This document shows, piece after piece, positions 1-57,486 of a DNA stretch of 57,486 nucleotides. Where the stretch lies: assembly GCA_021811805.1 (NCBI GenBank), contig JAKAQA010000002.1:1-57486 (forward strand), read 5' to 3'. How positions within the stretch are numbered: position 1 is the stretch's first letter; each line of letters opens with the position of its first letter. The DNA is from a bacterium. GTDB taxonomy: Bacteria > SZUA-79 > Acidulodesulfobacterales > Acidulodesulfobacteraceae. A model generated the notes under the pieces. That model worked only from the letters and a program-made list of their open reading frames with translations, searched no databases and had not been told where the DNA came from. The position numbers and the translations under genes are program-made.

Positions 1-505
1 TCCCGTGCATGTTCTTTATATAAAGAAACACCGGAATGAATTTTTCGTTCTGCGCGCCAGATTTCATCAGCTTTTCTAGCGGATAAAAAACCGGTTTTAT
101 AAAATCGCCCAATGCCGAGCCGCTGAAGAAGAATTTTAAAAACTCGTCGATAGGACGGTTTAAATAGCCGACGAGATTATATCCTCCCGCAAGTTCGGTT
201 AAGGACTTGTTTATGAATTTAATCAGGTTGTTTTCGTCAGTAATTAAAATTCCTAAAGGCAGGCTTTCCAGGACGGTATTAAGGTTCTCCTTTAAATCTT
301 TTATTTCTTCTTCGAGGTTTTTATAATACTCCGAAAGTTTTTGAGAAGCGGCTTCGAAGGATTCAAAAGCCTTTTTGAGCTCTTCCCCCGTCGGCTCCGC
401 GGCGGGCCGGTCTTCGGCCTGCTTCTGCGCCGCCGGCGGTTTGTGCGCATTCGGCAATCCGGCGCCGCCCGATTCTTCCGTTCCGATTTTTTCATCCGTA
501 TTCAT
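1..505 (-). CDS. PAS-domain sensor histidine kinase, N-terminal part (truncated by window edge)
   Basis: Absent from the ORF track because it runs off the left edge. Reading the minus strand from ATG at 505 gives an open frame of 168 codons. Residues 1-45 are a charged Pro/Ala-rich leader (MNTDEKIGTEESG...), 45-72 look like a coiled coil (SQKLSEYYKNLEEEIKDLKENL), and from about 73 there is a PAS-like domain (LESLPLGILITDENNLIKFIN). This is the usual N-terminal design of NtrB/FleS/FlrB-type cytoplasmic kinases. It lies divergent from a sigma-54 response regulator, which would be its natural partner. The kinase core is outside the window, so 'histidine kinase' is inferred from the PAS/coil and the neighbour. 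Confidence 0.72.
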   Translation of the reverse strand, partial: MNTDEKIGTEESGGAGLPNAHKPPAAQKQAEDRPAAEPTGEELKKAFESFEAASQKLSEYYKNLEEEIKDLKENLNTVLESLPLGILITDENNLIKFINKSLTELAGGYNLVGYLNRPIDEFLKFFFSGSALGDFIKPVFYPLEKLMKSGAQNEKFIPVFLYIKNMHG

Positions 506-586
506 AGGGGAAATTTTATCATAATTTCAAGGTAAAATTATTTTTTTTATTATTTTTTATTATTTATAATATAATATATAGTTAAT

Positions 587-2074
587 ATGAGTCAAAATAA
601 AATCGGCGGTTTAAATATGTCCGACGGCATCGGGAAACAGGATAGTCCGGCGGACAGGATTCTGATAGTTGACGACGACCCGCATATGCGCTCCGCATTG
701 AGCCTGAGCCTTAAAAAGACCGGTAGGGAAGGGGATATTTTTGCTTCGGCGGAAGAAGCGTTAAAATTTCTGGACGGGCTGGACGGGACTGCGGCAGGAA
801 AAGGCGGCGGCTATTTTCTTATATTATCCGATTTAAGCCTTCCCGGAATGGACGGAATTTCTTTTTTAAGCGAAATAAAAAGGCGCGCAGCGTTTAAGTC
901 GATTCCTTTCGTTATCATTACCGCATACGGAACGGTGGAAAGCGCGGTTTCAGCTATGAAATCCGGCGCGGCGGACTATCTGCTGAAGCCTTTCGATATT
1001 TCCGATTTTGAAAAGATGCTGAAAAATGCGGAAAAAATTTCCGCATACGAGGCTCTTAAAAAAAATGCCACAGGAGCGGATGCGGATGCGGACGATAAAT
1101 CCGGTTTTATCTGCGAATCGGCGGCAATGAAAAAAATAGGCGAATATATTAAAGCGGTGGCCGGCGCAGACGCCACCGTCCTTATAACCGGCGAATCCGG
1201 AACGGGAAAGGAAGTCGCGGCAAAAAGAATACATAATTTGAGCAAAAGAAAAGGTAAGTTTATCGGCGTCAACTGTTCCGCCATAGTGTCAACCCTGCTC
1301 GAAAGCGAACTTTTCGGACACGAAAAAGGGGCGTTTACCGGCGCAGTTTCTTTAAAAAAAGGAAAGTTCGAGCAGGCGGACGGCGGAACTATTCTGCTGG
1401 ACGAGATTGCCGAAATGGCTCAAAATCTTCAGGCGAAAATACTCAGGGTCATTCAGGAAAAGATTATAGACAGGGTAGGAGGGGACGAACCCGTTCCCGT
1501 AAACGCAAGGGTCATCGCCGCTACCAATAAAGACATAGAAAAAGCCGTAGCCGAAGGAAGTTTCAGGGAAGACCTTTTTTACAGGCTTAACGTAATCCGC
1601 CTGCACCTGCCGCCTCTGAGGGAAAGGAAGGAAGATATAATTCCTCTCGCAAAATATTTTACTTCGGCATATGCGAAAAAATATTTCAGGGAAATTTCGG
1701 GCATTACCGAAGAAGGGCAAAATTACCTGCTTTCGCTTAATTTTCCGGGCAATATAAGGGAGCTCGAGAATATAATAGAAAGAGCCGTTATACTGGCGCA
1801 GAAAGATAATTATTTAGACGTCCGCCATTTCGGGAGTTTCGCCGGAATCGACGAAAACGGCGGCGCGGGAAACGAAAGCGCCGTAAACGCAGACGCCGCA
1901 AATAGAAGCGGTATTGCCGTTTCTACTTTTAACATTAAGGAAATGGAAGAAAAACTTATTATGGCCGCCCTCGAAGAAACCGGCGGAAACCGCACTAAAG
2001 CGGCGGAAAAGCTCGGTATTACCTCCCGAACCCTCAGAAATAAACTAAAAGAATTAAAAATAGCCGCAGATTAG
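587..2074 (+). CDS. Sigma-54-dependent response regulator, FlrC/FlgR-like flagellar activator
   Basis: NtrC-family protein of 495 aa. Receiver domain at residues 24-150 (ILIVDDDP, phospho-acceptor D82 in LSDLSLPGMDG, KPFD). Central AAA+ domain from about 165-395 with Walker A GESGTGKE, the sigma-54 contact loop GAFTGA, and LLDEIAEM as Walker B. Fis-type helix-turn-helix at the C terminus (GGNRTKAAEKLGITSRTLRNKLKEL). By position it should activate the -24/-12 promoters found upstream of flgD, fliL and flgF. The first ATG (587) has no clear ribosome site; the ATG at 617 has a weak GGCGG upstream and could be the true start. Gene symbol left blank because FlrC, FlgR, FleR and FlbD cannot be separated from sequence alone. 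Confidence 0.93.
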   Translation: MSQNKIGGLNMSDGIGKQDSPADRILIVDDDPHMRSALSLSLKKTGREGDIFASAEEALKFLDGLDGTAAGKGGGYFLILSDLSLPGMDGISFLSEIKRRAAFKSIPFVIITAYGTVESAVSAMKSGAADYLLKPFDISDFEKMLKNAEKISAYEALKKNATGADADADDKSGFICESAAMKKIGEYIKAVAGADATVLITGESGTGKEVAAKRIHNLSKRKGKFIGVNCSAIVSTLLESELFGHEKGAFTGAVSLKKGKFEQADGGTILLDEIAEMAQNLQAKILRVIQEKIIDRVGGDEPVPVNARVIAATNKDIEKAVAEGSFREDLFYRLNVIRLHLPPLRERKEDIIPLAKYFTSAYAKKYFREISGITEEGQNYLLSLNFPGNIRELENIIERAVILAQKDNYLDVRHFGSFAGIDENGGAGNESAVNADAANRSGIAVSTFNIKEMEEKLIMAALEETGGNRTKAAEKLGITSRTLRNKLKELKIAAD

Positions 2075-2098
2075 CAATATCTCCCTCTTTATATAATT

Positions 2099-2114
2099 TG
2101 GCACGATGTTTGCA
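2099..2114 (+). promoter_or_regulatory. Sigma-54 (-24/-12) promoter of flgD operon
   Basis: TGGCAC-GATGT-TTGCA is an exact match to the RpoN consensus TGGCAC-N5-TTGCA, with GG and GC separated by ten bases. It lies just after the regulator gene and about 110 bases before flgD. Confidence 0.9.
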
Positions 2115-2223
2115 TAATTACATATCGAAGGCAAAAAGCCTTTAGAATAGGAAAAATTTTCCTGTTATGCTTTAAATATTGTCATATAATATATAAATAT
2201 AATAAGTTACGGAGGGAATAAAA

Positions 2224-2934
2224 ATGTCGGTCAATTCGTTATTTGCGCCAACTACGACTACAAACGCAGGTTCGGTCGCGTCTTCGGCGGCAAGCGCCGC
2301 GGCTAATACCGCAAATTCATCCAATCCTAACGGCAGTCTCGTAAGCGCGACTACTTTTATGCAGTTAATGGTTCAGCAGTTAGAAAACCAGGACCCGCTA
2401 AATCCTCAGTCCAGTTCGGATTCTCTTGCACAGCTTGCGCAGTTCGATTCGTTGAACCAGTTAAATTCAGTTAATTCCAATCTTCAGGCAATTGTGTCCG
2501 ACCAAAATCAGGCAACCCTCGGGAGCGCCGTAAATATGGTAGGGCATTCGGTTCAGGCAAGCGGAAACGCATTCGGCTTTTCGAGCGGAAGCGCCGCAAA
2601 CCTTAACTATTCTCTGCCAAGTAATGCAAGTTCGGTCAGTATGGATATATACAATTCATCGGGAAATCTCGTTTACAATACGAATCTCGGAGCGCAGAGC
2701 GCGGGTACCCAGTCTTTTACCTGGGACGGAACGGAAAACGGCGGACAGGCGGCTCCTTCGGGAAATTATACTTTCTCGGTCGGCGCTACCGGTTCAGGCG
2801 GAGCGGCTATTGCGCCTTCTACCTTTACGCAGGCGACGGTAACGGGGCTTTCGACTTCATCGACCGGCGCGGTCCAGCTCGAACTCAGCAACGGTTCTAC
2901 GGTTCCGCTGTCGAGCGTTACGAACGTTAATTAA
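2224..2934 (+). CDS. flgD: Flagellar hook capping/assembly protein FlgD
   Basis: 236 aa, close to the usual length. The N-terminal signature of FlgD is clear at residues 40-80: TTFMQLMVQQLENQDPLNP followed by LAQLAQFDSLNQLNSVNSNL. The rest is the Tudor/Fn3-like region ending in a beta-rich tail (SYSLPSNASSVSMDIYNSSG, SFTWDGTENGGQAAPSGNYTF). FlgD caps the growing hook and allows FlgE subunits to polymerise; it is exported by the flagellar secretion system. Strong ribosome site (GGAGGG) before the ATG. First gene after the sigma-54 promoter, followed by flgE as in most flagellar operons. Confidence 0.95.
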   Translation: MSVNSLFAPTTTTNAGSVASSAASAAANTANSSNPNGSLVSATTFMQLMVQQLENQDPLNPQSSSDSLAQLAQFDSLNQLNSVNSNLQAIVSDQNQATLGSAVNMVGHSVQASGNAFGFSSGSAANLNYSLPSNASSVSMDIYNSSGNLVYNTNLGAQSAGTQSFTWDGTENGGQAAPSGNYTFSVGATGSGGAAIAPSTFTQATVTGLSTSSTGAVQLELSNGSTVPLSSVTNVN

Positions 2935-2991
2935 AAAAGTTAATAAAATAAAAAATTATGTCGATTCAGTATTATAAGGGAGGAATGAAAA

Positions 2992-4857
2992 ATGGGCGTA
3001 AATGCGCTTTTTACGGCGGTGTCGGGATTAGATTCAAACCAGACTTATCTCGGCGTTATAGGCAACAATATAGCAAATTCGAATACGATAGGGTTTAAAA
3101 GCTCGAATCCGATATTCGAAAACTTGGTCAGCCAGACGCTGAGCGGCACGTCGAATTCGCAGGAGGGTCTGGGAACCGACGTTTTTTCCATTCAACAGCA
3201 GTTTACGCAGGGCGCTATGGAAAACACTTCTAATCCTTTAAATATGGCGGTTGACGGCAACGGATTTTTTATAGTCCAGGCGCCTAACGGTTCGACTTAC
3301 TATACGAGGAACGGCACTTTCAGCGAAAACGCGAAGGGTCAGATAGTAGATTCGACCGGACAAAACGTAGTTATGGGTTATGCGTTAAATTCCGCTGGAA
3401 TCGCTACCGCCGGCACGCCCAGCGCTATAACGTTAAATACCGGCGCAATCGCGCCTCTGGCTACGACTACGGCAAATCTGACGGCAAATCTTAATTCCAA
3501 TATTTCGCCGCAGACTACGCCTACGACAACGACTGGAACATTTATGGGGGGTTATCTGACATCAAACGCTACTACAGGGTCTTCAACATTGGATGTTGCA
3601 ATGACATATAATGGTACTCCTGGAAATGCGCCTACCTCTTTACTTATCGGTAACGGCGATGGAACTAGCAACCTATATAGCGTATTATCTTATACTGATA
3701 ATTATGGAAATATATTTAAGCAAACAGGGGGGCAATGGACTGTATCTACTTTAGGAGTAGGAGCGGGTAATCCTTACACTGCCACAGGGGAGACCATAAA
3801 TGATCAAACCGCTCCACTCAATATAACAAGTACTAATATTACTTCCGTTACGCTTTCATCATCTTTGACAAGCAATATTCTGGAAAATACTGCAATTTCC
3901 CAGCAAAATCTTGGAATTACAAATACATCCGGCATTTTTTCAGGTTCAGATATTCAGATAAATACAAACGATAGTACCGCCGCTAATGCTTATCAATTTT
4001 TAAATACCGTAGCGAATGTCCCTTCTAGCGGCAACAGCGTTAATTTATCTAATGCAATGCCTATCTTGTCGGGCGGTTCCTTTACCGCCGGCGGTCAAGT
4101 TATATCTGGTCCCGCCAATGATTATTATTCCACGACTATTAATGTTTACGACTCTTTGGGAAATTCTCTGCCGATGACCGTAACTTTTGCTCCATCGCCA
4201 TCCGCTTCAGGAGATTGGAATGTTTATTACAACATTAACGGAACCGCCGCTCAAAGGTCATCTTTCTCTAGCATAACAGCAACTTCAGCTCCTGCTTATG
4301 ATGTCAAATTCAATTCTAACGGTCAAATTACATCTGGAATATCGCAGACTTTAACCGATGTTCCCAATTACGTAACCGGAGCAACCGGGCTTCCTGACGG
4401 TGCGGCGCAACCGCTAAGTATCGCTTTAAATTTAACTAACCTGACGCAGTATGCCGCGACATCCGCTACTACCGCATTTACCCAGAACGGTTATGCGACC
4501 GGAACGCTTACCAGCTTTACGGTAGACCAGAACGGCAGGGTTTCGGGACAGTTTTCCAACGGCCAGACGGAATATTTATATCAGGTAGCCCTTGCAAACT
4601 TTATCTCTCCTACTGGACTTACTTCAGAGGGCAACAGCCTTTACGCCCAGACCTTTGCGTCCGGCCAGCCCGCAGTGGGAGTAGCAAATTCTGGTAACTT
4701 CGGTTATATTACCGATTCGGCGCTGGAGCAGTCGAACGTCGATATCTCATCTGAGTTTACTAATATGATAGTGGCGCAGAATGCTTACGTCGCAAATTCT
4801 AAAGTTTTGACTACGGAAAATTCCGTATTGACGGCTCTCGAAAGCTCGGTGCAGTAA
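2992..4857 (+). CDS. flgE: Flagellar hook protein FlgE
   Basis: 621 aa, longer than the roughly 400 aa of enteric FlgE because of a large central insert. N-terminal rod/hook signature: ALFTAVSGLDSNQTYLGVIGNNIANSNTIGFKSS. The C terminus carries the matching D0 helix (SNVDISSEFTNMIVAQNAYVANSKVLTTENSVLTALESSVQ). Builds the extracellular universal joint. A strong GGAGG site precedes the ATG. The central part (about 3540-4330) uses noticeably more A/T-ending codons than the flanks, suggesting a variable exposed domain with a different history. Second gene of the flgD operon. Confidence 0.96.
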   Translation: MGVNALFTAVSGLDSNQTYLGVIGNNIANSNTIGFKSSNPIFENLVSQTLSGTSNSQEGLGTDVFSIQQQFTQGAMENTSNPLNMAVDGNGFFIVQAPNGSTYYTRNGTFSENAKGQIVDSTGQNVVMGYALNSAGIATAGTPSAITLNTGAIAPLATTTANLTANLNSNISPQTTPTTTTGTFMGGYLTSNATTGSSTLDVAMTYNGTPGNAPTSLLIGNGDGTSNLYSVLSYTDNYGNIFKQTGGQWTVSTLGVGAGNPYTATGETINDQTAPLNITSTNITSVTLSSSLTSNILENTAISQQNLGITNTSGIFSGSDIQINTNDSTAANAYQFLNTVANVPSSGNSVNLSNAMPILSGGSFTAGGQVISGPANDYYSTTINVYDSLGNSLPMTVTFAPSPSASGDWNVYYNINGTAAQRSSFSSITATSAPAYDVKFNSNGQITSGISQTLTDVPNYVTGATGLPDGAAQPLSIALNLTNLTQYAATSATTAFTQNGYATGTLTSFTVDQNGRVSGQFSNGQTEYLYQVALANFISPTGLTSEGNSLYAQTFASGQPAVGVANSGNFGYITDSALEQSNVDISSEFTNMIVAQNAYVANSKVLTTENSVLTALESSVQ

Positions 4858-4889
4858 TTTTAATAATAAAATTATAATAGTATAAAACT

Positions 4890-6872
4890 ATGTTCGGTAA
4901 TCTTGCTTTAAACTTATCGGTGGATGCAGGGCTTTCGTTAGTGAACGACGTTATGAACGCCGTTTCGGAAAGCGCTTCGAGCCAGCCGCTTTCTTTGTCG
5001 GGCGGTGCGGGTGCCGGTTACGGCTCGTCGGGTTTCGGCGGGCAGGAGTCGTTCGGCGAAATGCTTAATAATTCTATAGACAACTTGTCTAATGCCGCTT
5101 CTGCCGTTTTGGGCGGCAATCAAAATCAAAGCCCGGCAGTCCAGCCTCAGCCCGCAAGCGGTTCGTCTAACCCTTACGGCAGTCAGCTTAATAATGCTTC
5201 CGATACGGCCGCTCCGACGTCCGTTTCGACGGCTGAACGACAGGCAAACGCAGGAGTAAATTCCGGCGGCAATAATTCCGCCGGCAGCCGAACGGGGAAT
5301 AATATAGGCGACAGTTCTTCCAATAATATTTCTTCATCCGGTCAGCCGGCAAATAATACGGTTAACGCAGGAACAAATTCAGGCAATAACGCCTCAAGCG
5401 GCGCCACTAAAGCCTCTAATTCGTCCGAGGGCAGGTCTGCAGGCGGCACGGCTAACGGCAATTCTCAGAAAACTTCAAATAGCGCAGGCTCTTCATCTAA
5501 ACATTCCGTTAAACATGATACAGGAAATAACGCAGGTTCAACAGGCAGCGGCAATTTAGCCGACGCACAGGCCGTTTATTTTATGGGAAATACAAACGCT
5601 AATATCGACGTCCATGCCCCTTCCTCAAAAAAAGGGGATAATGCCGCAAGCGGCAAAGCCGAGGGGACGGGGGCGGGAGGAGCAAACGTAAAACCTGGAG
5701 CTAAAACTCCATTATCCGCGGCGGATGCTTTATTATCAAACAGCCCCGCCGGTTTAAACAGTCGGCAATCTCAAAGTGCTGACAGTCAGGACGGGGGGAA
5801 CTTCGCCGGCAATTCTTCCGGCAAAACTTTTTTGTCGGCTTTTTCCGATAATGCCGGCAGGAAAATCGCCGATAATGCCGCCGTTCAAAGCGCACCCGTC
5901 AAAACCGGCGATACGGCCGATAAAAATGCCGTAACCGGCAATAATCAAAATAATCAAAACATTTTAAATAAAATAACGGAAAACAAAACAAACGCGGCGC
6001 CGAACGCAAGTATCGCTTCAAATGCCTCCGCATCGGTAAAATCGGCTGTTTCAAACGCAAATACCGCAAATACGAATACCGTAAATACCGCAAACGCAAA
6101 TGCCAAAACCCTCATTAAAGATGCCGCCGTTAATGCGCTTAATTTAAGCGTTCTAAGCGGGGAAGCAAAACCGGCTCTTTCAGCGGCGGACGGAAAAAAT
6201 ATCGAATCGTTATCCGCCGGAGCTTCCAAAGCCGGGGATTCGGGTTCCGTTTCTTCAAGCCTTTTCGATGCGGCAGGTTCTGCGGTTTCCGCCTCCGCCG
6301 GTTCGGGTTCGGCCTCTGCTTCAGGGGGAAATTCCGGCGGTTTCGGTTTAACCGGCGGCGGAGTCTCCGGTCTTGAAGACGGCGCTTCCGGAGAAACTTC
6401 AGGTTCTACGGCAATTAATTCCGTTATGTTTATGCTTAGAAAAAACGTCCAGTCGGCTACTATAACGTTAAATCCGGCATCGCTCGGCACGGTTAAAATA
6501 AATATATCTTTAAGCGGCGCTAATTCGGCTTTAAATCCGCTAAACCAGTCCGCGGTTTCTAACGGCTCAATAACGGTCAATATGCTTGCCCAGAACGAAG
6601 CGGCTAAAAATATTCTTCAATCGTCTTCGGATTCTCTGCAGAACGCGCTTAAAAATCAAGGGTTTTCGTCTATAAACTTGAATATAAGCACGGGTTCCGG
6701 TTATAATAACGGTAACGAAAACAACGGAAGCGGAGCTTTTAAAAATCCGTTTGCCGGCGTTAATTATAACGGCGGGTATTCAAACGGTTCGCAGGGGCAG
6801 GAGACGGTTTCGGCGGCAATAAATAATCTTTCGACCAGAAATCCTAACGCTTTAGTCGATTATTTCGTATAA
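4890..6872 (+). CDS. fliK: Flagellar hook-length control protein FliK
   Basis: 660 aa, much longer than enteric FliK (about 400 aa). Residues 1-520 are low-complexity Asn/Ser/Ala/Gly-rich sequence, which fits an unfolded molecular ruler. The Flg_hook C-terminal domain starts around 520: SATITLNPASLGTVKINISLSG, then NGSITVNMLAQNEAAKNILQSSSDSLQNALKNQGFSSINLNIS, which follows the family pattern of L-P-x-LG-x-V and a helix-rich switch region. It would measure hook length and switch FlhB substrate specificity. No good ribosome site is seen before the ATG. A second FliK-like protein lies at 28604. Confidence 0.88.
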   Translation: MFGNLALNLSVDAGLSLVNDVMNAVSESASSQPLSLSGGAGAGYGSSGFGGQESFGEMLNNSIDNLSNAASAVLGGNQNQSPAVQPQPASGSSNPYGSQLNNASDTAAPTSVSTAERQANAGVNSGGNNSAGSRTGNNIGDSSSNNISSSGQPANNTVNAGTNSGNNASSGATKASNSSEGRSAGGTANGNSQKTSNSAGSSSKHSVKHDTGNNAGSTGSGNLADAQAVYFMGNTNANIDVHAPSSKKGDNAASGKAEGTGAGGANVKPGAKTPLSAADALLSNSPAGLNSRQSQSADSQDGGNFAGNSSGKTFLSAFSDNAGRKIADNAAVQSAPVKTGDTADKNAVTGNNQNNQNILNKITENKTNAAPNASIASNASASVKSAVSNANTANTNTVNTANANAKTLIKDAAVNALNLSVLSGEAKPALSAADGKNIESLSAGASKAGDSGSVSSSLFDAAGSAVSASAGSGSASASGGNSGGFGLTGGGVSGLEDGASGETSGSTAINSVMFMLRKNVQSATITLNPASLGTVKINISLSGANSALNPLNQSAVSNGSITVNMLAQNEAAKNILQSSSDSLQNALKNQGFSSINLNISTGSGYNNGNENNGSGAFKNPFAGVNYNGGYSNGSQGQETVSAAINNLSTRNPNALVDYFV

Positions 6873-6887
6873 TGTTAATATATAAAA

Positions 6888-7319
6888 ATGGCATTTAAAT
6901 TTCAAAACATATTGAGCCACCGTAAAACTATCCTCGATAAAAAATATCTGGAGCTTTCAGAAGTCCAGCGGAGAGTGGCATCGCTTAATTTAAAAATCTT
7001 CGACGTCCAGAGTTCGATAGAATCGTATAAAACGGATTATTCCGCAAATATCCTTAAAGTTTCCAATATATACGATTACAATGTATTAGATTTTCAGTTT
7101 AAATCCCTCAAATCAAAACTGGGCGGATTACTAAAAGATAAAGAATCGGCGGAGATGGAACTCGAAGCAAAAAAAACCGCCGTCATTAATGCAAAAATGG
7201 AATTCGAGAAAATAGACAAGCTCCGCGAAAAATATCTTGCCGTAGATAAGATGAACGTCTTAAAACATGAAGAAACCGTTGCCGCCGACTTTTCCTCCAA
7301 CCGCTATGCGGTAAAGTAG
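6888..7319 (+). CDS. fliJ: Flagellar export protein FliJ
   Basis: 143 aa, typical length. All-helical, coiled-coil protein beginning MAFKFQNILSHRKTILDKKYLELSEVQRRVASLN, the standard FliJ opening, and containing long Glu/Lys heptads (KDKESAEMELEAKKTAVINAKMEFEKIDKLREKYLAVDK). FliJ is the stalk of the export ATPase, linking FliI to FlhA. It sits in the flgD operon rather than next to fliI (46648), so the FliI/FliJ pair is split here. Confidence 0.88.
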   Translation: MAFKFQNILSHRKTILDKKYLELSEVQRRVASLNLKIFDVQSSIESYKTDYSANILKVSNIYDYNVLDFQFKSLKSKLGGLLKDKESAEMELEAKKTAVINAKMEFEKIDKLREKYLAVDKMNVLKHEETVAADFSSNRYAVK

Positions 7320-7337
7320 ATATAATAAAATTTAGTC

Positions 7338-7366
7338 TTGACATCCGGCGTATTTACGTAAATAAT
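7338..7366 (+). promoter_or_regulatory. Candidate sigma-70 promoter giving a leaderless motE message
   Basis: TTGACA (7338-7343), 17 bases, then AATAAT (7361-7366, five of six matches). The motE ATG starts seven bases after the -10 box, where transcription would begin. No ribosome site is visible before that ATG. AT-rich DNA makes chance matches common. Confidence 0.4.
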
Positions 7367-7372
7367 ATAAAT

Positions 7373-7783
7373 ATGCCTAATAAATCGTGTAAAATTGTTT
7401 TTTTTATCGCAGTTTTAGTTTTTGCCGCATTATTTAACGTTTTTTCCTGCGGGGTTTCCTATGCTTCGCCTTCAAGCGCGGCGGCGGAAAGAGAAGAAAT
7501 TAAAGTCCTTAAATACCAGATAAAGCTGGAAGTCGAAAAGCTTAAGCAGATAGAAGTTAAAATCCATCATATAAAAGCCGCTCAAAAAGCGAAAGTTAAA
7601 AACCTCATATCCCTGTATTCTTCTATGAGCCCCAGAAACGCCGCAAATATTCTTCCGCGTATAAATAAAGGCATAGCTATATATATTCTGTCCCATATGA
7701 CTCCGAGAACCGCATCCGCCATTATTGCAAGGATGCCCGTCAAGGATGCCGCATTTTTTACTGACAGCATTGCGGGAAAATAA
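7373..7783 (+). CDS. motE: MotE-like periplasmic protein with MgtE-N-type domain
   Basis: 136 aa. An N-terminal signal or anchor segment (KIVFFIAVLVFAALFNVFSCGVSYA) is followed by a coiled coil (residues 38-75, EREEIKVLKYQIKLEVEKLKQIEVKIHHIK). The C-terminal repeats have the MgtE-N/MotE pattern: LYSSMSPRNAANILPRINKGIAIYILSHMTPRTASAIIARMPVKDAA. MotE proteins are periplasmic partners of flagellar stator accessory proteins such as MotC, and similar genes sit beside fliJ in many flagellar operons. The family call is good; a stator role here is inference. A good TTGACA/AATAAT promoter abuts the start codon. Confidence 0.75.
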   Translation: MPNKSCKIVFFIAVLVFAALFNVFSCGVSYASPSSAAAEREEIKVLKYQIKLEVEKLKQIEVKIHHIKAAQKAKVKNLISLYSSMSPRNAANILPRINKGIAIYILSHMTPRTASAIIARMPVKDAAFFTDSIAGK

Positions 7784-7798
7784 ATTTCAAATAAATAA

Positions 7799-7814
7799 TG
7801 TCAAAATAATGACA
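7799..7814. promoter_or_regulatory. Perfect inverted repeat about 100 bases upstream of the fliL sigma-54 promoter
   Basis: TGTCA-AAATAA-TGACA, perfect five-base arms. It lies about 97 bases before the -24 element at 7899, where enhancer sites for NtrC-type activators usually sit. Candidate binding site for the regulator encoded at 587. Confidence 0.35.
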
Positions 7815-7896
7815 ATATTCGGATAAATAAAAATAGTTCAAAATAAATGCTATCGTAAGATATTTAATTTATTAGCTATTTTTAATTTATATAGAG

Positions 7897-7913
7897 TTGG
7901 CATAAATATTGCT
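7897..7913 (+). promoter_or_regulatory. Sigma-54 (-24/-12) promoter of fliL operon
   Basis: TTGGCAT-AAATA-TTGCT, with GG (7899-7900) and GC (7911-7912) separated by the required ten bases. It sits 65 bases before fliL, in the 194-base gap after motE, and would drive the fliL-to-flhA block and possibly beyond. Confidence 0.85.
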
Positions 7914-7977
7914 TTGAACTCTTTCAGATATTTTTGTAAAAAAATAAATATTTTAATTTTACGTTGGAGGATAGTTA

Positions 7978-8523
7978 ATGGCGGACGATAAAAACGAAGG
8001 AAAGCCGAATAAGGAATTAGGCAATATCGACGAAGACGAGATGTCCACTATTTCCCAGATAGAATCGTCTAATAAAAAAGGGGTGAAAAAGAAACTTCTT
8101 TTCATATTGATGCCCGCCCTTCTCGTTCTCGGCGGAGGCGGTTTTGCCGCCTACCATTTTTTGTTTGCGCAAACTAAAGCTAAGGCTCCGTCTAAGCCTG
8201 TCGGCGTTTCGCAGATAAAGCCGGGACCGATGATAAACCTTAAACCGTTTTTAACGAATCTTGCCGATAAGGACAAGACGGCTTATATAAAGGTTTCTAT
8301 TTCCATAGAATTAAAGCAGGGTTCTAATCTCGGAACTTTCAAACAGCTGACCCCCCAGATAAGAAACAGGATAATTATGATTATGAGTTCTAAGACGTCT
8401 AGGGAAATAAATACGCCGCAGGGGATACTGTCGTTAAGGCACCAGATAGCAAGGAGCCTTAACCAGATCCTAGGGGGCGGCACCGTAACGGGAGTTTATT
8501 TTAATAATTATTTAGTCCAATAA
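7978..8523 (+). CDS. fliL: Flagellar basal body-associated protein FliL
   Basis: 181 aa. Charged cytoplasmic N terminus, one membrane segment at about residues 39-62 (KKLLFILMPALLVLGGGGFAAYHFLFA), then the periplasmic FliL domain (MINLKPFLTNLADKDKTAYIKVSISIEL... IRNRIIMIMSSKTSREINTPQGILSLRHQIARSLNQIL). FliL forms a ring around the stator and supports motor torque. GGAGG precedes the ATG. First gene after the second sigma-54 promoter; fliM follows two bases after its stop. Confidence 0.93.
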   Translation: MADDKNEGKPNKELGNIDEDEMSTISQIESSNKKGVKKKLLFILMPALLVLGGGGFAAYHFLFAQTKAKAPSKPVGVSQIKPGPMINLKPFLTNLADKDKTAYIKVSISIELKQGSNLGTFKQLTPQIRNRIIMIMSSKTSREINTPQGILSLRHQIARSLNQILGGGTVTGVYFNNYLVQ

Positions 8524-8525
8524 CT

Positions 8526-9515
8526 ATGCCGGAAATACTGTCTCAAGACGAAGTCAACGCTCTGCTCAGGGGAATATCTTCCGGTTCTATCGAAACCGAA
8601 AAACAGGAAGAGATAGGCGGCATAAGACCTTACGATTTGACCTCTCAGGACAGAATCGTCAGGGGCAGGATGCCCACTCTCGAAATAATAAACGAAAGAT
8701 TTGCGCGTATTCTTAGAAACGATTTGACTTCGGCTCTGCGCAAGGTCGCCGAAATTACCGCCACGTCGGTAGATATGCAAAAGTTCGGCGAATTTTTGAA
8801 AAATATCCCGCTTCCGACGAGCCTTACGATATTTAAAATGCCGCCTCTCAGGGGTTTCGGGATTTTCGTCCTTGATGCCAGATTAGTATATAACCTTATA
8901 GATATATTTTTCGGCGGCACTACCGACCTGCACGTAAAGATAGAAGGAAGGGATTTTTCTCCGATAGAAAGCAAATTGATTAAAAAAATAACGGATATGG
9001 CTTTTAACGCGATGAAAGCCGCGTGGACGCCTGTTTATCCCGTAGATATAGAATTTCAGAGGAGCGAAATCAATCCGCAGTTCGCCACGATAGTGACGCC
9101 TACCGAGGTCGTTATAATTAGCAGGTTCGAGGTTGATATAGAAGGCGCAGCGTCCAAATTTATGATATGCATTCCGTATTCAATGATAGAGCCTATCAAA
9201 GAAAAACTTTACAGCGGATTCCAGAGCGAACAGCTGGAAATAGACCAGAGATGGATAGAGAGGTTTAAAGAAAGGCTTAAGGAATCGGAACTGGATATAA
9301 AAGTCAAAATAGGAACTACGAGCATATCCGCTAATGATTTTTTAAAAATCAGGAAAGGCGACGTTATCGTGCTCGATAAAAGAATAGAAGAGCCTTTGGT
9401 GATAGAAATAGAAGATATTCCGAAGTTTATCGGATATCCGGGAAAAATCAACAATCAGGTCGCGGTAAAATTAATATCTGAAATACCTATAGAAAAAGAG
9501 GGCTATTATGAGTGA
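8526..9515 (+). CDS. fliM: Flagellar motor switch protein FliM
   Basis: 329 aa, normal length. It starts MPEILSQDEVNALLRGISSG, the conserved CheY~P-binding peptide. The middle CheC-like domain includes RIVRGRMPTLEIINERFARILRNDLTSALRK and FGGTTDLHVKIEGRDFSPIE. The C-terminal SpoA domain (KVKIGTTSISANDFLKIRKGDVIVLDKRIEEPLVIEIEDIPKFIGYPG) forms the C-ring with FliN. It receives the signal from the CheY proteins encoded at 21970 and 22410. The last bases overlap fliN by 8. Confidence 0.97.
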   Translation: MPEILSQDEVNALLRGISSGSIETEKQEEIGGIRPYDLTSQDRIVRGRMPTLEIINERFARILRNDLTSALRKVAEITATSVDMQKFGEFLKNIPLPTSLTIFKMPPLRGFGIFVLDARLVYNLIDIFFGGTTDLHVKIEGRDFSPIESKLIKKITDMAFNAMKAAWTPVYPVDIEFQRSEINPQFATIVTPTEVVIISRFEVDIEGAASKFMICIPYSMIEPIKEKLYSGFQSEQLEIDQRWIERFKERLKESELDIKVKIGTTSISANDFLKIRKGDVIVLDKRIEEPLVIEIEDIPKFIGYPGKINNQVAVKLISEIPIEKEGYYE

Positions 9516-10149
9516 TACCGAAAAAGTTCTATCCGAAACAAAGCAGGAAACTCCTATCGGAGCGCAGGACATAAAGGAGCCGGCCGTTCAGACCGAGCCT
9601 CAATCTAAACCGCCCGCAGAACCGGAAGACGATAATATCAGCTGGGAGGACGCCTTTAAAGAAGAGGAAGCGGCTAACGCCGCCGAAAAGCAGGAAACTT
9701 CGGGCGCGAATGCGGCGGACAATTTAGACATAGACATAGACGCAATAAAAGAAGCCGGCGGCAACGAAGGAAAATCCGAAGGCGCGGATATCGGCGCAGA
9801 CGAGGCTCCAGCCGCAGTAAAAACGGTTAAAAAGCCGGTAAAAAAACTTGAATTCGCTTCTTTCGACGAATCGGACAAAACGGCGGAGCCGCCTAAAAAT
9901 TTAGATTTTATTCTGGATATACCGCTTACCATTTCGGTAGAGCTCGGAAGAACCAAAATGGTCATAAACGATATGCTTCAGCTTGGACAGGGCTCCGTAA
10001 TAGAACTTGCAAAACTTGCGGGAGAGCCTCTCGACATATACGTAAACGGAAAGCTTATGGCAAGAGGCGAAGTCGTATTGGTCAACGATAAATTCGGCGT
10101 CAGGCTTACGGACATAATAAGTCCGGTAGAAAGGGTTAAAAAACTATGA
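9508..10149 (+). CDS. fliN: Flagellar motor switch protein FliN
   Basis: 213 aa. Residues 1-125 are an acidic, Ala/Glu-rich extension of unknown role; residues 128-213 are the SpoA/FliN domain: LDFILDIPLTISVELGRTKMVINDMLQLGQGSVIELAKLAGEPLDIYVNGKLMARGEVVLVNDKFGVRLTDII. Enteric FliN is 137 aa, so the extension is longer than usual, though such extensions are common outside enterics. Part of the C-ring. The start overlaps the fliM stop by 8 bases and the stop overlaps fliO by 4 (ATGA), so translation is probably coupled. Confidence 0.94.
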   Translation: MSDTEKVLSETKQETPIGAQDIKEPAVQTEPQSKPPAEPEDDNISWEDAFKEEEAANAAEKQETSGANAADNLDIDIDAIKEAGGNEGKSEGADIGADEAPAAVKTVKKPVKKLEFASFDESDKTAEPPKNLDFILDIPLTISVELGRTKMVINDMLQLGQGSVIELAKLAGEPLDIYVNGKLMARGEVVLVNDKFGVRLTDIISPVERVKKL

Positions 10150-11384
10150 AAATTAAATTATTTTTTTCGGCAATTTTAATTTCAGCGCTTTTTGCGGTCG
10201 TTTTTCCTAACGTTTGCCGCGCCGGTTCGGCGGACGGCAATTTGACGTTAAAAAACATATATGTTTCTAAAAGCAAAAATGCGGATTCATACCTTATATG
10301 GTTTAAGTTTAACCGAAAACCCGAAAGCATAGTTAAAAAGTTGGGCTTAAAAGGCTACAGCCTCGAACTTGCGTTTAAAAACGCGCAATCCGGAATGGGA
10401 GCTAAATTTATAAAATTTCATAACAGCAGGCTCTTTAAAGCCGTAGAGATTATGCCTGCCGAAAATTCGGAATTGAGCGCTGTAATCTATTTTCATAAAA
10501 ATATTAAAATAGCGCAAAAAGATACGTATGCGACTTTTTACGGAAGGTATTTTATAATTAAAATCGACCATGCTTTTTCGGGGGATTTATTTAAAAACGT
10601 CGGCAAAGAATTACCCGCGCAAAAAAATACAATAAAGCAGGCGGTCAAAACCTCCGAACAGCCTGCGCGTCCGGCAGGCGCCTCCGCCGTTTCGGCAGGT
10701 TCGCCGGAGCCGCCTAAAAATAATACTTTAGGAGGAAGCCCTTTCTTTGCAAAACGCCGGCCTAAATTAAATATGGGCTTCGAAGCGGTGAAAACCGCCG
10801 TTTATCTTGCATTGATTATCGGACTTATTTACGGCGCATATTTTCTTATGAATAAACTCAAGAACCGTATTTCGGTAAAGGAAAAGCCGAACAACCTTAA
10901 GATAGTATCATCGATTAACCTTGGAAATAAAAAATCAATTCTTTTAATAGAAGTAAACAAAGAATTTTTTCTTGTCGGAGTGTCGCAGTCGAATATTCAG
11001 GTTATAGGACAGCTTCAAGGTACTTTTTATAAAGCCGCCGGTGCAGATACCGCTCCGAATACCTATGAAATATCTAAAACAGGCGCAGAGAAAAGCAATG
11101 CTTCGCTCTCTGCCGGAGATACCGCTTTCGCAAGTCCGAGCCCTTCCGCTCCGGCCAAATCTTACGGCAAGTTTGCGGATGCAATGCGCGAGCAGGTTAA
11201 TAACGGAGGCGGCGGAATTAACGAACCTTACCGCAAGATAAAAGCGGAACAGTATGCGGATATAAATAAAATAAAAAATATAAACGAGGCAAAATTTAAA
11301 AATAAAGCCGATAACGTATTTTTCGATATAGAAGAAAGGTTAAAGGGATTAATGGAGAGCAATGGCAACTCTAAAAAGTTTTAA
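10146..11384 (+). CDS. fliO: FliO-like export protein with a large N-terminal periplasmic domain
   Basis: 412 aa, against about 100-220 for most FliO proteins. An N-terminal signal peptide (FFSAILISALFAVVFPNVCRAG) is followed by a beta-rich domain at about residues 28-150 resembling AMIN-type modules (LTLKNIYVSKSKNADSYLIWFKF... YATFYGRYFIIKIDHAFSG). There is a linker, a membrane helix at about 215-240 (VKTAVYLALIIGLIYGAYFLMNKL), then the FliO cytoplasmic domain (LKIVSSINLGNKKSILLIEVNKEFFLVGVSQSNIQVIGQL) and a charged tail. FliO helps assemble the FliP ring. The next gene is fliP, overlapping by 23 bases, which supports the call. The AMIN-like label is by eye. Confidence 0.82.
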   Translation: MKIKLFFSAILISALFAVVFPNVCRAGSADGNLTLKNIYVSKSKNADSYLIWFKFNRKPESIVKKLGLKGYSLELAFKNAQSGMGAKFIKFHNSRLFKAVEIMPAENSELSAVIYFHKNIKIAQKDTYATFYGRYFIIKIDHAFSGDLFKNVGKELPAQKNTIKQAVKTSEQPARPAGASAVSAGSPEPPKNNTLGGSPFFAKRRPKLNMGFEAVKTAVYLALIIGLIYGAYFLMNKLKNRISVKEKPNNLKIVSSINLGNKKSILLIEVNKEFFLVGVSQSNIQVIGQLQGTFYKAAGADTAPNTYEISKTGAEKSNASLSAGDTAFASPSPSAPAKSYGKFADAMREQVNNGGGGINEPYRKIKAEQYADINKIKNINEAKFKNKADNVFFDIEERLKGLMESNGNSKKF

Positions 11385-12069
11385 AAATTCGTCGCTTTTA
11401 GCTTTACCGACTATAACGATGACCGGGCATCCCCAGCATTCGCAGGTATCTATGCTGATTCAGATACTTCTTATTTTTACGGTCATTTCCATAGCCCCTT
11501 CCATATTGATAATGATGACGTCTTTCGTCAGAATAGTAGTGGTTCTGTCTTTCCTGAGGACTTCGCTGGGCCTTTCGACCGAGCCGCCGAATCAGGTAAT
11601 TATAGGATTGAGCCTTTTTCTGACCTTTTTTATTATGGCTCCGGTTATAAATTCCGTATATAAAAATGCTTATATCCCTTATACGAAAGGCTCTATTGGA
11701 ATTAAAAGGGCATATAAAATAGGAATACGGCCGGTCAGGGGTTTTATGCTGAAACAGACGAGGCTTAAAGACCTTGAGCTTTTCGTTAAAATGTCTAAAC
11801 TTAAAAACATCAGGTCGCCGAAAGACGTGCCGACTTACGTGCTTATACCTGCATTCATAGTGAGCGAGCTTACGACCGCGTTCGAGATTAGCTTTCTTAT
11901 ATATCTGCCCTTTTTAATATTGGACCTTGTAGTATCGAGCCTTTTAATGTCTATGGGAATGTTGATGCTGCCGCCTACCATGATATCGCTTCCTTTTAAA
12001 CTTATGCTTTTTGTCATGGTCAACGGCTGGTATTTAGTAATAGGCTCTTTAGTGCAGAGTTTTAAATGA
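11362..12069 (+). CDS. fliP: Flagellar export gate protein FliP
   Basis: 235 aa. Clear FliP motifs: ISIAPSILIMMTSFVRIVVVLSFLRTSLGLSTEPPNQVIIGLSLFLTFFIMAPVI, then FMLKQTRLKDLELFVKMSK and LIPAFIVSELTTAFEISFLIYLPFLILDLVVSSLLMSMGMLMLPPTMISLPFKLMLFVMVNGWYLV. It forms the core pore of the export gate with FliQ and FliR. Unlike enteric FliP there is no hydrophobic cleavable signal peptide; the first 30 residues are polar (MATLKSFKNSSLLALPTITMTGHP). The start lies inside fliO. Confidence 0.96.
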   Translation: MATLKSFKNSSLLALPTITMTGHPQHSQVSMLIQILLIFTVISIAPSILIMMTSFVRIVVVLSFLRTSLGLSTEPPNQVIIGLSLFLTFFIMAPVINSVYKNAYIPYTKGSIGIKRAYKIGIRPVRGFMLKQTRLKDLELFVKMSKLKNIRSPKDVPTYVLIPAFIVSELTTAFEISFLIYLPFLILDLVVSSLLMSMGMLMLPPTMISLPFKLMLFVMVNGWYLVIGSLVQSFK

Positions 12070-12081
12070 TACGGGGGTTCC

Positions 12082-12360
12082 ATGTCTTTAGCGTTCGTAA
12101 ATTTTATTATACAAAAAGTCATAGTTACGGTTTTGTATTTAAGCGCTCCGCCGCTTATAGCAAGTCTTGCGGTAGGAATACTTATAAGCATGTTTCAGGC
12201 GGTGACTCAACTGCAGGACCAGACGCTTACTTTCGTTCCCAAGATTATCGCGGTAATAGTAGTTTTATTGATTTTCGGGCCTTGGATGCTCAGCGTTCTG
12301 GGAAATTTCGCTACGGTCATTTTTACGCATTTTCCCCAGTATATAAGGGGTGGGAGCTGA
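12082..12360 (+). CDS. fliQ: Flagellar export gate protein FliQ
   Basis: 92 aa, standard size, with two membrane hairpin segments. Typical sequence: KVIVTVLYLSAPPLIASLAVGILISMFQAVTQLQDQTLTFVPKIIAVIVVLLIFGPWMLSVLGNFATVIF. Four or so copies join FliP and FliR in the export gate. The overlapping ORF track entry 12066-12374 in another frame is a shadow. It lies between fliP and fliR in the conserved order. Confidence 0.95.
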   Translation: MSLAFVNFIIQKVIVTVLYLSAPPLIASLAVGILISMFQAVTQLQDQTLTFVPKIIAVIVVLLIFGPWMLSVLGNFATVIFTHFPQYIRGGS

Positions 12361-12361
12361 T

Positions 12362-13141
12362 ATGCCCGTTATAATAATCCACCAATACCTGCTCATAGAA
12401 TTTATGCTGATATTTTTTAGAATTATAGCAATGCTCGTGGTTTTGCCTTTTATCGGCAGTTCCGCGGTTCCGGGCTGGGCAAAAATCGGTCTTGCGTTTT
12501 TTATGTCTTTAATCGTTTATCCTTTGATTATTAAAATCCAGATAATACCGCATATTCCATTGCCGACGGTTATCCTGGCCGTTGTTTCGCAGGTATTAAT
12601 AGGCATTATTTTCGGTTTCTTAGTTCTTATTATCTTTACGGGCGTCGAAGTAGCGGGACAACTTATCAGCGTTCAAGTCGGATTCGGCATGATAAGCCTG
12701 CTGAATCCCCTGATTTCTAATCAGCAGGTTTCCTTAATATCCAACCTGCAGAATTATTTAGCGCTGGTAATTTTAATAGAAACATCTGCATTTTTCTTTG
12801 TTATCGAGGGGATATACGACAGTTTTAAAACTATCCCTTTAACTTTTATTAATTTTTCGCCCTATATTTTCAAATATTTAGTAAATAAAGCCGGGGATAT
12901 ATTTCTAATAGGCGTTAATTTAAGCATTCCTATAATATTAGTGGCAATTTTATTAAATATAATTATAGCTTTAATGGGAAGGCTCGCTCCCCAGTTTAAT
13001 ATTTTTGCCGTAGGATTCCCGCTTATTATAATCGTGGGACTGCTTATGCTGTATATTTCCGTGCCGTATTTTACGGACTATATAATGATGTCTTTTTCGG
13101 GTTTGCAATTAGAATTTAACCGCTTGATAAATACTATATAA
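12362..13141 (+). CDS. fliR: Flagellar export gate protein FliR
   Basis: 259 aa from ATG 12362. The ORF track starts at the GTG at 12350, which lies within fliQ. I prefer 12362 because GGGAG sits about six bases before that ATG and it begins one base after the fliQ stop. Several membrane helices with the FliR pattern: FFRIIAMLVVLPFIGSSAVPGWAKIGLAFFMSLIVYPLI and GVEVAGQLISVQVGFGMISLLNPLISNQQVSLISNLQNYLALVILI. It completes the FliPQR gate. Confidence 0.94.
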   Translation: MPVIIIHQYLLIEFMLIFFRIIAMLVVLPFIGSSAVPGWAKIGLAFFMSLIVYPLIIKIQIIPHIPLPTVILAVVSQVLIGIIFGFLVLIIFTGVEVAGQLISVQVGFGMISLLNPLISNQQVSLISNLQNYLALVILIETSAFFFVIEGIYDSFKTIPLTFINFSPYIFKYLVNKAGDIFLIGVNLSIPIILVAILLNIIIALMGRLAPQFNIFAVGFPLIIIVGLLMLYISVPYFTDYIMMSFSGLQLEFNRLINTI

Positions 13142-13145
13142 TACC

Positions 13146-14231
13146 ATGGCCGAAGATAAATTCGATAAAACCGAACCCGCAAGTCCTAAAAGAATTCAGG
13201 ACGCCAGAGAAAACGGGCAGGTGATGAAATCCAGGGAGGTTACCAACGTCTTCGTATTCGTCGTCGTAATAATATACCTTTATTTTAATATTTCGCATAT
13301 AGGCAGAATAGTATCGGGGCAGTTAGTCTATTTTTTGTCTAATTTCTCCCGTTTAAACTTGAATTACGCCGCCTGCATTAATATCATAGACGGGCTGATT
13401 TATACGGTGGTTTACGCCGTTCTTCCGTTCGTACTTATAGTATTTTTTGCATCGCTGGTTTCAAACATAGCACAGGTAGGTTTTCTTTTGACCTTTCAGC
13501 CTTTAATCCCCAACATTACGCGCATCGACCCCGTTTCGGGCGTTAAAAGATTTTTTTCCTTACAGTCGGTCAACGAACTGGTAAAATCTATATTCAAATT
13601 TTTCGTTTTAACCGCAATAGCTTATTTTACATGCGCCCCTTATTTAAAAAAAATACTGGTTTTGCAGTATATGACTCCGTCTTTCGATATTTTTTTTACG
13701 GTTAAACTTATTTATAAACTTTTTTTTAATATTATTATGGCTATGGTAGTCCTCGCGATTGCCGATTTTTTCATACAGAGGTATCAATATAACAAAGGGC
13801 TTATGATGACGAAGCAGGAAGTCAAAGACGAAGCCAAGCAGTTCGAAGGCGACCAGCAGGTAAAAGGAAAAATAAGAAAAATGCAGAGGGAAATAGCCAG
13901 AAGAAGAATTTTAAAAGAGGTCAAGAATGCGCACGTTGTTATTACGAACCCTACCCACTTTGCCGTAGCCCTTAAATACGACAATAAAAAATACAACGCT
14001 CCGGTAGTGCTTGCAAAAGGCGCCGACAATCTTGCTCTTCTTATAAAAAAAATAGCAAAAGAAAACGATATTCCGACCGTAGAAAACAAATACGTCGCGA
14101 GGACTCTTTACGAAACGTGCGAACCGGGGCAGGCTATCCCCGCGTCTCTTTATAAAGCGGTAGCGGAAATACTCGCCCATCTATATACTACTAACGAAAA
14201 GTTTAAACAAATATGGAGTTTTATTAAATAA
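13146..14231 (+). CDS. flhB: Flagellar export switch protein FlhB
   Basis: 361 aa. It opens with MAEDKFDKTEPASPKRIQDARENGQVMKSREV, the conserved FlhB N terminus. Four membrane helices occupy residues 30-215. The cytoplasmic domain includes MMTKQEVKDEAKQFEGDQQVKGKIRKMQREIARRR and the autocleavage motif NPTH (VVITNPTHFAVALKYD). Cleavage at N-P switches export from rod/hook to filament substrates, working with FliK. A second, detached copy of the C-terminal domain (FlhX) is at 29517. The stop overlaps flhA by one base (TAATG). Confidence 0.97.
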   Translation: MAEDKFDKTEPASPKRIQDARENGQVMKSREVTNVFVFVVVIIYLYFNISHIGRIVSGQLVYFLSNFSRLNLNYAACINIIDGLIYTVVYAVLPFVLIVFFASLVSNIAQVGFLLTFQPLIPNITRIDPVSGVKRFFSLQSVNELVKSIFKFFVLTAIAYFTCAPYLKKILVLQYMTPSFDIFFTVKLIYKLFFNIIMAMVVLAIADFFIQRYQYNKGLMMTKQEVKDEAKQFEGDQQVKGKIRKMQREIARRRILKEVKNAHVVITNPTHFAVALKYDNKKYNAPVVLAKGADNLALLIKKIAKENDIPTVENKYVARTLYETCEPGQAIPASLYKAVAEILAHLYTTNEKFKQIWSFIK

Positions 14232-16327
14232 TGGCGGAAAAAGCTGAAGCGGGCGTTCTTTCCCGCAACATATTCTTCAGAAACTCGGACGTACTGTTGG
14301 CGCTCCTTTTCATGATGGTTATCGGCCTTATGGTTATACCGATAACTACATGGATGCTCGATATATTTCTGACTTTTTCGATAGCTTTCGGCATTATAAT
14401 TTTATTAATTTCCATTTACGTATTAAGGCCGCTGGAATTTTCGATATTTCCTACCATACTTTTAGTGGCGACTCTGTTCAGGCTGTCCTTAGAAATAGCT
14501 GCAACGAGGCTTATACTGCTGTACGGATATAAAGGCCCGGATGCCGCCGGAATAGTCATACAGTCTTTCGGGCAGTTCGTCGTCGGAGGCAATTTTGCTG
14601 TAGGAATAGTTATTTTCATAATTTTTATCGTCATAAATTTTCTGGTCATCACCAAGGGCGCTACGAGAGTAGCTGAGGTGTCGGCAAGATTTACTTTGGA
14701 CGCATTGCCCGGAAAACAGATGTCGATAGACGCCGAACTTAATTCAGGTTTTATAACGGATGCCGAGGCGAGAAAGAAAAGGTTGGACCTGACTAAAGAA
14801 GTAGATTTTTACGGGTCTATGGACGGTGCGAGCAAATTTGTCAGAGGAGACGTCGTTGCCGCCATAATAATTATTATCGTGAATATTATAGGGGGGCTTT
14901 TAATAGGGGTATTCCAGCACCATATGTCTATCCTTAGGGCGGCTTCGGACTATACTCTTTTAACGGTAGGCGAAGGATTGGTTGCGCAGATTCCGGCTCT
15001 TATAGTTTCTACTTCCGCAGGTATTATAATGACGAGGGCAACGCGGGAAAGCGACCTTTCCAAGGATTTTTCTTCCCAGTTTATATCGAATCCGAGGGTG
15101 CTTTATACCGCTTCGGGCATACTATTCTTTTTCGGCATTATTCCGGGACTTCCGCACTGGCCGTTTATCCTGTTCGCCGCGACCGCGAGCTTTATAGCTT
15201 ATCTTATCTCTAGAGAAGCGGGTAAGAAAAAAGCCGAGTCGGTAAAAACAGCGGCGGCGGAAAAAAAGGAAATACCGGAATCGCAGATTATCGAAAATGC
15301 TATGCAGATAGATATTCTCGAACTTGAAGTCGGTTATAACCTTATATCTTTCGTAGATGCCTCCAGAAGCGGAGAACTTTTGGAAAGAATAAAAGGCATA
15401 AGAAAACAGCTGGCGGCGGATATGGGGATAATCGTTCCGCCTTTGCATATAAAAGACAATTTAAATTTGAAACCTAACGAGTATGTTTTTTTAATTAAGG
15501 GGATAGAGGTCGCCAGATACGAAACTATGCCCAATAAGCTTCTTGCTATGAATCCCGGCAACGTAACGGAAAACATCCCCGGCATAGTTACCAAAGAACC
15601 GGCTTTTAATCTGCCGGCGCTTTGGATAGACGAAGGATTAAAGCAAAAAGCTCAAATGGCCGGATGGACCGTCGTAGAAATACCCGCCGTTATAGCGACC
15701 CACATAGTCGAAATAATAAAAAATAATGCGGCGGAACTGCTTACGAGGCAGGATGTACAGAAACTTCTCGATATACTTTCCTCGAAATATCCCAAAATCG
15801 TAGAAGACCTTATTCCGGGAGTTCTTTCTCTCAGCGCCGTACAGAATATTCTGGAGAATTTGCTTTCAGAAGGGGTTCCTATTAAGGATATGCTTACTAT
15901 AGTGGAAGCCCTGCATAATTACGCGCCCAATACGAAAGACCCCGCGGTTTTAACCGAATATGTGAGGAGCGCGTTGAAAAGAACTATTACGAAAACTTTA
16001 ATAACGCAGGACAATACAGTGAGGCCCCTTACGCTCGGCAAAAATTTAGAAACGGTTATATTAGGCGAATATAATAAGACTAAAGAACAGGGCGCCGGAT
16101 ATTCCGGGCTTGACCCGTCTTATTACAATAAAATAATTTCGGCGGTCAGGGAAGGAGTCAAAAAATCGGCGGATGCCGGTTTGTCGCCTATAGTGCTGAC
16201 GTCTCCGCGCATTAGGCTTTTTTTAAAGAATATTTTAAACGAAATAGCTCCGGGGATTTCCGTCGTATCTACGAGCGAATTGTCCCCTAACATAAAAATA
16301 AAACCGGTAGGCACTATAGAAATATAA
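14231..16327 (+). CDS. flhA: Flagellar export gate protein FlhA
   Basis: 698 aa, normal length. The membrane domain of eight helices spans about residues 18-325, with the FHIPEP signature region GATRVAEVSARFTLDALPGKQMSIDAELNSGFITDAEARKKRLDLTKEVDFYGSMDGASKFVRGDVVAAIIIIIVNIIGG. The cytoplasmic domain (about 350-698) docks chaperone-substrate complexes and FliJ. Start codon coupled to the flhB stop. Followed after six bases by flhF. Confidence 0.98.
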   Translation: MAEKAEAGVLSRNIFFRNSDVLLALLFMMVIGLMVIPITTWMLDIFLTFSIAFGIIILLISIYVLRPLEFSIFPTILLVATLFRLSLEIAATRLILLYGYKGPDAAGIVIQSFGQFVVGGNFAVGIVIFIIFIVINFLVITKGATRVAEVSARFTLDALPGKQMSIDAELNSGFITDAEARKKRLDLTKEVDFYGSMDGASKFVRGDVVAAIIIIIVNIIGGLLIGVFQHHMSILRAASDYTLLTVGEGLVAQIPALIVSTSAGIIMTRATRESDLSKDFSSQFISNPRVLYTASGILFFFGIIPGLPHWPFILFAATASFIAYLISREAGKKKAESVKTAAAEKKEIPESQIIENAMQIDILELEVGYNLISFVDASRSGELLERIKGIRKQLAADMGIIVPPLHIKDNLNLKPNEYVFLIKGIEVARYETMPNKLLAMNPGNVTENIPGIVTKEPAFNLPALWIDEGLKQKAQMAGWTVVEIPAVIATHIVEIIKNNAAELLTRQDVQKLLDILSSKYPKIVEDLIPGVLSLSAVQNILENLLSEGVPIKDMLTIVEALHNYAPNTKDPAVLTEYVRSALKRTITKTLITQDNTVRPLTLGKNLETVILGEYNKTKEQGAGYSGLDPSYYNKIISAVREGVKKSADAGLSPIVLTSPRIRLFLKNILNEIAPGISVVSTSELSPNIKIKPVGTIEI

Positions 16328-16333
16328 AAATCT

Positions 16334-17524
16334 ATGCAGATTAAAAGATACGAAGTTTTAGACATAAAAGACGCGATAGAGCTTATTAAAAAAGACCTCG
16401 GCGAAGAAGCGGTCATAATTTCTACAAGACAGGTCAACGGTTCCAACGACTTAGGGTTTTTCGGAAAACCTTTTCTCGAAGTAGTCGCCGCTATTGATTA
16501 TAAAGAGGAGGATATCGCTCCGCCTAAGGAGAGCCGCGGATTTAACCATGATATGCTTGCGCCCATATACGACGACGTGAAATTCCTAAAAGACAATTTC
16601 GACAGCATAGTAGAGGACAGGGTTATTTACGTTTTAAATTCAAAGTTTGAAGAAATCAAGGCGTTTATGAATGAAATTAAGTTTGATTTAAGCTTGCTGA
16701 AAGACGAAAGAACCAATAAAGGAACTGCACAAAACGACCTTCTTGTATATTTGGACAATATTTCATTTGAAAGAAATATATCCGCTAAATTAATCGAAAT
16801 ATTTTTTAAAGACATAAAATTAACTAATTTCAAAAAGGAAGAAAAAGTAGAATATTTTAAAAAATTTTTTAAAAAAATAATAGAAAAAAAAGTCGAAAGG
16901 AAAAAAATAAACCGCCTGTTCGACGGAAAAACCGTTATCGCGGTCGTCGGAAACAGCGGTTCCGGAAAAACCGCGACCGCCGCTAAACTCTGTTCCAAAT
17001 TTATATTCGAAAAAAATCTGCATGTTTCGCTCTGTACTATAGATTCTCTGAAAATAGGCGGCTACGAAACTTTAAAAAAATATGCGGAAAAATTAAAGAT
17101 AAATTTTTCAGCGTTAAAAGACCCGCAGGGATTAAATTCTTTTATTTCCGATTCGCAGTCCGACGTTATCGTAATCGATACCTTTGCCGTTAATCACAAT
17201 AATCTGTTTCAGCTGAACGCCCTGTCAAAATTTATAGGCAGTTTAAAGGGCGTAATTAATACGGAGCTTTTGCTCCCCGCCCACCTTAAACACTTAGATG
17301 CCGTGAGGGCTTACGAATCTTTCAGGAACAAGGTCGGAATAAGCGGAGTTATTATATCGAAAACGGACGAGTCGCGCGGCATCGGCAATCTTGCGGGCCT
17401 GCTTCTTCTTCAGGACTCGGCGGTAGATTTTATTACCTCCGGAGAAAACGTTCCGGAAGATATCGAAGAAGCGACGACCGAGAATATTTATTCTTTATTT
17501 TTTCCTAAACCTGCGGAGTTCTAA
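16334..17524 (+). CDS. flhF: Flagellar placement GTPase FlhF
   Basis: 396 aa, SRP-family GTPase. N-terminal basic region (MQIKRYEVLDIKDAIELIKKDLGEEAVIISTRQV), then an NG domain with G1 loop VVGNSGSGKTATAAKL, STIDSLK-like region (LCTIDSLKIGGYETLKKYAEKL), VIVIDTFAVN (G3) and ISKTDES (G4, TKxD-like). FlhF recruits early flagellar parts to the cell pole. Paired with flhG downstream, it argues for polar flagellation in this organism. The G3 reads DTFAV rather than the usual DTAG, a small departure. Confidence 0.93.
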   Translation: MQIKRYEVLDIKDAIELIKKDLGEEAVIISTRQVNGSNDLGFFGKPFLEVVAAIDYKEEDIAPPKESRGFNHDMLAPIYDDVKFLKDNFDSIVEDRVIYVLNSKFEEIKAFMNEIKFDLSLLKDERTNKGTAQNDLLVYLDNISFERNISAKLIEIFFKDIKLTNFKKEEKVEYFKKFFKKIIEKKVERKKINRLFDGKTVIAVVGNSGSGKTATAAKLCSKFIFEKNLHVSLCTIDSLKIGGYETLKKYAEKLKINFSALKDPQGLNSFISDSQSDVIVIDTFAVNHNNLFQLNALSKFIGSLKGVINTELLLPAHLKHLDAVRAYESFRNKVGISGVIISKTDESRGIGNLAGLLLLQDSAVDFITSGENVPEDIEEATTENIYSLFFPKPAEF

Positions 17525-17556
17525 GAGGCAATAAAAAATTCAAGAGGCATTTTAAA

Positions 17557-18405
17557 ATGAAAAGACAAAAAAACGAAAATTCTTATACAAAAATTATTTC
17601 CGTTACAAGCGGCAAGGGCGGGGTCGGCAAGACAAATATAGTCTGCAATCTTGCGTATTGTTTTGCTTCTATGGGAAAAAGGGTAATAATAATGGATGCC
17701 GACCTTAGTCTCGGAAACGTTTCGGTGGTAATGGGAATGATTCCTAAATACAATATATCGCAGGTTATTTACGGGGATAAACATCTGAGGGATATTATAA
17801 TGACCGATTCCAACGGCATAATGGTTCTTCCGGCTTCTTCCGGCATATCCGAACTGTCGAACCTTTCCGAACCGCAAAAGCTCACGCTGATGTCGAGGTT
17901 CGACGAATTTGCCGGAGATTTAGACGCCGGCGGAAGCCCGATAGACGTGCTTCTTATAGATACCGGAGCGGGTATATCGTCCAACGTTCTGTATTTCAAT
18001 CTTGCCGCCAGCGAAATATACGTGGTAGTTACTCCGGAACCTACTTCCATTACCGACGCTTACGCCCTCATAAAAGTTTTAAGCACCAAATACAGCGAAA
18101 AATATTTTTCTATAATAGTCAATAACGTCAGAAGCGAAAGGGAAGCAAAAGAGGTATATAAGCATTTGAGCCTTGTTTCCGATAAGTTCCTTAAAGTCAA
18201 TTTAAATTACCTCGGCCACATTTTAAGCGACGACAGTATTTCCCGTTCAGTTATAATGCAGAGGCCGGCGTCAAGCATTTTTCCAGATTCAAAGGCTTCC
18301 GTATGCTTTAAAAAATTAGCTTACAATATACTTTCGCAGAAAGACAATAAAACGTCCAACGGCAATATTCAGTTTTTTCTTAACAGGCTTCTCATGTCAT
18401 TCTAA
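17557..18405 (+). CDS. flhG: MinD-like flagellar number regulator FlhG/FleN
   Basis: 282 aa. Deviant Walker A SGKGGVGKTNIVCNLAYCFASMGKRVIIMDADLSLGNVSVVMG, the DTGAGIS switch motif, and PEPTSITDAYALIKVLS typical of FlhG/FleN/YlxH proteins. It counts flagella and antagonises FlhF; in several bacteria it also restrains the master flagellar activator. Directly between flhF and fliA, the standard order. A C-terminal stretch (QFFLNRLLMSF) may be the amphipathic membrane-binding helix. Confidence 0.93.
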   Translation: MKRQKNENSYTKIISVTSGKGGVGKTNIVCNLAYCFASMGKRVIIMDADLSLGNVSVVMGMIPKYNISQVIYGDKHLRDIIMTDSNGIMVLPASSGISELSNLSEPQKLTLMSRFDEFAGDLDAGGSPIDVLLIDTGAGISSNVLYFNLAASEIYVVVTPEPTSITDAYALIKVLSTKYSEKYFSIIVNNVRSEREAKEVYKHLSLVSDKFLKVNLNYLGHILSDDSISRSVIMQRPASSIFPDSKASVCFKKLAYNILSQKDNKTSNGNIQFFLNRLLMSF

Positions 18406-18415
18406 ATTATATAAT

Positions 18416-19126
18416 ATGCAAAAATTAGACGATAAATCGAAAAAATTAATAGAAGAAAACTTCAGCCTCGTGAATAAGGTCGCTAATTTTATGTCGGTAA
18501 AATTTAACGGCGTAATAAATAAGGACGACATTATAGAGTTCGGAATATTCGGGCTTATAGATGCGGCTATAAAGTTCGACCCTTCAAAAAACGAAAATTT
18601 TAAATTTTATGCGATAACGCGCATAAAAGGAACTATACTCGACAACGTGCGGAAACTCGATTATATGCCCAGAAACGTCAGGGAATTATCCGGAAGAATA
18701 GAAAAAGTTTATTCAAAATTAGAGCAGAAACTGGGCAGAATGCCTTCCGACGAAGAAGTTGCAGGCGAACTGGCTATAGGAATAGACGAACTTAACGAAA
18801 TGTTTTATAAGATAAGGGGAGCCTCGTTTTTAAACGATAAAGATTTCATATCTTTAGACAAAACCAGGCCGGAATCTTTGGACGCTATAGAAAGCAAGGA
18901 AGTTTCGATAATAGACGGTCTTTTAATGGACGAGAAAAAAAATATATTAAAGAAATATATAGATATGCTCGAAGATATTGAAAAGAATGTTCTGATGATG
19001 TATTATTATGATGAACTGACTTTGAAGGATATCGGAAATATATTAAATTTGACCGAATCGAGGATCTGCCAGATTCATTCTAAATCAATTATAAAATTGA
19101 GGGCTAAATTAAAATTTTATGAGTAA
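18416..19126 (+). CDS. fliA: Flagellar sigma factor FliA (sigma-28)
   Basis: 236 aa, normal length. Region 2 (LIEENFSLVNKVANFMSVKFNGVINKDDIIEFGIFGLIDAAIKFDPSKNENFKFYAITRIKGTILDNVRKLDYMPRNVR), region 3 (EQKLGRMPSDEEVAGELAIGIDELNEM) and region 4 (LEDIEKNVLMMYYYDELTLKDIGNILNLTESRICQIHSKSIIKLRAKL) are all present. It transcribes late flagellar and chemotaxis genes and is held by FlgM (35412) until the hook is complete. The last 8 bases overlap the HEAT-like gene. Confidence 0.96.
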   Translation: MQKLDDKSKKLIEENFSLVNKVANFMSVKFNGVINKDDIIEFGIFGLIDAAIKFDPSKNENFKFYAITRIKGTILDNVRKLDYMPRNVRELSGRIEKVYSKLEQKLGRMPSDEEVAGELAIGIDELNEMFYKIRGASFLNDKDFISLDKTRPESLDAIESKEVSIIDGLLMDEKKNILKKYIDMLEDIEKNVLMMYYYDELTLKDIGNILNLTESRICQIHSKSIIKLRAKLKFYE

Positions 19127-21089
19127 AGAAGAAATAGAAAAAATTGCGGGATACGGAACTGCCGAGGATAGAAAAAAGTTAATAGAAATGTTGGATTCCG
19201 ACAATCCGGCCGCCGTCGAATCCGCCCAAAACGCCTTAGTAAATAACGTCCACGGGAAAAAAGAACTGGTTAAAATGCTCATGGATTCCACCGTTTCCCC
19301 CACCCTCAGCATTAAACTCCGTTCCAACTCTTTCGATGCTTTGAAACGTCTGACTATGCGGAACGGCAATTTTTTAGTTGATTACGCCGGCAAAAACAAC
19401 GGAAAGTACGACAGGATAATTGCCGAGTTGATGAGATACGGAAAATTTACTCCGCCGGATTATCCCGAAAAAGCTTTAAAAATTCTCGCAAAAAGCAAAG
19501 ACGAAATTACTATGGCTAATGCTATAGAATCCGCAGGGATATTAAAAATAGACCTGGGGAACATTTTATTCAAGGCGCTAAAAGGAGATTTTTTCGTTTT
19601 GTCCGCAGCCGTTTTTTCCATAGGGGAATTAAAGCTAAAAAAAGCTTTCCCGAAACTGAAAGAATTATTATTAAATACGGACGACAGAGTAGTTAAAAAT
19701 ATAATTACGGAATCTCTTTCTAAAATCGGCGGAGACGAGATAACGGACTTTTTACTGGAACTTTTAAATAAAAACGCAAAATATAAACTAGACAAAATTT
19801 ATATATTGAAAAGCCTTTATAAATGCCTTGTAATAGACTGCGATAAGAGCGGAAGGAATACAAGCAGAGAAAGAATGCATCTTAAATTGTCCAGAATGAA
19901 TTTAAAAATCAGTATATTCTCTTTGAACGATTATGAAGAAAAAGACGCGGTAGAAGCCATTTTATGTTATTTTTCCATGTTAAGTCATAAAAAATCGAGA
20001 AAAATATTCAAATTTATTTTTGAATATTACCAAAAAAACGGAAATTTAGACGAAACGGAATACGGCTATATAAAAGAAATAATAAAAAAAACAGCAAGGC
20101 CTAAATTTATATTAGAATTTATAAAATCGTTAAAGCAGTCCGACGATTTAAATAAAACGGCTCTCCTTATAGACGTTTTATCCGATATTTCCCATAAGGA
20201 TATAATTAACCTTTTGGATTTTTATAGGGACAAAAATTTTTTTGTAGAAATAAAACTTTCGCTTTTAAAATATGGGAAAAAATTGTCCGGCAGTTCTTAC
20301 GAACGCCAATTAATAGACGTTGTTACCGATGCCTATATAAGAGACGGCAACGGCGACGTCCGAAAATCCGCCTCGGTTTTGCTCGGTTCTTTTAAAAATG
20401 CCATTTTCTGCGAAGAAAAAATTTTCAACAGTCTTCTTAAGGAAAATTATCCCGACGTTATCGATGCCTATATAGAGACTATAACTAATCTTTTAAGCCT
20501 GAATAAAAGTAAAAAATATATGCATTCTTTTATAGACAATCTTTCTTTGAAAAACGATAAAATCGTAGAATATTCTTTAAGAATTCTCGGAGATAAAAAA
20601 ATAAAATTTACGGCAAAAGAAATTTCCGATATATACGCTAAATTAAAGTCGTTTAAATATATTAAATCCGTATTTCTTAAAAGGCTTCTCGCAAAGTCGC
20701 TTAAAAATTTCGATTTGCTCAAACATAAAGAAGAAACGGCGTTTATGCTCGAAGAAAGCGACGAAGAAATAAAATTGAATTATCTGGAGTCACTTTTATT
20801 ATCCGGAGAAAAAAATCCGGAGTTTTTTTTCGATACGCTTAACTCTGGAAATTATTCCGATATTTTCAGATACAAAATAATAGAATTAATCCAGAAAACC
20901 AGGAATAAAGGCAGTTTTGACAAACTTGTTTCCGTTCTGCGCAAGGAAAAAAGCAAAATGGTTAAAATTGCGCTGTTGAGCGCATTACATTCGTTAGATA
21001 AAAGAAAGTCGAATTCTATTCTGAAAAAATACAATTCGTCCAAAGATAAAGATATAAGAAATTTTTCTTTGGAATTAATAAAAAAATAA
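19119..21089 (+). CDS. HEAT-repeat-like scaffold protein of unknown function
   Basis: 656 aa, almost wholly helical, with repeating paired helices suggesting HEAT/ARM-type repeats, for example KKLIEMLDSDNPAAVESAQNALV, FPKLKELLLNTDDRVVKNIITESLSKIGG and YIRDGNGDVRKSASVLLGSFKN. No signal peptide, membrane segment or enzyme motif is seen, so it is probably a cytoplasmic binding protein. The start overlaps fliA by 8 bases and cheR follows 21 bases after the stop, so it belongs to the flagellar-chemotaxis operon. HEAT proteins are known near some deltaproteobacterial che clusters, but their task is not settled. The repeat call is by eye. Confidence 0.6.
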   Translation: MSKEEIEKIAGYGTAEDRKKLIEMLDSDNPAAVESAQNALVNNVHGKKELVKMLMDSTVSPTLSIKLRSNSFDALKRLTMRNGNFLVDYAGKNNGKYDRIIAELMRYGKFTPPDYPEKALKILAKSKDEITMANAIESAGILKIDLGNILFKALKGDFFVLSAAVFSIGELKLKKAFPKLKELLLNTDDRVVKNIITESLSKIGGDEITDFLLELLNKNAKYKLDKIYILKSLYKCLVIDCDKSGRNTSRERMHLKLSRMNLKISIFSLNDYEEKDAVEAILCYFSMLSHKKSRKIFKFIFEYYQKNGNLDETEYGYIKEIIKKTARPKFILEFIKSLKQSDDLNKTALLIDVLSDISHKDIINLLDFYRDKNFFVEIKLSLLKYGKKLSGSSYERQLIDVVTDAYIRDGNGDVRKSASVLLGSFKNAIFCEEKIFNSLLKENYPDVIDAYIETITNLLSLNKSKKYMHSFIDNLSLKNDKIVEYSLRILGDKKIKFTAKEISDIYAKLKSFKYIKSVFLKRLLAKSLKNFDLLKHKEETAFMLEESDEEIKLNYLESLLLSGEKNPEFFFDTLNSGNYSDIFRYKIIELIQKTRNKGSFDKLVSVLRKEKSKMVKIALLSALHSLDKRKSNSILKKYNSSKDKDIRNFSLELIKK

Positions 21090-21110
21090 ACCATCCAAAC
21101 ATATACATAC

Positions 21111-21956
21111 ATGGAATATACTGGCGCAGTTTTAACCGACGGCGTTTTTAATAAATTAAAAGAACTTATTTACGAGCTCTCCGGAATATATTTCGGAGAA
21201 CAGAAAAAATATTTATTGGAAACAAGGCTTTCAAAAAGGCTTTCCGTTTTAAACCTCTCTAATTTCGACGATTATTACAACTATCTGAAGTATTCTCCCG
21301 AAAAAACAGGAGAAGTAAAAGAACTGCTAAACAGCGTCACTACTAACGAAACAAGTTTTTTCAGAGATATGCCGCAACTCGAAGTTTTTGTAGATATTTT
21401 AAAACAGGTTGTGCAGACGGCCGGTAAAAACGCGTATAAAAAAAAAATAAGGATATGGAGCGCGGCTTGCTCTACGGGCGAAGAGCCTTATACCGTAGGT
21501 ATTTTAATAAAAGAAAATTTTCCGTCTTTCGCTCTAAATTTCGAACTCATAGGTTCGGACATAAGCACGCAGGTTCTCGATTCTGCAAATAAAGGCATTT
21601 ACGGAAGCTATACTCTTAGAAACGTATCCCCGGAAATTTTAAAAAAATATTTCGTCCAAATAGACGACGATTTATACGGCATTAAGGACGAAATTAAAAA
21701 AATGGCTTCTTTTCGCAACGTTAATCTGATAGATGCTAAAGATGTAAAGAAACTTAATGAATTCGACGTAGTTTTATGCAGAAATGTTATAATATATTTC
21801 GATGCCGAATCTAAAAAAAAGGCTATAACCAATATATACGAAAGTTTAAAAAAAGGCGGATATCTGTTTCTTGGACATTCGGAATCGCTTCATTCCATAA
21901 CGTCTTTATTTAAATTGGTCGGACTCGGCAAAACGCCGTTATACAGAAAGGAATAG
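21111..21956 (+). CDS. cheR: Chemotaxis protein methyltransferase CheR
   Basis: 281 aa. N-terminal helical domain with GIYFGEQKKYLLETRLSKRLSVLNLSNFDDYYNYL; catalytic domain with LLNSVTTNETSFFRDMPQ, the SAM-binding IWSAACSTGEEPYTVGILI, IGSDIS and LCRNVIIYFDAESKKKAITNIYESLKKGGYLFLGHSES. It adds methyl groups from S-adenosylmethionine to receptor glutamates. No receptor is encoded in the window. Part of the fliA-HEAT-cheR-cheY block. Confidence 0.96.
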   Translation: MEYTGAVLTDGVFNKLKELIYELSGIYFGEQKKYLLETRLSKRLSVLNLSNFDDYYNYLKYSPEKTGEVKELLNSVTTNETSFFRDMPQLEVFVDILKQVVQTAGKNAYKKKIRIWSAACSTGEEPYTVGILIKENFPSFALNFELIGSDISTQVLDSANKGIYGSYTLRNVSPEILKKYFVQIDDDLYGIKDEIKKMASFRNVNLIDAKDVKKLNEFDVVLCRNVIIYFDAESKKKAITNIYESLKKGGYLFLGHSESLHSITSLFKLVGLGKTPLYRKE

Positions 21957-21969
21957 GCGGAGGATAAAT

Positions 21970-22341
21970 ATGATGAAAAACTATACGGTATTAATCGTGG
22001 AAGACTCTATAGTCGTTATAAAATTTTTGGCTGTTGTTTTTAAAAATGCCGGTTTCAGGGTAAAAACCGCTTCGGACGGATTCGAGGCTTTAGAAAAAGC
22101 TATAAAAGACGATATAAATTTAATAGTGACCGATTTGAATATGCCTCAAATGGACGGCATAACGCTGTTAAAAAATCTTAAAGAAAACGAAGACACTAAG
22201 AAAATTCCGGTAATACTTATGTCTTCGAATACGCCCGACAAAAAGGAAATTTCGGGCAGTTATGCTTTTCTGCAAAAGCCGTTTAAAGAAAATGAAATAA
22301 TAGGAATTGCAAAAAAAGCCGTTAAAGATATTTACGGTTAA
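21970..22341 (+). CDS. CheY-like single-domain response regulator
   Basis: 123 aa receiver domain only. Acidic pair ED (11-12), phospho-acceptor D55 in IVTDLNMPQMDGITLLKNL, Ser in VILMSSN, and Lys in LQKPFKENE. Strong ribosome site (GGAGG) before tandem ATGs. It differs from the canonical CheY encoded next: no TAEAKK motif and a shortened alpha-4 region (SSNTPDKKEISGSYAFLQKP). It may be a phosphate sink or a second output of CheA; that is inference. Confidence 0.88.
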   Translation: MMKNYTVLIVEDSIVVIKFLAVVFKNAGFRVKTASDGFEALEKAIKDDINLIVTDLNMPQMDGITLLKNLKENEDTKKIPVILMSSNTPDKKEISGSYAFLQKPFKENEIIGIAKKAVKDIYG

Positions 22342-22409
22342 AATAATAACACGTTGATAAAAGCAAAATTTTTTATTATAATTTTAAATATTTTAGAAGG
22401 ATACCTAAT

Positions 22410-22793
22410 ATGGCATTCGACCTTTCTATGAAAATTCTCGTGGTGGACGATTTTTCCACTATGAGAAGAATTATTAAAAATATTTTAAAGCAGATAGGCT
22501 TTACGAGTATAGACGAAGCGGAAAACGGCGAAATAGCCCTGTCTAAAATCGGCGACGGAAATTACGATTTCGTCATTTCGGATTGGAATATGCCCGAAAT
22601 GACCGGCATAGAGCTTTTAAAAAGGGTAAGGGCAAACGAAGCTACCAAAGACCTGCCTTTTTTAATGGTTACGGCGGAAGCGAAAAAGGAAAACGTCGTA
22701 GAAGCGGTTAAAGCGGGAGTAAATAACTATATAGTCAAACCTTTTACGGCGGAAGTCCTTCGGGAAAAGATTTCAAAAATTTTTCCCGATTAA
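22410..22793 (+). CDS. cheY: Chemotaxis response regulator CheY
   Basis: 127 aa and strikingly close to enteric Che[24 protein letters not shown], phospho-acceptor D58 in [51 protein letters not shown]. Phosphorylated CheY binds the FliM N terminus (8526) and changes motor rotation. Own ribosome site (AGAAGGA). Immediately upstream of cheA. No CheZ, CheC or CheX phosphatase gene is seen nearby. Confidence 0.97.
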
Positions 22794-22820
22794 ACGATAA
22801 CACTTTAAGGATGATATTAA

Positions 22821-24950
22821 ATGATAGACGATTCGATGCAGGAAATTGTCAACGATTTTATTCAGGAAGCCCTTGAACTTCTTGAGAGCCTTAACGAAAA
22901 TTTTATAGAGCTCGAAAAACAGCCCGACAACAAAGAAATTTTAAACACGATATTCAGGGCGGCTCATACGGTCAAAGGCTCAGCCGGATTCTTAGGCTTT
23001 CAGAACATAGTGGAACTTGCTCACAGCGCCGAAAATATTCTTAATAAGCTGAGGCAGGGAGAAATCAGCCTTACGTCCGAAATGACCGACGAACTGCTTA
23101 AGACCATGGATATTCTTAAGTCTATGATAATAAAGGTATCGGAAACCGGTTCGGAAGGCGAGCCTCCGGAAGGCAATGCGGAACTCGTCTCGAAATTAAA
23201 CGCTTTGTCCAAAGGCTCCGGCCCGGCGGCCGCAAAACCGGCTTCATCCTCAATTTCCGGCGCAGTTTGTCCGGAAGTAAAAAAAGAAACCGGTGCCGTT
23301 TCGGAAACCGAAGCATCCGCTACGGCTTCCGCGGAAAATTCTTCCGCCCCGGCGCAGAATAACGATTCTTCAAAGGCTTCGCCTGCCGCAGGCGGTACTA
23401 CTTCAGGTTCAGGCAAAAAAAAGGCGAGAAGTTTAGGCGATATACTTCTTGAAGACAACCTTATTTCTAAAGAAGAATTAGAAGAGATTTATAAAGAAAA
23501 AGAAGAGGAAGAACGTAAAGAGGGAAAGGAAAAAGCCGGAGAGGAGCATTTCGGCGTTAAAACTTTACCAGAAGTGGAGATTCCGGAAATCTCCGCCGAA
23601 GAAATTACACATCCTTCGGCATCGGAAGCGCCGCCGTTTTTTTCCGCGCCTTCCGACGAGCCCTTACAGCCCGCGTCCGTCCAGCAGCCGCCTGTCGGCA
23701 AGAAACCGGCTTCCGCCGCGGTTCAGGCTCCGCCGTCGGAGCTCAAAGAAACGACTATCAGGGTGGACATAGAAAGGCTCGATAACGTTATGAATCTTGT
23801 CGGCGAATTAGTTCTTGCAAGGAACAGGCTGTTTAATATTTCGTCTAAATTGGAAATAAAATACGCCGATGACGACCTTTCGTCCGCTCTGGCTCAGGTG
23901 GTTGCCGGACTCAATCTCGTAACGACGGACCTTCAGCTTGCGGTTATGAAAACAAGGATGCAGCCCGTTAAAAAGGTGTTCAGCAAATTTCCGAGAATGG
24001 TAAGGGACCTTTCGCGCGAATTGGGCAAAGATATTGAACTGCTTATATCAGGCGAAGAAACCGAATTAGACAAATCCGTCATAGAAGAAATAGGCGACCC
24101 GTTAGTTCATTTAATCAGAAACAGCGTGGACCACGGCATAGAGGACAAAGAAGCAAGAAAAGCCGCCGGAAAACCGGAAAGAGGCACGATAAAACTGAGC
24201 GCGGAGCATGAAGGAAATTATATTATAATATCTGTTATAGACGACGGCAAAGGCATGGACCCTGCCGTAATTAAAAGAAAAGCCGTCGAAAAAGGCGTAA
24301 TGGACGAAAAATCGGCGGCGAGCCTTTCCGATAAAGATGCGTTAAATCTTATTTTTGCGCCGGGTTTCAGCACTAAAGACAAGGCTACGGAAATTTCGGG
24401 CAGAGGCGTAGGAATGGACGTCGTAAAAACGAATATTCAGAAGCTTAACGGAATTATCGAAATTAATTCCGAGCCGGGGCAGGGTTCGGGCATTATATTA
24501 AAGCTTCCCCTGACCGTCGCGATAATCCAGACTCTTATCGTAGGAATAGCCGACGAAGTTTTCGCCATACCTCTTAATTCCGTCGTAGAAACGCTCAGAA
24601 TAAAAGAATCTACTATTCAGACCATAGACAAGCACGAAGTGATAAATTTAAGGAAATCGGTCCTGTCTCTTCTAAGGCTCGGAGACGAATTCGGCGTCGC
24701 CGGAAGCGGAAACAAAGAAGCCGCCCGCTCGGCAGATAGAGAGATTTACGTCGTAGTCGTCGCCCTTGCGGAAAAAAAGGTAGGAATAGTCGTAGATAAT
24801 CTTTTCGGACAGGAAGAGGTGGTTATTAAATCTCTCGGAGATTACCGGCTTGGATATAAAGGCATCTCCGGCGCTACGATAACCGGCGACGGAAAAGTGG
24901 TTTTAATAATAGACGTAGCTTCCATGATAGACGCGGTTAAAGTCGGATGA
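22821..24950 (+). CDS. cheA: Chemotaxis histidine kinase CheA
   Basis: 709 aa. HPt domain 1-110 with phospho-site H49 (AAHTVKGSAGFLGF). A Pro/Ala/Glu-rich linker (about 125-310) replaces a recognisable P2 domain and contains the short motif LGDILLEDNLISKEELEEIY at about 205. P3 dimer helices, then the kinase domain with N-box HLIRNSVDHGIE, G1 DDGKGMD and FAPGFSTKDKATEISGRGVGMDVVKTN. CheW-like P5 domain at the C terminus (VGIADEVFAIPLNSVVETLRIKE... ). It phosphorylates CheY and CheB. Confidence 0.96.
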   Translation: MIDDSMQEIVNDFIQEALELLESLNENFIELEKQPDNKEILNTIFRAAHTVKGSAGFLGFQNIVELAHSAENILNKLRQGEISLTSEMTDELLKTMDILKSMIIKVSETGSEGEPPEGNAELVSKLNALSKGSGPAAAKPASSSISGAVCPEVKKETGAVSETEASATASAENSSAPAQNNDSSKASPAAGGTTSGSGKKKARSLGDILLEDNLISKEELEEIYKEKEEEERKEGKEKAGEEHFGVKTLPEVEIPEISAEEITHPSASEAPPFFSAPSDEPLQPASVQQPPVGKKPASAAVQAPPSELKETTIRVDIERLDNVMNLVGELVLARNRLFNISSKLEIKYADDDLSSALAQVVAGLNLVTTDLQLAVMKTRMQPVKKVFSKFPRMVRDLSRELGKDIELLISGEETELDKSVIEEIGDPLVHLIRNSVDHGIEDKEARKAAGKPERGTIKLSAEHEGNYIIISVIDDGKGMDPAVIKRKAVEKGVMDEKSAASLSDKDALNLIFAPGFSTKDKATEISGRGVGMDVVKTNIQKLNGIIEINSEPGQGSGIILKLPLTVAIIQTLIVGIADEVFAIPLNSVVETLRIKESTIQTIDKHEVINLRKSVLSLLRLGDEFGVAGSGNKEAARSADREIYVVVVALAEKKVGIVVDNLFGQEEVVIKSLGDYRLGYKGISGATITGDGKVVLIIDVASMIDAVKVG

Positions 24951-25076
24951 TTATTATAAATACTTTTAAAGTCTGCTTAACATTGAAATTTTTTAAATAG
25001 TTTCTAAATCGGAATTTGGAATAATATATAATATTACTATATATAGCGTTATAACGAAAAAGGAGATTAAAATTTT

Positions 25077-26147
25077 ATGTCAGAACCTATCAGGCTTTTA
25101 ATTGTAGATGATTCGTCTTTTATGAGGAGAGCGATAAGTTCTCTCGTAGAAGGAGAAAACGATATTAAAGTAGTCGGGACGGCGAAAGACGGACAGGATG
25201 CTATCCGCCAGATTCAAGACCTGAAGCCCGATATAGCGACGATGGACATCGAGATGCCGGTTATGAACGGGCTTACCGCCCTTAAAATCATTATGGAAAA
25301 ATTTCCTCTTCCGGTGATAATGCTGAGTTCCCTTACCGAGGAGGGAGCTAAAGAAACCTTAGACGCTCTCGATTTAGGAGCGGCGGACTATATTCCTAAA
25401 AATCTTTCCAACGTATCTCTTAACATCTTGAAAATAAAAGACGATTTGATTTCAAAAATCAGGGCTATTACCGCAAAAAAATATTTTTTCAAACCGCGTT
25501 CAAACGAGCAAACGACGGGAGTTTTTAAAACAATGCCGTTTAAAGAAAGCGAAACGGCAGTTAAAAATAATAAAATAGATATAGTCGCTATAGGTTCTTC
25601 CACGGGCGGACCGAAGGCTCTTCAGGACGTTATACCTAAACTTCCGCAGAATTTCCCTGTTCCTATCATATTAGTTCAGCATATGCCTAAGGCGTTTACG
25701 GGCTCTTTTGCCGAAAGATTGTCCTCTATATCTCACATTAAGGTCATAGAAGCCGGGGGGGGAGAAATAATTAAACCGGGGACGGCTTATTTATCGCCTG
25801 GGGACAAGCATCTCAGCATCGTAAAGGAAACAAAGGAAGGTTTCGTAATTTCTCTTTCGACGGAACCCGAAGACCTCATAAACAGGCCGTCCGTTTCGGT
25901 TATGATGGAATCGGTCGCAAAAGGATATCCGGGGAAAGCTCTTGGAGTCATATTGACCGGCATGGGTTCGGACGGCCTTATGGGAATGAAAAAAATCAAG
26001 GAAACGGGAGGAAAAACAATCGCTCAGGACGAAGCTACATGCGTCGTTTACGGTATGCCCAAGGCGGTGGTAGATGCCGGCGTGGCGGACATGGTTCTGC
26101 CTATATATAAAATCGGCGACGAGATAATAAGGGAAATCGTATGCTGA
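25077..26147 (+). CDS. cheB: Chemotaxis protein-glutamate methylesterase CheB
   Basis: 356 aa. Receiver domain with D57 (IATMDIEMPVMNGL), then the methylesterase domain from about 168 with the catalytic Ser in IGSSTGGPKAL, His in LVQHMPKAFTGSFAERL and Asp in LTGMGSDGLMGM. It removes methyl groups from receptors and deamidates glutamines, balancing CheR. A 126-base gap precedes it and a clear GGAG ribosome site is present, so it may have its own promoter. Confidence 0.97.
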   Translation: MSEPIRLLIVDDSSFMRRAISSLVEGENDIKVVGTAKDGQDAIRQIQDLKPDIATMDIEMPVMNGLTALKIIMEKFPLPVIMLSSLTEEGAKETLDALDLGAADYIPKNLSNVSLNILKIKDDLISKIRAITAKKYFFKPRSNEQTTGVFKTMPFKESETAVKNNKIDIVAIGSSTGGPKALQDVIPKLPQNFPVPIILVQHMPKAFTGSFAERLSSISHIKVIEAGGGEIIKPGTAYLSPGDKHLSIVKETKEGFVISLSTEPEDLINRPSVSVMMESVAKGYPGKALGVILTGMGSDGLMGMKKIKETGGKTIAQDEATCVVYGMPKAVVDAGVADMVLPIYKIGDEIIREIVC

Positions 26148-26192
26148 TTTACTCTAATTTTTTATAAAAATATAACCTCTGGAGGAAAACCT

Positions 26193-26717
26193 ATGGAAGT
26201 TAATAAAGAAACCGAAAATAGAAAAAGCGGAGCGGCGGGCGCCGAAGCAGGTTCCAAAATCGACGAAATAGTCCAGCTCGTAACCTTTAAACTCGGCAAC
26301 GAGGAGTTCGCCTTAGATATTTTAAAGGTGCAGGAGATAAACAGGGTAGTCGAAATAACGAAAGTTCCGAAAGCTCCCGATTTCGTCGAAGGAGTCATTA
26401 ACTTAAGAGGCAGGGTTATTCCTATAGTAGATATAAGAAAGAAATTTCATCTGAACATAAAAGAATCGACTAAAGAAACAAGAATTATAGTAGTAAATAT
26501 TATGAGTAAGACTATCGGCCTTATAGTGGACAGCGTCTCCGAAGTGTTGAGGATTAATTCTTCGACCATTCAGCCTCCGCCCCCGTTAATAGCCGGCTTA
26601 GATTCCGACTACATAAAAGGGATCGGCAAATTGGACGAAAGGCTTATAATACTCTTGGATATAGAAAAGATATTTACCACCGGCGAGCATAAACTTATAG
26701 AAGGTCTGATAAAGTGA
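26193..26717 (+). CDS. cheW: Chemotaxis coupling protein CheW
   Basis: 174 aa, single CheW domain: VTFKLGNEEFALDILKVQEINRVVEITKVPKAPDFVEGVINLRGRVIPIVDIRKKFHL, then ETRIIVVNIMSKTIGLIVDSVSEVLRINSSTIQPPPPL. A short polar leader of about 28 residues comes first. It bridges receptors and CheA in the array. GGAGG before the ATG. Followed after 22 bases by the ParC-like gene. Confidence 0.96.
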   Translation: MEVNKETENRKSGAAGAEAGSKIDEIVQLVTFKLGNEEFALDILKVQEINRVVEITKVPKAPDFVEGVINLRGRVIPIVDIRKKFHLNIKESTKETRIIVVNIMSKTIGLIVDSVSEVLRINSSTIQPPPPLIAGLDSDYIKGIGKLDERLIILLDIEKIFTTGEHKLIEGLIK

Positions 26718-26739
26718 TTTATGTGCTTTTATAGCCATT

Positions 26740-27570
26740 ATGAAAACTCCGTATGTTTTTGCGACGGCAAACCAGAAAGGCGGCGTAGGAAAAACAACGA
26801 CCGCTATTACTCTGGGAAGTTCCCTGTCTATTTTCGGATACAGGGTTCTGCTCGTCGATCTCGACCCGCAGGCGAGCCTTACTAACCATCTTGCCGTTGA
26901 ACCGGAAAAATTGGAATATTCGGTAGCTAATTTAATAATATCCGATTCGTTAAGTCCGGCTGAAGCCGTAATCAATAAATACAGGCTTAAAAACGGCGGC
27001 TGTATAGACCTTATCCCTTCGAATATCAACCTTGCCAGAATAGAAGCCGAACTCTCCAATTCCAAAGGCGGCGGATTAAAACTCAAAGAGAAATTAAAGT
27101 TTTTTTACGATAATTACGACTATATTATAATAGATTCTTCGCCCGCTTTAAGCGTTCTTCTTATAAGCGCCGTTGCGGCAAGCGACGAAATAATAATTCC
27201 GGTAATGTCTGATTTTTTATCGGTAAGGGGAGTAGAACTTCTGCTTTCCACAATAGATAAAATAGAAAAAGCGCTGGATTCGAGATGTACGTACAGGCTT
27301 TTAATTACTATGTTCGACAGGAGGACAAACTCTTCGCTTAAATCGCTGGATTATTTTAGAAATAAGTATAAAGATACGCATTTTAATAGTATAATTAATA
27401 TAGATACCAGATTCAGGGACGCAAGCATGCTCAGGAAGCCGCTCACATATATAGACGTTCATTCCAGGGGTGCGCTGGACTATATTAACGTCGCAAAGGA
27501 AATAATAGACGATTTTAATTTTAATAATAACGGCGGGGGCAAACGGAAAGAAGATGCAAAAAATGAATAA
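26740..27570 (+). CDS. parC: ParA-family ATPase, ParC-like chemotaxis array positioning protein
   Basis: 276 aa. Deviant Walker A ATANQKGGVGKTTTAITLGSSLSIFGYRVLLVDLDPQASLT, Walker B YIIIDSSPALSVLLISAVAASDEIIIPV, and the Soj/ParA-type tail. In Vibrio and Pseudomonas a ParA-like ATPase in the che operon (ParC) sends chemotaxis clusters to the pole and is followed by ParP, a CheW-domain protein. The same pairing is seen here: the next gene overlaps by 17 bases and has a CheW domain. No ParB is present, which argues against a chromosome or plasmid partition role. Confidence 0.82.
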   Translation: MKTPYVFATANQKGGVGKTTTAITLGSSLSIFGYRVLLVDLDPQASLTNHLAVEPEKLEYSVANLIISDSLSPAEAVINKYRLKNGGCIDLIPSNINLARIEAELSNSKGGGLKLKEKLKFFYDNYDYIIIDSSPALSVLLISAVAASDEIIIPVMSDFLSVRGVELLLSTIDKIEKALDSRCTYRLLITMFDRRTNSSLKSLDYFRNKYKDTHFNSIINIDTRFRDASMLRKPLTYIDVHSRGALDYINVAKEIIDDFNFNNNGGGKRKEDAKNE

Positions 27571-28306
27571 CGCTTTTAATTTATACGATTTAAAAGGCTA
27601 TAAGGCGGTCGGTTCGGATATCGTAACGCCGTGGATCGACGATTTGCTGGACAAAAAAAATACGGCTGAAACCGGACGGCAGGCGCAGATACTGTCTTAC
27701 CCGGTCGATAAATTGCTGACGCCGGAAACCTCATTAAATGCGGTTTTAGCCGCATCCGCTTTTCCCGCCCGAACCCCCTACAAAGTTTTCGATATACATA
27801 TCGCGTCTTCGGCCAGCAAAGCCGTTCCGGGAGTTTCGCCCGATTCTTCGTCCAAGCCCGAAATAGATTCGGAAAAGGAAGTTTTATATTTTACATTCGT
27901 ATCCAGGAATTCTCTTTATGCCCTTCCGGCTTTAAATATAAACGAAATAATAAAATACAAGACTCCGGTTAATATTTTTTCCAAAAAAGCCGGACATCTC
28001 GGAGTGATATCGTACAGAAACAGAATCGTCCCGATATACGATTTTTCGACGGTAGTAAACGGAGCCATGGATATTAAGGCTTTGTTAAAATATACCGTAA
28101 TTTGTGTTTACGAAAATAAATTTTTCGGATTGTCGGTAAGCGAAATAAAAAATATAACCGGGGTTAAAAATAAAAATCTTATCACGTCTTCATCGTTCAA
28201 ATTTAAAAACACGAATAATATAACCTCGGACGTATTCGAAGATGCGGAAGGAAAGTTTTATTCAGTTATAGATATAGAAAGTATTTTTAAATATTTAAAG
28301 TCTTAA
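27554..28306 (+). CDS. parP: ParP-like protein with C-terminal CheW domain
   Basis: 250 aa. The N-terminal 115 residues are a poorly conserved linker-like region (TPWIDDLLDKKNTAETGRQAQILSYPVDKLLTPE). The C-terminal half is a CheW-like domain: LYFTFVSRNSLYALPALNINEIIKYKTPVNIFSKKAGHLGVISYRNRIVPIYDFSTVV, then TVICVYENKFFGLSVSEIKNITGV. ParP binds ParC and CheA and keeps the array at the pole. The start overlaps the ATPase gene by 17 bases; an alternative Met lies three codons in. Identity rests on the domain plus context. Confidence 0.75.
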   Translation: MQKMNNAFNLYDLKGYKAVGSDIVTPWIDDLLDKKNTAETGRQAQILSYPVDKLLTPETSLNAVLAASAFPARTPYKVFDIHIASSASKAVPGVSPDSSSKPEIDSEKEVLYFTFVSRNSLYALPALNINEIIKYKTPVNIFSKKAGHLGVISYRNRIVPIYDFSTVVNGAMDIKALLKYTVICVYENKFFGLSVSEIKNITGVKNKNLITSSSFKFKNTNNITSDVFEDAEGKFYSVIDIESIFKYLKS

Positions 28307-28316
28307 CGTTATCGTT

Positions 28317-28607
28317 ATGATAGATACAGTAGAGCTTCAGCAAATTATTACAAATCTGCCTTCCGTTGAAAAAATAGCCGCGTCCTCCCATGTTTTAGCC
28401 GTAAATTCAAACAATATAATTCAGAAAGAAATGGAAAATACCGATGAAGCCGCTTTAAATACCGTGGTCGAATTAAGCGAAGTGCTCGAACCGGTTAACG
28501 ATAAAAACAAGAATCGCAAGGAAGAAGAAAAGAAGAAAGAAGAAGAGGGAAAAGAGGCTGAAGAAGGAGCAGGCGGCAATAACCCTCATGTAGATTTAGT
28601 CGTATGA
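28317..28607 (+). CDS. Small acidic/lysine-rich protein of unknown function
   Basis: 96 aa, not recognised as a named family. Residues 1-40 look like a short helix pair (MIDTVELQQIITNLPSVEKIAASSHVLAVNSNNI); residues 58-88 are a charged run (KNKNRKEEEKKKEEEGKEAEEGAGG); it ends HVDLVV. The stop overlaps the next gene by four bases (ATGA), so it is translationally coupled to the FliK-like protein and FlhX. Probably a flagellar accessory protein; the role is unknown. Confidence 0.7.
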   Translation: MIDTVELQQIITNLPSVEKIAASSHVLAVNSNNIIQKEMENTDEAALNTVVELSEVLEPVNDKNKNRKEEEKKKEEEGKEAEEGAGGNNPHVDLVV

Positions 28608-29530
28608 ATTATATAGCGGGGCAGACGGACGGGCCCGTCCGTCTAAGCGGGAAAGATAATATAATATCAGGAATCATCAAGGAAAAAATAACATCTTCCC
28701 TTTTAGAAATATTAAAACCGGGAAGTATAGTAGATGCCGATTTAATAAGCGTTTCGTCCGGCGAAGCGGGTTCTCCGAGCGGCATATTGAATATTAACGG
28801 CAAACTTTTGACGGCGGTTATCCCCGAAAGCCTTTACGACGAATTTACTTTAGGAAAAGCGTTCGACGAGAGTTTCGGCATTCCGGTTAAACTAAGGCTT
28901 GAAAGCTCAGTTAAAAACATTCCGTTAAACGAAAACGCGGGCGCGGGCGTCGAAATAGTATTTAAAGTGGTAGCCGATGCGGCTGATGATCTTAATATTC
29001 AAAAAGTCCTGGATTTATATAGCAAAGCATTTACAGGCGGTTTGGAGGGCGATATTGGGGCCGCTTTTAAATCTTTTTCGGCATCAGGTTTAAGCGCTTC
29101 CATACAAAACGTAACGGCCGAGGTAAAAGGCAATTTTTTGTTTGTTCATATTAATTTCGGCACAGGGTTCGGTTCGGGTTCGGTTATTTTAACCTCTGAA
29201 CGTGCCCGCTATATAAAGGACGCACCCGATAAAAAAAAATCGTTAAGCGCCGCTCCGAAAAAATATATGTTAATGCTTGAAACGGAATTTAACCTGTTAG
29301 GCCGAATTAAGTTGTTTTCATATTATTCCGCTAAATTCCTTAGCGTTAAATTTCAGGAATGTCCTGCGGCGGCAAGAGAACTTATAAATAAAAATCTTGA
29401 ATCGTTCAAAGAAATGCTGTCGAAAGACGGAATAACTCTTAAAGATATATCTTTTAAGGCTGATGCTGGAACTTTCGCCTCCGGCGGAGAAACATTTTAC
29501 GGAGGGAAAATAATAGATGAAAGAGTCTAA
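28604..29530 (+). CDS. FliK-like hook-length-control-related protein
   Basis: 308 aa. The C-terminal third resembles the Flg_hook/FliK C-terminal domain: YMLMLETEFNLLGRIKLFSYYSAKFLSVKFQECPAAARELINKNLESFKEMLSKDGITLKDISFKA, that is, beta strands with LG-x-I/V followed by the amphipathic helix and a final strand. The N-terminal part (1-130) begins with NIISGIIKEKITSSLLEILKPGSIVDADLISVSS, seen in some FliK-related proteins. A canonical FliK exists at 4890, so this is a second one. It overlaps flhX by 14 bases, and a FliK-like/FlhX pairing makes sense because FliK acts on FlhB. The family call is tentative. Confidence 0.6.
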   Translation: MNYIAGQTDGPVRLSGKDNIISGIIKEKITSSLLEILKPGSIVDADLISVSSGEAGSPSGILNINGKLLTAVIPESLYDEFTLGKAFDESFGIPVKLRLESSVKNIPLNENAGAGVEIVFKVVADAADDLNIQKVLDLYSKAFTGGLEGDIGAAFKSFSASGLSASIQNVTAEVKGNFLFVHINFGTGFGSGSVILTSERARYIKDAPDKKKSLSAAPKKYMLMLETEFNLLGRIKLFSYYSAKFLSVKFQECPAAARELINKNLESFKEMLSKDGITLKDISFKADAGTFASGGETFYGGKIIDERV

Positions 29531-29807
29531 GTTTAAATTAGCCAAGGCGACTGCCCTGCGATACGACCCTAAAAAAAATAACGCTCCGGTCGTTATATCA
29601 AAAGGCAGGGGAGAGCTTGCCGAAAAAATTATCGAAATCGCAAAAAAAGAAAATATACCTATAACTAAAAATAACGCGCTTGCCGATATACTCGACGGGT
29701 TGGATATTTACCAGGAAATTCCGCCCGAACTTTATAAGGCGATAGCGAATATTTTTGCGTTTTTGTACGAGTTAAACGAAAAAGCCGTTAAACCGTCCCT
29801 TTCATAG
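29517..29807 (+). CDS. flhX: FlhX: stand-alone FlhB C-terminal domain homologue
   Basis: 96 aa. Matches the part of FlhB downstream of the autocleavage site: FKLAKATALRYDPKKNNAPVVISKGRGELAEKIIEIAKKENIPITKNNALADILDGLDIYQEIPPELYKAIANIFAFLYELN. Compare FlhB at 13146 (FAVALKYDNKKYNAPVVLAKGADNLALLIKKIAKENDIPTVENK). The NPTH motif and membrane domain are absent, so it mimics the cleaved C-terminal fragment. Such proteins occur in many flagellated bacteria and can partly substitute for the FlhB fragment in substrate switching. Its 3' end overlaps the convergent PilZ gene by 20 bases. Confidence 0.88.
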   Translation: MKESKFKLAKATALRYDPKKNNAPVVISKGRGELAEKIIEIAKKENIPITKNNALADILDGLDIYQEIPPELYKAIANIFAFLYELNEKAVKPSLS

Positions 29808-30507
29808 CGCCGACTATTTCCCGCTGTCTTCTTAATATATACTTAAACAAAACATCCTGCTCGGCAGGTTTTAAATTGATAGCCTGAGCGCCTACTTTAT
29901 ATTTAAGATTGTCGAGTCTGGCTATAGACCTTATTTCCATTCTTACCGTAATTTCCTTCAGTCCGCCTGGAAATTGAATTTTTACGCCCTCTAAAACGGT
30001 ATGTTTTTCTAAGGGGAAATCGAGCAGAAAAGAAAGTCCATCGCCGGACAGGTCGAACAGTACCGAATCGAAATATTTATTATTCAGAAAGAAAGAAATT
30101 TTTACCGGTTCGTTTAAAGAAGGTTCTATCCTGAAAAACTTTCTTTTTTCGAGAGATAATATTTCTATAGGCTTATAAATTTCGAAGACGAAATAATCTC
30201 CTTCTTTTTCGTAATTATATAATTTTGAAAGAAAGAAATGCTCATTACTGCCGAATTTAAATGCGGCTTTAATATAGGAAGATTCGATAAGTTTTAAATT
30301 CCCCGATTTGGGAACCATAGAATCTATAGCGATAGATTCGTCTTTGACTTTAAGTATATTAGTCGTATATTCGTCGTTGAAAGGAACCGGATAAAGAATA
30401 ACCGGTTTTTTCTGGTTGGCGAACCCTTTAAGTATGGCGTTAATTTCCTGCTTTTTGGAATATACGTTAATATCGGGATTTTCTTTCAGTTTTTTAATAT
30501 CGAACAT
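29788..30507 (-). CDS. YcgR-like PilZ-domain protein
   Basis: 239 aa. The N-terminal domain (residues 15-110) resembles the YcgR/PilZN partner domain (QEINAILKGFANQKKPVILYPVPFNDEYTTNILKV). The C-terminal PilZ domain carries both c-di-GMP-binding motifs: EKRKFFRIEPS (RxxxR) and DLSGDGLSF (D/NxSxxG). YcgR-type proteins bind c-di-GMP and slow the flagellar motor. It converges on flhX with a 20-base overlap and is followed by the DsrE-like gene's 5' neighbour on the same strand (15-base gap). Confidence 0.86.
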   Translation of the reverse strand: MFDIKKLKENPDINVYSKKQEINAILKGFANQKKPVILYPVPFNDEYTTNILKVKDESIAIDSMVPKSGNLKLIESSYIKAAFKFGSNEHFFLSKLYNYEKEGDYFVFEIYKPIEILSLEKRKFFRIEPSLNEPVKISFFLNNKYFDSVLFDLSGDGLSFLLDFPLEKHTVLEGVKIQFPGGLKEITVRMEIRSIARLDNLKYKVGAQAINLKPAEQDVLFKYILRRQREIVGAMKGTV

Positions 30508-30522
30508 ATGAGGCGGCTTATC

Positions 30523-30843
30523 CTAAAATAATAATATCCTGTCTTTTTCTTCGAGCCCGCTTACCATTTTTGCGTTTTCGAACTGCGAAGCATAGTTAAA
30601 ATCGCCTATACGCGATATTACTCCGTTAACGCCGCAGGAATGTTCGCAAACGGAAACCCTATCCACGTTATGTTTATATTTTTTAATAAGCGAAATAAAT
30701 TCTTTATCTTCAGTCAAAAAGACTCCCTTATCCATAATAAAAACCGATACTGCGAAATCCCTTTCCGCCGCCGCTCGGATTAAACCGTAAATATGGCCGG
30801 CATATTTATCGTTCGTAATAATAAAGGCGAGTTTTCCGTTCAT
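30523..30843 (-). CDS. DsrE/DsrF-like small protein
   Basis: 106 aa. Rossmann-like start (KLAFIITNDKYAGHIYGLIRAAAERDFAVSVFIMDKGVFLTED) and a Cys motif late in the sequence (SVCEHSCGVNG), matching the DsrE/F/TusD-like superfamily. These proteins often carry persulfide sulfur on a conserved Cys, but many members have no known task. Upstream of the PilZ gene on the same strand, probably co-transcribed. An odd neighbour for flagellar genes. Confidence 0.65.
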   Translation of the reverse strand: MNGKLAFIITNDKYAGHIYGLIRAAAERDFAVSVFIMDKGVFLTEDKEFISLIKKYKHNVDRVSVCEHSCGVNGVISRIGDFNYASQFENAKMVSGLEEKDRILLF

Positions 30844-31027
30844 AATAGATATTGTATATTAATTTCTCATATAATATCAATAGTATTTATCGTTTTTCGG
30901 CATATTTTTCCACGCATTAAATAATTGCGGAAATTTTTTCCTCCCTTAAAGGCATCCGATTTATTTATTTTCTTACTGCCTCCTCTATCTTACGATTTGC
31001 GGGGTTAATTTTTATAGAACTTTTTAA

Positions 31028-31043
31028 TGGCATATTTATTGCA
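31028..31043 (+). promoter_or_regulatory. Sigma-54 (-24/-12) promoter of flgF-flgG operon
   Basis: TGGCAT-ATTTA-TTGCA, GG (31029-31030) and GC (31041-31042) ten bases apart. It lies 34 bases before the flgF start, in the 234-base gap after the divergent DsrE-like gene. A short palindrome GGAAA-TTT-TTTCC lies about 90 bases upstream (30929-30941). Confidence 0.87.
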
Positions 31044-31077
31044 TAATTTAAATAAAATATTATAAAAAGGCGGTTCA

Positions 31078-31854
31078 ATGAACGGCGGTTCTTATATAGC
31101 CCTAAGCGGGATACTGGCTGAAGAAAGAAAATTATCAATGGTTACCAATAATATATCCAATGTCAATACGGTCGGGTATAAAAGCAGTAACGCCGACTTT
31201 GCGGAGTTTTTATCCCCGAAAGCGGTTTCCGCTTTAAACTCCGGCACGGATAAGCCCCTCGTAGATAAGTCTTACCCGATAATACTCAATACATATACGA
31301 ATATGTCACAGGGGGCTTTAAAAAAGACGGGCAACAGGCTGGACCTCGCAATCCAAGGCGGCGGATATTTTGTAGTTCAAACCCCGGACGGAATTAAATA
31401 TACCAGAAACGGAGCGTTTTCTTTGAACCAGGCTGGAGAACTAGTAAATCAGGAGGGTTTTCCGGTTATGAGTACAAATAAAAAACCTATTTTTTTAAAC
31501 GAAAGAGGTTCGAATATAACCATTACCCATTTCGGCATAATAAATCTTACCGACCCCCAGACAAATAACGAACTATATTCCGGACAGATATTGACCGTAA
31601 ATTTTAAAAATCCCGAATATTTATCTAAATACGGCGATACCCTCTTTTCGGCGACAAAAAGTTCGGGAAAGCCGGCAGTGAATCAAAATCCCGATATACT
31701 TCAGGGATACGTGGAGGAGTCCAACGTCAACGAGATAAAAGGCATGGTTCAGATGATTAACGTTTCGGAAACTTACAATAATATGATACAGGTTTTGAAA
31801 TCCTACTCCCAGGTTAATAATACCGCCATTAACACTATAGGCGCGGCTGTTTAG
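31078..31854 (+). CDS. flgF: Flagellar rod protein FlgF
   Basis: 258 aa, standard length. N-terminal rod motif IALSGILAEERKLSMVTNNISNVNTVGYKSSNADFAEFL; central LAIQGGGYFVVQTPDGIKYTRNGAFSLNQAGELVNQEGFPVMS; C-terminal helix VEESNVNEIKGMVQMINVSETYNNMIQVLKSYSQVNN. Proximal/distal rod component exported through the flagellar system. Placed directly before flgG, so FlgF rather than another hook-basal-body paralogue. Confidence 0.92.
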   Translation: MNGGSYIALSGILAEERKLSMVTNNISNVNTVGYKSSNADFAEFLSPKAVSALNSGTDKPLVDKSYPIILNTYTNMSQGALKKTGNRLDLAIQGGGYFVVQTPDGIKYTRNGAFSLNQAGELVNQEGFPVMSTNKKPIFLNERGSNITITHFGIINLTDPQTNNELYSGQILTVNFKNPEYLSKYGDTLFSATKSSGKPAVNQNPDILQGYVEESNVNEIKGMVQMINVSETYNNMIQVLKSYSQVNNTAINTIGAAV

Positions 31855-31926
31855 CCTGTTTGGAATCAGAAATGATAAATTTTAAATTTTAACGGCGATA
31901 TAGCGATACGGAGGTAAATTTAAAAG

Positions 31927-32712
31927 ATGAGAGCTTTATGGACTGCCGCAACGGGCATGGAAGGACAGCAGATAGAAATAGACAACATAGCCAATAATCT
32001 TGCAAACACCAATACTACCGGATTTAAGGAATCGAGGGTAAATTTCGAGGACCTGTTTTATCAAACCGTAAAATCTCCCGGGGCTTATTCTTCGCAATAT
32101 ACCCAGTCTCCTACGGGCATTCAAATAGGTCTCGGCACAAAGGTTTCCTCGATAGAAAAAGAATTTACCCAGGGCGACCTTCAGCAGACATCGAACCCTT
32201 TAGATATAGCGATTTCCGGGCAGGGTTTTTTTCAGATACAGATGCCCGACGGAGAAACCGCATATACCAGAGACGGAACTTTTCAGACGAATTCGCAGGG
32301 ACAGCTTGTCGATGCTAACGGCAATCAGCTTGTTCCGCCAATTACCATACCGCCTAACGCTACTTCCGTTACCATTTCCGAAAACGGAACGGTTTCCGCG
32401 GCTATTTCCGGACAGACTAATCCTGCCCAGATAGGAACCATAACGCTTGTTAATTTCATAAATCCTGCAGGACTCAGCAGTATAGGCAATAACCTTTATC
32501 TGCAGACTTCGGCTTCCGGAGTTCCGCAGGTAGGCACGCCCAACGAAAACGGGCTAGGCACTATTCAGCAGGGTTTTTTAGAAATGTCGAACGTAAATCT
32601 TGTCGGACAGATGGTATCTATGATAACTGCCCAAAATGCATACACCATAGACTCTAAAGCGATTACCGCCGCAAATCAGATGCTCCAGACTATGAGCGGC
32701 TTAATACCGTAA
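31927..32712 (+). CDS. flgG: Flagellar distal rod protein FlgG
   Basis: 261 aa, standard length. Starts MRALWTAATGMEGQQIEIDNIANNLANTNTTGFKESRVNFEDLFYQTVKSPG, the FlgG signature including the L-stretch-like segment. Central LDIAISGQGFFQIQMPDGETAYTRDGTFQTNSQGQLVDANG and C-terminal LEMSNVNLVGQMVSMITAQNAYTIDSKAITAANQMLQTM. Forms the distal rod through the P and L rings. Ribosome site GGAGG about ten bases before the ATG. Confidence 0.97.
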   Translation: MRALWTAATGMEGQQIEIDNIANNLANTNTTGFKESRVNFEDLFYQTVKSPGAYSSQYTQSPTGIQIGLGTKVSSIEKEFTQGDLQQTSNPLDIAISGQGFFQIQMPDGETAYTRDGTFQTNSQGQLVDANGNQLVPPITIPPNATSVTISENGTVSAAISGQTNPAQIGTITLVNFINPAGLSSIGNNLYLQTSASGVPQVGTPNENGLGTIQQGFLEMSNVNLVGQMVSMITAQNAYTIDSKAITAANQMLQTMSGLIP

Positions 32713-32748
32713 TATATGAAGTAAAAATTAATTTATATTAACTATGTC

Positions 32749-32768
32749 ATTCCCGCACAGGCGGGAAT
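32749..32768. repeat. REP-like perfect palindrome between flgG and flgA
   Basis: ATTCCCGC-ACAG-GCGGGAAT, eight-base perfect arms with a four-base loop, preceded by GTC and followed by CC. The same kind of GTCATTCCCGC...GCGGGAATCC hairpin is scattered through many proteobacterial genomes. It may act as a transcription attenuator or RNA stability element inside the flgFG-flgAHI operon. Confidence 0.75.
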
Positions 32769-32787
32769 CCGGTTAGATTATAGGATT

Positions 32788-33519
32788 ATGTTTAAAATAA
32801 AAACTTTCGCTTTTATAATTTTAGCAGCGGTTTTGCTTTCGGTTATTTTTTCGGATGCGGGATTCGCCTATGCGGCAAAAAAACCGAATTTAAAGCGGAT
32901 AGTTATAAAATCGTACTTAAGCAAAATTCCTTTAAAATTTAAAAAATATTTTCATTTCTCCAACTTTGCCTATAATATTCCGTTTAAAATTACGGCCGGC
33001 ATATTAAAAAGTTATTCCGTCAGCATCGCAATTAATAATTTAAAATATTCGGGTTATCATACCGCAATAATAAAAATATCGGACAAAAAAAGCGGAACGA
33101 TTAAAGGCATCGACGACGTTACGTTTAAAACGGAAATTTATGCTCCGGTTGCCTCAGCTGCGGAAACAATAGGCAGATTTCAAATTATAAAGCCGGGCGA
33201 CGTTAAAATATCGTATAAAAATATTCCGGGTCTGAACGACGGGTATTATCTGAACGATAAAAACATCGCAGGAAGGGAAGCTAAATTTTTTATTGCGGCG
33301 GGTTCGGCTTTAACTAAAGCAAATACCGAGAGAAAAAGGATAATTAATTTCGGCGATACCGTAAATATTATTTATAAAAGCTCCGGATTAATTTTAAAAA
33401 CAAAAGGTATGGCGCTTCAGGCGGGCGCTTTGAACTCCGTAATCAGGGTTAAAAATATCCAATCGGGGACGGTTCTCAACTGCCTGTTAAAACCGTATAA
33501 ATCCGTAGCGGTCAGATAA
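32788..33519 (+). CDS. flgA: Flagellar P-ring chaperone FlgA
   Basis: 243 aa. Signal peptide (FAFIILAAVLLSVIFSDAGFAYA), a variable middle, then the SAF/ChapFlgA domain: IIKPGDVKISYKNIPGLNDGYYLNDKNIAGREAKFFIAAGSALTKANTERKRIINFGDTVNIIYKSSGLILKTKGMALQAGALNSVIRVKNIQSGTVLNCLL. Periplasmic chaperone for FlgI (34266). Weak ribosome site. The REP-like hairpin lies 19 bases upstream. Confidence 0.92.
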   Translation: MFKIKTFAFIILAAVLLSVIFSDAGFAYAAKKPNLKRIVIKSYLSKIPLKFKKYFHFSNFAYNIPFKITAGILKSYSVSIAINNLKYSGYHTAIIKISDKKSGTIKGIDDVTFKTEIYAPVASAAETIGRFQIIKPGDVKISYKNIPGLNDGYYLNDKNIAGREAKFFIAAGSALTKANTERKRIINFGDTVNIIYKSSGLILKTKGMALQAGALNSVIRVKNIQSGTVLNCLLKPYKSVAVR

Positions 33520-33548
33520 GATAATATAAAAAGGTAAAAACGGATAAT

Positions 33549-34244
33549 ATGAAATTAAAATATAAATTAAATAAAAATAACTTGTTGGTTTTAGCCGCCG
33601 TATTACTGCCGCTTGTCTTAACCGGCTGCGGCGTTCATCCGCCTAAATCCATGATTCCGCCTACATATGTTAAGCCTACGGCACAGAACGGCGGGATTCA
33701 AGGAAAACCGGCGCTCGGTTCTCTGTGGACGGGAACGGGAACCGGAACGAACCTCTATACCGATAACACGGCTTTTAAGCTAAACGATACGGTTACGATT
33801 ATAGTGAACGACCAGACGCAGGTTCAGGATTCTTCCGCAACTGCGCTTTCGCACAATTCGTCCGGTCTTGGCAGTATCGCTTTCGGCACTCTTTCTACGG
33901 CAAAACCTACCGGATATAACGGGTCAAACGTCGAAACTTTTAACGGCGGCGGCGGAGTAGCGGAAAACGGTCAGATTTCGTCGGTTATTCAGGCCCAGGT
34001 CGTTAAAGTTTATCCTAACGGCAATGTCGAACTTAAGGGAGAAAGGAAAGTTTCCGTTAACGGAGAAACCAGATTCTTATTAATTAAAGGCATAGCCAGG
34101 CCGATAGACATATCTCCGGCGAACACGATTTTGTCGAGCCAGATATCCGACGAAAGAATATGGATAAACGGCAGAGGTTATGTCAACAGTTCGCAAAGCC
34201 CAAACTGGCTGTATAAGCTCATGCAGGATATCTGGCCGTTCTAA
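33549..34244 (+). CDS. flgH: Flagellar L-ring lipoprotein FlgH
   Basis: 231 aa, same length as enteric FlgH. Lipoprotein signal with lipobox LTGC (LPLVLTGCGVHPP). FlgH motifs: GSLWTGTGTGTNLYTDNTAFKLNDTVTIIVNDQTQVQDSS and VIQAQVVKVYPNGNVELKGERKVSVNGETRFLLIKGIARPIDISPANTILSSQISDERIWINGRGYV. Forms the outer-membrane ring, so the organism has an outer membrane. Between flgA and flgI. Confidence 0.97.
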   Translation: MKLKYKLNKNNLLVLAAVLLPLVLTGCGVHPPKSMIPPTYVKPTAQNGGIQGKPALGSLWTGTGTGTNLYTDNTAFKLNDTVTIIVNDQTQVQDSSATALSHNSSGLGSIAFGTLSTAKPTGYNGSNVETFNGGGGVAENGQISSVIQAQVVKVYPNGNVELKGERKVSVNGETRFLLIKGIARPIDISPANTILSSQISDERIWINGRGYVNSSQSPNWLYKLMQDIWPF

Positions 34245-34265
34245 ATATAATCAAAAATAAAAATT

Positions 34266-35324
34266 ATGAAGAAAAAAATACTTTTACCGGCGTTAATATT
34301 ATTATTAGGCTTGTTTGCCGCGTGCTCCGCGCCGGATTTTTCCTCCGCCGCAACCATAGGAAATATCACTTCGATATACGGCGCTATGAGCAACCCCATA
34401 GTCGGCTACGGCCTCGTTACCGGTCTTGACGGAACGGGAGACCAGTGGGGCGTTAACGTTACCCAGCAGAGCATAGTTACTATGCTGTCAAAATTAGGCA
34501 TCAATACCAACGAGGCTTCTCTATACGAAATCAGGGATACCGCCGCCGTTATGGTTACTGCGGAGCTTCCTCCTTTCGCCGTTCCGGGCGAAAGAATAAA
34601 CGTTACCGTAAGTTCTATCGGAAATGCGGAAAGTTTGCAGGGCGGAGTTTTATTGATGACCCCGCTTAAAGGACCGGACGGGAAGGTTTACGCGCTCGGC
34701 CAGGGCAGCGTATCTACGGGCGGCAGCGTTGCATCCGAAAACGTTATGCCTCTTCCCGGATATGTGCCGGTATCGCAAAATTTCCAGACGTCGGGCATTA
34801 TCGACAACGGGGGAGTCATAGAAAAAGGCGTGTCTATAGGACTCAATACTTTCAGCAACGTCCGTCTGATTCTTAAAAACCCCAGTTTTACCGACTCGTC
34901 GAGAATTGCCGGCGCTATAAACGCAAAAATAGGCAAAGGAACGGCAAAGCCGCTCAATTCTACAAGCGTATCGGTCGCCGTCCCCGCTTCTTACAAAGGA
35001 AACGTTTCGCAGTTTATCTCGGTTATAGACGCTATAGACGTTAAAACGCATTCAAAAGCTATCATAGTTATAAACGAAAGGTCTGGAACCGTAGTAATGG
35101 GCGGAAATATAAAAATAAATCCGGTTGCTATATCTAACAGAAATATAACGCTTAAGATAAACAAAAAAAGAGTCCCCAACGCATTTTATTTGAAAAACGG
35201 ATTGACTGTGGCCGAACTCGTAAAAGCCTTAAATGCCGTGGGTGCTCCAACGTCAAGCATAATATCTATACTCGAATCTATTAAGGCGGCGGGGGCTTTA
35301 TCGGCGGAAATAAAGATAATTTAA
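34266..35324 (+). CDS. flgI: Flagellar P-ring protein FlgI
   Basis: 352 aa. Signal peptide (LLPALILLLGLFAACSAPDFSSAA), then IGNITSIYGAMSNPIVGYGLVTGLDGTGDQWGVNVTQQSIVTMLSKLGI, and ELPPFAVPGERINVTVSSIGNAESLQGGVLLMTPLKGPDGKVYALGQG. The tail SHKAIIVINERSGTVVMGGNIKINPVAISNRNITLKI... LTVAELVKALNAVGAPTSSIISILESIKAAGALSAEIKI is typical. The usual start 'RIKDIASVEGVR' is replaced by TIGNITSIYGAM. Builds the peptidoglycan-level bushing with FlgA. Confidence 0.96.
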   Translation: MKKKILLPALILLLGLFAACSAPDFSSAATIGNITSIYGAMSNPIVGYGLVTGLDGTGDQWGVNVTQQSIVTMLSKLGINTNEASLYEIRDTAAVMVTAELPPFAVPGERINVTVSSIGNAESLQGGVLLMTPLKGPDGKVYALGQGSVSTGGSVASENVMPLPGYVPVSQNFQTSGIIDNGGVIEKGVSIGLNTFSNVRLILKNPSFTDSSRIAGAINAKIGKGTAKPLNSTSVSVAVPASYKGNVSQFISVIDAIDVKTHSKAIIVINERSGTVVMGGNIKINPVAISNRNITLKINKKRVPNAFYLKNGLTVAELVKALNAVGAPTSSIISILESIKAAGALSAEIKII

Positions 35325-35340
35325 GGTATGGAGGGAGTAT

Positions 35341-35368
35341 TAAAGTTATAGTATAAAAATGTCGATTG
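35341..35368 (+). promoter_or_regulatory. Possible sigma-28 type promoter before flgM
   Basis: TAAA, 16 bases, GTCGATTG, resembling FliA sites (TAAA-N15-GCCGATAA) but with a spacer one base long and two or three mismatches. It lies in the 87-base gap between flgI and flgM, where a FliA promoter for flgM-flgN-flgK-flgL would be expected. Confidence 0.25.
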
Positions 35369-35411
35369 TCATATAAATCAAGATTAAATTTCTAGAAAGA
35401 AGGTAAAAAGT

Positions 35412-35714
35412 ATGGCAATCGAAATTTCCGGAATTACGTCGTCCGTTATAGGCGAAATACCGCAAAACAACAATAACGGTAAGAAAAAAGAAGTAAGCGG
35501 CCCTGAAGCCGGTCAGGCGGCAGGTTCCGATAAGGTCAGCATTTCGGAAGGCGCTAGTTTTATCGGCAGTTTAAAAAGCGCAGTGAACGAGGCTCAGTCG
35601 GCTCCTCTTTCCAAAATTAACGATATCAAGCAAAATATAGCATCGGGAAATTATGCCGATTCTTCAAAAATTGCCGAAGGGCTGATAAACAGTTTAAATA
35701 TTACCGGCGAATAG
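35412..35714 (+). CDS. flgM: Anti-sigma-28 factor FlgM
   Basis: 100 aa, usual length. Unstructured N-terminal half (QNNNNGKKKEVSGPEAGQAAGSDKVSISEGASF), then the FliA-binding helices SLKSAVNEAQSAPLSKINDIKQNIASGNYADSSKIAEGLINSLNI. It holds FliA until the hook-basal body is complete and is then exported. Good ribosome site (AGAAGG). Upstream of the flgN-like gene and flgK, the usual order. Confidence 0.92.
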   Translation: MAIEISGITSSVIGEIPQNNNNGKKKEVSGPEAGQAAGSDKVSISEGASFIGSLKSAVNEAQSAPLSKINDIKQNIASGNYADSSKIAEGLINSLNITGE

Positions 35715-35741
35715 CAAAAATTTAAAGGTTGACAGGCATAT

Positions 35742-36206
35742 ATGAAAAATACGGTTTCAAACGAAAATAAAATCGAAGACCTCCTCGGAATAGTCAGGAG
35801 GTTAAAAAAAGAGCTCGACGACTCTTATTCGATGTTGAAAACTAATTTTAATCCTTTAAAAAATATCGATATATTCGACGATAAAAGAAAAATTTTAAAA
35901 GAAATTGCTGAAAAGATAAAAGAGTTCGGCGCGGTAACCGGCGGCAACGAGGAAATAAGCGGCGAAGACGGAGTCCGCGGCGATTCGGAAATAAAAGAAC
36001 TTATCAAAGCGGAAATACTGGAAATAGCCGAATTAAACAGGGACTTTTCCGCCTTAATCAAAAAAAACATATATTATAATCAGCTTACTATTTCGTTTAT
36101 AACCGAGGCTTTCAGTAAAAGCTCCATTTACGACAGAGCCGGCGTAAACAATTCAAACTTTTTTCCCTTAAAAAACGTTTTAATGAAGTCGGGGGTGAGG
36201 GTATAA
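35742..36206 (+). CDS. flgN: FlgN-like export chaperone
   Basis: 154 aa, helical throughout with heptad character (KIEDLLGIVRRLKKELDDSYSMLK, IKAEILEIAELNRDFSALIKKNIYYNQLTISFITEAF). FlgN proteins bind FlgK and FlgL and keep them ready for export. Sequence similarity is weak, as is normal for this family; the call rests on length, helical pattern and its place between flgM and flgK. The stop is directly followed by the flgK ATG. Confidence 0.72.
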   Translation: MKNTVSNENKIEDLLGIVRRLKKELDDSYSMLKTNFNPLKNIDIFDDKRKILKEIAEKIKEFGAVTGGNEEISGEDGVRGDSEIKELIKAEILEIAELNRDFSALIKKNIYYNQLTISFITEAFSKSSIYDRAGVNNSNFFPLKNVLMKSGVRV

Positions 36207-38246
36207 ATGCTTACCATAAATAATATATTAGACATAGCAGATTCGGCTATGAACGCCAATACCGCGGCAATGAACACCGTATCCCAGAACGTAGCCAACG
36301 TCAACACCCCTTTTTACAACAGCGAAACGCCTATAGAAACGGAAGCTCCAGCGGTAGTAGGCGCTCCTTATACATACGGCACGGGAGTAAACGTAAACGA
36401 TATACAGAGAAGCACCGATAATTTCGTCCAGTCGGAAGTCAACAACGAAACTGCGCAGAACAGCTATTATACAACGCTGTATCAGGGTTTAGACCAGATT
36501 CAGAATCTGTTTAACGACCAGACCGGTTCAGGTTTCAGTTCCCAAATTTCAAAGTTTTTCAACGATTTTCAAAATGTAGCAAATAATCCGTCCAATACTT
36601 CCCAGAGAACGGCTTTATTATCCGACGCTCAGTCGCTTACCGGTTCTATAAATAACGCTTATACTACTATAATGAATACCGTATCTTCCACCAATACTTC
36701 AATTAACGGCGTTATTCCGCAGATTAACAGCCTTACGACTCAGATTGCAGGTCTTAATCAGCAGATTACTTATGCGCTTAACGCGGGGAGCAGCGCCAAT
36801 GAACTGCAGGACCAGCAGATGCAGGCTATAAACAGCCTTTCCAAACTTGTGAATATTTCATATTATACGAATAATAACGGAAAAACGAATATATCGGTCG
36901 GAGATGTTCCGCTCGTTTCAAGCGATTCGTCTTTTGAGATTTCGACGCAGGTTGATGCGTCTAATTCGGCAAATTTAGATATTATGTGGAACGGACCGGA
37001 CGGTTCTGTTCAGCCTGTAACGAGCCAGGTTACCGGAGGCAGTCTCGGCGCATACGTAAATATCGAACAGACTGCCGCGCCGTCTTATATAAGCCAGCTT
37101 AATTCGCTTGCCGCGGCTGTGACCGACAACGTAAACTCTTTGCAATATAACGGCTACGGTCTGGACGGTTCGACGGGAAATTATTTCTTTCAGCCGAATT
37201 TGACGACGGCGGTAACTAATGGTACTGATGCAACTATATCTACCGGCATGGTAACGAATCCCGCCGATTTGACCGGTGATAGTTATCAGATTTCAACGAC
37301 CGGCGGCGGTGTTTTTACCGTTACAAATACTACTACAAATCAAACTTTAAGCAGTTCTGCCGTGAGTGTTTCTTCCACTACAAATAAATACGGGCAAAAT
37401 GTATATACGATAGGTTTTGACGGGGTATCGGTAAATATTACCGGAACTTCCATTCCCGCCGCTGCGCCGGCAAGCGGCGATACTTTTACCGTTCAGCAGA
37501 ATACGACCAATCCGGCCTTTACTATGGAAGTAAACCCTAACTTAACGACGTCTCAGGTAGCTGGGGCATCCGCCGTTTCAACCGCGGTTAACCCGACCAA
37601 TGCCGGCAACGCAACGATTAGCGCCGGTTCGGTTATTAATCCGTATAACGCTAGCGGCGGCCAATATACGCTTACTTATACCGGTATTTCGCCAAATTAT
37701 TTTTCTATTTCCAATAGTTTAGGAGGCACGCCTAGTATAGGAAAGGTTGCTAAAAGCACTAATTCAAGTGGGCAGACGGCATATTCAATTTATTTCGGCA
37801 ATTCCCCTACTAACGATGAAAATTTTCATGTTACTATAACGGGAACGCCTTCTAACAGCGATACCTTTACCGCCGATGTTTTAACGGGCTTGACTTCTAC
37901 TCAGATGAATTCCCTCGGCCTACAGGGCAATAACGAAAACGCTCTTGCCCTCGGCGCGCTTCAAAATAATAATTTGCCTATTAACGGGACAAGTTCGACT
38001 ATTTCGACGTATTATGCGAATATCGTTTCAAATATCGGAACGCAGTCTCAGAGCGCAAACACTAATTACACTAATTCCACCTCCGTTTTGACGAATTTGC
38101 AGAATCAACTCCAATCGTTCGTCGGAGTAAATATGAACCAGCAGATGACGAACCTCGTCAATTACCAGAATTCGTATCAGGCGGCGGCGGCAATTACAAG
38201 CTCTGTTCAGGCAATTATGACGGCGCTATTAAGCACGGTGCCGTAA
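36207..38246 (+). CDS. flgK: Hook-filament junction protein FlgK (HAP1)
   Basis: 679 aa. N-terminal LDIADSAMNANTAAMNTVSQNVANVNTPFYNSETPIE; then NNETAQNSYYTTLYQGLDQIQNLFNDQTGSGFSSQISKFFNDFQNVANNPSNTSQRTALLSDAQSLTGSINNAY, a standard FlgK region. C-terminal helix LQNQLQSFVGVNMNQQMTNLVNYQNSYQAAAAITSSVQAIMTALLSTV. The central section (about 37200-37860) is Thr/Asn-rich and longer than in enteric FlgK (547 aa). Joins hook to filament. A MITE-like repeat follows and separates it from flgL. Confidence 0.95.
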   Translation: MLTINNILDIADSAMNANTAAMNTVSQNVANVNTPFYNSETPIETEAPAVVGAPYTYGTGVNVNDIQRSTDNFVQSEVNNETAQNSYYTTLYQGLDQIQNLFNDQTGSGFSSQISKFFNDFQNVANNPSNTSQRTALLSDAQSLTGSINNAYTTIMNTVSSTNTSINGVIPQINSLTTQIAGLNQQITYALNAGSSANELQDQQMQAINSLSKLVNISYYTNNNGKTNISVGDVPLVSSDSSFEISTQVDASNSANLDIMWNGPDGSVQPVTSQVTGGSLGAYVNIEQTAAPSYISQLNSLAAAVTDNVNSLQYNGYGLDGSTGNYFFQPNLTTAVTNGTDATISTGMVTNPADLTGDSYQISTTGGGVFTVTNTTTNQTLSSSAVSVSSTTNKYGQNVYTIGFDGVSVNITGTSIPAAAPASGDTFTVQQNTTNPAFTMEVNPNLTTSQVAGASAVSTAVNPTNAGNATISAGSVINPYNASGGQYTLTYTGISPNYFSISNSLGGTPSIGKVAKSTNSSGQTAYSIYFGNSPTNDENFHVTITGTPSNSDTFTADVLTGLTSTQMNSLGLQGNNENALALGALQNNNLPINGTSSTISTYYANIVSNIGTQSQSANTNYTNSTSVLTNLQNQLQSFVGVNMNQQMTNLVNYQNSYQAAAAITSSVQAIMTALLSTVP

Positions 38247-38270
38247 TTTATAATTAAAAGGGGTTAATAT

Positions 38271-38470
38271 TTAACCGCCCCGTCAGGCTGGCGTCTGACA
38301 CCCCTCCTTGTAAAGGAGGGGAGCTAAACTAAAGCAGATAATAAAGGCTTAACGGTAAAAAAACAGCTAAAGCTATGAAGAAAGACTCAACAGTAGTAAG
38401 AGCAGATAAAAGGTTTTTCATGAACTCCTCTCCTTTTTAAGGAGGGGAGCCCGTAGGGCGGGGTGGTTTT
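38271..38470. repeat. MITE-like element with inverted arms, copy 1 (between flgK and flgL)
   Basis: About 200 bases. Left arm TTAACCGCCCCGTC..., right arm ending ...GGGCGGGGTGGTT; the outer ends (AACCGCCCCG / CGGGGTGGTT) are complementary with one G-T type mismatch. Each arm holds its own hairpins: GTCAGGC-TGGC-GTCTGAC and CCCCTCCTT-GTA-AAGGAGGGG on the left, CTCCTCTCCTT/AAGGAGGGGAG and GCCC-GTA-GGGC on the right. The core has no credible gene (one 21-codon ORF). Same family as 47998-48154. Confidence 0.8.
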
Positions 38471-38508
38471 GTGATTTATGGTAACAAGTAAAAAAAGAGG
38501 CGTTTAAA

Positions 38509-39510
38509 ATGATACAGATAACCAACGGCATGATATACAACAATATTAACAACGAATTGTCGAACGAATCTACCAGTATTTACAACCTTCAGGACCAGAT
38601 TTCGAGCGGCTTGCAAATCAACTATCCGCAGGATAATCCGGCGGGTATGGTTAACGTTCTTTCGTATAAAAACAGCACCGCGCTCGTTACGCAGTATAAC
38701 TCTAACGTAACTATCGCAAACAGCATAGGCTCTTTAGCTTCGTCCACTATAAGCAACGCGATGACGGCAGTAAATCAGGCAAGCACGCTTGCTATCGAAA
38801 TGGCAAACGGAACGAATACTCCCGCAAATAATCAGGCGGCGGCACAGCAGGTAGGGCAGATTATCAACGAGCTTACGCAGTATGCAAATACTTCTTATAA
38901 CGGACAGAATATCTTTACTGGGAACAATCTTAATTTATCCTCGGCATATACCCCTACGATGGCTTATTTTTCTGCGACTACAACTTCAGGTAGTACTACT
39001 CCTGTTGAATATCAAGTTTATACCTATGCCGGAACGGATACGAACCAGAATTACCAGATAACCCAGAATGAAACGGTAACGCCGTCGCTTACAGCCGATG
39101 CTATCTTCGGAAACGACCCGGCAAATCCATCAAGTAATCCTCCATCTCCATCAAATTCCTATACCCCTTCCGGCCTCATTTCCGTTCTTTCGCTTTTTCA
39201 GTCGGAACTTCAGAATAACGTTTATCAGCAGAATTCTTCCTCTATAATTCAGGGGATACAGAACGGATTAAACACGATGACCGCCGCTCAGGCGACCGTT
39301 GGCACGGTCGTTCAGAGGCTTAACGAACAGCAGACGAGTTACCAGACGGTTTTGTCGAATATTTCTCAGCTCCTAAGCCAGACGCAGGACGTAAACGTGG
39401 CGCAGGCTATGACGAATCTAACGCAGGCGCAAGAGTCTTATCAGGCTACGCTCGAAGCCTCTTCTAATATTACTTCGCTGACGCCGATGCTCCTTCAGTA
39501 TCTTAAATAA
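38509..39510 (+). CDS. flgL: Hook-filament junction protein FlgL (HAP3)
   Basis: 333 aa, normal length. Flagellin-like N terminus: [55 protein letters not shown], and C terminus [14 protein letters not shown]... [49 protein letters not shown]. Joins the hook to the flagellin filament. The middle (about 38970-39160) is short, variable and uses more A/T-ending codons. The first gene after the MITE, so its expression may depend on read-through or on a promoter within the element. Confidence 0.95.
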
Positions 39511-39532
39511 TTGCCGCTTCGGCATAAAAATT

Positions 39533-39811
39533 ATGTTAATTCTTGCAAGAAAAACCGGCGAAAGCATAAAAATAGGTGATAATATAACCCTCGAAGTTAT
39601 TTCCGTGGCAGGAAATACCGTAAAAATAGGAATAGAAGCCCCAAAGGAAGTCGGCATCCTCAGAAAGGAGCTTTACGACATGATTAAAAACGAAAATATT
39701 AGCGCTTCAGCCGTTAATTTATCGGATTTATCGGGATTAAACGATTTGGGCGGCATAAGCAGGCCGGACGGCGCATATATCGATAAAGACAAAAAAAATA
39801 TAAAAACATAA
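39533..39811 (+). CDS. csrA: Carbon storage regulator CsrA with C-terminal extension
   Basis: 92 aa. Residues 1-60 are canonical Csr[52 protein letters not shown]. Key RNA-contact residues L4 and R44-like (ILRKELY) are kept. A polar extension of about 30 residues follows ([26 protein letters not shown]), longer than in enteric CsrA (61 aa). It binds GGA motifs in mRNA leaders; in many non-enteric bacteria its target is flagellin mRNA and its antagonist is FliW, encoded next. Confidence 0.96.
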
Positions 39812-39823
39812 GAGGATTTTTAA

Positions 39824-40315
39824 GTGAATACGGTAAATCCAGAAACCGAAATTTTAGTAAAAAGCATATATTATCCCGAAGGGGTGACGGTCGAAAAAAC
39901 GAAAATTATAGAATTCGTTAAACCTATATTAGGATTCGATTCTTTAAAAAAATACTGCATCTTAAATATTAATAAAGAAAAAGAACTTCCGTTTTTTATA
40001 CTGCAGAGCATAGAGAACGATAAATTGTGCTTTATAGTAGCGGACCCTAACTATTTTTTTAAAGATTACGCCGCAAGTATTACCGACGAGGAAAAAGAAC
40101 TGCTCGGTTTTAAAGACAAAACCGACGTAATATTATTCGTGATAGTTACGGTATTTCGGGACTTATATTCATCTACGGTAAACTTAAAAGCCCCCGTCGT
40201 TATAAACGTTAAGAGCCGCAAGGCTATTCAGACGGTTTTAAACAACGATTTATATTCCGTTAAGCAAAAACTGCCGATAATAAAACAGAACCCCGATAAT
40301 CCAAAAACTACTTAA
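39824..40315 (+). CDS. fliW: Flagellar assembly factor FliW (CsrA antagonist)
   Basis: 163 aa from a GTG start (AGAGG ribosome site). FliW motifs: KPILGFDSLKKYCILNINKEKELPFFILQSIENDKLCFIVADPNYFFKDYAASITDEEKELLGFKDKTDVILFVIVTVFRD... STVNLKAPVVINVKSRKAIQTVLNNDLYSVKQKLP. FliW binds CsrA or flagellin, so flagellin secretion frees FliW to block CsrA. Twelve bases after csrA, the usual coupling. Flagellin itself is not in the window. Confidence 0.95.
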   Translation: MNTVNPETEILVKSIYYPEGVTVEKTKIIEFVKPILGFDSLKKYCILNINKEKELPFFILQSIENDKLCFIVADPNYFFKDYAASITDEEKELLGFKDKTDVILFVIVTVFRDLYSSTVNLKAPVVINVKSRKAIQTVLNNDLYSVKQKLPIIKQNPDNPKTT

Positions 40316-40328
40316 GCTATACATTTCC

Positions 40329-41369
40329 TTATTCCGTATTTCTTCTGTCCACTATTACATTCGACCCCGACTTTTCTTTTGCTATGGATTTTAATCCGGA
40401 AACTATTTCGCTTATCTGTCCGTAATGCGAAATTTTTTTGCTTACGTCTTCGATAACCGCGATAGACAGGCTCATTACCGGAAATCTCCGCATTTTTTTT
40501 TGCCTGTCGTACGATTCTATATATCCTCTTTGTTTGTCCGTATTATCGTAAAACGACAGTATGATTTTATCGAAGTTGCATATTACGGTATTTGAAATGT
40601 CTATTATATCGCCGGAATGAGACATAACGACAAAATCGTCTCCGCCGATATGTCCTATGAATACGTATTTCTCGATATCCCTGCATCTTGTTTTAGATAT
40701 GTCGTAAACGGTAGTCGCAATGAGCCTGGACGTCATCATAATAACTTCGTCTCCCCTTAAAAAGCCGTATTTGTCGTTATAGGATTTGAAATTGTCAATA
40801 TCGATATAGGCAAAAGAAAAATTAACGTCTTTATCGAGTTTATCCTTAATCGATTCCATTATAGAGGAATTTCCGGGCAGTTTTGTCAGCGGATTTGCGT
40901 CTAATGCGGATTTAGAAGCGTGTATAATGCTGTCTATTTTATATTCCAGTTCGTATGGATCAAGAGGCTCTTTAATGTAATCTTTCAAAAAATATTTTTC
41001 GTCTTTTACGACGTTAAAATCGAAATCCGCCGGCAGCATAAAAAGAATAGGAATATTGCTCAGCATATTATCCAGCTGCATGTCGTTAATCATCTTAATC
41101 TCTTTTTTATGCGCTCCGCTGTCTTTTCCCGAAATCGCGTTCATCGCAATAATGATTAACTGCGGCGGCGAAGCATAAACGGAATAATATGCCTGATTGA
41201 ACGAATCGAATATCTTAAAATCGTATCTATCCAATTCTTCCTTAAAAACATTATTATATGGAGAGTTTTTATCCGATACTATAAAAATTTTAGGCTTATT
41301 AATAATGTTTTTATCTTTATTCATATAGAATCGGGAATCGGAAATTAATCTTTTATGCAGCCGGTTCAA
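40329..41369 (-). CDS. GGDEF-domain protein with degenerate receiver domain
   Basis: 346 aa from a TTG at 41369, directly after the HDOD stop; an ATG at 41324 (residue 16) is the alternative and neither has a clear ribosome site. The N-terminal half is receiver-like (KIFIVSDKNSPYNNVFKEELDRYDFKIF... IKEPLDPYEL), but the acceptor Asp position reads IIIAMNAIS, so it probably is not phosphorylated. GGDEF domain from about 165: AYIDIDNFKSYNDKYGFLRGDEVI and the active-site loop GGDDF. No RxxD inhibitory site is seen before GGDDF. A likely diguanylate cyclase. Last gene of a minus-strand set with HDOD. Confidence 0.82.
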   Translation of the reverse strand: MNRLHKRLISDSRFYMNKDKNIINKPKIFIVSDKNSPYNNVFKEELDRYDFKIFDSFNQAYYSVYASPPQLIIIAMNAISGKDSGAHKKEIKMINDMQLDNMLSNIPILFMLPADFDFNVVKDEKYFLKDYIKEPLDPYELEYKIDSIIHASKSALDANPLTKLPGNSSIMESIKDKLDKDVNFSFAYIDIDNFKSYNDKYGFLRGDEVIMMTSRLIATTVYDISKTRCRDIEKYVFIGHIGGDDFVVMSHSGDIIDISNTVICNFDKIILSFYDNTDKQRGYIESYDRQKKMRRFPVMSLSIAVIEDVSKKISHYGQISEIVSGLKSIAKEKSGSNVIVDRRNTE

Positions 41370-42221
41370 TTACTCGAATATATAAAGTTCGTCTTTATAG
41401 GAATATATTTCTCCTATTACGGATTTTATGAAATCCATATCTATACCGAGTATGTTTAAGGCATCCCTGTTTATTTTTTCTAAATATGCGGCTCCCGAAA
41501 AACCGATGCCTAATGCCCTTGTTAAGAAATCGGCAATATTTAATATTGCAGTTTCCGCTTTAAAGTCGTCCGCAAGATTAACGTTGTGATGATATTTTAT
41601 CGGCAGATATATAGATGGCGGCAGATTCCATTCTTTTATGAGCATATAGCCTAAATAGTCATGCGATATATTGAGAATATCATGCTCTATATCTACCAAA
41701 GATTTTTTGCTTTTATCCGCATTTTCTATAATTTTTTTAAAATCGTCTTTAAACGCGGTAGCTATAATTATTTTTCCTATGTCGTGCAGTAACCCCGCGG
41801 AAAACATAATGTCCGGGTCTATATTATTTATCTTTTGCGCTTTAAGTTTTACCGCTATATGCTTTGCGGCGAAGGCGCAGAAAAGGCTGTGCTCCGACAG
41901 CCCCGCCATGGTTTCTTTCATAGCGGTAAAAACGGAGGTTGAAATTACGATGCTTTTTAAAACATTGGCGCCCAGCAGCACTATTGCATGGTTTATACTG
42001 TATATTCTCTGGGGAAATCCGTAAAAAGGAGAATTTACTATTTTCAATATTCTTGCCGAAAGGCTTACGTCGCGGGACATTAATTCGCCGATATTTTTTA
42101 TGGAGAAATTATCGTTGTCTATTTCTTCGGAAATTTTCGATAACACTTTAGGCAGGGTAGGCAGGTTATCGGTTTTTTTAACGGTAGCGATTAACTTGTC
42201 CAAGGTGTCTATTTTTTTCAT
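41370..42221 (-). CDS. HDOD-domain signalling protein
   Basis: 283 aa, single HDOD domain: LPTLPKVLSKISEEIDNDNFSIKNIGELMSRDVSLSARILKIVNSPFYGFPQRIYSINHAIVLLGANVLKSIVIS. It retains an HD-like pair (GLLHDIGK) and YHHN, more of the HD metal site than most HDOD proteins. HDOD proteins act in signalling scaffolds and affect motility in several bacteria; an enzymatic role is not shown. One base separates its neighbour at 42223 and the GGDEF gene follows at once. Confidence 0.88.
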   Translation of the reverse strand: MKKIDTLDKLIATVKKTDNLPTLPKVLSKISEEIDNDNFSIKNIGELMSRDVSLSARILKIVNSPFYGFPQRIYSINHAIVLLGANVLKSIVISTSVFTAMKETMAGLSEHSLFCAFAAKHIAVKLKAQKINNIDPDIMFSAGLLHDIGKIIIATAFKDDFKKIIENADKSKKSLVDIEHDILNISHDYLGYMLIKEWNLPPSIYLPIKYHHNVNLADDFKAETAILNIADFLTRALGIGFSGAAYLEKINRDALNILGIDMDFIKSVIGEIYSYKDELYIFE

Positions 42222-42222
42222 T

Positions 42223-42576
42223 TTATGTTCCGGTTCCGCCGTAATTTTTAATTATGACGTTTTTTATGATTTCTTTTATTTCTTCCATAAATTTTCCGCT
42301 TTCGGCCTGCTGGAACCTTTTTTCCAATAAAGACAGTTCTTTTTCCATTTTTTCTTTATTTTCTGTATCGTTTTCCGATTCTGCGCCGCTCGTTCCTTCT
42401 ATGAATATATAATTATCCGACGCTCCCGTAGATTCGGCGGTTATTTTTTTAATATTTCCTATAAATTTATCCGTAAGAACCGTCCCTTTCTTAAGAACCG
42501 TAATTCCTTTGCCGGATATTATATCTTTAGCTAAGATATCGCCTGCTTTAAGATTTTCCGCCGTTACTTTTTTCAT
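42223..42576 (-). CDS. Small HDOD/HD-GYP-associated protein
   Basis: 117 aa. Residues 1-45 match the short domain often found before HD-GYP and HDOD modules: MKKVTAENLKAGDILAKDIISGKGITVLKKGTVLTDKFIGNIKKI. The remainder is a charged helical tail (EKMEKELSLLEKRFQQAESGKFMEEIKEII). It lies one base upstream of the HDOD gene and is probably its partner. No catalytic motif. Function not known. Confidence 0.7.
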   Translation of the reverse strand: MKKVTAENLKAGDILAKDIISGKGITVLKKGTVLTDKFIGNIKKITAESTGASDNYIFIEGTSGAESENDTENKEKMEKELSLLEKRFQQAESGKFMEEIKEIIKNVIIKNYGGTGT

Positions 42577-42667
42577 ATAAATTATAATTACCGTTTAAAT
42601 ATCTTTAAAAGTTGATTTATATTATATCATATTATAAAATTATAATAGAAAAAATAAAATTGATATT

Positions 42668-43033
42668 ATGAAAAATCATACGTTATTAGAATTTAAAATT
42701 GCCACCCGAATTCTTAATATAAATAAGTATATACTGCTCATTTTATTAGAAAAACGGGAAACTCCGGTTAATATCGGACATATATTCGATAGAAAAGTTT
42801 TTTTGACGTCTCTTTTTTCTAAAGCGGAAAGCCGCGCATATGCATATAAAGATAAAATATCTGAAACGGGCGGCGCCGAACTTTTATCGCGGCTTAAAGA
42901 TATACTGACGGATATAACGGAATCCGACAAAACTATTATAAATATTTTAACCGAAAAAAAAGAAAATACCGCCGATAAAATTTCAATGCTAAGGAAACTT
43001 TCCTCCGCCGTTAAAGCTTACGGCGCTAATTGA
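42668..43033 (+). CDS. Helical protein of unknown function, upstream of a PilZ gene
   Basis: 121 aa, not recognised. Predicted all-helical (LEFKIATRILNINKYILLILLEKRE... SRLKDILTDITESDKTIINILTEKKENTADKISMLRKLSSAVKAYG), no signal peptide, size like flagellar chaperones FliT/FlgN but without a motif to prove it. The stop overlaps the TTG of the next (PilZ) gene. Divergent from the HDOD set across a 91-base very AT-rich gap with several TATAAT-like boxes. Confidence 0.6.
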   Translation: MKNHTLLEFKIATRILNINKYILLILLEKRETPVNIGHIFDRKVFLTSLFSKAESRAYAYKDKISETGGAELLSRLKDILTDITESDKTIINILTEKKENTADKISMLRKLSSAVKAYGAN

Positions 43034-43980
43034 ACGATAAGGTGCATTATATTATGGATAATTTAGACGGACATTTTTATAAAAATCAGGAAGTAATTAT
43101 AGAAACTCCCCAAAAAAATTTCAAAGGCTATATTAATAAAATAGACGACGGGTTCCTCTATATAGTTTTATATTCGACTTTTAACGGCGGGCAGGCGCCG
43201 GAATTCGGCGCAGAGGATTACGATATGGACGCAGACGTATCTTTAATTAAAAGCTCCGCCGTTCTTATTTTAATAAGTTCCGGTTTTTCCAAAACTTTCA
43301 TATATAAGCCTATTTTAAAAGACATCGTTAAAAATGCCAATAATATTTCTCTAAAGGTTCAAATTGCCGGCGTCCCTTCGGAAGAAAGAGAAGGCAGGGA
43401 ATTTTTGCGCGTCAACGCCGTTATTCAGTTCGTTTACGAAGAAATACCCATGGAAGAATTTCTTGAAACTAAAGATGCTTATATTACGAAGCCTTCCCTT
43501 ACTACTTCGGTTTACGGAATTTACGGATTAGCCGCCCCTAAAATTTTTCAAACCGCCTCCGAAACGGATTCGGATGCCCCGATTAATCCTAAAATAGAGA
43601 AACTTCTTGTAGCGATAAACAGCAAATTGGACGTAATCATTTCCCTTATTAATCCGGAAGCGTCCATATTTGCGAATATTAAGGAAAAGCAGGTATCTAT
43701 AAGCGGTTCCGGCATTATGTGGACGGATTGGGATAAAGGGCTGAAACAGGGCAGTATCATAAAAATTACGATGCTTTTCCCGACCGTTCCTCAGTTTATA
43801 GTAAAGGCTTTGGCTCAGGTGATAAAAATTTCGAATACCGGAGCGGATGCCGGACAAAATAATTCTTCGCCTGTATCTATAGCATGTAAGTTTACCGCAA
43901 TAAACGAATATGACAGGGACGAAATAATTAAATTTACCTTTGAACAGCAAAGGCGGCATATCAAAAAATCCGCCTTTTAA
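43030..43980 (+). CDS. PilZ-domain protein next to motAB
   Basis: 316 aa. N-terminal YcgR-like barrel (NQEVIIETPQKNFKGYINKIDDGFLYIVLYS), middle with GREFLRVNAVIQFVYEE as an RxxxR-like segment, a long insert, and the second motif SISGSGIMW. It ends CKFTAINEYDRDEIIKFTFEQQRRHIKK, the usual PilZ tail. The first motif has fewer Arg than normal (one Arg pair only), so c-di-GMP binding is uncertain. The start is TTG 43030 or ATG 43054. Convergent with motB. Confidence 0.7.
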   Translation: MNDKVHYIMDNLDGHFYKNQEVIIETPQKNFKGYINKIDDGFLYIVLYSTFNGGQAPEFGAEDYDMDADVSLIKSSAVLILISSGFSKTFIYKPILKDIVKNANNISLKVQIAGVPSEEREGREFLRVNAVIQFVYEEIPMEEFLETKDAYITKPSLTTSVYGIYGLAAPKIFQTASETDSDAPINPKIEKLLVAINSKLDVIISLINPEASIFANIKEKQVSISGSGIMWTDWDKGLKQGSIIKITMLFPTVPQFIVKALAQVIKISNTGADAGQNNSSPVSIACKFTAINEYDRDEIIKFTFEQQRRHIKKSAF

Positions 43981-44017
43981 GAAAATATTTAAATGCTTCT
44001 TCTGCAGGATTAGCTAA

Positions 44018-44809
44018 TTATGATTTAGGCAGTTCGTTGTTCAAGAAAGTAGAAAGAACCACGATATTTACCCTTCTGTTAAGCGCGCGTCCCGCCGCCG
44101 TTTCGTTGCTTGCTATGGGCTTGTATTTTCCGTATCCGGAAGCCGAAAGTCTTGCCGGAGGAAAATTCACGCTTTTTATAAAAAAGCTCAGGACGCTGAC
44201 GGCCCTGGCGGTGGAAAGCATCCAGTTATTCGGATATTTAGCCGTGCGTATAGGGGTCGAATCGGTATAGCCCTCGATGGCGATGTTATTTTTGACCTTA
44301 AGCAGTTCCGACGCTATTTCTTTTAAGAGCGGGCGATATTTTCCGATAATTCTTGCGCTTCCCGAGCCGAAAAAGCTCGAACCTTTTAAGGATATAACGA
44401 GTCCGCGAGTCGATTTATAAACCCTGAGCGAAGCTCTGTAAGCGCTGTTTTCTGCGGTAAAGGATTTTATATTGGATTCGATGCCGGTGAAGACTGCGGA
44501 TTCATGAGTTTCTTCCTTAATAAGCTTCTTATTGGATTTTGAAATCTTAAAAGTCGGAGGGGCGGTTTTCGCGACGATTAATTTTGGGGTAGAGGCTATA
44601 TTAGGCTTAGAGGTGGAAACCGTAATAAATTTGTTTGCCCCGAACGCCTGCTGGATGGATACGGCGAGTTCTTTAAGCCGGACGTTATTGACTTTCGATA
44701 TCGCGAACATTACTATGAAGAACGACAGAAGTGTAGTTAAAAAGTCGCCGTAGCTTATCATCCATCTTTCCGAATTGCTGTGTTCGGGGCATTTTTTTTT
44801 CTTTCTCAT
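44018..44809 (-). CDS. motB: Flagellar motor stator protein MotB
   Basis: 263 aa. A cytoplasmic basic start, then one membrane helix with the ion-channel Asp D22: WMISYGDFLTTLLSFFIVMFAISKV. The periplasmic OmpA-like peptidoglycan-binding domain is at the C terminus: IAIEGYTDSTPIRTAKYPNNWMLSTARAVSVLSFFIKSVNFPPARLSASGYGKYKPIASNETAAGRALNRRVNIVV. Ion type (proton or sodium) cannot be told by eye. Three bases after motA. Confidence 0.95.
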   Translation of the reverse strand: MRKKKKCPEHSNSERWMISYGDFLTTLLSFFIVMFAISKVNNVRLKELAVSIQQAFGANKFITVSTSKPNIASTPKLIVAKTAPPTFKISKSNKKLIKEETHESAVFTGIESNIKSFTAENSAYRASLRVYKSTRGLVISLKGSSFFGSGSARIIGKYRPLLKEIASELLKVKNNIAIEGYTDSTPIRTAKYPNNWMLSTARAVSVLSFFIKSVNFPPARLSASGYGKYKPIASNETAAGRALNRRVNIVVLSTFLNNELPKS

Positions 44810-44812
44810 TTT

Positions 44813-45595
44813 TTATTTCTCCGTATTTTTTAACTCGTACATTTTTTTCTCCTGTTCGCTTAAAAAGGATTTCAGCTTTTCCTCGATAAGCCGGGGATTT
44901 TCTCCGTTCTGAATGCTTCTTATTCCCATAAGGATAAGTTCGTACCTTAAAACTTTTACTTTCAAGTTCATCTTAAGTTTGCTGGATATGGGAAATAAAA
45001 CGGCATTGGCAAACGCAAGACCGTAAAGCGTTGCGGTAAACGCGACAGCTATTCCGGCTCCGAGCCTGTTCGGTTCGTTTAAATGCTGCATAACGTGGAT
45101 AAGTCCGAGGACCGCGCCTATTATGCCTAAGGTGGGGGAATAACCTCCCGCCTGTTCGTAAATTTTAACGCTTTCTTCCCCGAATTCTTCTATATGGGAC
45201 AACTCCGTTTCCATAATTTCCATAACTATCTGGGGGTCAATTCCGTCGACGACTAACTGCAGAGCTTTTTTTATAAAATCGTCGGACGAGGCTTCTATTT
45301 CCGATTCTAATGCAAGGACCCCGTTTTTTCTTGCTTTTGTCGCATAGTTAAGCAGGTCGGATATAGTATTTTCAAAATCCACTTTTTCGGATAAAATAAC
45401 GCTCTTAACTGATAAAAGAGCTTTTTTAAGATTTTCCGTCCTGTTTCCGGCGATGGTAGCTCCGGCCGTTCCGACTATAACTATTACGAAGCCGATAGGG
45501 TCTATCAACTGCATTAAATTAGACCCCTGCAGGAAATTTCCGAAAACTATTCCGCCTACGCCAAGAATAAAACCTATAATAGATGCGATATCCAT
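44813..45595 (-). CDS. motA: Flagellar motor stator protein MotA
   Basis: 260 aa with four membrane helices: MDIASIIGFILGVGGIVFGNFLQGSNLMQLIDPIGFVIVIVGTAGATIAG and GGYSPTLGIIGAVLGLIHVMQHLNEPNRLGAGIAVAFTATLYGLAFANAVLFPISSKLK. The long cytoplasmic loop touches FliG. The length and sequence are closer to the PomA/MotC-type MotA group than to enteric MotA (295 aa). Single stator pair in the window. Divergent from flgJ. Confidence 0.95.
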   Translation of the reverse strand: MDIASIIGFILGVGGIVFGNFLQGSNLMQLIDPIGFVIVIVGTAGATIAGNRTENLKKALLSVKSVILSEKVDFENTISDLLNYATKARKNGVLALESEIEASSDDFIKKALQLVVDGIDPQIVMEIMETELSHIEEFGEESVKIYEQAGGYSPTLGIIGAVLGLIHVMQHLNEPNRLGAGIAVAFTATLYGLAFANAVLFPISSKLKMNLKVKVLRYELILMGIRSIQNGENPRLIEEKLKSFLSEQEKKMYELKNTEK

Positions 45596-45725
45596 ATTTC
45601 AGCCGTTATGTTATAATATTTATTAAATAAATTTATATTTTTTCTTATTATAATATAAATAATATATTTTTAAAATAATTTCTGCAAACTTTTATTAATA
45701 ATCCGGTTATGATATAATTTTTTAT

Positions 45726-46622
45726 ATGAATATAACAGATGCTTTGACGGTTTCCGCCGGTAAAAAAAATCCGGCCGAAAAAACGGCCGTTACTCCGGCC
45801 GAGCTCAAAGAAATAAAGACCGTCGCCGTTAAGTTCGAAAGCCTTTTTTTGAATATGATTTTTGATTCTATGTCGAAAGAAGTAGGAAAAGGCTCCTTCA
45901 TCGATAAAGGGACGGGCTATAAAATTTTTAATTCCCTGTTTTACGAAGCGGTAGCCAACGACGAAAGCTACGGAAAAGGGATAGGCATTGCGAGGATGAT
46001 TGTTGATTATTTTAAAGAGCATCCTTCTTTGATAGCGCAGGACGGACTAAAAGAGCTGAGTTCTTCGGTGTCTAAACTCTCCGCGTCGAATAATCTTTTT
46101 CAGGCGTATAATTTATCTTCTAAATACGATAATAATCAAAGCGTGGCAGGTTTAAACCCGGAAGAAAAGAATATAGGCGGCGCCCGCGCCGGCGGAGACG
46201 GCGGCAGTATGAACGGAGATTACGTCACTGCGGACGGTTTGGCAAAAAAAGCTTCAGAGATATACGGCGTTCCTTACGGACTGATAAAAGCCGTAATAAA
46301 AACGGAATCCGGATTCAATCCTTACGCCGTTTCCGGCAAAGGAGCCGTCGGGCTTATGCAGCTTATGCCGGAAACGGCAAAAGAACTGGGCGTCAATCCG
46401 TACGACCCTGAGGGAAACGTCTTCGGCGGAACTATGTATCTTAAGAGCCTATTAAATCTTTACGGCGGAAATGAAGAGCTTGCGCTTGCCGCTTATAACG
46501 CAGGAAAAGGCAACGTCGATAAGTATAACGGAGTGCCGCCGTTCGAGGAAACCGAAAATTACGTCAGAACGGTTCTTTCGTATTACCGCGAATACAATTC
46601 GGATTCTAAAGCCGAATCTTAA
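45726..46622 (+). CDS. flgJ: FlgJ-like rod protein fused to a lytic transglycosylase (SLT) domain
   Basis: 298 aa. Residues 20-100 are the rod-binding domain ([71 protein letters not shown]). Residues 175-290 are a GH23-type SLT domain with the catalytic Glu in [54 protein letters not shown] and the [10 protein letters not shown] motif. In enterics the second domain is a GH73 glucosaminidase instead. It caps the rod and opens peptidoglycan. The start is near a TATAAT box (45713) with no room for a leader. Confidence 0.92.
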
Positions 46623-46647
46623 ATTTTGAATTAATAAAATTAATAAA

Positions 46648-47988
46648 ATGGGAAGAATTCTCAGCCTGAAAGAATACGAGTACGCTCTGGATAATGCAGA
46701 GCCTTTGCTCATCAAGGGAAAGCTTACCAAAGCGGTGGGTCTTGTTATAGAAACTACGTACCCCGGCCTTTCAATAGGAAAAATATGCCGGATAAAAAGT
46801 AAAAAATCCGGCATATTTGCCGATATCGCCGCGGATGCCTGTCTTACCGCCGAAGTTATCGGCTTCAACAACGATAAGGCTATACTTATGCCTTATGGAG
46901 ACACCTCTGGCATAAGTTTAGAAAGCGAGGTTCTTCTTTTAGACGAAGAAGAGAAATTTCCGGCGGGAGATGAGCTTCTGGGAAGAGTCCTCGACTCTTT
47001 CGGCAACCCTATGGATGGAAAAGGCAGAATTTTTTGCGGGGATTACGCAAAAATATCCGCCGAACCCCCGTCTCCGCTTTCGAGAAAAAGGATCGGCGAA
47101 GTTATGGACGTAGGCGTCAGGGCGGTTAATTCGTTTCTTACCATAGGCAAGGGCCAGAGAATAGGTATTTTTGCCGGTTCAGGGGTGGGTAAAAGCACCC
47201 TTCTCGGTATGTTCACGAAGTATTCCGAATCCGACGTAAACGTTATAGCGCTTATAGGCGAAAGAGGCCGCGAGGTTAAGGAATTTATAGAAAAAAACCT
47301 CGGAGAAGAAGGGTTAAAAAAATCGGTAATCATAGTAGCTACATCCGATAAATCTCCTTTAGTAAGGCTCCGCGGCGCTTTCGCCGCTACCGCAGTCGCC
47401 GAATATTTTAGGAACAAAGGGCGCAACGTTTTGTTTTTAATGGATTCCATAACCAGATTTGCCATGGCGGCGCGCGAGATAGGCTTATCGGCGGGAGAGC
47501 CGCCGACCGTAAGGGGTTATACGCCGTCCGTATTCAGCGTTTTACCTAAACTTCTCGAAAGGGCGGCTATCTCGGACAAAGGGAGCATTACGGGAATATA
47601 CACCGTTTTAGTCGAAGGAGACGATATGAACGAGCCGGTTTCCGATACCGTAAGGTCTATTCTGGACGGGCACATTATACTTTCGAGGAAGATAGCGGAA
47701 AACGGTATTTTTCCGGCTATAGACGTTCTTAACAGCCTTTCGAGGGTTATGCCGGACGTCGTTTCCGAAGACCATTTGCTTAAGGCGAGAGAGATTTTGA
47801 AGATAGTTTCCGAATACAGGATAAACGAAGACCTTATAAATATAGGCGCATATTCTAAAGGTTCCAACGATAAAATAGATTTTGCCATCGACCATATATC
47901 TAAGATAGAAAATTTCATAAAACAGACGCCGGACGAAAAATATTCGTTCGAAGAAAGCCTTAAGGAAATGAGCGGACTCCTTAATTAA
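46648..47988 (+). CDS. fliI: Flagellar export ATPase FliI
   Basis: 446 aa. Walker A GIFAGSGVGKSTLLGMF, ALIGERGREVKEFIE, Walker B NVLFLMDSITRFAMAAREIGLSAGEPP, and VLVEGDDMNEPVSDTVRSILDGHIILSRKIAENGIFPAIDVLNSLSR. Related to F1 beta and T3SS ATPases; it powers unfolding and loading of export substrates. No FliH gene lies beside it, and FliJ is 39 kb away at 6888. A MITE-like element begins ten bases after the stop. Confidence 0.96.
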   Translation: MGRILSLKEYEYALDNAEPLLIKGKLTKAVGLVIETTYPGLSIGKICRIKSKKSGIFADIAADACLTAEVIGFNNDKAILMPYGDTSGISLESEVLLLDEEEKFPAGDELLGRVLDSFGNPMDGKGRIFCGDYAKISAEPPSPLSRKRIGEVMDVGVRAVNSFLTIGKGQRIGIFAGSGVGKSTLLGMFTKYSESDVNVIALIGERGREVKEFIEKNLGEEGLKKSVIIVATSDKSPLVRLRGAFAATAVAEYFRNKGRNVLFLMDSITRFAMAAREIGLSAGEPPTVRGYTPSVFSVLPKLLERAAISDKGSITGIYTVLVEGDDMNEPVSDTVRSILDGHIILSRKIAENGIFPAIDVLNSLSRVMPDVVSEDHLLKAREILKIVSEYRINEDLINIGAYSKGSNDKIDFAIDHISKIENFIKQTPDEKYSFEESLKEMSGLLN

Positions 47989-47997
47989 TAATTAAGA

Positions 47998-48154
47998 TTA
48001 ACCGCCCCGCCCTAACGGGCACCCCTCCTTTGTAAGTAGGGGAACTTAAATAAAATGTATCGTTGTTGTATATAGAAGTATATAGAAAATAATAGGCAGA
48101 CTGATAACTCCCCTCCTTTGTAATGAGGGGTGCCCGTTAGGGCGGGGCGGTTAA
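47998..48154. repeat. MITE-like element with 30-base perfect inverted ends, copy 2
   Basis: 157 bases with identical 30-base inverted ends beginning TTAACCGCCCCGCCCTAACG and running to ACCCCTC; each end also contains the hairpin GCCC-TAAC-GGGC. TTAA is present at both outer borders. The inner part is AT-rich and non-coding. The right end reaches the ATG of mqnC. Related to 38271-38470. Confidence 0.9.
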
Positions 48155-49230
48155 TGGATAAAAAATCGCAATACAATAATAATTCGAGCGGTCTCCGCAG
48201 GATAAACAGAGAAGAGGCTACATCTTTATTTAAAAACAAAAGCCTTCTGGAACTCGGGAAAATAGCCGACGGCGTAAGAAAAGCCAAACACTCCGACGGC
48301 GTCGTAACTTTCATTATCGACAGAAACATTAACTATACCAATATATGCACTTCGGAGTGCAAATTCTGCGCTTTTTATAAAAAATACGGCGTTCCGGATG
48401 GAGGGGCATACGTTCTTTCGAAAGAGCAAATCTTTGCCAAAATCGCCGAAACCAAAGAACTGTCCGGCACGCAGATTCTTCTTCAGGGCGGATTAAATCC
48501 GGATATATCCATAGATTATTATCTCGATCTTTTAAGCGATATAAAAGAAAAATTCAATATCCATATACACGCTTTTTCTCCTCCGGAAATTATTTTTATT
48601 GCAGATTCAAACGGTATTACCGTCAAAGAAACGCTCGGCCTCTTAAAAGAAGCGGGGCTGGGTTCGGTGCCGGGAGGCGGAGCCGAAATACTCGTCGACA
48701 GGGTCAGAAAAAAAATCAGCCCTAATAAAATCAACAGCCGCCGGTGGCTCGAAGTCATGGAAGAAGTTCACCTCGCCGGACTTAATTCGTCGGCGACTAT
48801 GATGTTCGGTACGATTGAAACCGACGAAGATATTATCGAGCATCTTTTTAAACTCAGGGAGCTTCAGGATAAAACCGGCGGCTTCAGGGCTTTTATTCCG
48901 TGGAGTTTTCAGAGCAAAAATACTGCCCTTAATCCGAGGGGCGTTTACGGCCATTATTATCTGAAAGTCCTTGCCGTTTCAAGGATAATTTTGGATAATT
49001 TCGATAATATTCAGGCATCATGGGTAACGCAGGGAGCAAAAATGGGGCAGACAGCTTTAAGTTTCGGGGCAAACGATATGGGTTCGACCATGCTCGAAGA
49101 AAACGTCGTTAAAGCGGCGGGAACGGCAAACAGCGCCATTGACGAGAAATTAATGGTAAGGCTGATTAAAGACGCCGGATTTATACCTGCGCAAAGAATT
49201 AATAATTATGATAGAATAAAATTTTATTAA
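48154..49230 (+). CDS. mqnC: Cyclic dehypoxanthine futalosine synthase MqnC (radical SAM)
   Basis: 358 aa from ATG 48154. The ORF-track start (GTG 48130) lies inside the MITE arm and would add MPVRAGRL. Radical-SAM cluster NINYTNICTSECKFCAFYK (C-x3-C-x2-C), GTQILLQGGLNPDISIDYYLDLL, HIHAFSPPEI, LGSVPGGGAEILVDRVR, ATMMFGTIETDEDIIEHLFKLRELQDKTGGFRAFIPWSFQ. MqnC makes cyclic dehypoxanthinylfutalosine in the futalosine route to menaquinone. It is not flagellar; the related CofH and MqnE differ in motifs. Its ribosome site (GGGGCGG) is inside the repeat. Confidence 0.9.
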   Translation: MDKKSQYNNNSSGLRRINREEATSLFKNKSLLELGKIADGVRKAKHSDGVVTFIIDRNINYTNICTSECKFCAFYKKYGVPDGGAYVLSKEQIFAKIAETKELSGTQILLQGGLNPDISIDYYLDLLSDIKEKFNIHIHAFSPPEIIFIADSNGITVKETLGLLKEAGLGSVPGGGAEILVDRVRKKISPNKINSRRWLEVMEEVHLAGLNSSATMMFGTIETDEDIIEHLFKLRELQDKTGGFRAFIPWSFQSKNTALNPRGVYGHYYLKVLAVSRIILDNFDNIQASWVTQGAKMGQTALSFGANDMGSTMLEENVVKAAGTANSAIDEKLMVRLIKDAGFIPAQRINNYDRIKFY

Positions 49231-49318
49231 AAATTATTATAAAATTATGTTATAATTTCATTTAATAAAAAACGATAAAAATGTCGAATTAAATAAAGTA
49301 AAGAGGGGAAATAACACG

Positions 49319-49681
49319 GTGACCGAAGAAAAGCTGTTGTATTTTAAAAACATACTCGCCAAGAAGCTGGATAGCCTCCTTGACGAAGCTTTAAAGACGG
49401 TAGATACGATGACGAAAGAAGACGATAACTTTCCCGACCCTACTGACAGGGCGACGCTGGAATCGGATAGAAATTTCGAGCTGAGAATCCGAGACAGGGA
49501 AAGAAAACTTATTCCGAAGATAAAAGATGCGCTCGAAAGAATAGAAAACGGGACTTACGGCGTATGCGAAGAATGCGGCGAAGAAATTTCAGAAAAGAGG
49601 CTGGAGTCGAGACCCGAGGCCACAATGTGCATTGTTTGCAAAACCAAGGAAGAAGAACTTGAAAAAAAATCTAATATCTAA
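49319..49681 (+). CDS. DksA/TraR-family zinc-finger regulator
   Basis: 120 aa from a GTG start (GAGGGG ribosome site). Coiled-coil pair with the tip DPTDRATLESD, matching the DksA DPADRAT loop, then RDRERKLIPKIKDALERIENGTYGVCEECGEEISEKRLESRPEATMCIVCKTKEEELEK with a four-Cys zinc finger (CEEC/CIVC). Such proteins bind RNA polymerase through the secondary channel and mediate the ppGpp response. Shorter than enteric DksA (151 aa). Genomes often hold several family members, so no gene symbol is given. Confidence 0.88.
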   Translation: MTEEKLLYFKNILAKKLDSLLDEALKTVDTMTKEDDNFPDPTDRATLESDRNFELRIRDRERKLIPKIKDALERIENGTYGVCEECGEEISEKRLESRPEATMCIVCKTKEEELEKKSNI

Positions 49682-49697
49682 TAAATTAGGATAAATA

Positions 49698-50102
49698 ATG
49701 ATATACCGTTCTAATAAAATTTGTCCGCGCAAGCGCATTCTTATAGTCGAAGACAACAGGATGCACGCCGAACTTTTAAATATTATCATCCGCTCGTCTT
49801 TCGACGCCGATATAACCGTTGCGGAAAACGGCAGTGATGCCCTTGATAAAATTACCGAAGGCCGTATTTTCGACCTCATAATAATAGACATAATGCTTCC
49901 GAAGATAAACGGACTCGACGTTCTTAAAACTATCAGGAAAGTTTACGATAGAGTTCCTATTCTAATGCTCAGCGCGCTGAACGATAAGGAAATCATAGCC
50001 AAAAGCTATGCCGAAGGCGCTACGGATTATGCGGCAAAGCCTATCAGAAACGAAATGCTGAGAGATAAAATCGGCGTTTTGCTCGGAAGCTGCGACTTAT
50101 AA
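49698..50102 (+). CDS. Single-domain response regulator
   Basis: 134 aa receiver: RILIVEDNRMHAELLNIIIRSSFDADITVAENGSDALDKI, phospho-acceptor in LIIIDIMLPKINGLDVLKTIRK, and Lys in DYAAKPIRNEML. No output domain. First of three signalling genes (with the hybrid kinase at 50214 and the DivK-like protein at 53209), likely a partner of that kinase. Confidence 0.9.
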   Translation: MIYRSNKICPRKRILIVEDNRMHAELLNIIIRSSFDADITVAENGSDALDKITEGRIFDLIIIDIMLPKINGLDVLKTIRKVYDRVPILMLSALNDKEIIAKSYAEGATDYAAKPIRNEMLRDKIGVLLGSCDL

Positions 50103-50213
50103 ATAAAACACCTTGGCGGCATATAAACTCGGTTCGCCGCATGATACTATTACAGTACAGCCAAAAACGATAAAAGGAAACGGATTTTAAAATAAAGGGG
50201 AATTAAATTTAGC

Positions 50214-53174
50214 TTGAAGAGACAGGATAACTTTATGAGCGGTATCATGGCAAAAATATTGTTATACGGCGGCGGAAACGCCGCAAAAACTCTTATCGGT
50301 ATGTTTCGGGGCGACAAAAACATCGAGATAACAGCTTTAGTTGCCAGAAACTTAGACAAAGAAGGGGCGGTCTTAGCTAAAGAACTAAATATAAAATCTT
50401 TCAAAACTATTAAAGAAGCCAAAGTTCACGGCATAGATTTCAATATAATTTTTAATCTGACGGGCCGGCCGGAAGCGGAATTGCCGGAACTTGTCGAACT
50501 TCACGACACCGGAATAGAAATTATAAATTCTATTAGTTCTAAACTAATTTACGACCTTCTTTACGACAGGCACAAAAACCATATCGACAAAGAAAGCATC
50601 ATTAAGCAGTTAAGAGAGCGGAAAGCATATTTTAAAAACATCCTCGACGATTCGTTCGATATGATTATGGTTACCGACCGCCGCGGTGCAATTACGGAAT
50701 TTAATAAAGGCGGCGAAAATATGCTCGGTTATTCTCGTAAAGAAGTCATGGGAAAGCATGCCTCCGGTTTTTATATCAATCCGGAAGAAAGAGACGATAT
50801 TTTAGAAAAACTTAAAATAGACAAATTCGTCGCAAATTACGAAACGCTCCTCAGGAAAAAAGACGGCAGTCCGGTGGATATATCTCTTACTATATCCCGC
50901 ATCATGGATAAAAACGGCGATATAATAGGAACTATCGGTATTTCAAAAGATATTACGGATAAAAAGTTTCAGGAAAAGAGGCTTAAAGAACTTAACGAGA
51001 ACCTCGAAAATAAGGTCATCGAAAGGACGAAACAGCTTGAGGAAATCAATAAGGAACTGGCAAGGGCAAACGAGTTAAAATCGAAATTTATCGCAAATAT
51101 GTCCCATGAACTGAGGACGCCGCTTAATGCGATTATAGGCTATTCCGACCTTCTGAACGATTCTCCCGATTTAAGCGCAAAGCATAAAAAATATACCGGC
51201 AATATATTGGTATCGGGCAAACATCTTCTCCAGCTTATTAACAATATACTCGACATATCCAAAATAGAAGCGGGGATGTTCTCCCTCGAATATTCGGTGT
51301 TTTCCATTAAAGAAGCCATAGACGAAGCTATCGTCGTTTTAAGATCGCTTGCCGGAAAAAAGAATCTTGCCATAACGGTAGATTATAAATGTTCGGACGG
51401 CTATAAACTTTATTCCGACAGAGTTAAATTTAAGCAGATAATATACAACCTGTTAAGCAACGCCATCAAATTTTCTTTTGAAAATACGGAAATCAAAGTC
51501 GTATGCAAAAATATCCCCCTTTCTTTAGACATTAAAACCAAATTTAATTTCAATTTTAAAAAGTACGGTAAGCCGCACGGTAAAATGTTCGAATATATAC
51601 AGATAGACGTTATAAACAGGGGCATCGGCATAGACGACAATTTTAAAAATAAAATATTCGAGGAGTTTACGCAGGCGGACAATAATTATTCGAGACAGTA
51701 CGAAGGAACCGGCCTGGGACTCGCCCTTACCAAAAAAATAGTAGAACTTCACGGCGGGCATATAGATTTCGAATCGGTTAAAAACGATTTTACGGATTTT
51801 ACGTTCATTCTTCCTAATCCCCTCGAAACGGAGGTATCGGCTATAAGCGCCGAAGACGCCGAAAAAACTTTGATAACCGTAGATGCAAAAACCTTTTTCA
51901 GGGACAATAACGTAAAAAGAAATAAGCCTCTCGTTTTAGTAGCCGAAGACGATAGGCCGACTTCCGAAATATTTACGATAAATTTAGTAAATTCGGGATA
52001 TTCGGTCGCCCATGCGTACGACGGCATCGAAACGGTTGAAAAAGCCAAAAGTCTAAAGCCGTTCGCTATTCTTTTAGATATAATGCTTCCCAGAAAAGAC
52101 GGCTGGGAAGTTTTGAACGATTTAAAATCCGATAAAGATACAAAAAACATACCCGTAATTATTACGAGCATTATAGATAATAAAGATTTAGGATTTGCGC
52201 TTGGGGCGACGGATTATCTTATAAAGCCTATCGACAAAGAGACCCTTATCCATACATTGTCGCAGTTCACTCTTACATCTAAAAGGAAAAGAAGGCAGGT
52301 AAATATCTTATTAGTGGACGACGACCCCGTCATTCATAAAACGATAGAAAAACTGCTTGTCGGGGAGGGCTTTAATTTAGTCCACGCTTACAGCGGCGAA
52401 GAAGGGCTTAGAATGGCGATAGAACTTAAGCCCGACTTAATACTGCTGGATTTAATCATGCCGGACATAGACGGATTCGAGGTGGCGGAAAATATCAAAA
52501 AACACCCTATATCAGCCCAGATACCTATATTTATAATAACATCTAAAGATTTGACGGTGGAAGAAAGATTGAGGCTTTCCGGCAACATAGAAAGGATAAT
52601 CGGCAAAAAATCGTTTTCTGCCGAAGAACTCAGCCGCTCTATAAGGGAGCTCGAACTTATATATCCTCAAAAAGCCGGTTTGTTCGACGAAATTACGGGG
52701 CTTTTAGACCATAACTATTTTAACATAAGGCTCGCGCAGGAGATTAACAGAGCTAAAAGATACAATATCGTTTTCAGCGTGGTCTTTATGGACATCGACA
52801 ATTTTAAAGAATACTGCGATTTGGTGGGAAATTTTCATTCCGACATAGCCCTTAAAAAAATATCGGAAATGCTTAAAAAAATGTTGAGGGGTTCGGACGT
52901 AGTAGTCAGGTTCGGCTACGACGAATTTGCCATTATACTTAACAATACTTTAAAAGAAGCGGCGGCTTTCGTAGCAAGCAGGTTCTGCTCTGTCGTCAGG
53001 GATTATCCTTTTTATAAAGAAGAAGAAATGAAATCTAAAAAATTAACCGCCTCTTTTATAGTCGCTTCCTTTCCTCAAGACGGCGAAACTCCGGAGGAAC
53101 TGATTTCCAAAATATACAACAGGCTGTGCGACGTTAAGAATTCGGGGGGAAATGCCGTAGCCGAAATAAGCTGA
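50214..53174 (+). CDS. Hybrid histidine kinase: Rossmann-like / PAS / HisKA-HATPase / REC / REC / GGDEF-like
   Basis: 986 aa. Domains in order: a Rossmann-like fold at about residues 13-120 (AKILLYGGGNAAKTLIGMFRGDKNIEITALVARNLDKEGAVLAKELNIK), PAS at 135-255, coiled coil, HisKA with MSHELRTPLNAIIGYS (about 310), HATPase with NAIKF, GIGIDD and EGTGLGLAL. Then REC1 (LVLVAEDDRPTSEI... LLDIMLPRKDGWE), REC2 (ILLVDDDPVIHKT... LLDLIMPDIDGFE), and a C-terminal GGDEF-like domain with GYDEF (FRFGYDEFAI region), which may still be active. A similar N-terminal NAD-binding-like domain is known on some deltaproteobacterial kinases. Alternative Mets at residues 8 and 12. No membrane segment: cytoplasmic. Confidence 0.88.
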   Translation: MKRQDNFMSGIMAKILLYGGGNAAKTLIGMFRGDKNIEITALVARNLDKEGAVLAKELNIKSFKTIKEAKVHGIDFNIIFNLTGRPEAELPELVELHDTGIEIINSISSKLIYDLLYDRHKNHIDKESIIKQLRERKAYFKNILDDSFDMIMVTDRRGAITEFNKGGENMLGYSRKEVMGKHASGFYINPEERDDILEKLKIDKFVANYETLLRKKDGSPVDISLTISRIMDKNGDIIGTIGISKDITDKKFQEKRLKELNENLENKVIERTKQLEEINKELARANELKSKFIANMSHELRTPLNAIIGYSDLLNDSPDLSAKHKKYTGNILVSGKHLLQLINNILDISKIEAGMFSLEYSVFSIKEAIDEAIVVLRSLAGKKNLAITVDYKCSDGYKLYSDRVKFKQIIYNLLSNAIKFSFENTEIKVVCKNIPLSLDIKTKFNFNFKKYGKPHGKMFEYIQIDVINRGIGIDDNFKNKIFEEFTQADNNYSRQYEGTGLGLALTKKIVELHGGHIDFESVKNDFTDFTFILPNPLETEVSAISAEDAEKTLITVDAKTFFRDNNVKRNKPLVLVAEDDRPTSEIFTINLVNSGYSVAHAYDGIETVEKAKSLKPFAILLDIMLPRKDGWEVLNDLKSDKDTKNIPVIITSIIDNKDLGFALGATDYLIKPIDKETLIHTLSQFTLTSKRKRRQVNILLVDDDPVIHKTIEKLLVGEGFNLVHAYSGEEGLRMAIELKPDLILLDLIMPDIDGFEVAENIKKHPISAQIPIFIITSKDLTVEERLRLSGNIERIIGKKSFSAEELSRSIRELELIYPQKAGLFDEITGLLDHNYFNIRLAQEINRAKRYNIVFSVVFMDIDNFKEYCDLVGNFHSDIALKKISEMLKKMLRGSDVVVRFGYDEFAIILNNTLKEAAAFVASRFCSVVRDYPFYKEEEMKSKKLTASFIVASFPQDGETPEELISKIYNRLCDVKNSGGNAVAEIS

Positions 53175-53208
53175 TTAAATAAATTAACGAAAAATCAAAT
53201 TAATTAAC

Positions 53209-53586
53209 ATGCGCCATAAAATTCTTATAGTAGAAGACAACGCTATAAATCTTGATTTAATTATAGCTATGCTGGAGCCGTTCGATTTAGATATAATAAC
53301 GGCGGAAGACGGTTACAAGGCGCTGAAAAAAACGAACGAGAATCCCGATATTTCTCTGATACTGCTTGATATAGGACTTCCGGGGATAGATGGGATAGAA
53401 GTGTTCAGAAGGCTGAAATTCATAAATGCGTCTAAAGATATTCCGGTCGTCGCGGTTACCGCCCACGCCATGGCAGGCAACAAAGAGTATCTTATGTCTT
53501 TAGGCTTTAACGATTTCGTCGCAAAACCGATAGATAAAAACATACTCTACGAAAAAATAAGGGAATATTTAAAACTTGACCGATAA
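53209..53586 (+). CDS. DivK-like single-domain response regulator
   Basis: 125 aa: KILIVEDNAINLDLIIAMLEPFDLDIITAEDGYKALKK, acceptor in LILLDIGLPGIDGIEVFRRLKF, and VAVTAHAMAGNKEYLMSLGFNDFVAKPIDKNILYEKIREYL. This is the classic DivK/hybrid-kinase receiver type. It lies 34 bases after the hybrid kinase and its end overlaps the thioesterase gene by 11 bases. Probably a phosphorelay output of the kinase. Confidence 0.9.
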   Translation: MRHKILIVEDNAINLDLIIAMLEPFDLDIITAEDGYKALKKTNENPDISLILLDIGLPGIDGIEVFRRLKFINASKDIPVVAVTAHAMAGNKEYLMSLGFNDFVAKPIDKNILYEKIREYLKLDR

Positions 53587-54013
53587 CTTTAAATTCTATA
53601 CGGAGCTGAAGGTTAGGTACGAAGAGACCGATGCTATGTCCGTCGTTTATTACGGCAAATATTTCGTTTTTTTCGAAGTGGCTAGAACCGAGTATCTTAA
53701 AAATATAGGCTATAATTATACCGATATAGAGAAAGAAGGCTTTTACTTCGTAGTAGCCGAGTCGAACTGTAAATATTTCAATCCCGCAAGATATGACGAC
53801 GATTTGAAAATATTTACAAAAGTAGAATATATAAAAAATTCCAGTTTTAATTTCGTTTATGATATAGTAAAAACCGCCGAAAACGAAACCGTTCCGGACG
53901 TAAAAATCGCCTCCGGCGGTACGGTTCTCGTCTGCGTCGATAATACCGACTTCAAGCCCCGCCGCATCCCCGAATATTTAAGGAAAGCCGTTCAGGATTT
54001 CGAAAGATTTTAA
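53576..54013 (+). CDS. YbgC/4HBT-type acyl-CoA thioesterase
   Basis: 145 aa from a TTG start at 53576 that overlaps the preceding gene. No ATG exists before the catalytic motif, so a TTG or similar start is needed. Hotdog-fold motif VRYEETDAMSVVYYGKYFVFFEVARTEYLKNIGYNYTDIEKEGFYFVVAESNCKYFNPARYDDDLKI is typical of YbgC-like thioesterases (catalytic Asp in ETDAMSVVYYG). It hydrolyses acyl-CoA thioesters; the substrate is unknown. The last chromosomal-looking gene before the T4SS group. Confidence 0.88.
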   Translation: MTDNFKFYTELKVRYEETDAMSVVYYGKYFVFFEVARTEYLKNIGYNYTDIEKEGFYFVVAESNCKYFNPARYDDDLKIFTKVEYIKNSSFNFVYDIVKTAENETVPDVKIASGGTVLVCVDNTDFKPRRIPEYLRKAVQDFERF

Positions 54014-54230
54014 ATAAGCTGCCCCTTTTTTCTTTCTTCATTTCTTCATTTTCCGCTTCCAACTGATATAACCCCAAACTAAATAGAGTATTACGGGCAT
54101 TTTGTAACGTAAACGCAACAAAAATTTAACCTGTTCTTAACAATTCCTTCATAATACCGAAACATTAAAATGATATAAATATTATTAACGCAAATTTAAT
54201 TTAATTTTATTTATACCGCAGGAGGAAAAA

Positions 54231-54743
54231 ATGTTAAACGAAGCAAAGGTTAAAATTTTCTATTGCTTAGCCGCGATTAACGGTTGTTCGCTCAAAATTG
54301 CCGCCGGAATTCAGGCTGAAATTTACGCCGAAGATTTTCGTTTTAAAAAATCCCGGAAAAATCTCAAAAAGATTTTATTATCGGCTTTTGTTTTCGGTTC
54401 TATTTTATCAGTAGGCCGATATGCGTTTGCCGTTATAAATTTAAATCAGGGGTCTCTGGGCATAGGGGCATCCGGAATTTTAAACGAGGCGGCCACATGG
54501 ATATGCTACAGGCTTGCTCCGGCTACCCTGACTATAGGCCTCGTCAAAGGATTTTACGATATAAAACAGCATAAGCCGGATGCGGCAAGAAAAGCGTTTA
54601 TAACCGCCGCCGCAGGAACGGGAGTTATGCTTGCTCCTACTATAACCGGGGCGATACTCGGAATAGTCCAGAACGCGGGAGGCGCCGCCGGAGGAATTAA
54701 TATGGGAGGCGGAAACGGCGCTACTATCGTAGGGCAGCCGTAA
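54231..54743 (+). CDS. VirB2/TrbC-like pilin subunit
   Basis: 170 aa. A strong ribosome site (GGAGG) supports the ATG, which leaves about 45 polar residues before a signal-like hydrophobic stretch (KKILLSAFVFGSILSVGRYAFA). Two further hydrophobic segments follow: WICYRLAPATLTIGLVKGFYDI and AFITAAAGTGVMLAPTITGAILGIVQNAGGAAGG. Signal plus two helices is the VirB2/TrbC pilin layout. Sequence similarity is weak; the VirB3-like and VirB4-like genes downstream make the call plausible. The 217-base gap before it is AT-rich with no clear promoter. Confidence 0.6.
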   Translation: MLNEAKVKIFYCLAAINGCSLKIAAGIQAEIYAEDFRFKKSRKNLKKILLSAFVFGSILSVGRYAFAVINLNQGSLGIGASGILNEAATWICYRLAPATLTIGLVKGFYDIKQHKPDAARKAFITAAAGTGVMLAPTITGAILGIVQNAGGAAGGINMGGGNGATIVGQP

Positions 54744-54776
54744 TATGCAACCTTAAATCAACGTTAAAATTTTTTT

Positions 54777-55127
54777 ATGAAAGAACAAAATCAAAATAAT
54801 CAAAATAATAATAAAACCGGCGGCGGCAACGGCGGTTATGCTGAATTTAAAATTTATAGCGGCATATACGGCAAAGTAACGAGGTTCGGATTAGAAATTT
54901 ACGACTGGGGACTTTTTATATTTCTTACTATGCTTTCTATCCTTTTATTGAAAAAAATTATTATTATCGCAATATTATCAGATGCCGCCGTTTTAATTTT
55001 CTTAAAAAAATATAAAAAGGATAAGCCGGATTTTTATACAAGTTCGTTGCTGTCTTTTATATTTGCTAAAAAAGAGCTTTATGTTTTAGACCCGGAGCAG
55101 GATAAAAAATTTGATTTATTAGATTAA
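54777..55127 (+). CDS. VirB3/TraL-like T4SS membrane protein
   Basis: 116 aa. A polar Asn/Gly-rich start (EQNQNNQNNNKTGGGNGG), the motif IYSGIYGKVTRFGLEIYDWGLFIF, then two close membrane segments (LFIFLTMLSILLLKKIIIIAILSDAAVLIFL) and FYTSSLLSFIFAKKELYVLDPEQ. The pattern of a short basic/aromatic start followed by a helical hairpin fits VirB3 and F-type TraL, inner-membrane proteins beside VirB4. Between the pilin-like gene and the ATPase, the usual order. Confidence 0.7.
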   Translation: MKEQNQNNQNNNKTGGGNGGYAEFKIYSGIYGKVTRFGLEIYDWGLFIFLTMLSILLLKKIIIIAILSDAAVLIFLKKYKKDKPDFYTSSLLSFIFAKKELYVLDPEQDKKFDLLD

Positions 55128-55139
55128 TTAATTTAATTT

Positions 55140-57486
55140 ATGTTTTTAAATTCGGTATTAAAAAAAATAGATACGGACGCTTCTTTAAATCATTACGTCA
55201 ATCTTTTGTCCGTAAACGACGGCATAGCCGCGGGGATAGACGGGTCGTTTACTATTGGCTTCTCGGTCAGAGGTTTCGATTATTATCTCGCCGGAAACGA
55301 AATTATCAACGACGCGGCATACGTAAACGACCTTCTGCTGAATCTGCTGGACGAAAATATAAACCTTCAATGGGTTTATAAAATAGAAGACAGAAACGAG
55401 CGTTTTATTTCCGATTACGAAACGTTTTCGACGCCCCCGGAAGATTTTAAATATATTAAAGAAAATAAAATTAAACATTTAAAGTCAAAACCAATCAAAA
55501 ATATTAAGATATATCTGTTTTGTTCTTTTAACGGCTTGAATCTGCATGCAAAAGAGGAAAGAATAAATATTCTGCCTAAAGTTTTTGATTACGCCTCAGG
55601 CCTGTTTAAATTTAAATTTGCCGGAGCGGTTAATTCAGTTTCGAGAAATAATGCCCTTGCCGATAAAAAGTTCATAGAAAAAAAATTAATGAATATAGAA
55701 AATAATCTGAGCTTTATATCCTCAAGATTAGATATAGGCTTGAGGAGGATGGGAAATCAGGAGCTCGTGGATTATTTTTATGCCGAATTGAATCCATCCA
55801 GGTCTCTAAGCATTAAAGCGCCGTTGTGGGAAAGTATGCTCGACGATTCCACTTTCAGGAGCCAGCTCATATATTCCTGCGCGGAAATTAAAAGAGATTT
55901 TTTTTATATCGACGGATACTATTATAAATTTATAAATATGCACAGGCTTCCGTCGCGCGCCGATTCTTTCGGAATAACTTCCATTTTGAATATCGGCGGT
56001 TCCGCGGGAAATTTTTTCCCTTACGATATTTCCGTCGCCTTCAATATTCCCGGACAGGAAAAAACAATAGAAAAAATACAAACCGACAGAAATATAAAGG
56101 CAAGCCTGACCGAAGCCGTGGGCGGCGGATATACCGATTATAAAGGGGCGAATATTACCGAACAGTTGGACGAATTTTTAAAATCCGTTTCTAAACTTCA
56201 AAAGAAAGTAGTGGAGTTTTCGCTATGCGCAAGGATTAAATCTAAAAATTTAGACGAACTCGGTTCTATGGCGGTAAAACTTCTCGAATCGTTCAAGAAC
56301 TATAACGGAATGGAAGGAATAATAGACAATATGGAGCACCATAATCTTTTTCTTTCTTTTCTCCCCGGACAGTCCCGTTTTAACAGGCGGTTTAAGACAT
56401 CTATTTCTTCTTCGGCGGCGGCGTTTTTTCCGCTTAACGAGGGTTTTGCCGGAACCGAAAACTGCGCCGTTCCTTTGATAAACGACAGGGGGGAGGCCGT
56501 AAAATTAGACCTTTACAACAACCGTTTGCCGTCAAAGCACGGAATAGTCTTCGGAAAGACGAGAAGCGGAAAGGGATTTATGCTTAACGGATTTTTAAGC
56601 AATTTTTATATATCGGGAGATAATTATCATATTATAGGCGTGGATATAGGAGGAACTTACAAAAAGTTCTGCAAAATATTTAAAGGCGATTATATAGAAA
56701 TAGATTTAGACGGAAGCTACTCCATAAATCCGTTTCCTCCCAAAAAATACGCCGTTAAGGAGATTAACGGCGAAGAGGCGTTCGACCCGGATATTATGGT
56801 GTTTTTGACCGGAATAATCGGGCTGATGGCGGAACCGGAAAAAAATTTATCGCCGAACGATAAAACTATCATAACGCGGGCCGTTCAGGCGGCATACGAC
56901 GGGATAGCAGATATGGACGATATGCCGGTAATATCCGATATTAACAACATTTTGTTCGATTACGGGGAGGCAAGGGACGTTTTCGATAAAAAAAGGGCTA
57001 TGGAAATGGGAAAAAATTTATTTCAGTGGACGGATATTTCTTCCCCTTACGGAATGCTTATTAACAGAAAAAAGGGAATAAATATAGATAATAAAATAGT
57101 AATATTCGACCTTCAAAAGCTAAAAGGGCATGAAGACCTTCAAAAAGTCGTTTTTGCAATAATAAAAAATATATCTTTTAAAAAAATGTACGATAAATCG
57201 GCAAAAGTCTTTTTCTTTTACGACGAATGCTGGGAATTTATGAGCGACCCGAAAATTTCGGAACTGATAATGCACCTTTATAAAACTTCGGCGAAATGGG
57301 GTTCTATGGTATGGAGCATTACCCAGGAGCCTGGAGACCTTTTAAAAGCCGGAAATATCGGCAAAAGCATTATAGAAAATTCATCCGTAAAGATATTCTG
57401 CCAGCTTGACGGCGGCGTTTCGGCGGAAGATTTAAAATTATGCGGCCTCAATGAAAAAGAGATGAATATAGTAAAAAATCTTAAAG
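55140..57486 (+). CDS. VirB4/TraC-family T4SS ATPase (3' end beyond window)
   Basis: Absent from the ORF track because it runs off the edge. ATG 55140, 782 codons open to the end. The N-terminal half resembles the TraC/VirB4 regulatory domain. The ATPase part has Walker A GIVFGKTRSGKGFMLNG and Walker B VFFFYDECWEFM, plus IGVDIGGTYKKFCKIFKGDYIEIDLDGSYSINPF and WGSMVWSITQEPGDLL. The residue after the Walker A Lys is Gly rather than Ser/Thr (GSGKG type), which is unusual. It powers pilus or DNA/protein transfer. Twelve bases after the virB3-like gene. Confidence 0.86.
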   Translation, partial: MFLNSVLKKIDTDASLNHYVNLLSVNDGIAAGIDGSFTIGFSVRGFDYYLAGNEIINDAAYVNDLLLNLLDENINLQWVYKIEDRNERFISDYETFSTPPEDFKYIKENKIKHLKSKPIKNIKIYLFCSFNGLNLHAKEERINILPKVFDYASGLFKFKFAGAVNSVSRNNALADKKFIEKKLMNIENNLSFISSRLDIGLRRMGNQELVDYFYAELNPSRSLSIKAPLWESMLDDSTFRSQLIYSCAEIKRDFFYIDGYYYKFINMHRLPSRADSFGITSILNIGGSAGNFFPYDISVAFNIPGQEKTIEKIQTDRNIKASLTEAVGGGYTDYKGANITEQLDEFLKSVSKLQKKVVEFSLCARIKSKNLDELGSMAVKLLESFKNYNGMEGIIDNMEHHNLFLSFLPGQSRFNRRFKTSISSSAAAFFPLNEGFAGTENCAVPLINDRGEAVKLDLYNNRLPSKHGIVFGKTRSGKGFMLNGFLSNFYISGDNYHIIGVDIGGTYKKFCKIFKGDYIEIDLDGSYSINPFPPKKYAVKEINGEEAFDPDIMVFLTGIIGLMAEPEKNLSPNDKTIITRAVQAAYDGIADMDDMPVISDINNILFDYGEARDVFDKKRAMEMGKNLFQWTDISSPYGMLINRKKGINIDNKIVIFDLQKLKGHEDLQKVVFAIIKNISFKKMYDKSAKVFFFYDECWEFMSDPKISELIMHLYKTSAKWGSMVWSITQEPGDLLKAGNIGKSIIENSSVKIFCQLDGGVSAEDLKLCGLNEKEMNIVKNLK

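Follow-up and report, generated by a model that had tools for sequence, protein, structure and literature searches.

A small protein family with a FliK-like C-terminal pentapeptide, encoded beside FliK2 and FlhX in flagellar gene clusters

Genes at the locus

The window, the whole stretch of 57,486 nucleotides analyzed here, is an entire contig of an 84%-complete genome, and flagellar and chemotaxis genes fill almost all of it. Three genes on its plus strand, at 28317-28607 (96 aa), 28604-29530 (308 aa), and 29517-29807 (96 aa), form an overlapping trio, as an earlier note on this DNA had described: the small gene and FliK2 share 4 bases (28604-28607), and FliK2 and FlhX share 14 bases (29517-29530). 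A ribosome-binding-like GGAGG lies approximately 10 to 15 bases 5' of the FlhX ATG, and the three genes are presumably cotranslated. The full-length FlhB and FliK genes that the note had placed in the same genome both lie in the window, and a search with PF02120 across the 84%-complete genome found no third FliK. The features used below are as follows.

28317-28607, plus strand: small charged protein of an unnamed family, 96 aa, with an N-terminal helix MIDTVELQQIITNLPSVEK, a Lys/Glu-rich variable middle, and the tail HVDLVV
28590-28604, plus strand: codons for VDLVV, the last five residues of the small protein (FliK-type tail, from the tail-pattern count)
28604-29530, plus strand: FliK2, a short FliK-like protein of 308 aa, with a beta domain at its N terminus and a T3S4/FliK-C domain at its C terminus
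28727-28969, plus strand: FliK2 N-terminal beta-rich domain, residues ~42-122; predicted model of moderate confidence, no ruler signature
29261-29455, plus strand: FliK2 FliK-C/T3S4 fold, residues ~220-284, from the predicted model and fold search
29513-29530, plus strand: FliK2 tail IDERV and stop, dual-coded with the FlhX start (MKESK); read from the sequence, constant in the window's family
29517-29807, plus strand: FlhX, 96 aa, free-standing copy of the cleaved FlhB C-terminal domain (PF01312, TIGR00789, FlhB-CC structure match)
13146-14231, plus strand: full-length FlhB with an intact NPTH autocleavage motif
4890-6872, plus strand: canonical ruler-type FliK, 660 aa, ending in ALVDYFV

Directly 5' of the trio, at 26740-28306, are a ParA-family ATPase gene and then a CheW-domain gene whose product carries 110 extra aa at its N terminus, a pair that we take to resemble ParC-ParP, which places chemotaxis arrays at the cell poles. 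A YcgR-type PilZN-PilZ gene (c-di-GMP brake; 29788-30507, minus strand) converges on flhX, overlapping its end by 20 bases, and likewise neighbors flhX in relatives. The flagellar cluster also contains a DsrE/DsrF-like gene (30523-30843, minus strand), which adjoins the PilZ gene in relatives too.

FlhX and FliK2

The proposal that the third gene copies the cleaved FlhB fragment was supported by both sequence and structure searches. FlhX matches PF01312 at an E value of 5.9e-21, with homology to the FlhB C-terminal domain over its whole length, and its closest solved structure is FlhB-CC (3b1s, chain 3b1s_B; E=1.2e-16). The protein starts MKESKFKLAKATALRYDP, which corresponds to a point just past the expected NPTH position; it has no NPTH cleavage site and no membrane segments, and the full FlhB is encoded elsewhere in the window. 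TIGR00789 (flhB_rel) is its top-scoring NCBIfam model, ahead of the full-length FlhB models, at 104.4 bits, which is below the cut-off of 117.35 that none of the tested relatives reaches. The third gene is FlhX by architecture, although it falls outside that curated limit. Among the other loci, the FlhX of one genome (G034, C26:92612-92848) reads through an in-frame TAA and may be broken or missequenced, and a 940-aa frame in G057 was considered as a fusion of FlhX with another domain, but no FliK fusion was seen on reading the region. We know of no FlhX in Salmonella.

The middle gene had been likened to the FliK C-terminal domain, and the structure prediction agrees with that assignment. By profile, FliK2 matches PF02120 over residues 243-289 at an E value of 2.8e-5, scoring 24.3 bits against a curated cut-off of 29.8; several orthologues of the same genus score above that cut-off, and 31 of the 33 aligned FliK2 family members match at E<0.01. 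A plain sequence search of FliK2 against the PDB gave no match. An AlphaFold2 model built from the 33 sequences has an overall pLDDT of 64. In its C-terminal domain (residues 220-284), which is predicted to form three strands, two helices, and one strand, block-mean pLDDT values are mostly 82-88, with 69 for the last block (281-290). Using Foldseek against the PDB, we obtained the PscP switch domain 5cuk as the first match (probability, 1.00; rmsd, 2.4 over 65 columns; E, 0.04) and FliK-C 2rrl as the fifth (probability, 0.99; E, 0.13). These E values are weak (above 0.001) because the rest of the FliK2 model is of low confidence; therefore, the fold call rests on the probability, the rmsd, and the agreement with PF02120. 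With that basis, the C-terminal domain is predicted to have the FliK-C/T3S4 fold.

The remainder of FliK2 is unlike a canonical FliK. At 308 aa versus 660 aa for the window's canonical FliK, it has an N-terminal domain for which AlphaFold2 predicts beta strands with moderate confidence (residues 42-52, 58-64, 67-72, 93-106, and 115-122); this domain matches no family, and no ruler is recognizable in the sequence or the predicted model. In the window's family of bacteria, the FliK2 tail reads II[DN]E[RKQ][VIA], with Glu where a hydrophobic residue is usual, perhaps because this tail is dual-coded with the start of FlhX. Other FliK2 proteins have tails such as LVDIKT, LINVKA, and LDIRA.

The small protein, its tail, and its distribution

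Next to this pair is a protein that had no name in the libraries searched. Thirty members of the small family were compared with Pfam and NCBIfam, and they matched no family, giving only scattered chance-level matches; judged by its sequences, the small gene represents an unnamed but deep protein family. In the alignment, its members share a conserved N-terminal helix (QQII...VEK, with an invariant E18), a charged variable middle, and a nearly invariant tail. For the small protein of the window, helices are predicted at residues 4-12 and 16-48, and the C-terminal part is of low confidence. We rejected three other identities. The small protein is not FlgM (anti-sigma-28), since PF04316 matched none of the 30 members and FlgM is a separate gene at 35412-35714. 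An LcrG-type type III secretion chaperone (PF07216/TIGR02573) was matched by 1 of the 30, at an E value of about 0.02, which we took as chance. Finally, homology of the whole small protein to FliK2 was not supported, as profile-profile comparison gave no link; therefore, the likeness between the two is limited to the tail.

That tail follows the pattern [VIL]-[DN]-[VILFM]-x-[AVIT]-COOH, represented in the window by VDLVV. It is present in 58 of 59 small-family frames, the exception ending in VDLIL (a copy in G172, outside the 59-frame count, ends in VDLVG). Against a background of frames from the sampled loci, the pattern ends only 3 of 2,477 other frames of 60-149 aa and 39 of 454 stop-to-stop frames of at least 150 aa; of these 39, 36 match the FliK2 profile and 3 are PF02120-positive canonical FliKs. 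The first of these counts calls for caution, since some small-family members were recovered using a profile in which the tail is included. However, the small genes of the window's family, of a second phylum, and of G059 were found by their position near FlhX, and all but the VDLIL locus carry the tail. Within the small family, conservation of the tail equals that of the N-terminal helix, with four of the five tail columns fully conserved in residue class.

Because the carriers of at least 150 aa are all FliK-type proteins and the shorter frames divide as 58 of 59 versus 3 of 2,477, the pattern is, in the sampled loci, a sequence signature of FliK proteins and the small family. The E. coli FliK C terminus is SGVDIFA, and the strict pattern is missing from some canonical FliKs. 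We identify the small-family tail, as a sequence motif, with the pentapeptide that ends FliK (VDIFA in E. coli and LDIRI in Caulobacter). It is the best clue to the role of the small partner, and the earlier note had missed it. Given how short the tail is, and given that profile comparison gave no link between the small protein and FliK2, the likeness could also have arisen convergently for some other use, for example as a Lon degron.

A degron of this kind would make FliK-type and small proteins short-lived instead of contacting FlhB or FlhX. When Caulobacter FliK lacks its last five residues, LDIRI, its degradation by Lon stops (Omnus et al. 2021, PMC8545394). However, the same deletion abolishes the effect of excess FliK-C on motility and flagellin (PMC8545394), work in Salmonella assigns the last five residues of FliK to FlhB-CCD (PMC13344023), and the tail is restricted, in the sampled loci, to FliK-type proteins and the small family. 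A Lon degron in place of a contact with FlhB or FlhX is a real alternative for the shared tail, but we consider it highly improbable.

The small gene was then followed across genomes. In the window's family (21 genomes in four genera), it lies 5' of FliK2-FlhX at 21 of 21 FlhX loci, in the same order, and FliK2 and FlhX overlap by exactly 14 bases at every one. Because it is kept at all of these loci with an identical overlap, the trio is not a chance arrangement. In the second phylum, the small gene lies 0.5-2 kb 5' of FlhX at 19 of the 19 loci with enough upstream sequence, usually with a DUF2802/DUF6115 gene between the two. Thus, conservation of the small gene beside flhX, on which the earlier reading of a three-gene module depended, was found in both groups. 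It is also present in G059, and a profile search of 291 genomes recovered it in 43. The 19 more distant matches are all in genomes that encode FlhB or FlhX (19 of 19), though the weakest of them (e.g., G053, G200, and G174) may be chance. The small gene, FliK2, and FlhX form one cluster in seven of the genomes (G307, G167, G183, G244, G242, G168, and G293), and the distant clusters are often directly 3' of the flagellar sigma factor gene. The trio occurs in more than a dozen other families, usually with the DUF2802/DUF6115 gene inserted; MAGs of Nitrospinota, Nitrospirae, and Desulfobacterota/Syntrophales are among these. The named carriers of the small gene are MAGs of Nitrospirae, Nitrospinota, Deltaproteobacteria, Syntrophales, Smithella, and Desulfobacterales. 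The inserted gene encodes a membrane-type protein (FipA-like, perhaps SwrB-like); it lies between the small gene and FliK2 at L065, L067, L068, L077, L085, L146, and L170-L172 and is absent from the window's trio. One genome of the same genus as the window (G003, contigs C41 and C76) has two FliK genes and two FlhB genes on separate contigs, so it probably holds two flagellar clusters, but it has one trio.

The module is not always complete. FlhX occurs without FliK2 nearby in G046, G039, and G056, and FliK2-FlhX pairs without the small gene exist in G045 and G052, so the small protein is not obligatory. The clearest split was seen at 2 of the 19 second-phylum loci (G062:C199 and G063:C260, Nitrospinota-type), where FliK2 (frames of 617-634 aa) is on another contig from the small gene, the DUF protein, and FlhX; its presence there excludes loss of FliK2 from these genomes. 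These cases bear on whether the small protein serves FliK2 in the cytoplasm as a chaperone or adaptor, held by its N-terminal helix, with the tail being secondary. The 4-base gene overlap in the window and the conserved order of small gene, FliK2, and FlhX are consistent with a chaperone, as is the fact that both genomes with a separated FliK2 still encode it. However, a chaperone of FliK2 does not explain why the tail is as conserved as the helix, why the two Nitrospinota genomes keep the small gene with FlhX and not with FliK2, or how the FliK2 proteins of G045 and G052 do without it, and we regard this role as quite unlikely.

The same distribution bears on the module as a backup, in which FlhX would be a spare part, idle as long as FlhB is intact, with the other two genes as near-neutral passengers. 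The Helicobacter FlhX homologue HP1575 is called a "spare part" when the FlhB-CC domain is deleted, in the title of Wand et al. 2006. A backup without function is nevertheless hard to reconcile with a linkage of three genes that has long been conserved in many families, small genomes of 1.5-2 Mb among them, and we assign it the slightest probability of the readings weighed here.

Proposed role and known systems

Chevance et al. 2026 (PMC13344023) showed that the cleaved domain of FlhB serves as a lock, whose loss when the hook is complete depends on FliK. The Salmonella model proposes that FliK contacts FlhB-CCD through its five C-terminal residues, which destabilize and eject it, so that export flips from hook to filament proteins (PMC13344023). 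In the trio, a peptide that independent experiments support as the functional end of FliK is encoded beside a detached copy of its presumed target domain, and for this reason we place the role of the small protein on FlhX/FlhB. We propose that the trio is a conserved accessory module of the export-specificity switch and that its small protein works on FlhX/FlhB-CCD as a free-standing FliK tail, a proposal that we consider to have an even chance of being correct. The gene anatomy, the folds, the conservation, and the identity of the tail motif are the observed part of this proposal, whereas the binding of the tail to FlhX/FlhB and the direction in which it acts are inferred.

In the proposed mechanism, FlhX would be a ready-made copy of FlhB-CCD that sits at the FlhB seat on the export gate or replaces the ejected domain. 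FliK2 would be a ruler-less FliK whose T3S4 domain engages FlhB-CCD/FlhX. The small protein, which is predicted to be flexible, would dock on a partner with its N-terminal helix, and its last five residues (VDLVV) would touch the same FlhX/FlhB-CCD surface as the FliK tail, such that FliK2 and the small protein might both address FlhX via FliK-type tails. Because it has neither a T3S4 fold nor a ruler, the small protein should be unable to measure length or to impose the secretion pause that is attributed to the T3S4 fold. A protein with only the tail would instead compete with, prime, or time the switch step, independently of hook length; likeliest is that it competes with FliK, holding the switch until FliK arrives.

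The earlier note had gone further in one direction, describing a complete second switch set with a small unknown partner. A conserved FliK2-FlhX unit with a small partner stands, but completeness was overstated because FlhX lacks the membrane part and NPTH and FliK2 lacks a recognizable ruler. Nothing in the analysis points to the second class of substrates that the note had also suggested.

A different role on the same domain is conceivable given the Xanthomonas type III secretion system, where the small protein HrpB2 and the FliK-type HpaC both bind HrcU-C, an FlhB-type domain, and HpaC limits HrpB2 export (PMC3040844). By analogy, the small protein could bind FlhB-CCD/FlhX ahead of the switch, as an early export substrate or plug, and be released or secreted when the switch occurs. 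It is made next to FliK2 and FlhX and is predicted to be a helix with a flexible tail, both of which fit such a substrate. However, no match to rod or inner-rod families was found in the 30 small-family members, and the tail matches FliK and no other protein of these loci. We therefore view an early substrate or plug as unlikely and prefer a FliK tail acting on FlhX/FlhB-CCD.

More broadly, this multiphylum family of ~100-aa proteins may be a FliK switch tail without hook measuring, that is, a second, ruler-independent input to the hook-to-filament switch, a tentative reading whose chances we put slightly short of even. The action of FliK's terminal residues on the cleaved FlhB domain is under active study, and the 2026 ejection model rests on Salmonella. 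Together with the detached FlhB domain encoded next to it, a natural protein that has the FliK tail alone would form a minimal pair for that model. If true, this could explain the retention of flhX in so many bacteria, and a family missing from the curated libraries searched (Pfam and NCBIfam) gains a testable role.

We found no description of the small tail protein in the open-access literature; subscription papers were outside the scope of that search, and an earlier description is possible. FlhX of the window is like H. pylori HP1575 and C. jejuni Cj0848c in being a free-standing FlhB C-terminal domain beside a full FlhB, with the same fold family and length. Whereas these are described as a spare part or a listed flagellar gene, the window's flhX overlaps FliK2 and clusters with the tail protein. 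FliK2 resembles FliK (PF02120) and the T3S4 proteins PscP and HpaC in its predicted C-terminal T3S4 fold and, in many of its members, the pentapeptide pattern; it differs in being shorter, in having an N-terminal beta domain instead of a recognizable ruler, and in coexisting with a full FliK. In Campylobacterota, a gene-order remark records an "flhX-fliK" pair (PMC9321776), in which a FliK-type gene likewise adjoins flhX; unlike the trio, that remark mentions no small tail protein. FipA (DUF2802) is a membrane flagellar-placement factor (PMC11620751), and DUF2802/FipA or DUF6115 genes, which in other phyla usually separate the small gene from FliK2, are not part of the window's trio. The binding of a small protein and a T3S4 protein to one FlhB-type C-terminal domain, which we propose here, was shown for HrpB2, HpaC, and HrcU in Xanthomonas (PMC3040844), although HrpB2, which pilus assembly requires, is exported early and we found no sequence relation between it and the small protein. 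The FliK2-FlhX pair is of an already known kind, and the conserved tail protein is the new element.

Follow-up and report, generated by a model that had tools for sequence, protein, structure and literature searches.

A soluble hybrid histidine kinase with an N-terminal Rossmann module and a degenerate GGDEF tail, a candidate integrator of NAD(P)(H) and c-di-GMP signals

The window analysed here, a stretch of 57,486 nucleotides of contig JAKAQA010000002.1, encodes a hybrid histidine kinase that has a glycine-rich loop near its start and a GYDEF motif near its end, and the locus raises the question of what this kinase senses and whether c-di-GMP is its product or its signal. To our knowledge, few direct molecular links are known between cellular redox state and c-di-GMP, and under the search terms used no paper was found on Rossmann or NAD-binding histidine kinases or on GYDEF. 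Our reading of the whole, to which we give an even chance, is a soluble hybrid kinase that integrates nicotinamide cofactor, NAD(P)(H), and c-di-GMP signals. We describe it as a variant among known hybrid kinases, with a probable c-di-GMP receptor as its tail and a widespread input module, apparently of NAD(P) type, that has no name in domain libraries.

Architecture and location of the kinase

The coordinates of the kinase, its domains and its neighbours are given in Table 1. The reading frame begins with a TTG codon, which aligns opposite the ATG of the orthologue from sister genus g2. Pfam places PAS at residues 149-249, HisKA at 289-354, HATPase_c at 402-535, followed by two Response_reg domains and GGDEF at 824-980, and gives no match of any kind for residues 1-120; with the predicted fold of this N-terminal region the order is Rossmann-PAS-HisKA-HATPase-REC-REC-GGDEF. 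The sequence GGGNAAKT occupies residues 19-26, near the start as first described, and GYDEF residues 901-905. The protein has the residues expected of a hybrid histidine kinase, as H298, N416 (N-box), D622 and K671 are kept in 36/36 aligned kinases; an Hpt domain was not found in it by Pfam. Hydropathy in 19-residue windows reaches a maximum of 1.13, so the kinase has no membrane helix and, as judged from its sequence, is a soluble, cytosolic signalling protein. Both the domain order and the cytoplasmic location given in the original prediction are borne out. The full-length AlphaFold model, made with nine close sequences, has a mean pLDDT of 45 and is usable for the Rossmann and PAS regions only.

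Table 1. Positions of the kinase, its domains and motifs, and the neighbouring genes in the window
Feature	Position	Strand	Basis
Hybrid histidine kinase, 986 aa	50214..53174	+	ORF and Pfam; orthologues known
N-terminal Rossmann module, residues 12-126	50247..50591	+	AlphaFold, Foldseek, family alignment
A44-R45, end of beta-2, NADP-type signature	50343..50348	+	Family alignment
PAS domain	50658..50960	+	Pfam
HisKA domain; phosphoacceptor H298 at 51105-51107	51078..51275	+	Pfam, alignment
HATPase_c domain	51417..51818	+	Pfam
REC1; phosphoacceptor D622; approximate boundaries	51930..52262	+	Pfam, alignment
REC2; D746; acidic pocket intact in home phylum, degenerate in many relatives	52305..52634	+	Pfam, alignment
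Degenerate GGDEF domain, proposed c-di-GMP receptor	52683..53153	+	Pfam, alignment
I-site RxxD (R892 G S D895)	52887..52898	+	Invariant in 36/36 kinases
GYDEF, degenerate A-site motif	52914..52928	+	Alignment
Third I-site residue R923	52980-52982	+	Invariant in 36/36 kinases
DksA-type gene, conserved upstream neighbour	49319..49681	+	Pfam, gene order
Upstream single REC; orthologue is REC-HD-GYP in genera g2, g4	49698..50102	+	Pfam, gene order
Downstream single REC	53209..53586	+	Pfam, gene order
4HBT thioesterase, conserved downstream neighbour	53576..54013	+	Pfam, gene order

The N-terminal module and its ligand

AlphaFold2 was run on the module with nine sequences and gave the succession b1-aA-b2-aB-b3-aC-b4-aD-b5-aE, with a pLDDT of 83 overall and about 90 across the first 90 residues. 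In the PDB, Foldseek matches were for the most part to the domains with which dehydrogenases bind NAD(P) (acylating acetaldehyde dehydrogenase, archaeal GAPDH, meso-diaminopimelate dehydrogenase and Gfo/Idh/MocA); TM-scores normalised to query length lay at about 0.4-0.66. On these models the module almost certainly adopts the Rossmann fold that had been proposed for it. A search of its sequence against PDB chains found nothing significant (the best was shikimate dehydrogenase, E 0.18), it does not pass the curated family cut-off and no Pfam or NCBIfam name applies to it in the window protein. Most module members in other phyla also score below the curated Pfam cut-off, and few pass. A broader module profile, searched against whole genomes, weakly retrieves Rex (Put_DNA-bind_N and CoA_binding), Gfo/Idh/MocA and GAPDH proteins, its weakest matches including ordinary dehydrogenases.

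The module combines the beta-alpha-beta fold with the glycine loop GxGxx[GA] that characterises NAD(P)-binding Rossmann domains; the loop is mostly G[AG]G[KR]GG in other phyla and GGGxAA in the phylum of the window (the home phylum). In Rossmann enzymes an acidic residue at the end of beta-2 marks NAD, and its replacement pattern marks NADP. Here this position is D or E in 50/50 members from other phyla, and A or S followed by R in 14/14 from the home phylum. An NAD(P)-type ligand is, in our judgement, rather probable, and the replacement of the acidic NAD-type residue by A/S-R suggests that the home-phylum module takes NADP(H) rather than NAD(H), if the residue rule holds for this module as we infer. 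The NAD-type sensor of the original prediction is thus retained in its NAD(P)-type features, while the cofactor signature in the home phylum points to NADP(H) and away from NAD(H).

It is also conceivable, though on balance doubtful, that the true ligand is CoA, SAM, a nucleotide sugar or some metabolite, or that the module has none and serves solely in protein-protein docking. It carries no attached catalytic domain, formyltransferases, which do not bind NAD, are among its Foldseek matches, and the weak Pfam matches of far-phylum modules include CoA_binding. That name, however, is also the one Pfam uses for the NADH-sensing domain of Rex, which the module profile retrieves, and both the glycine loop and the split between D/E and A/S-R at the end of beta-2 obey the NAD/NADP rule. 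An NAD(P)-type ligand remains our preferred reading. The likeness to Rex and to Gfo/Idh/MocA lies in the Rossmann fold and the weak profile similarity, and Rex is a sensor of NADH/NAD+ without catalysis; in contrast to these proteins the module is free-standing, about 110 residues long and fused to signalling outputs, and has neither the DNA-binding domain of Rex nor a dehydrogenase catalytic domain. In genus g2 kinases (L122-L127) an Asn-rich insert of variable length, up to about 50 residues, lies between alpha-D and beta-5 of the module.

The GGDEF tail as receptor or cyclase

Positions of PleD were transferred to the kinase by spacing (D327 = D860, R359 = R892 etc.) and compared in 36 kinases, 21 from the home phylum and 15 from other phyla. 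The equivalents of the three I-site residues R359, D362 and R390 are all invariant (36/36). The A-site is eroded across the same family, as the look of GYDEF had led the original prediction to expect. The equivalent of G369 is Tyr in 21/21 home-phylum kinases, and the far-phylum motifs vary (GIDEF, GADSF, GGDSF, GSDTF, GMDEL and others). N335 is replaced in 30/36 kinases (Cys in the window protein), R446 in 35/36 (Gly, also in the window protein) and E371 in 8/15 far-phylum kinases, while D344 is Asn in 15/15 of the latter; this erosion differs from lineage to lineage. The combination that marks an active diguanylate cyclase, GG(D/E)EF together with the guanine- and phosphate-binding residues, is not found in the window domain, and the tail has probably lost cyclase activity.

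The home phylum retains the metal-binding residues D860 and D903, the tail matches the PleD model and its REC-REC-GGDEF layout is that of PleD. These features would suit a domain that has kept diguanylate cyclase activity, which might, as in PleD, depend on phosphorylation of REC1/REC2; on this view redox state would drive c-di-GMP synthesis by the kinase itself. Given the replacements at G369, N335, D344, R446 and E371 we consider this improbable. Because the I-site is invariant while the A-site is eroded, we read the tail as a likely receptor for c-di-GMP; the messenger would then more probably act on the kinase than be made by it. RxxD is present in 8/8 canonical GGDEF/GGEEF proteins of the window's genome, so RxxD alone is not special, and the weight lies on a full I-site that is kept while the A-site decays. 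The redox-to-phosphorelay and c-di-GMP coupling originally suggested is consistent with the NAD(P)-type features, the eroded GGDEF and the linked regulators, but its c-di-GMP direction is probably the reverse.

Degenerate GGDEF domains that bind GTP are on record (reviewed in PMC10333796). The remnant could likewise be a dimerisation or GTP-sensing element or bind some ligand other than c-di-GMP, RxxD being common in GGDEF domains, including the intact ones of this genome; yet the I-site is invariant in 36/36 down to the distant R390 equivalent, the guanine- and phosphate-binding residues are lost and the kinase genes are linked to HD-GYP phosphodiesterases, all of which makes this unlikely. 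For the preferred reading, a c-di-GMP receptor, there is a precedent in SgmT of Myxococcus xanthus, in which the C-terminal GGDEF of a hybrid kinase was shown experimentally to bind c-di-GMP via its I-site (PMC3509222). Both are soluble hybrid histidine kinases with a C-terminal GGDEF in which the A-site is degenerate and the I-site intact. SgmT is however a GAF-kinase-REC-GGDEF protein, an orphan with one receiver and no Rossmann module, whereas the window kinase has a Rossmann-PAS input, two receivers and linked REC/REC-HD-GYP genes; the N-terminal GAF and single receiver of SgmT are not seen in it, and GAF occurs only in most of its far members.

The window's genome encodes eight intact GGDEF/GGEEF proteins (likely cyclases), HD-GYP proteins and one PilZ protein. 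The last, the genome's one PilZ match, lies in the window (29788-30507, minus strand, 239 aa) close to flagellar genes, is YcgR-like by eye and is likely a c-di-GMP effector. The window's second GGDEF-like protein (40329-41369, minus strand, 346 aa) is divergent, having GGDDF but lacking RxxD where it is normally found, and is also encoded near flagellar genes.

Conservation of the locus and a possible signalling cassette

The kinase module is present in 22/30 home-phylum genomes in the same neighbourhood, so the architecture is not due to chance. As far as the contigs extend, the gene order in five genera and in the window is FlgJ-FliI-radical SAM (CofH/MqnC-like)-DksA-REC-kinase-REC-4HBT thioesterase, the visible exception being L121, where no thioesterase was recognised. 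A whole-protein search of the genome contigs returned 8 true orthologues, the remaining matches being ordinary hybrid kinases without the module. An apparent split of the kinase in L118 is due to a run of N in the assembly and was ruled out as real. The two flanking genes, predicted to be single-domain regulators, are both single RECs by Pfam and belong to the conserved unit. In place of the upstream single REC, genera g2 and g4 have a gene for a REC-HD-GYP protein with intact HDIGK and HHE..DG.GYP motifs, so the upstream REC of the window may be a remnant of such a gene, the HD-GYP output having probably been lost from the cassette of the window genus.

The N-terminal module profile also matched in 39/148 genomes of a phylum taken to be Nitrospirota and 19/198 genomes of one taken to be Desulfobacterota, and the broader profile added matches in the latter and some in a phylum taken to be Acidobacteria. 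Fifteen far-phylum matches are long hybrid kinases, 37-47% identical to the window protein in full-length alignments. In a Pfam scan, eight of these 15 and L197 shared the core order of the window kinase; most also carry a GAF, which either precedes PAS or takes its place. The kinase adjoins a REC-HD-GYP gene (upstream, n=7) or a single-REC gene (downstream, n=7) in 14/15 far homologues, with these neighbours confirmed by Pfam for examples and distances taken between stop-to-stop frames, which makes the true gaps slightly larger. L208 is a further case, in which the kinase frame is shorter and a REC-GGDEF frame comes after it. By these comparisons the kinase and regulators of similar type beside it occur together in at least three bacterial phyla, and the description of its domain order as rare does not hold.

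From the domains, predicted fold, residue conservation and linkage we infer the ligands, the phosphotransfer partners and the sign of regulation. The Rossmann module would bind a nicotinamide cofactor, probably NADP(H) in the home phylum and NAD(H) in relatives, and together with PAS would set autophosphorylation at H298. Phosphate would pass from H298 to D622 of REC1 and on to the separate receivers encoded on both sides; in sister genera and other phyla, where the upstream partner is a REC-HD-GYP protein, phosphotransfer would set its c-di-GMP phosphodiesterase activity. The REC-REC-GGDEF tail, its cyclase activity probably lost, would bind c-di-GMP at the I-site and feed the c-di-GMP level back onto the activity or location of the kinase.

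The best reading is a cofactor- and c-di-GMP-integrating kinase akin in logic to SgmT, ShkA and RpfC/RpfG. RpfC is membrane-bound, senses DSF and contains an Hpt domain. The RpfC/RpfG arrangement, a hybrid kinase gene adjoining a REC-HD-GYP gene, is seen in sister genera g2 and g4 and in 7 far homologues and not in the window, the window genus being without the HD-GYP part. Unlike RpfC, the window kinase is a soluble protein without Hpt, and its C terminus is REC-GGDEF. The C-terminal half resembles PleD in its domains and in REC2, which has degenerated in many relatives, but PleD is an active cyclase without a kinase, whereas this tail is kinase-fused and its cyclase site eroded. A single-REC protein in the cassette recalls DivK-type receivers of Caulobacter. 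ShkA, also of Caulobacter, is a hybrid kinase that can be turned on when c-di-GMP binds a receiver region located after the kinase core (PMC7010744). ShkA likewise has two tandem receivers and is controlled by c-di-GMP at its C-terminal region, but it lacks a GGDEF and its c-di-GMP site is on a pseudo-receiver, while REC1 of the window kinase is canonical.

A HisKA_3 (NarX-type) kinase also begins with the module, as do GGDEF proteins, with or without GAF, and sigma-54 activators, which is the distribution expected of an input domain. We propose, tentatively and at less than even confidence, a cross-phylum cassette in which the kinase compares cofactor state with c-di-GMP and sets c-di-GMP breakdown through REC-HD-GYP, one phylum having exchanged NAD(H) for NADP(H) as cofactor, and the Rossmann module being a general, unnamed cytosolic input domain of these three classes of protein. 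If this is true, domain libraries lack a name for a general redox input that is used in several phyla, and the compact cassette makes the redox/c-di-GMP link testable with purified proteins.

Two proteins (L249:484-1833 and L250:1402-2850) carry the module before a sigma-54 activator domain, with no receiver, and are possible redox-responsive enhancer-binding proteins. L218:1993-4401 is a kinase with two tandem Rossmann modules, PAS domains and HisKA, and its modules pass the GFO_IDH_MocA and NAD_binding_3 Pfam cut-offs. After the cassette (54231-57486, plus strand) lie genes resembling, by eye, those for a pilin of VirB2 type (54231) and an ATPase of VirB4/TraC type (55140); these follow it in the window genus, g4 and g6, and were not seen in g2 and g3. 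Between DksA and the upstream REC/REC-HD-GYP, genera g2 and g3 carry a further gene (L110:4484-5980 and L126:4784-6292), absent from the window genus, whose product of about 500 aa resembles glycogen synthase by eye.
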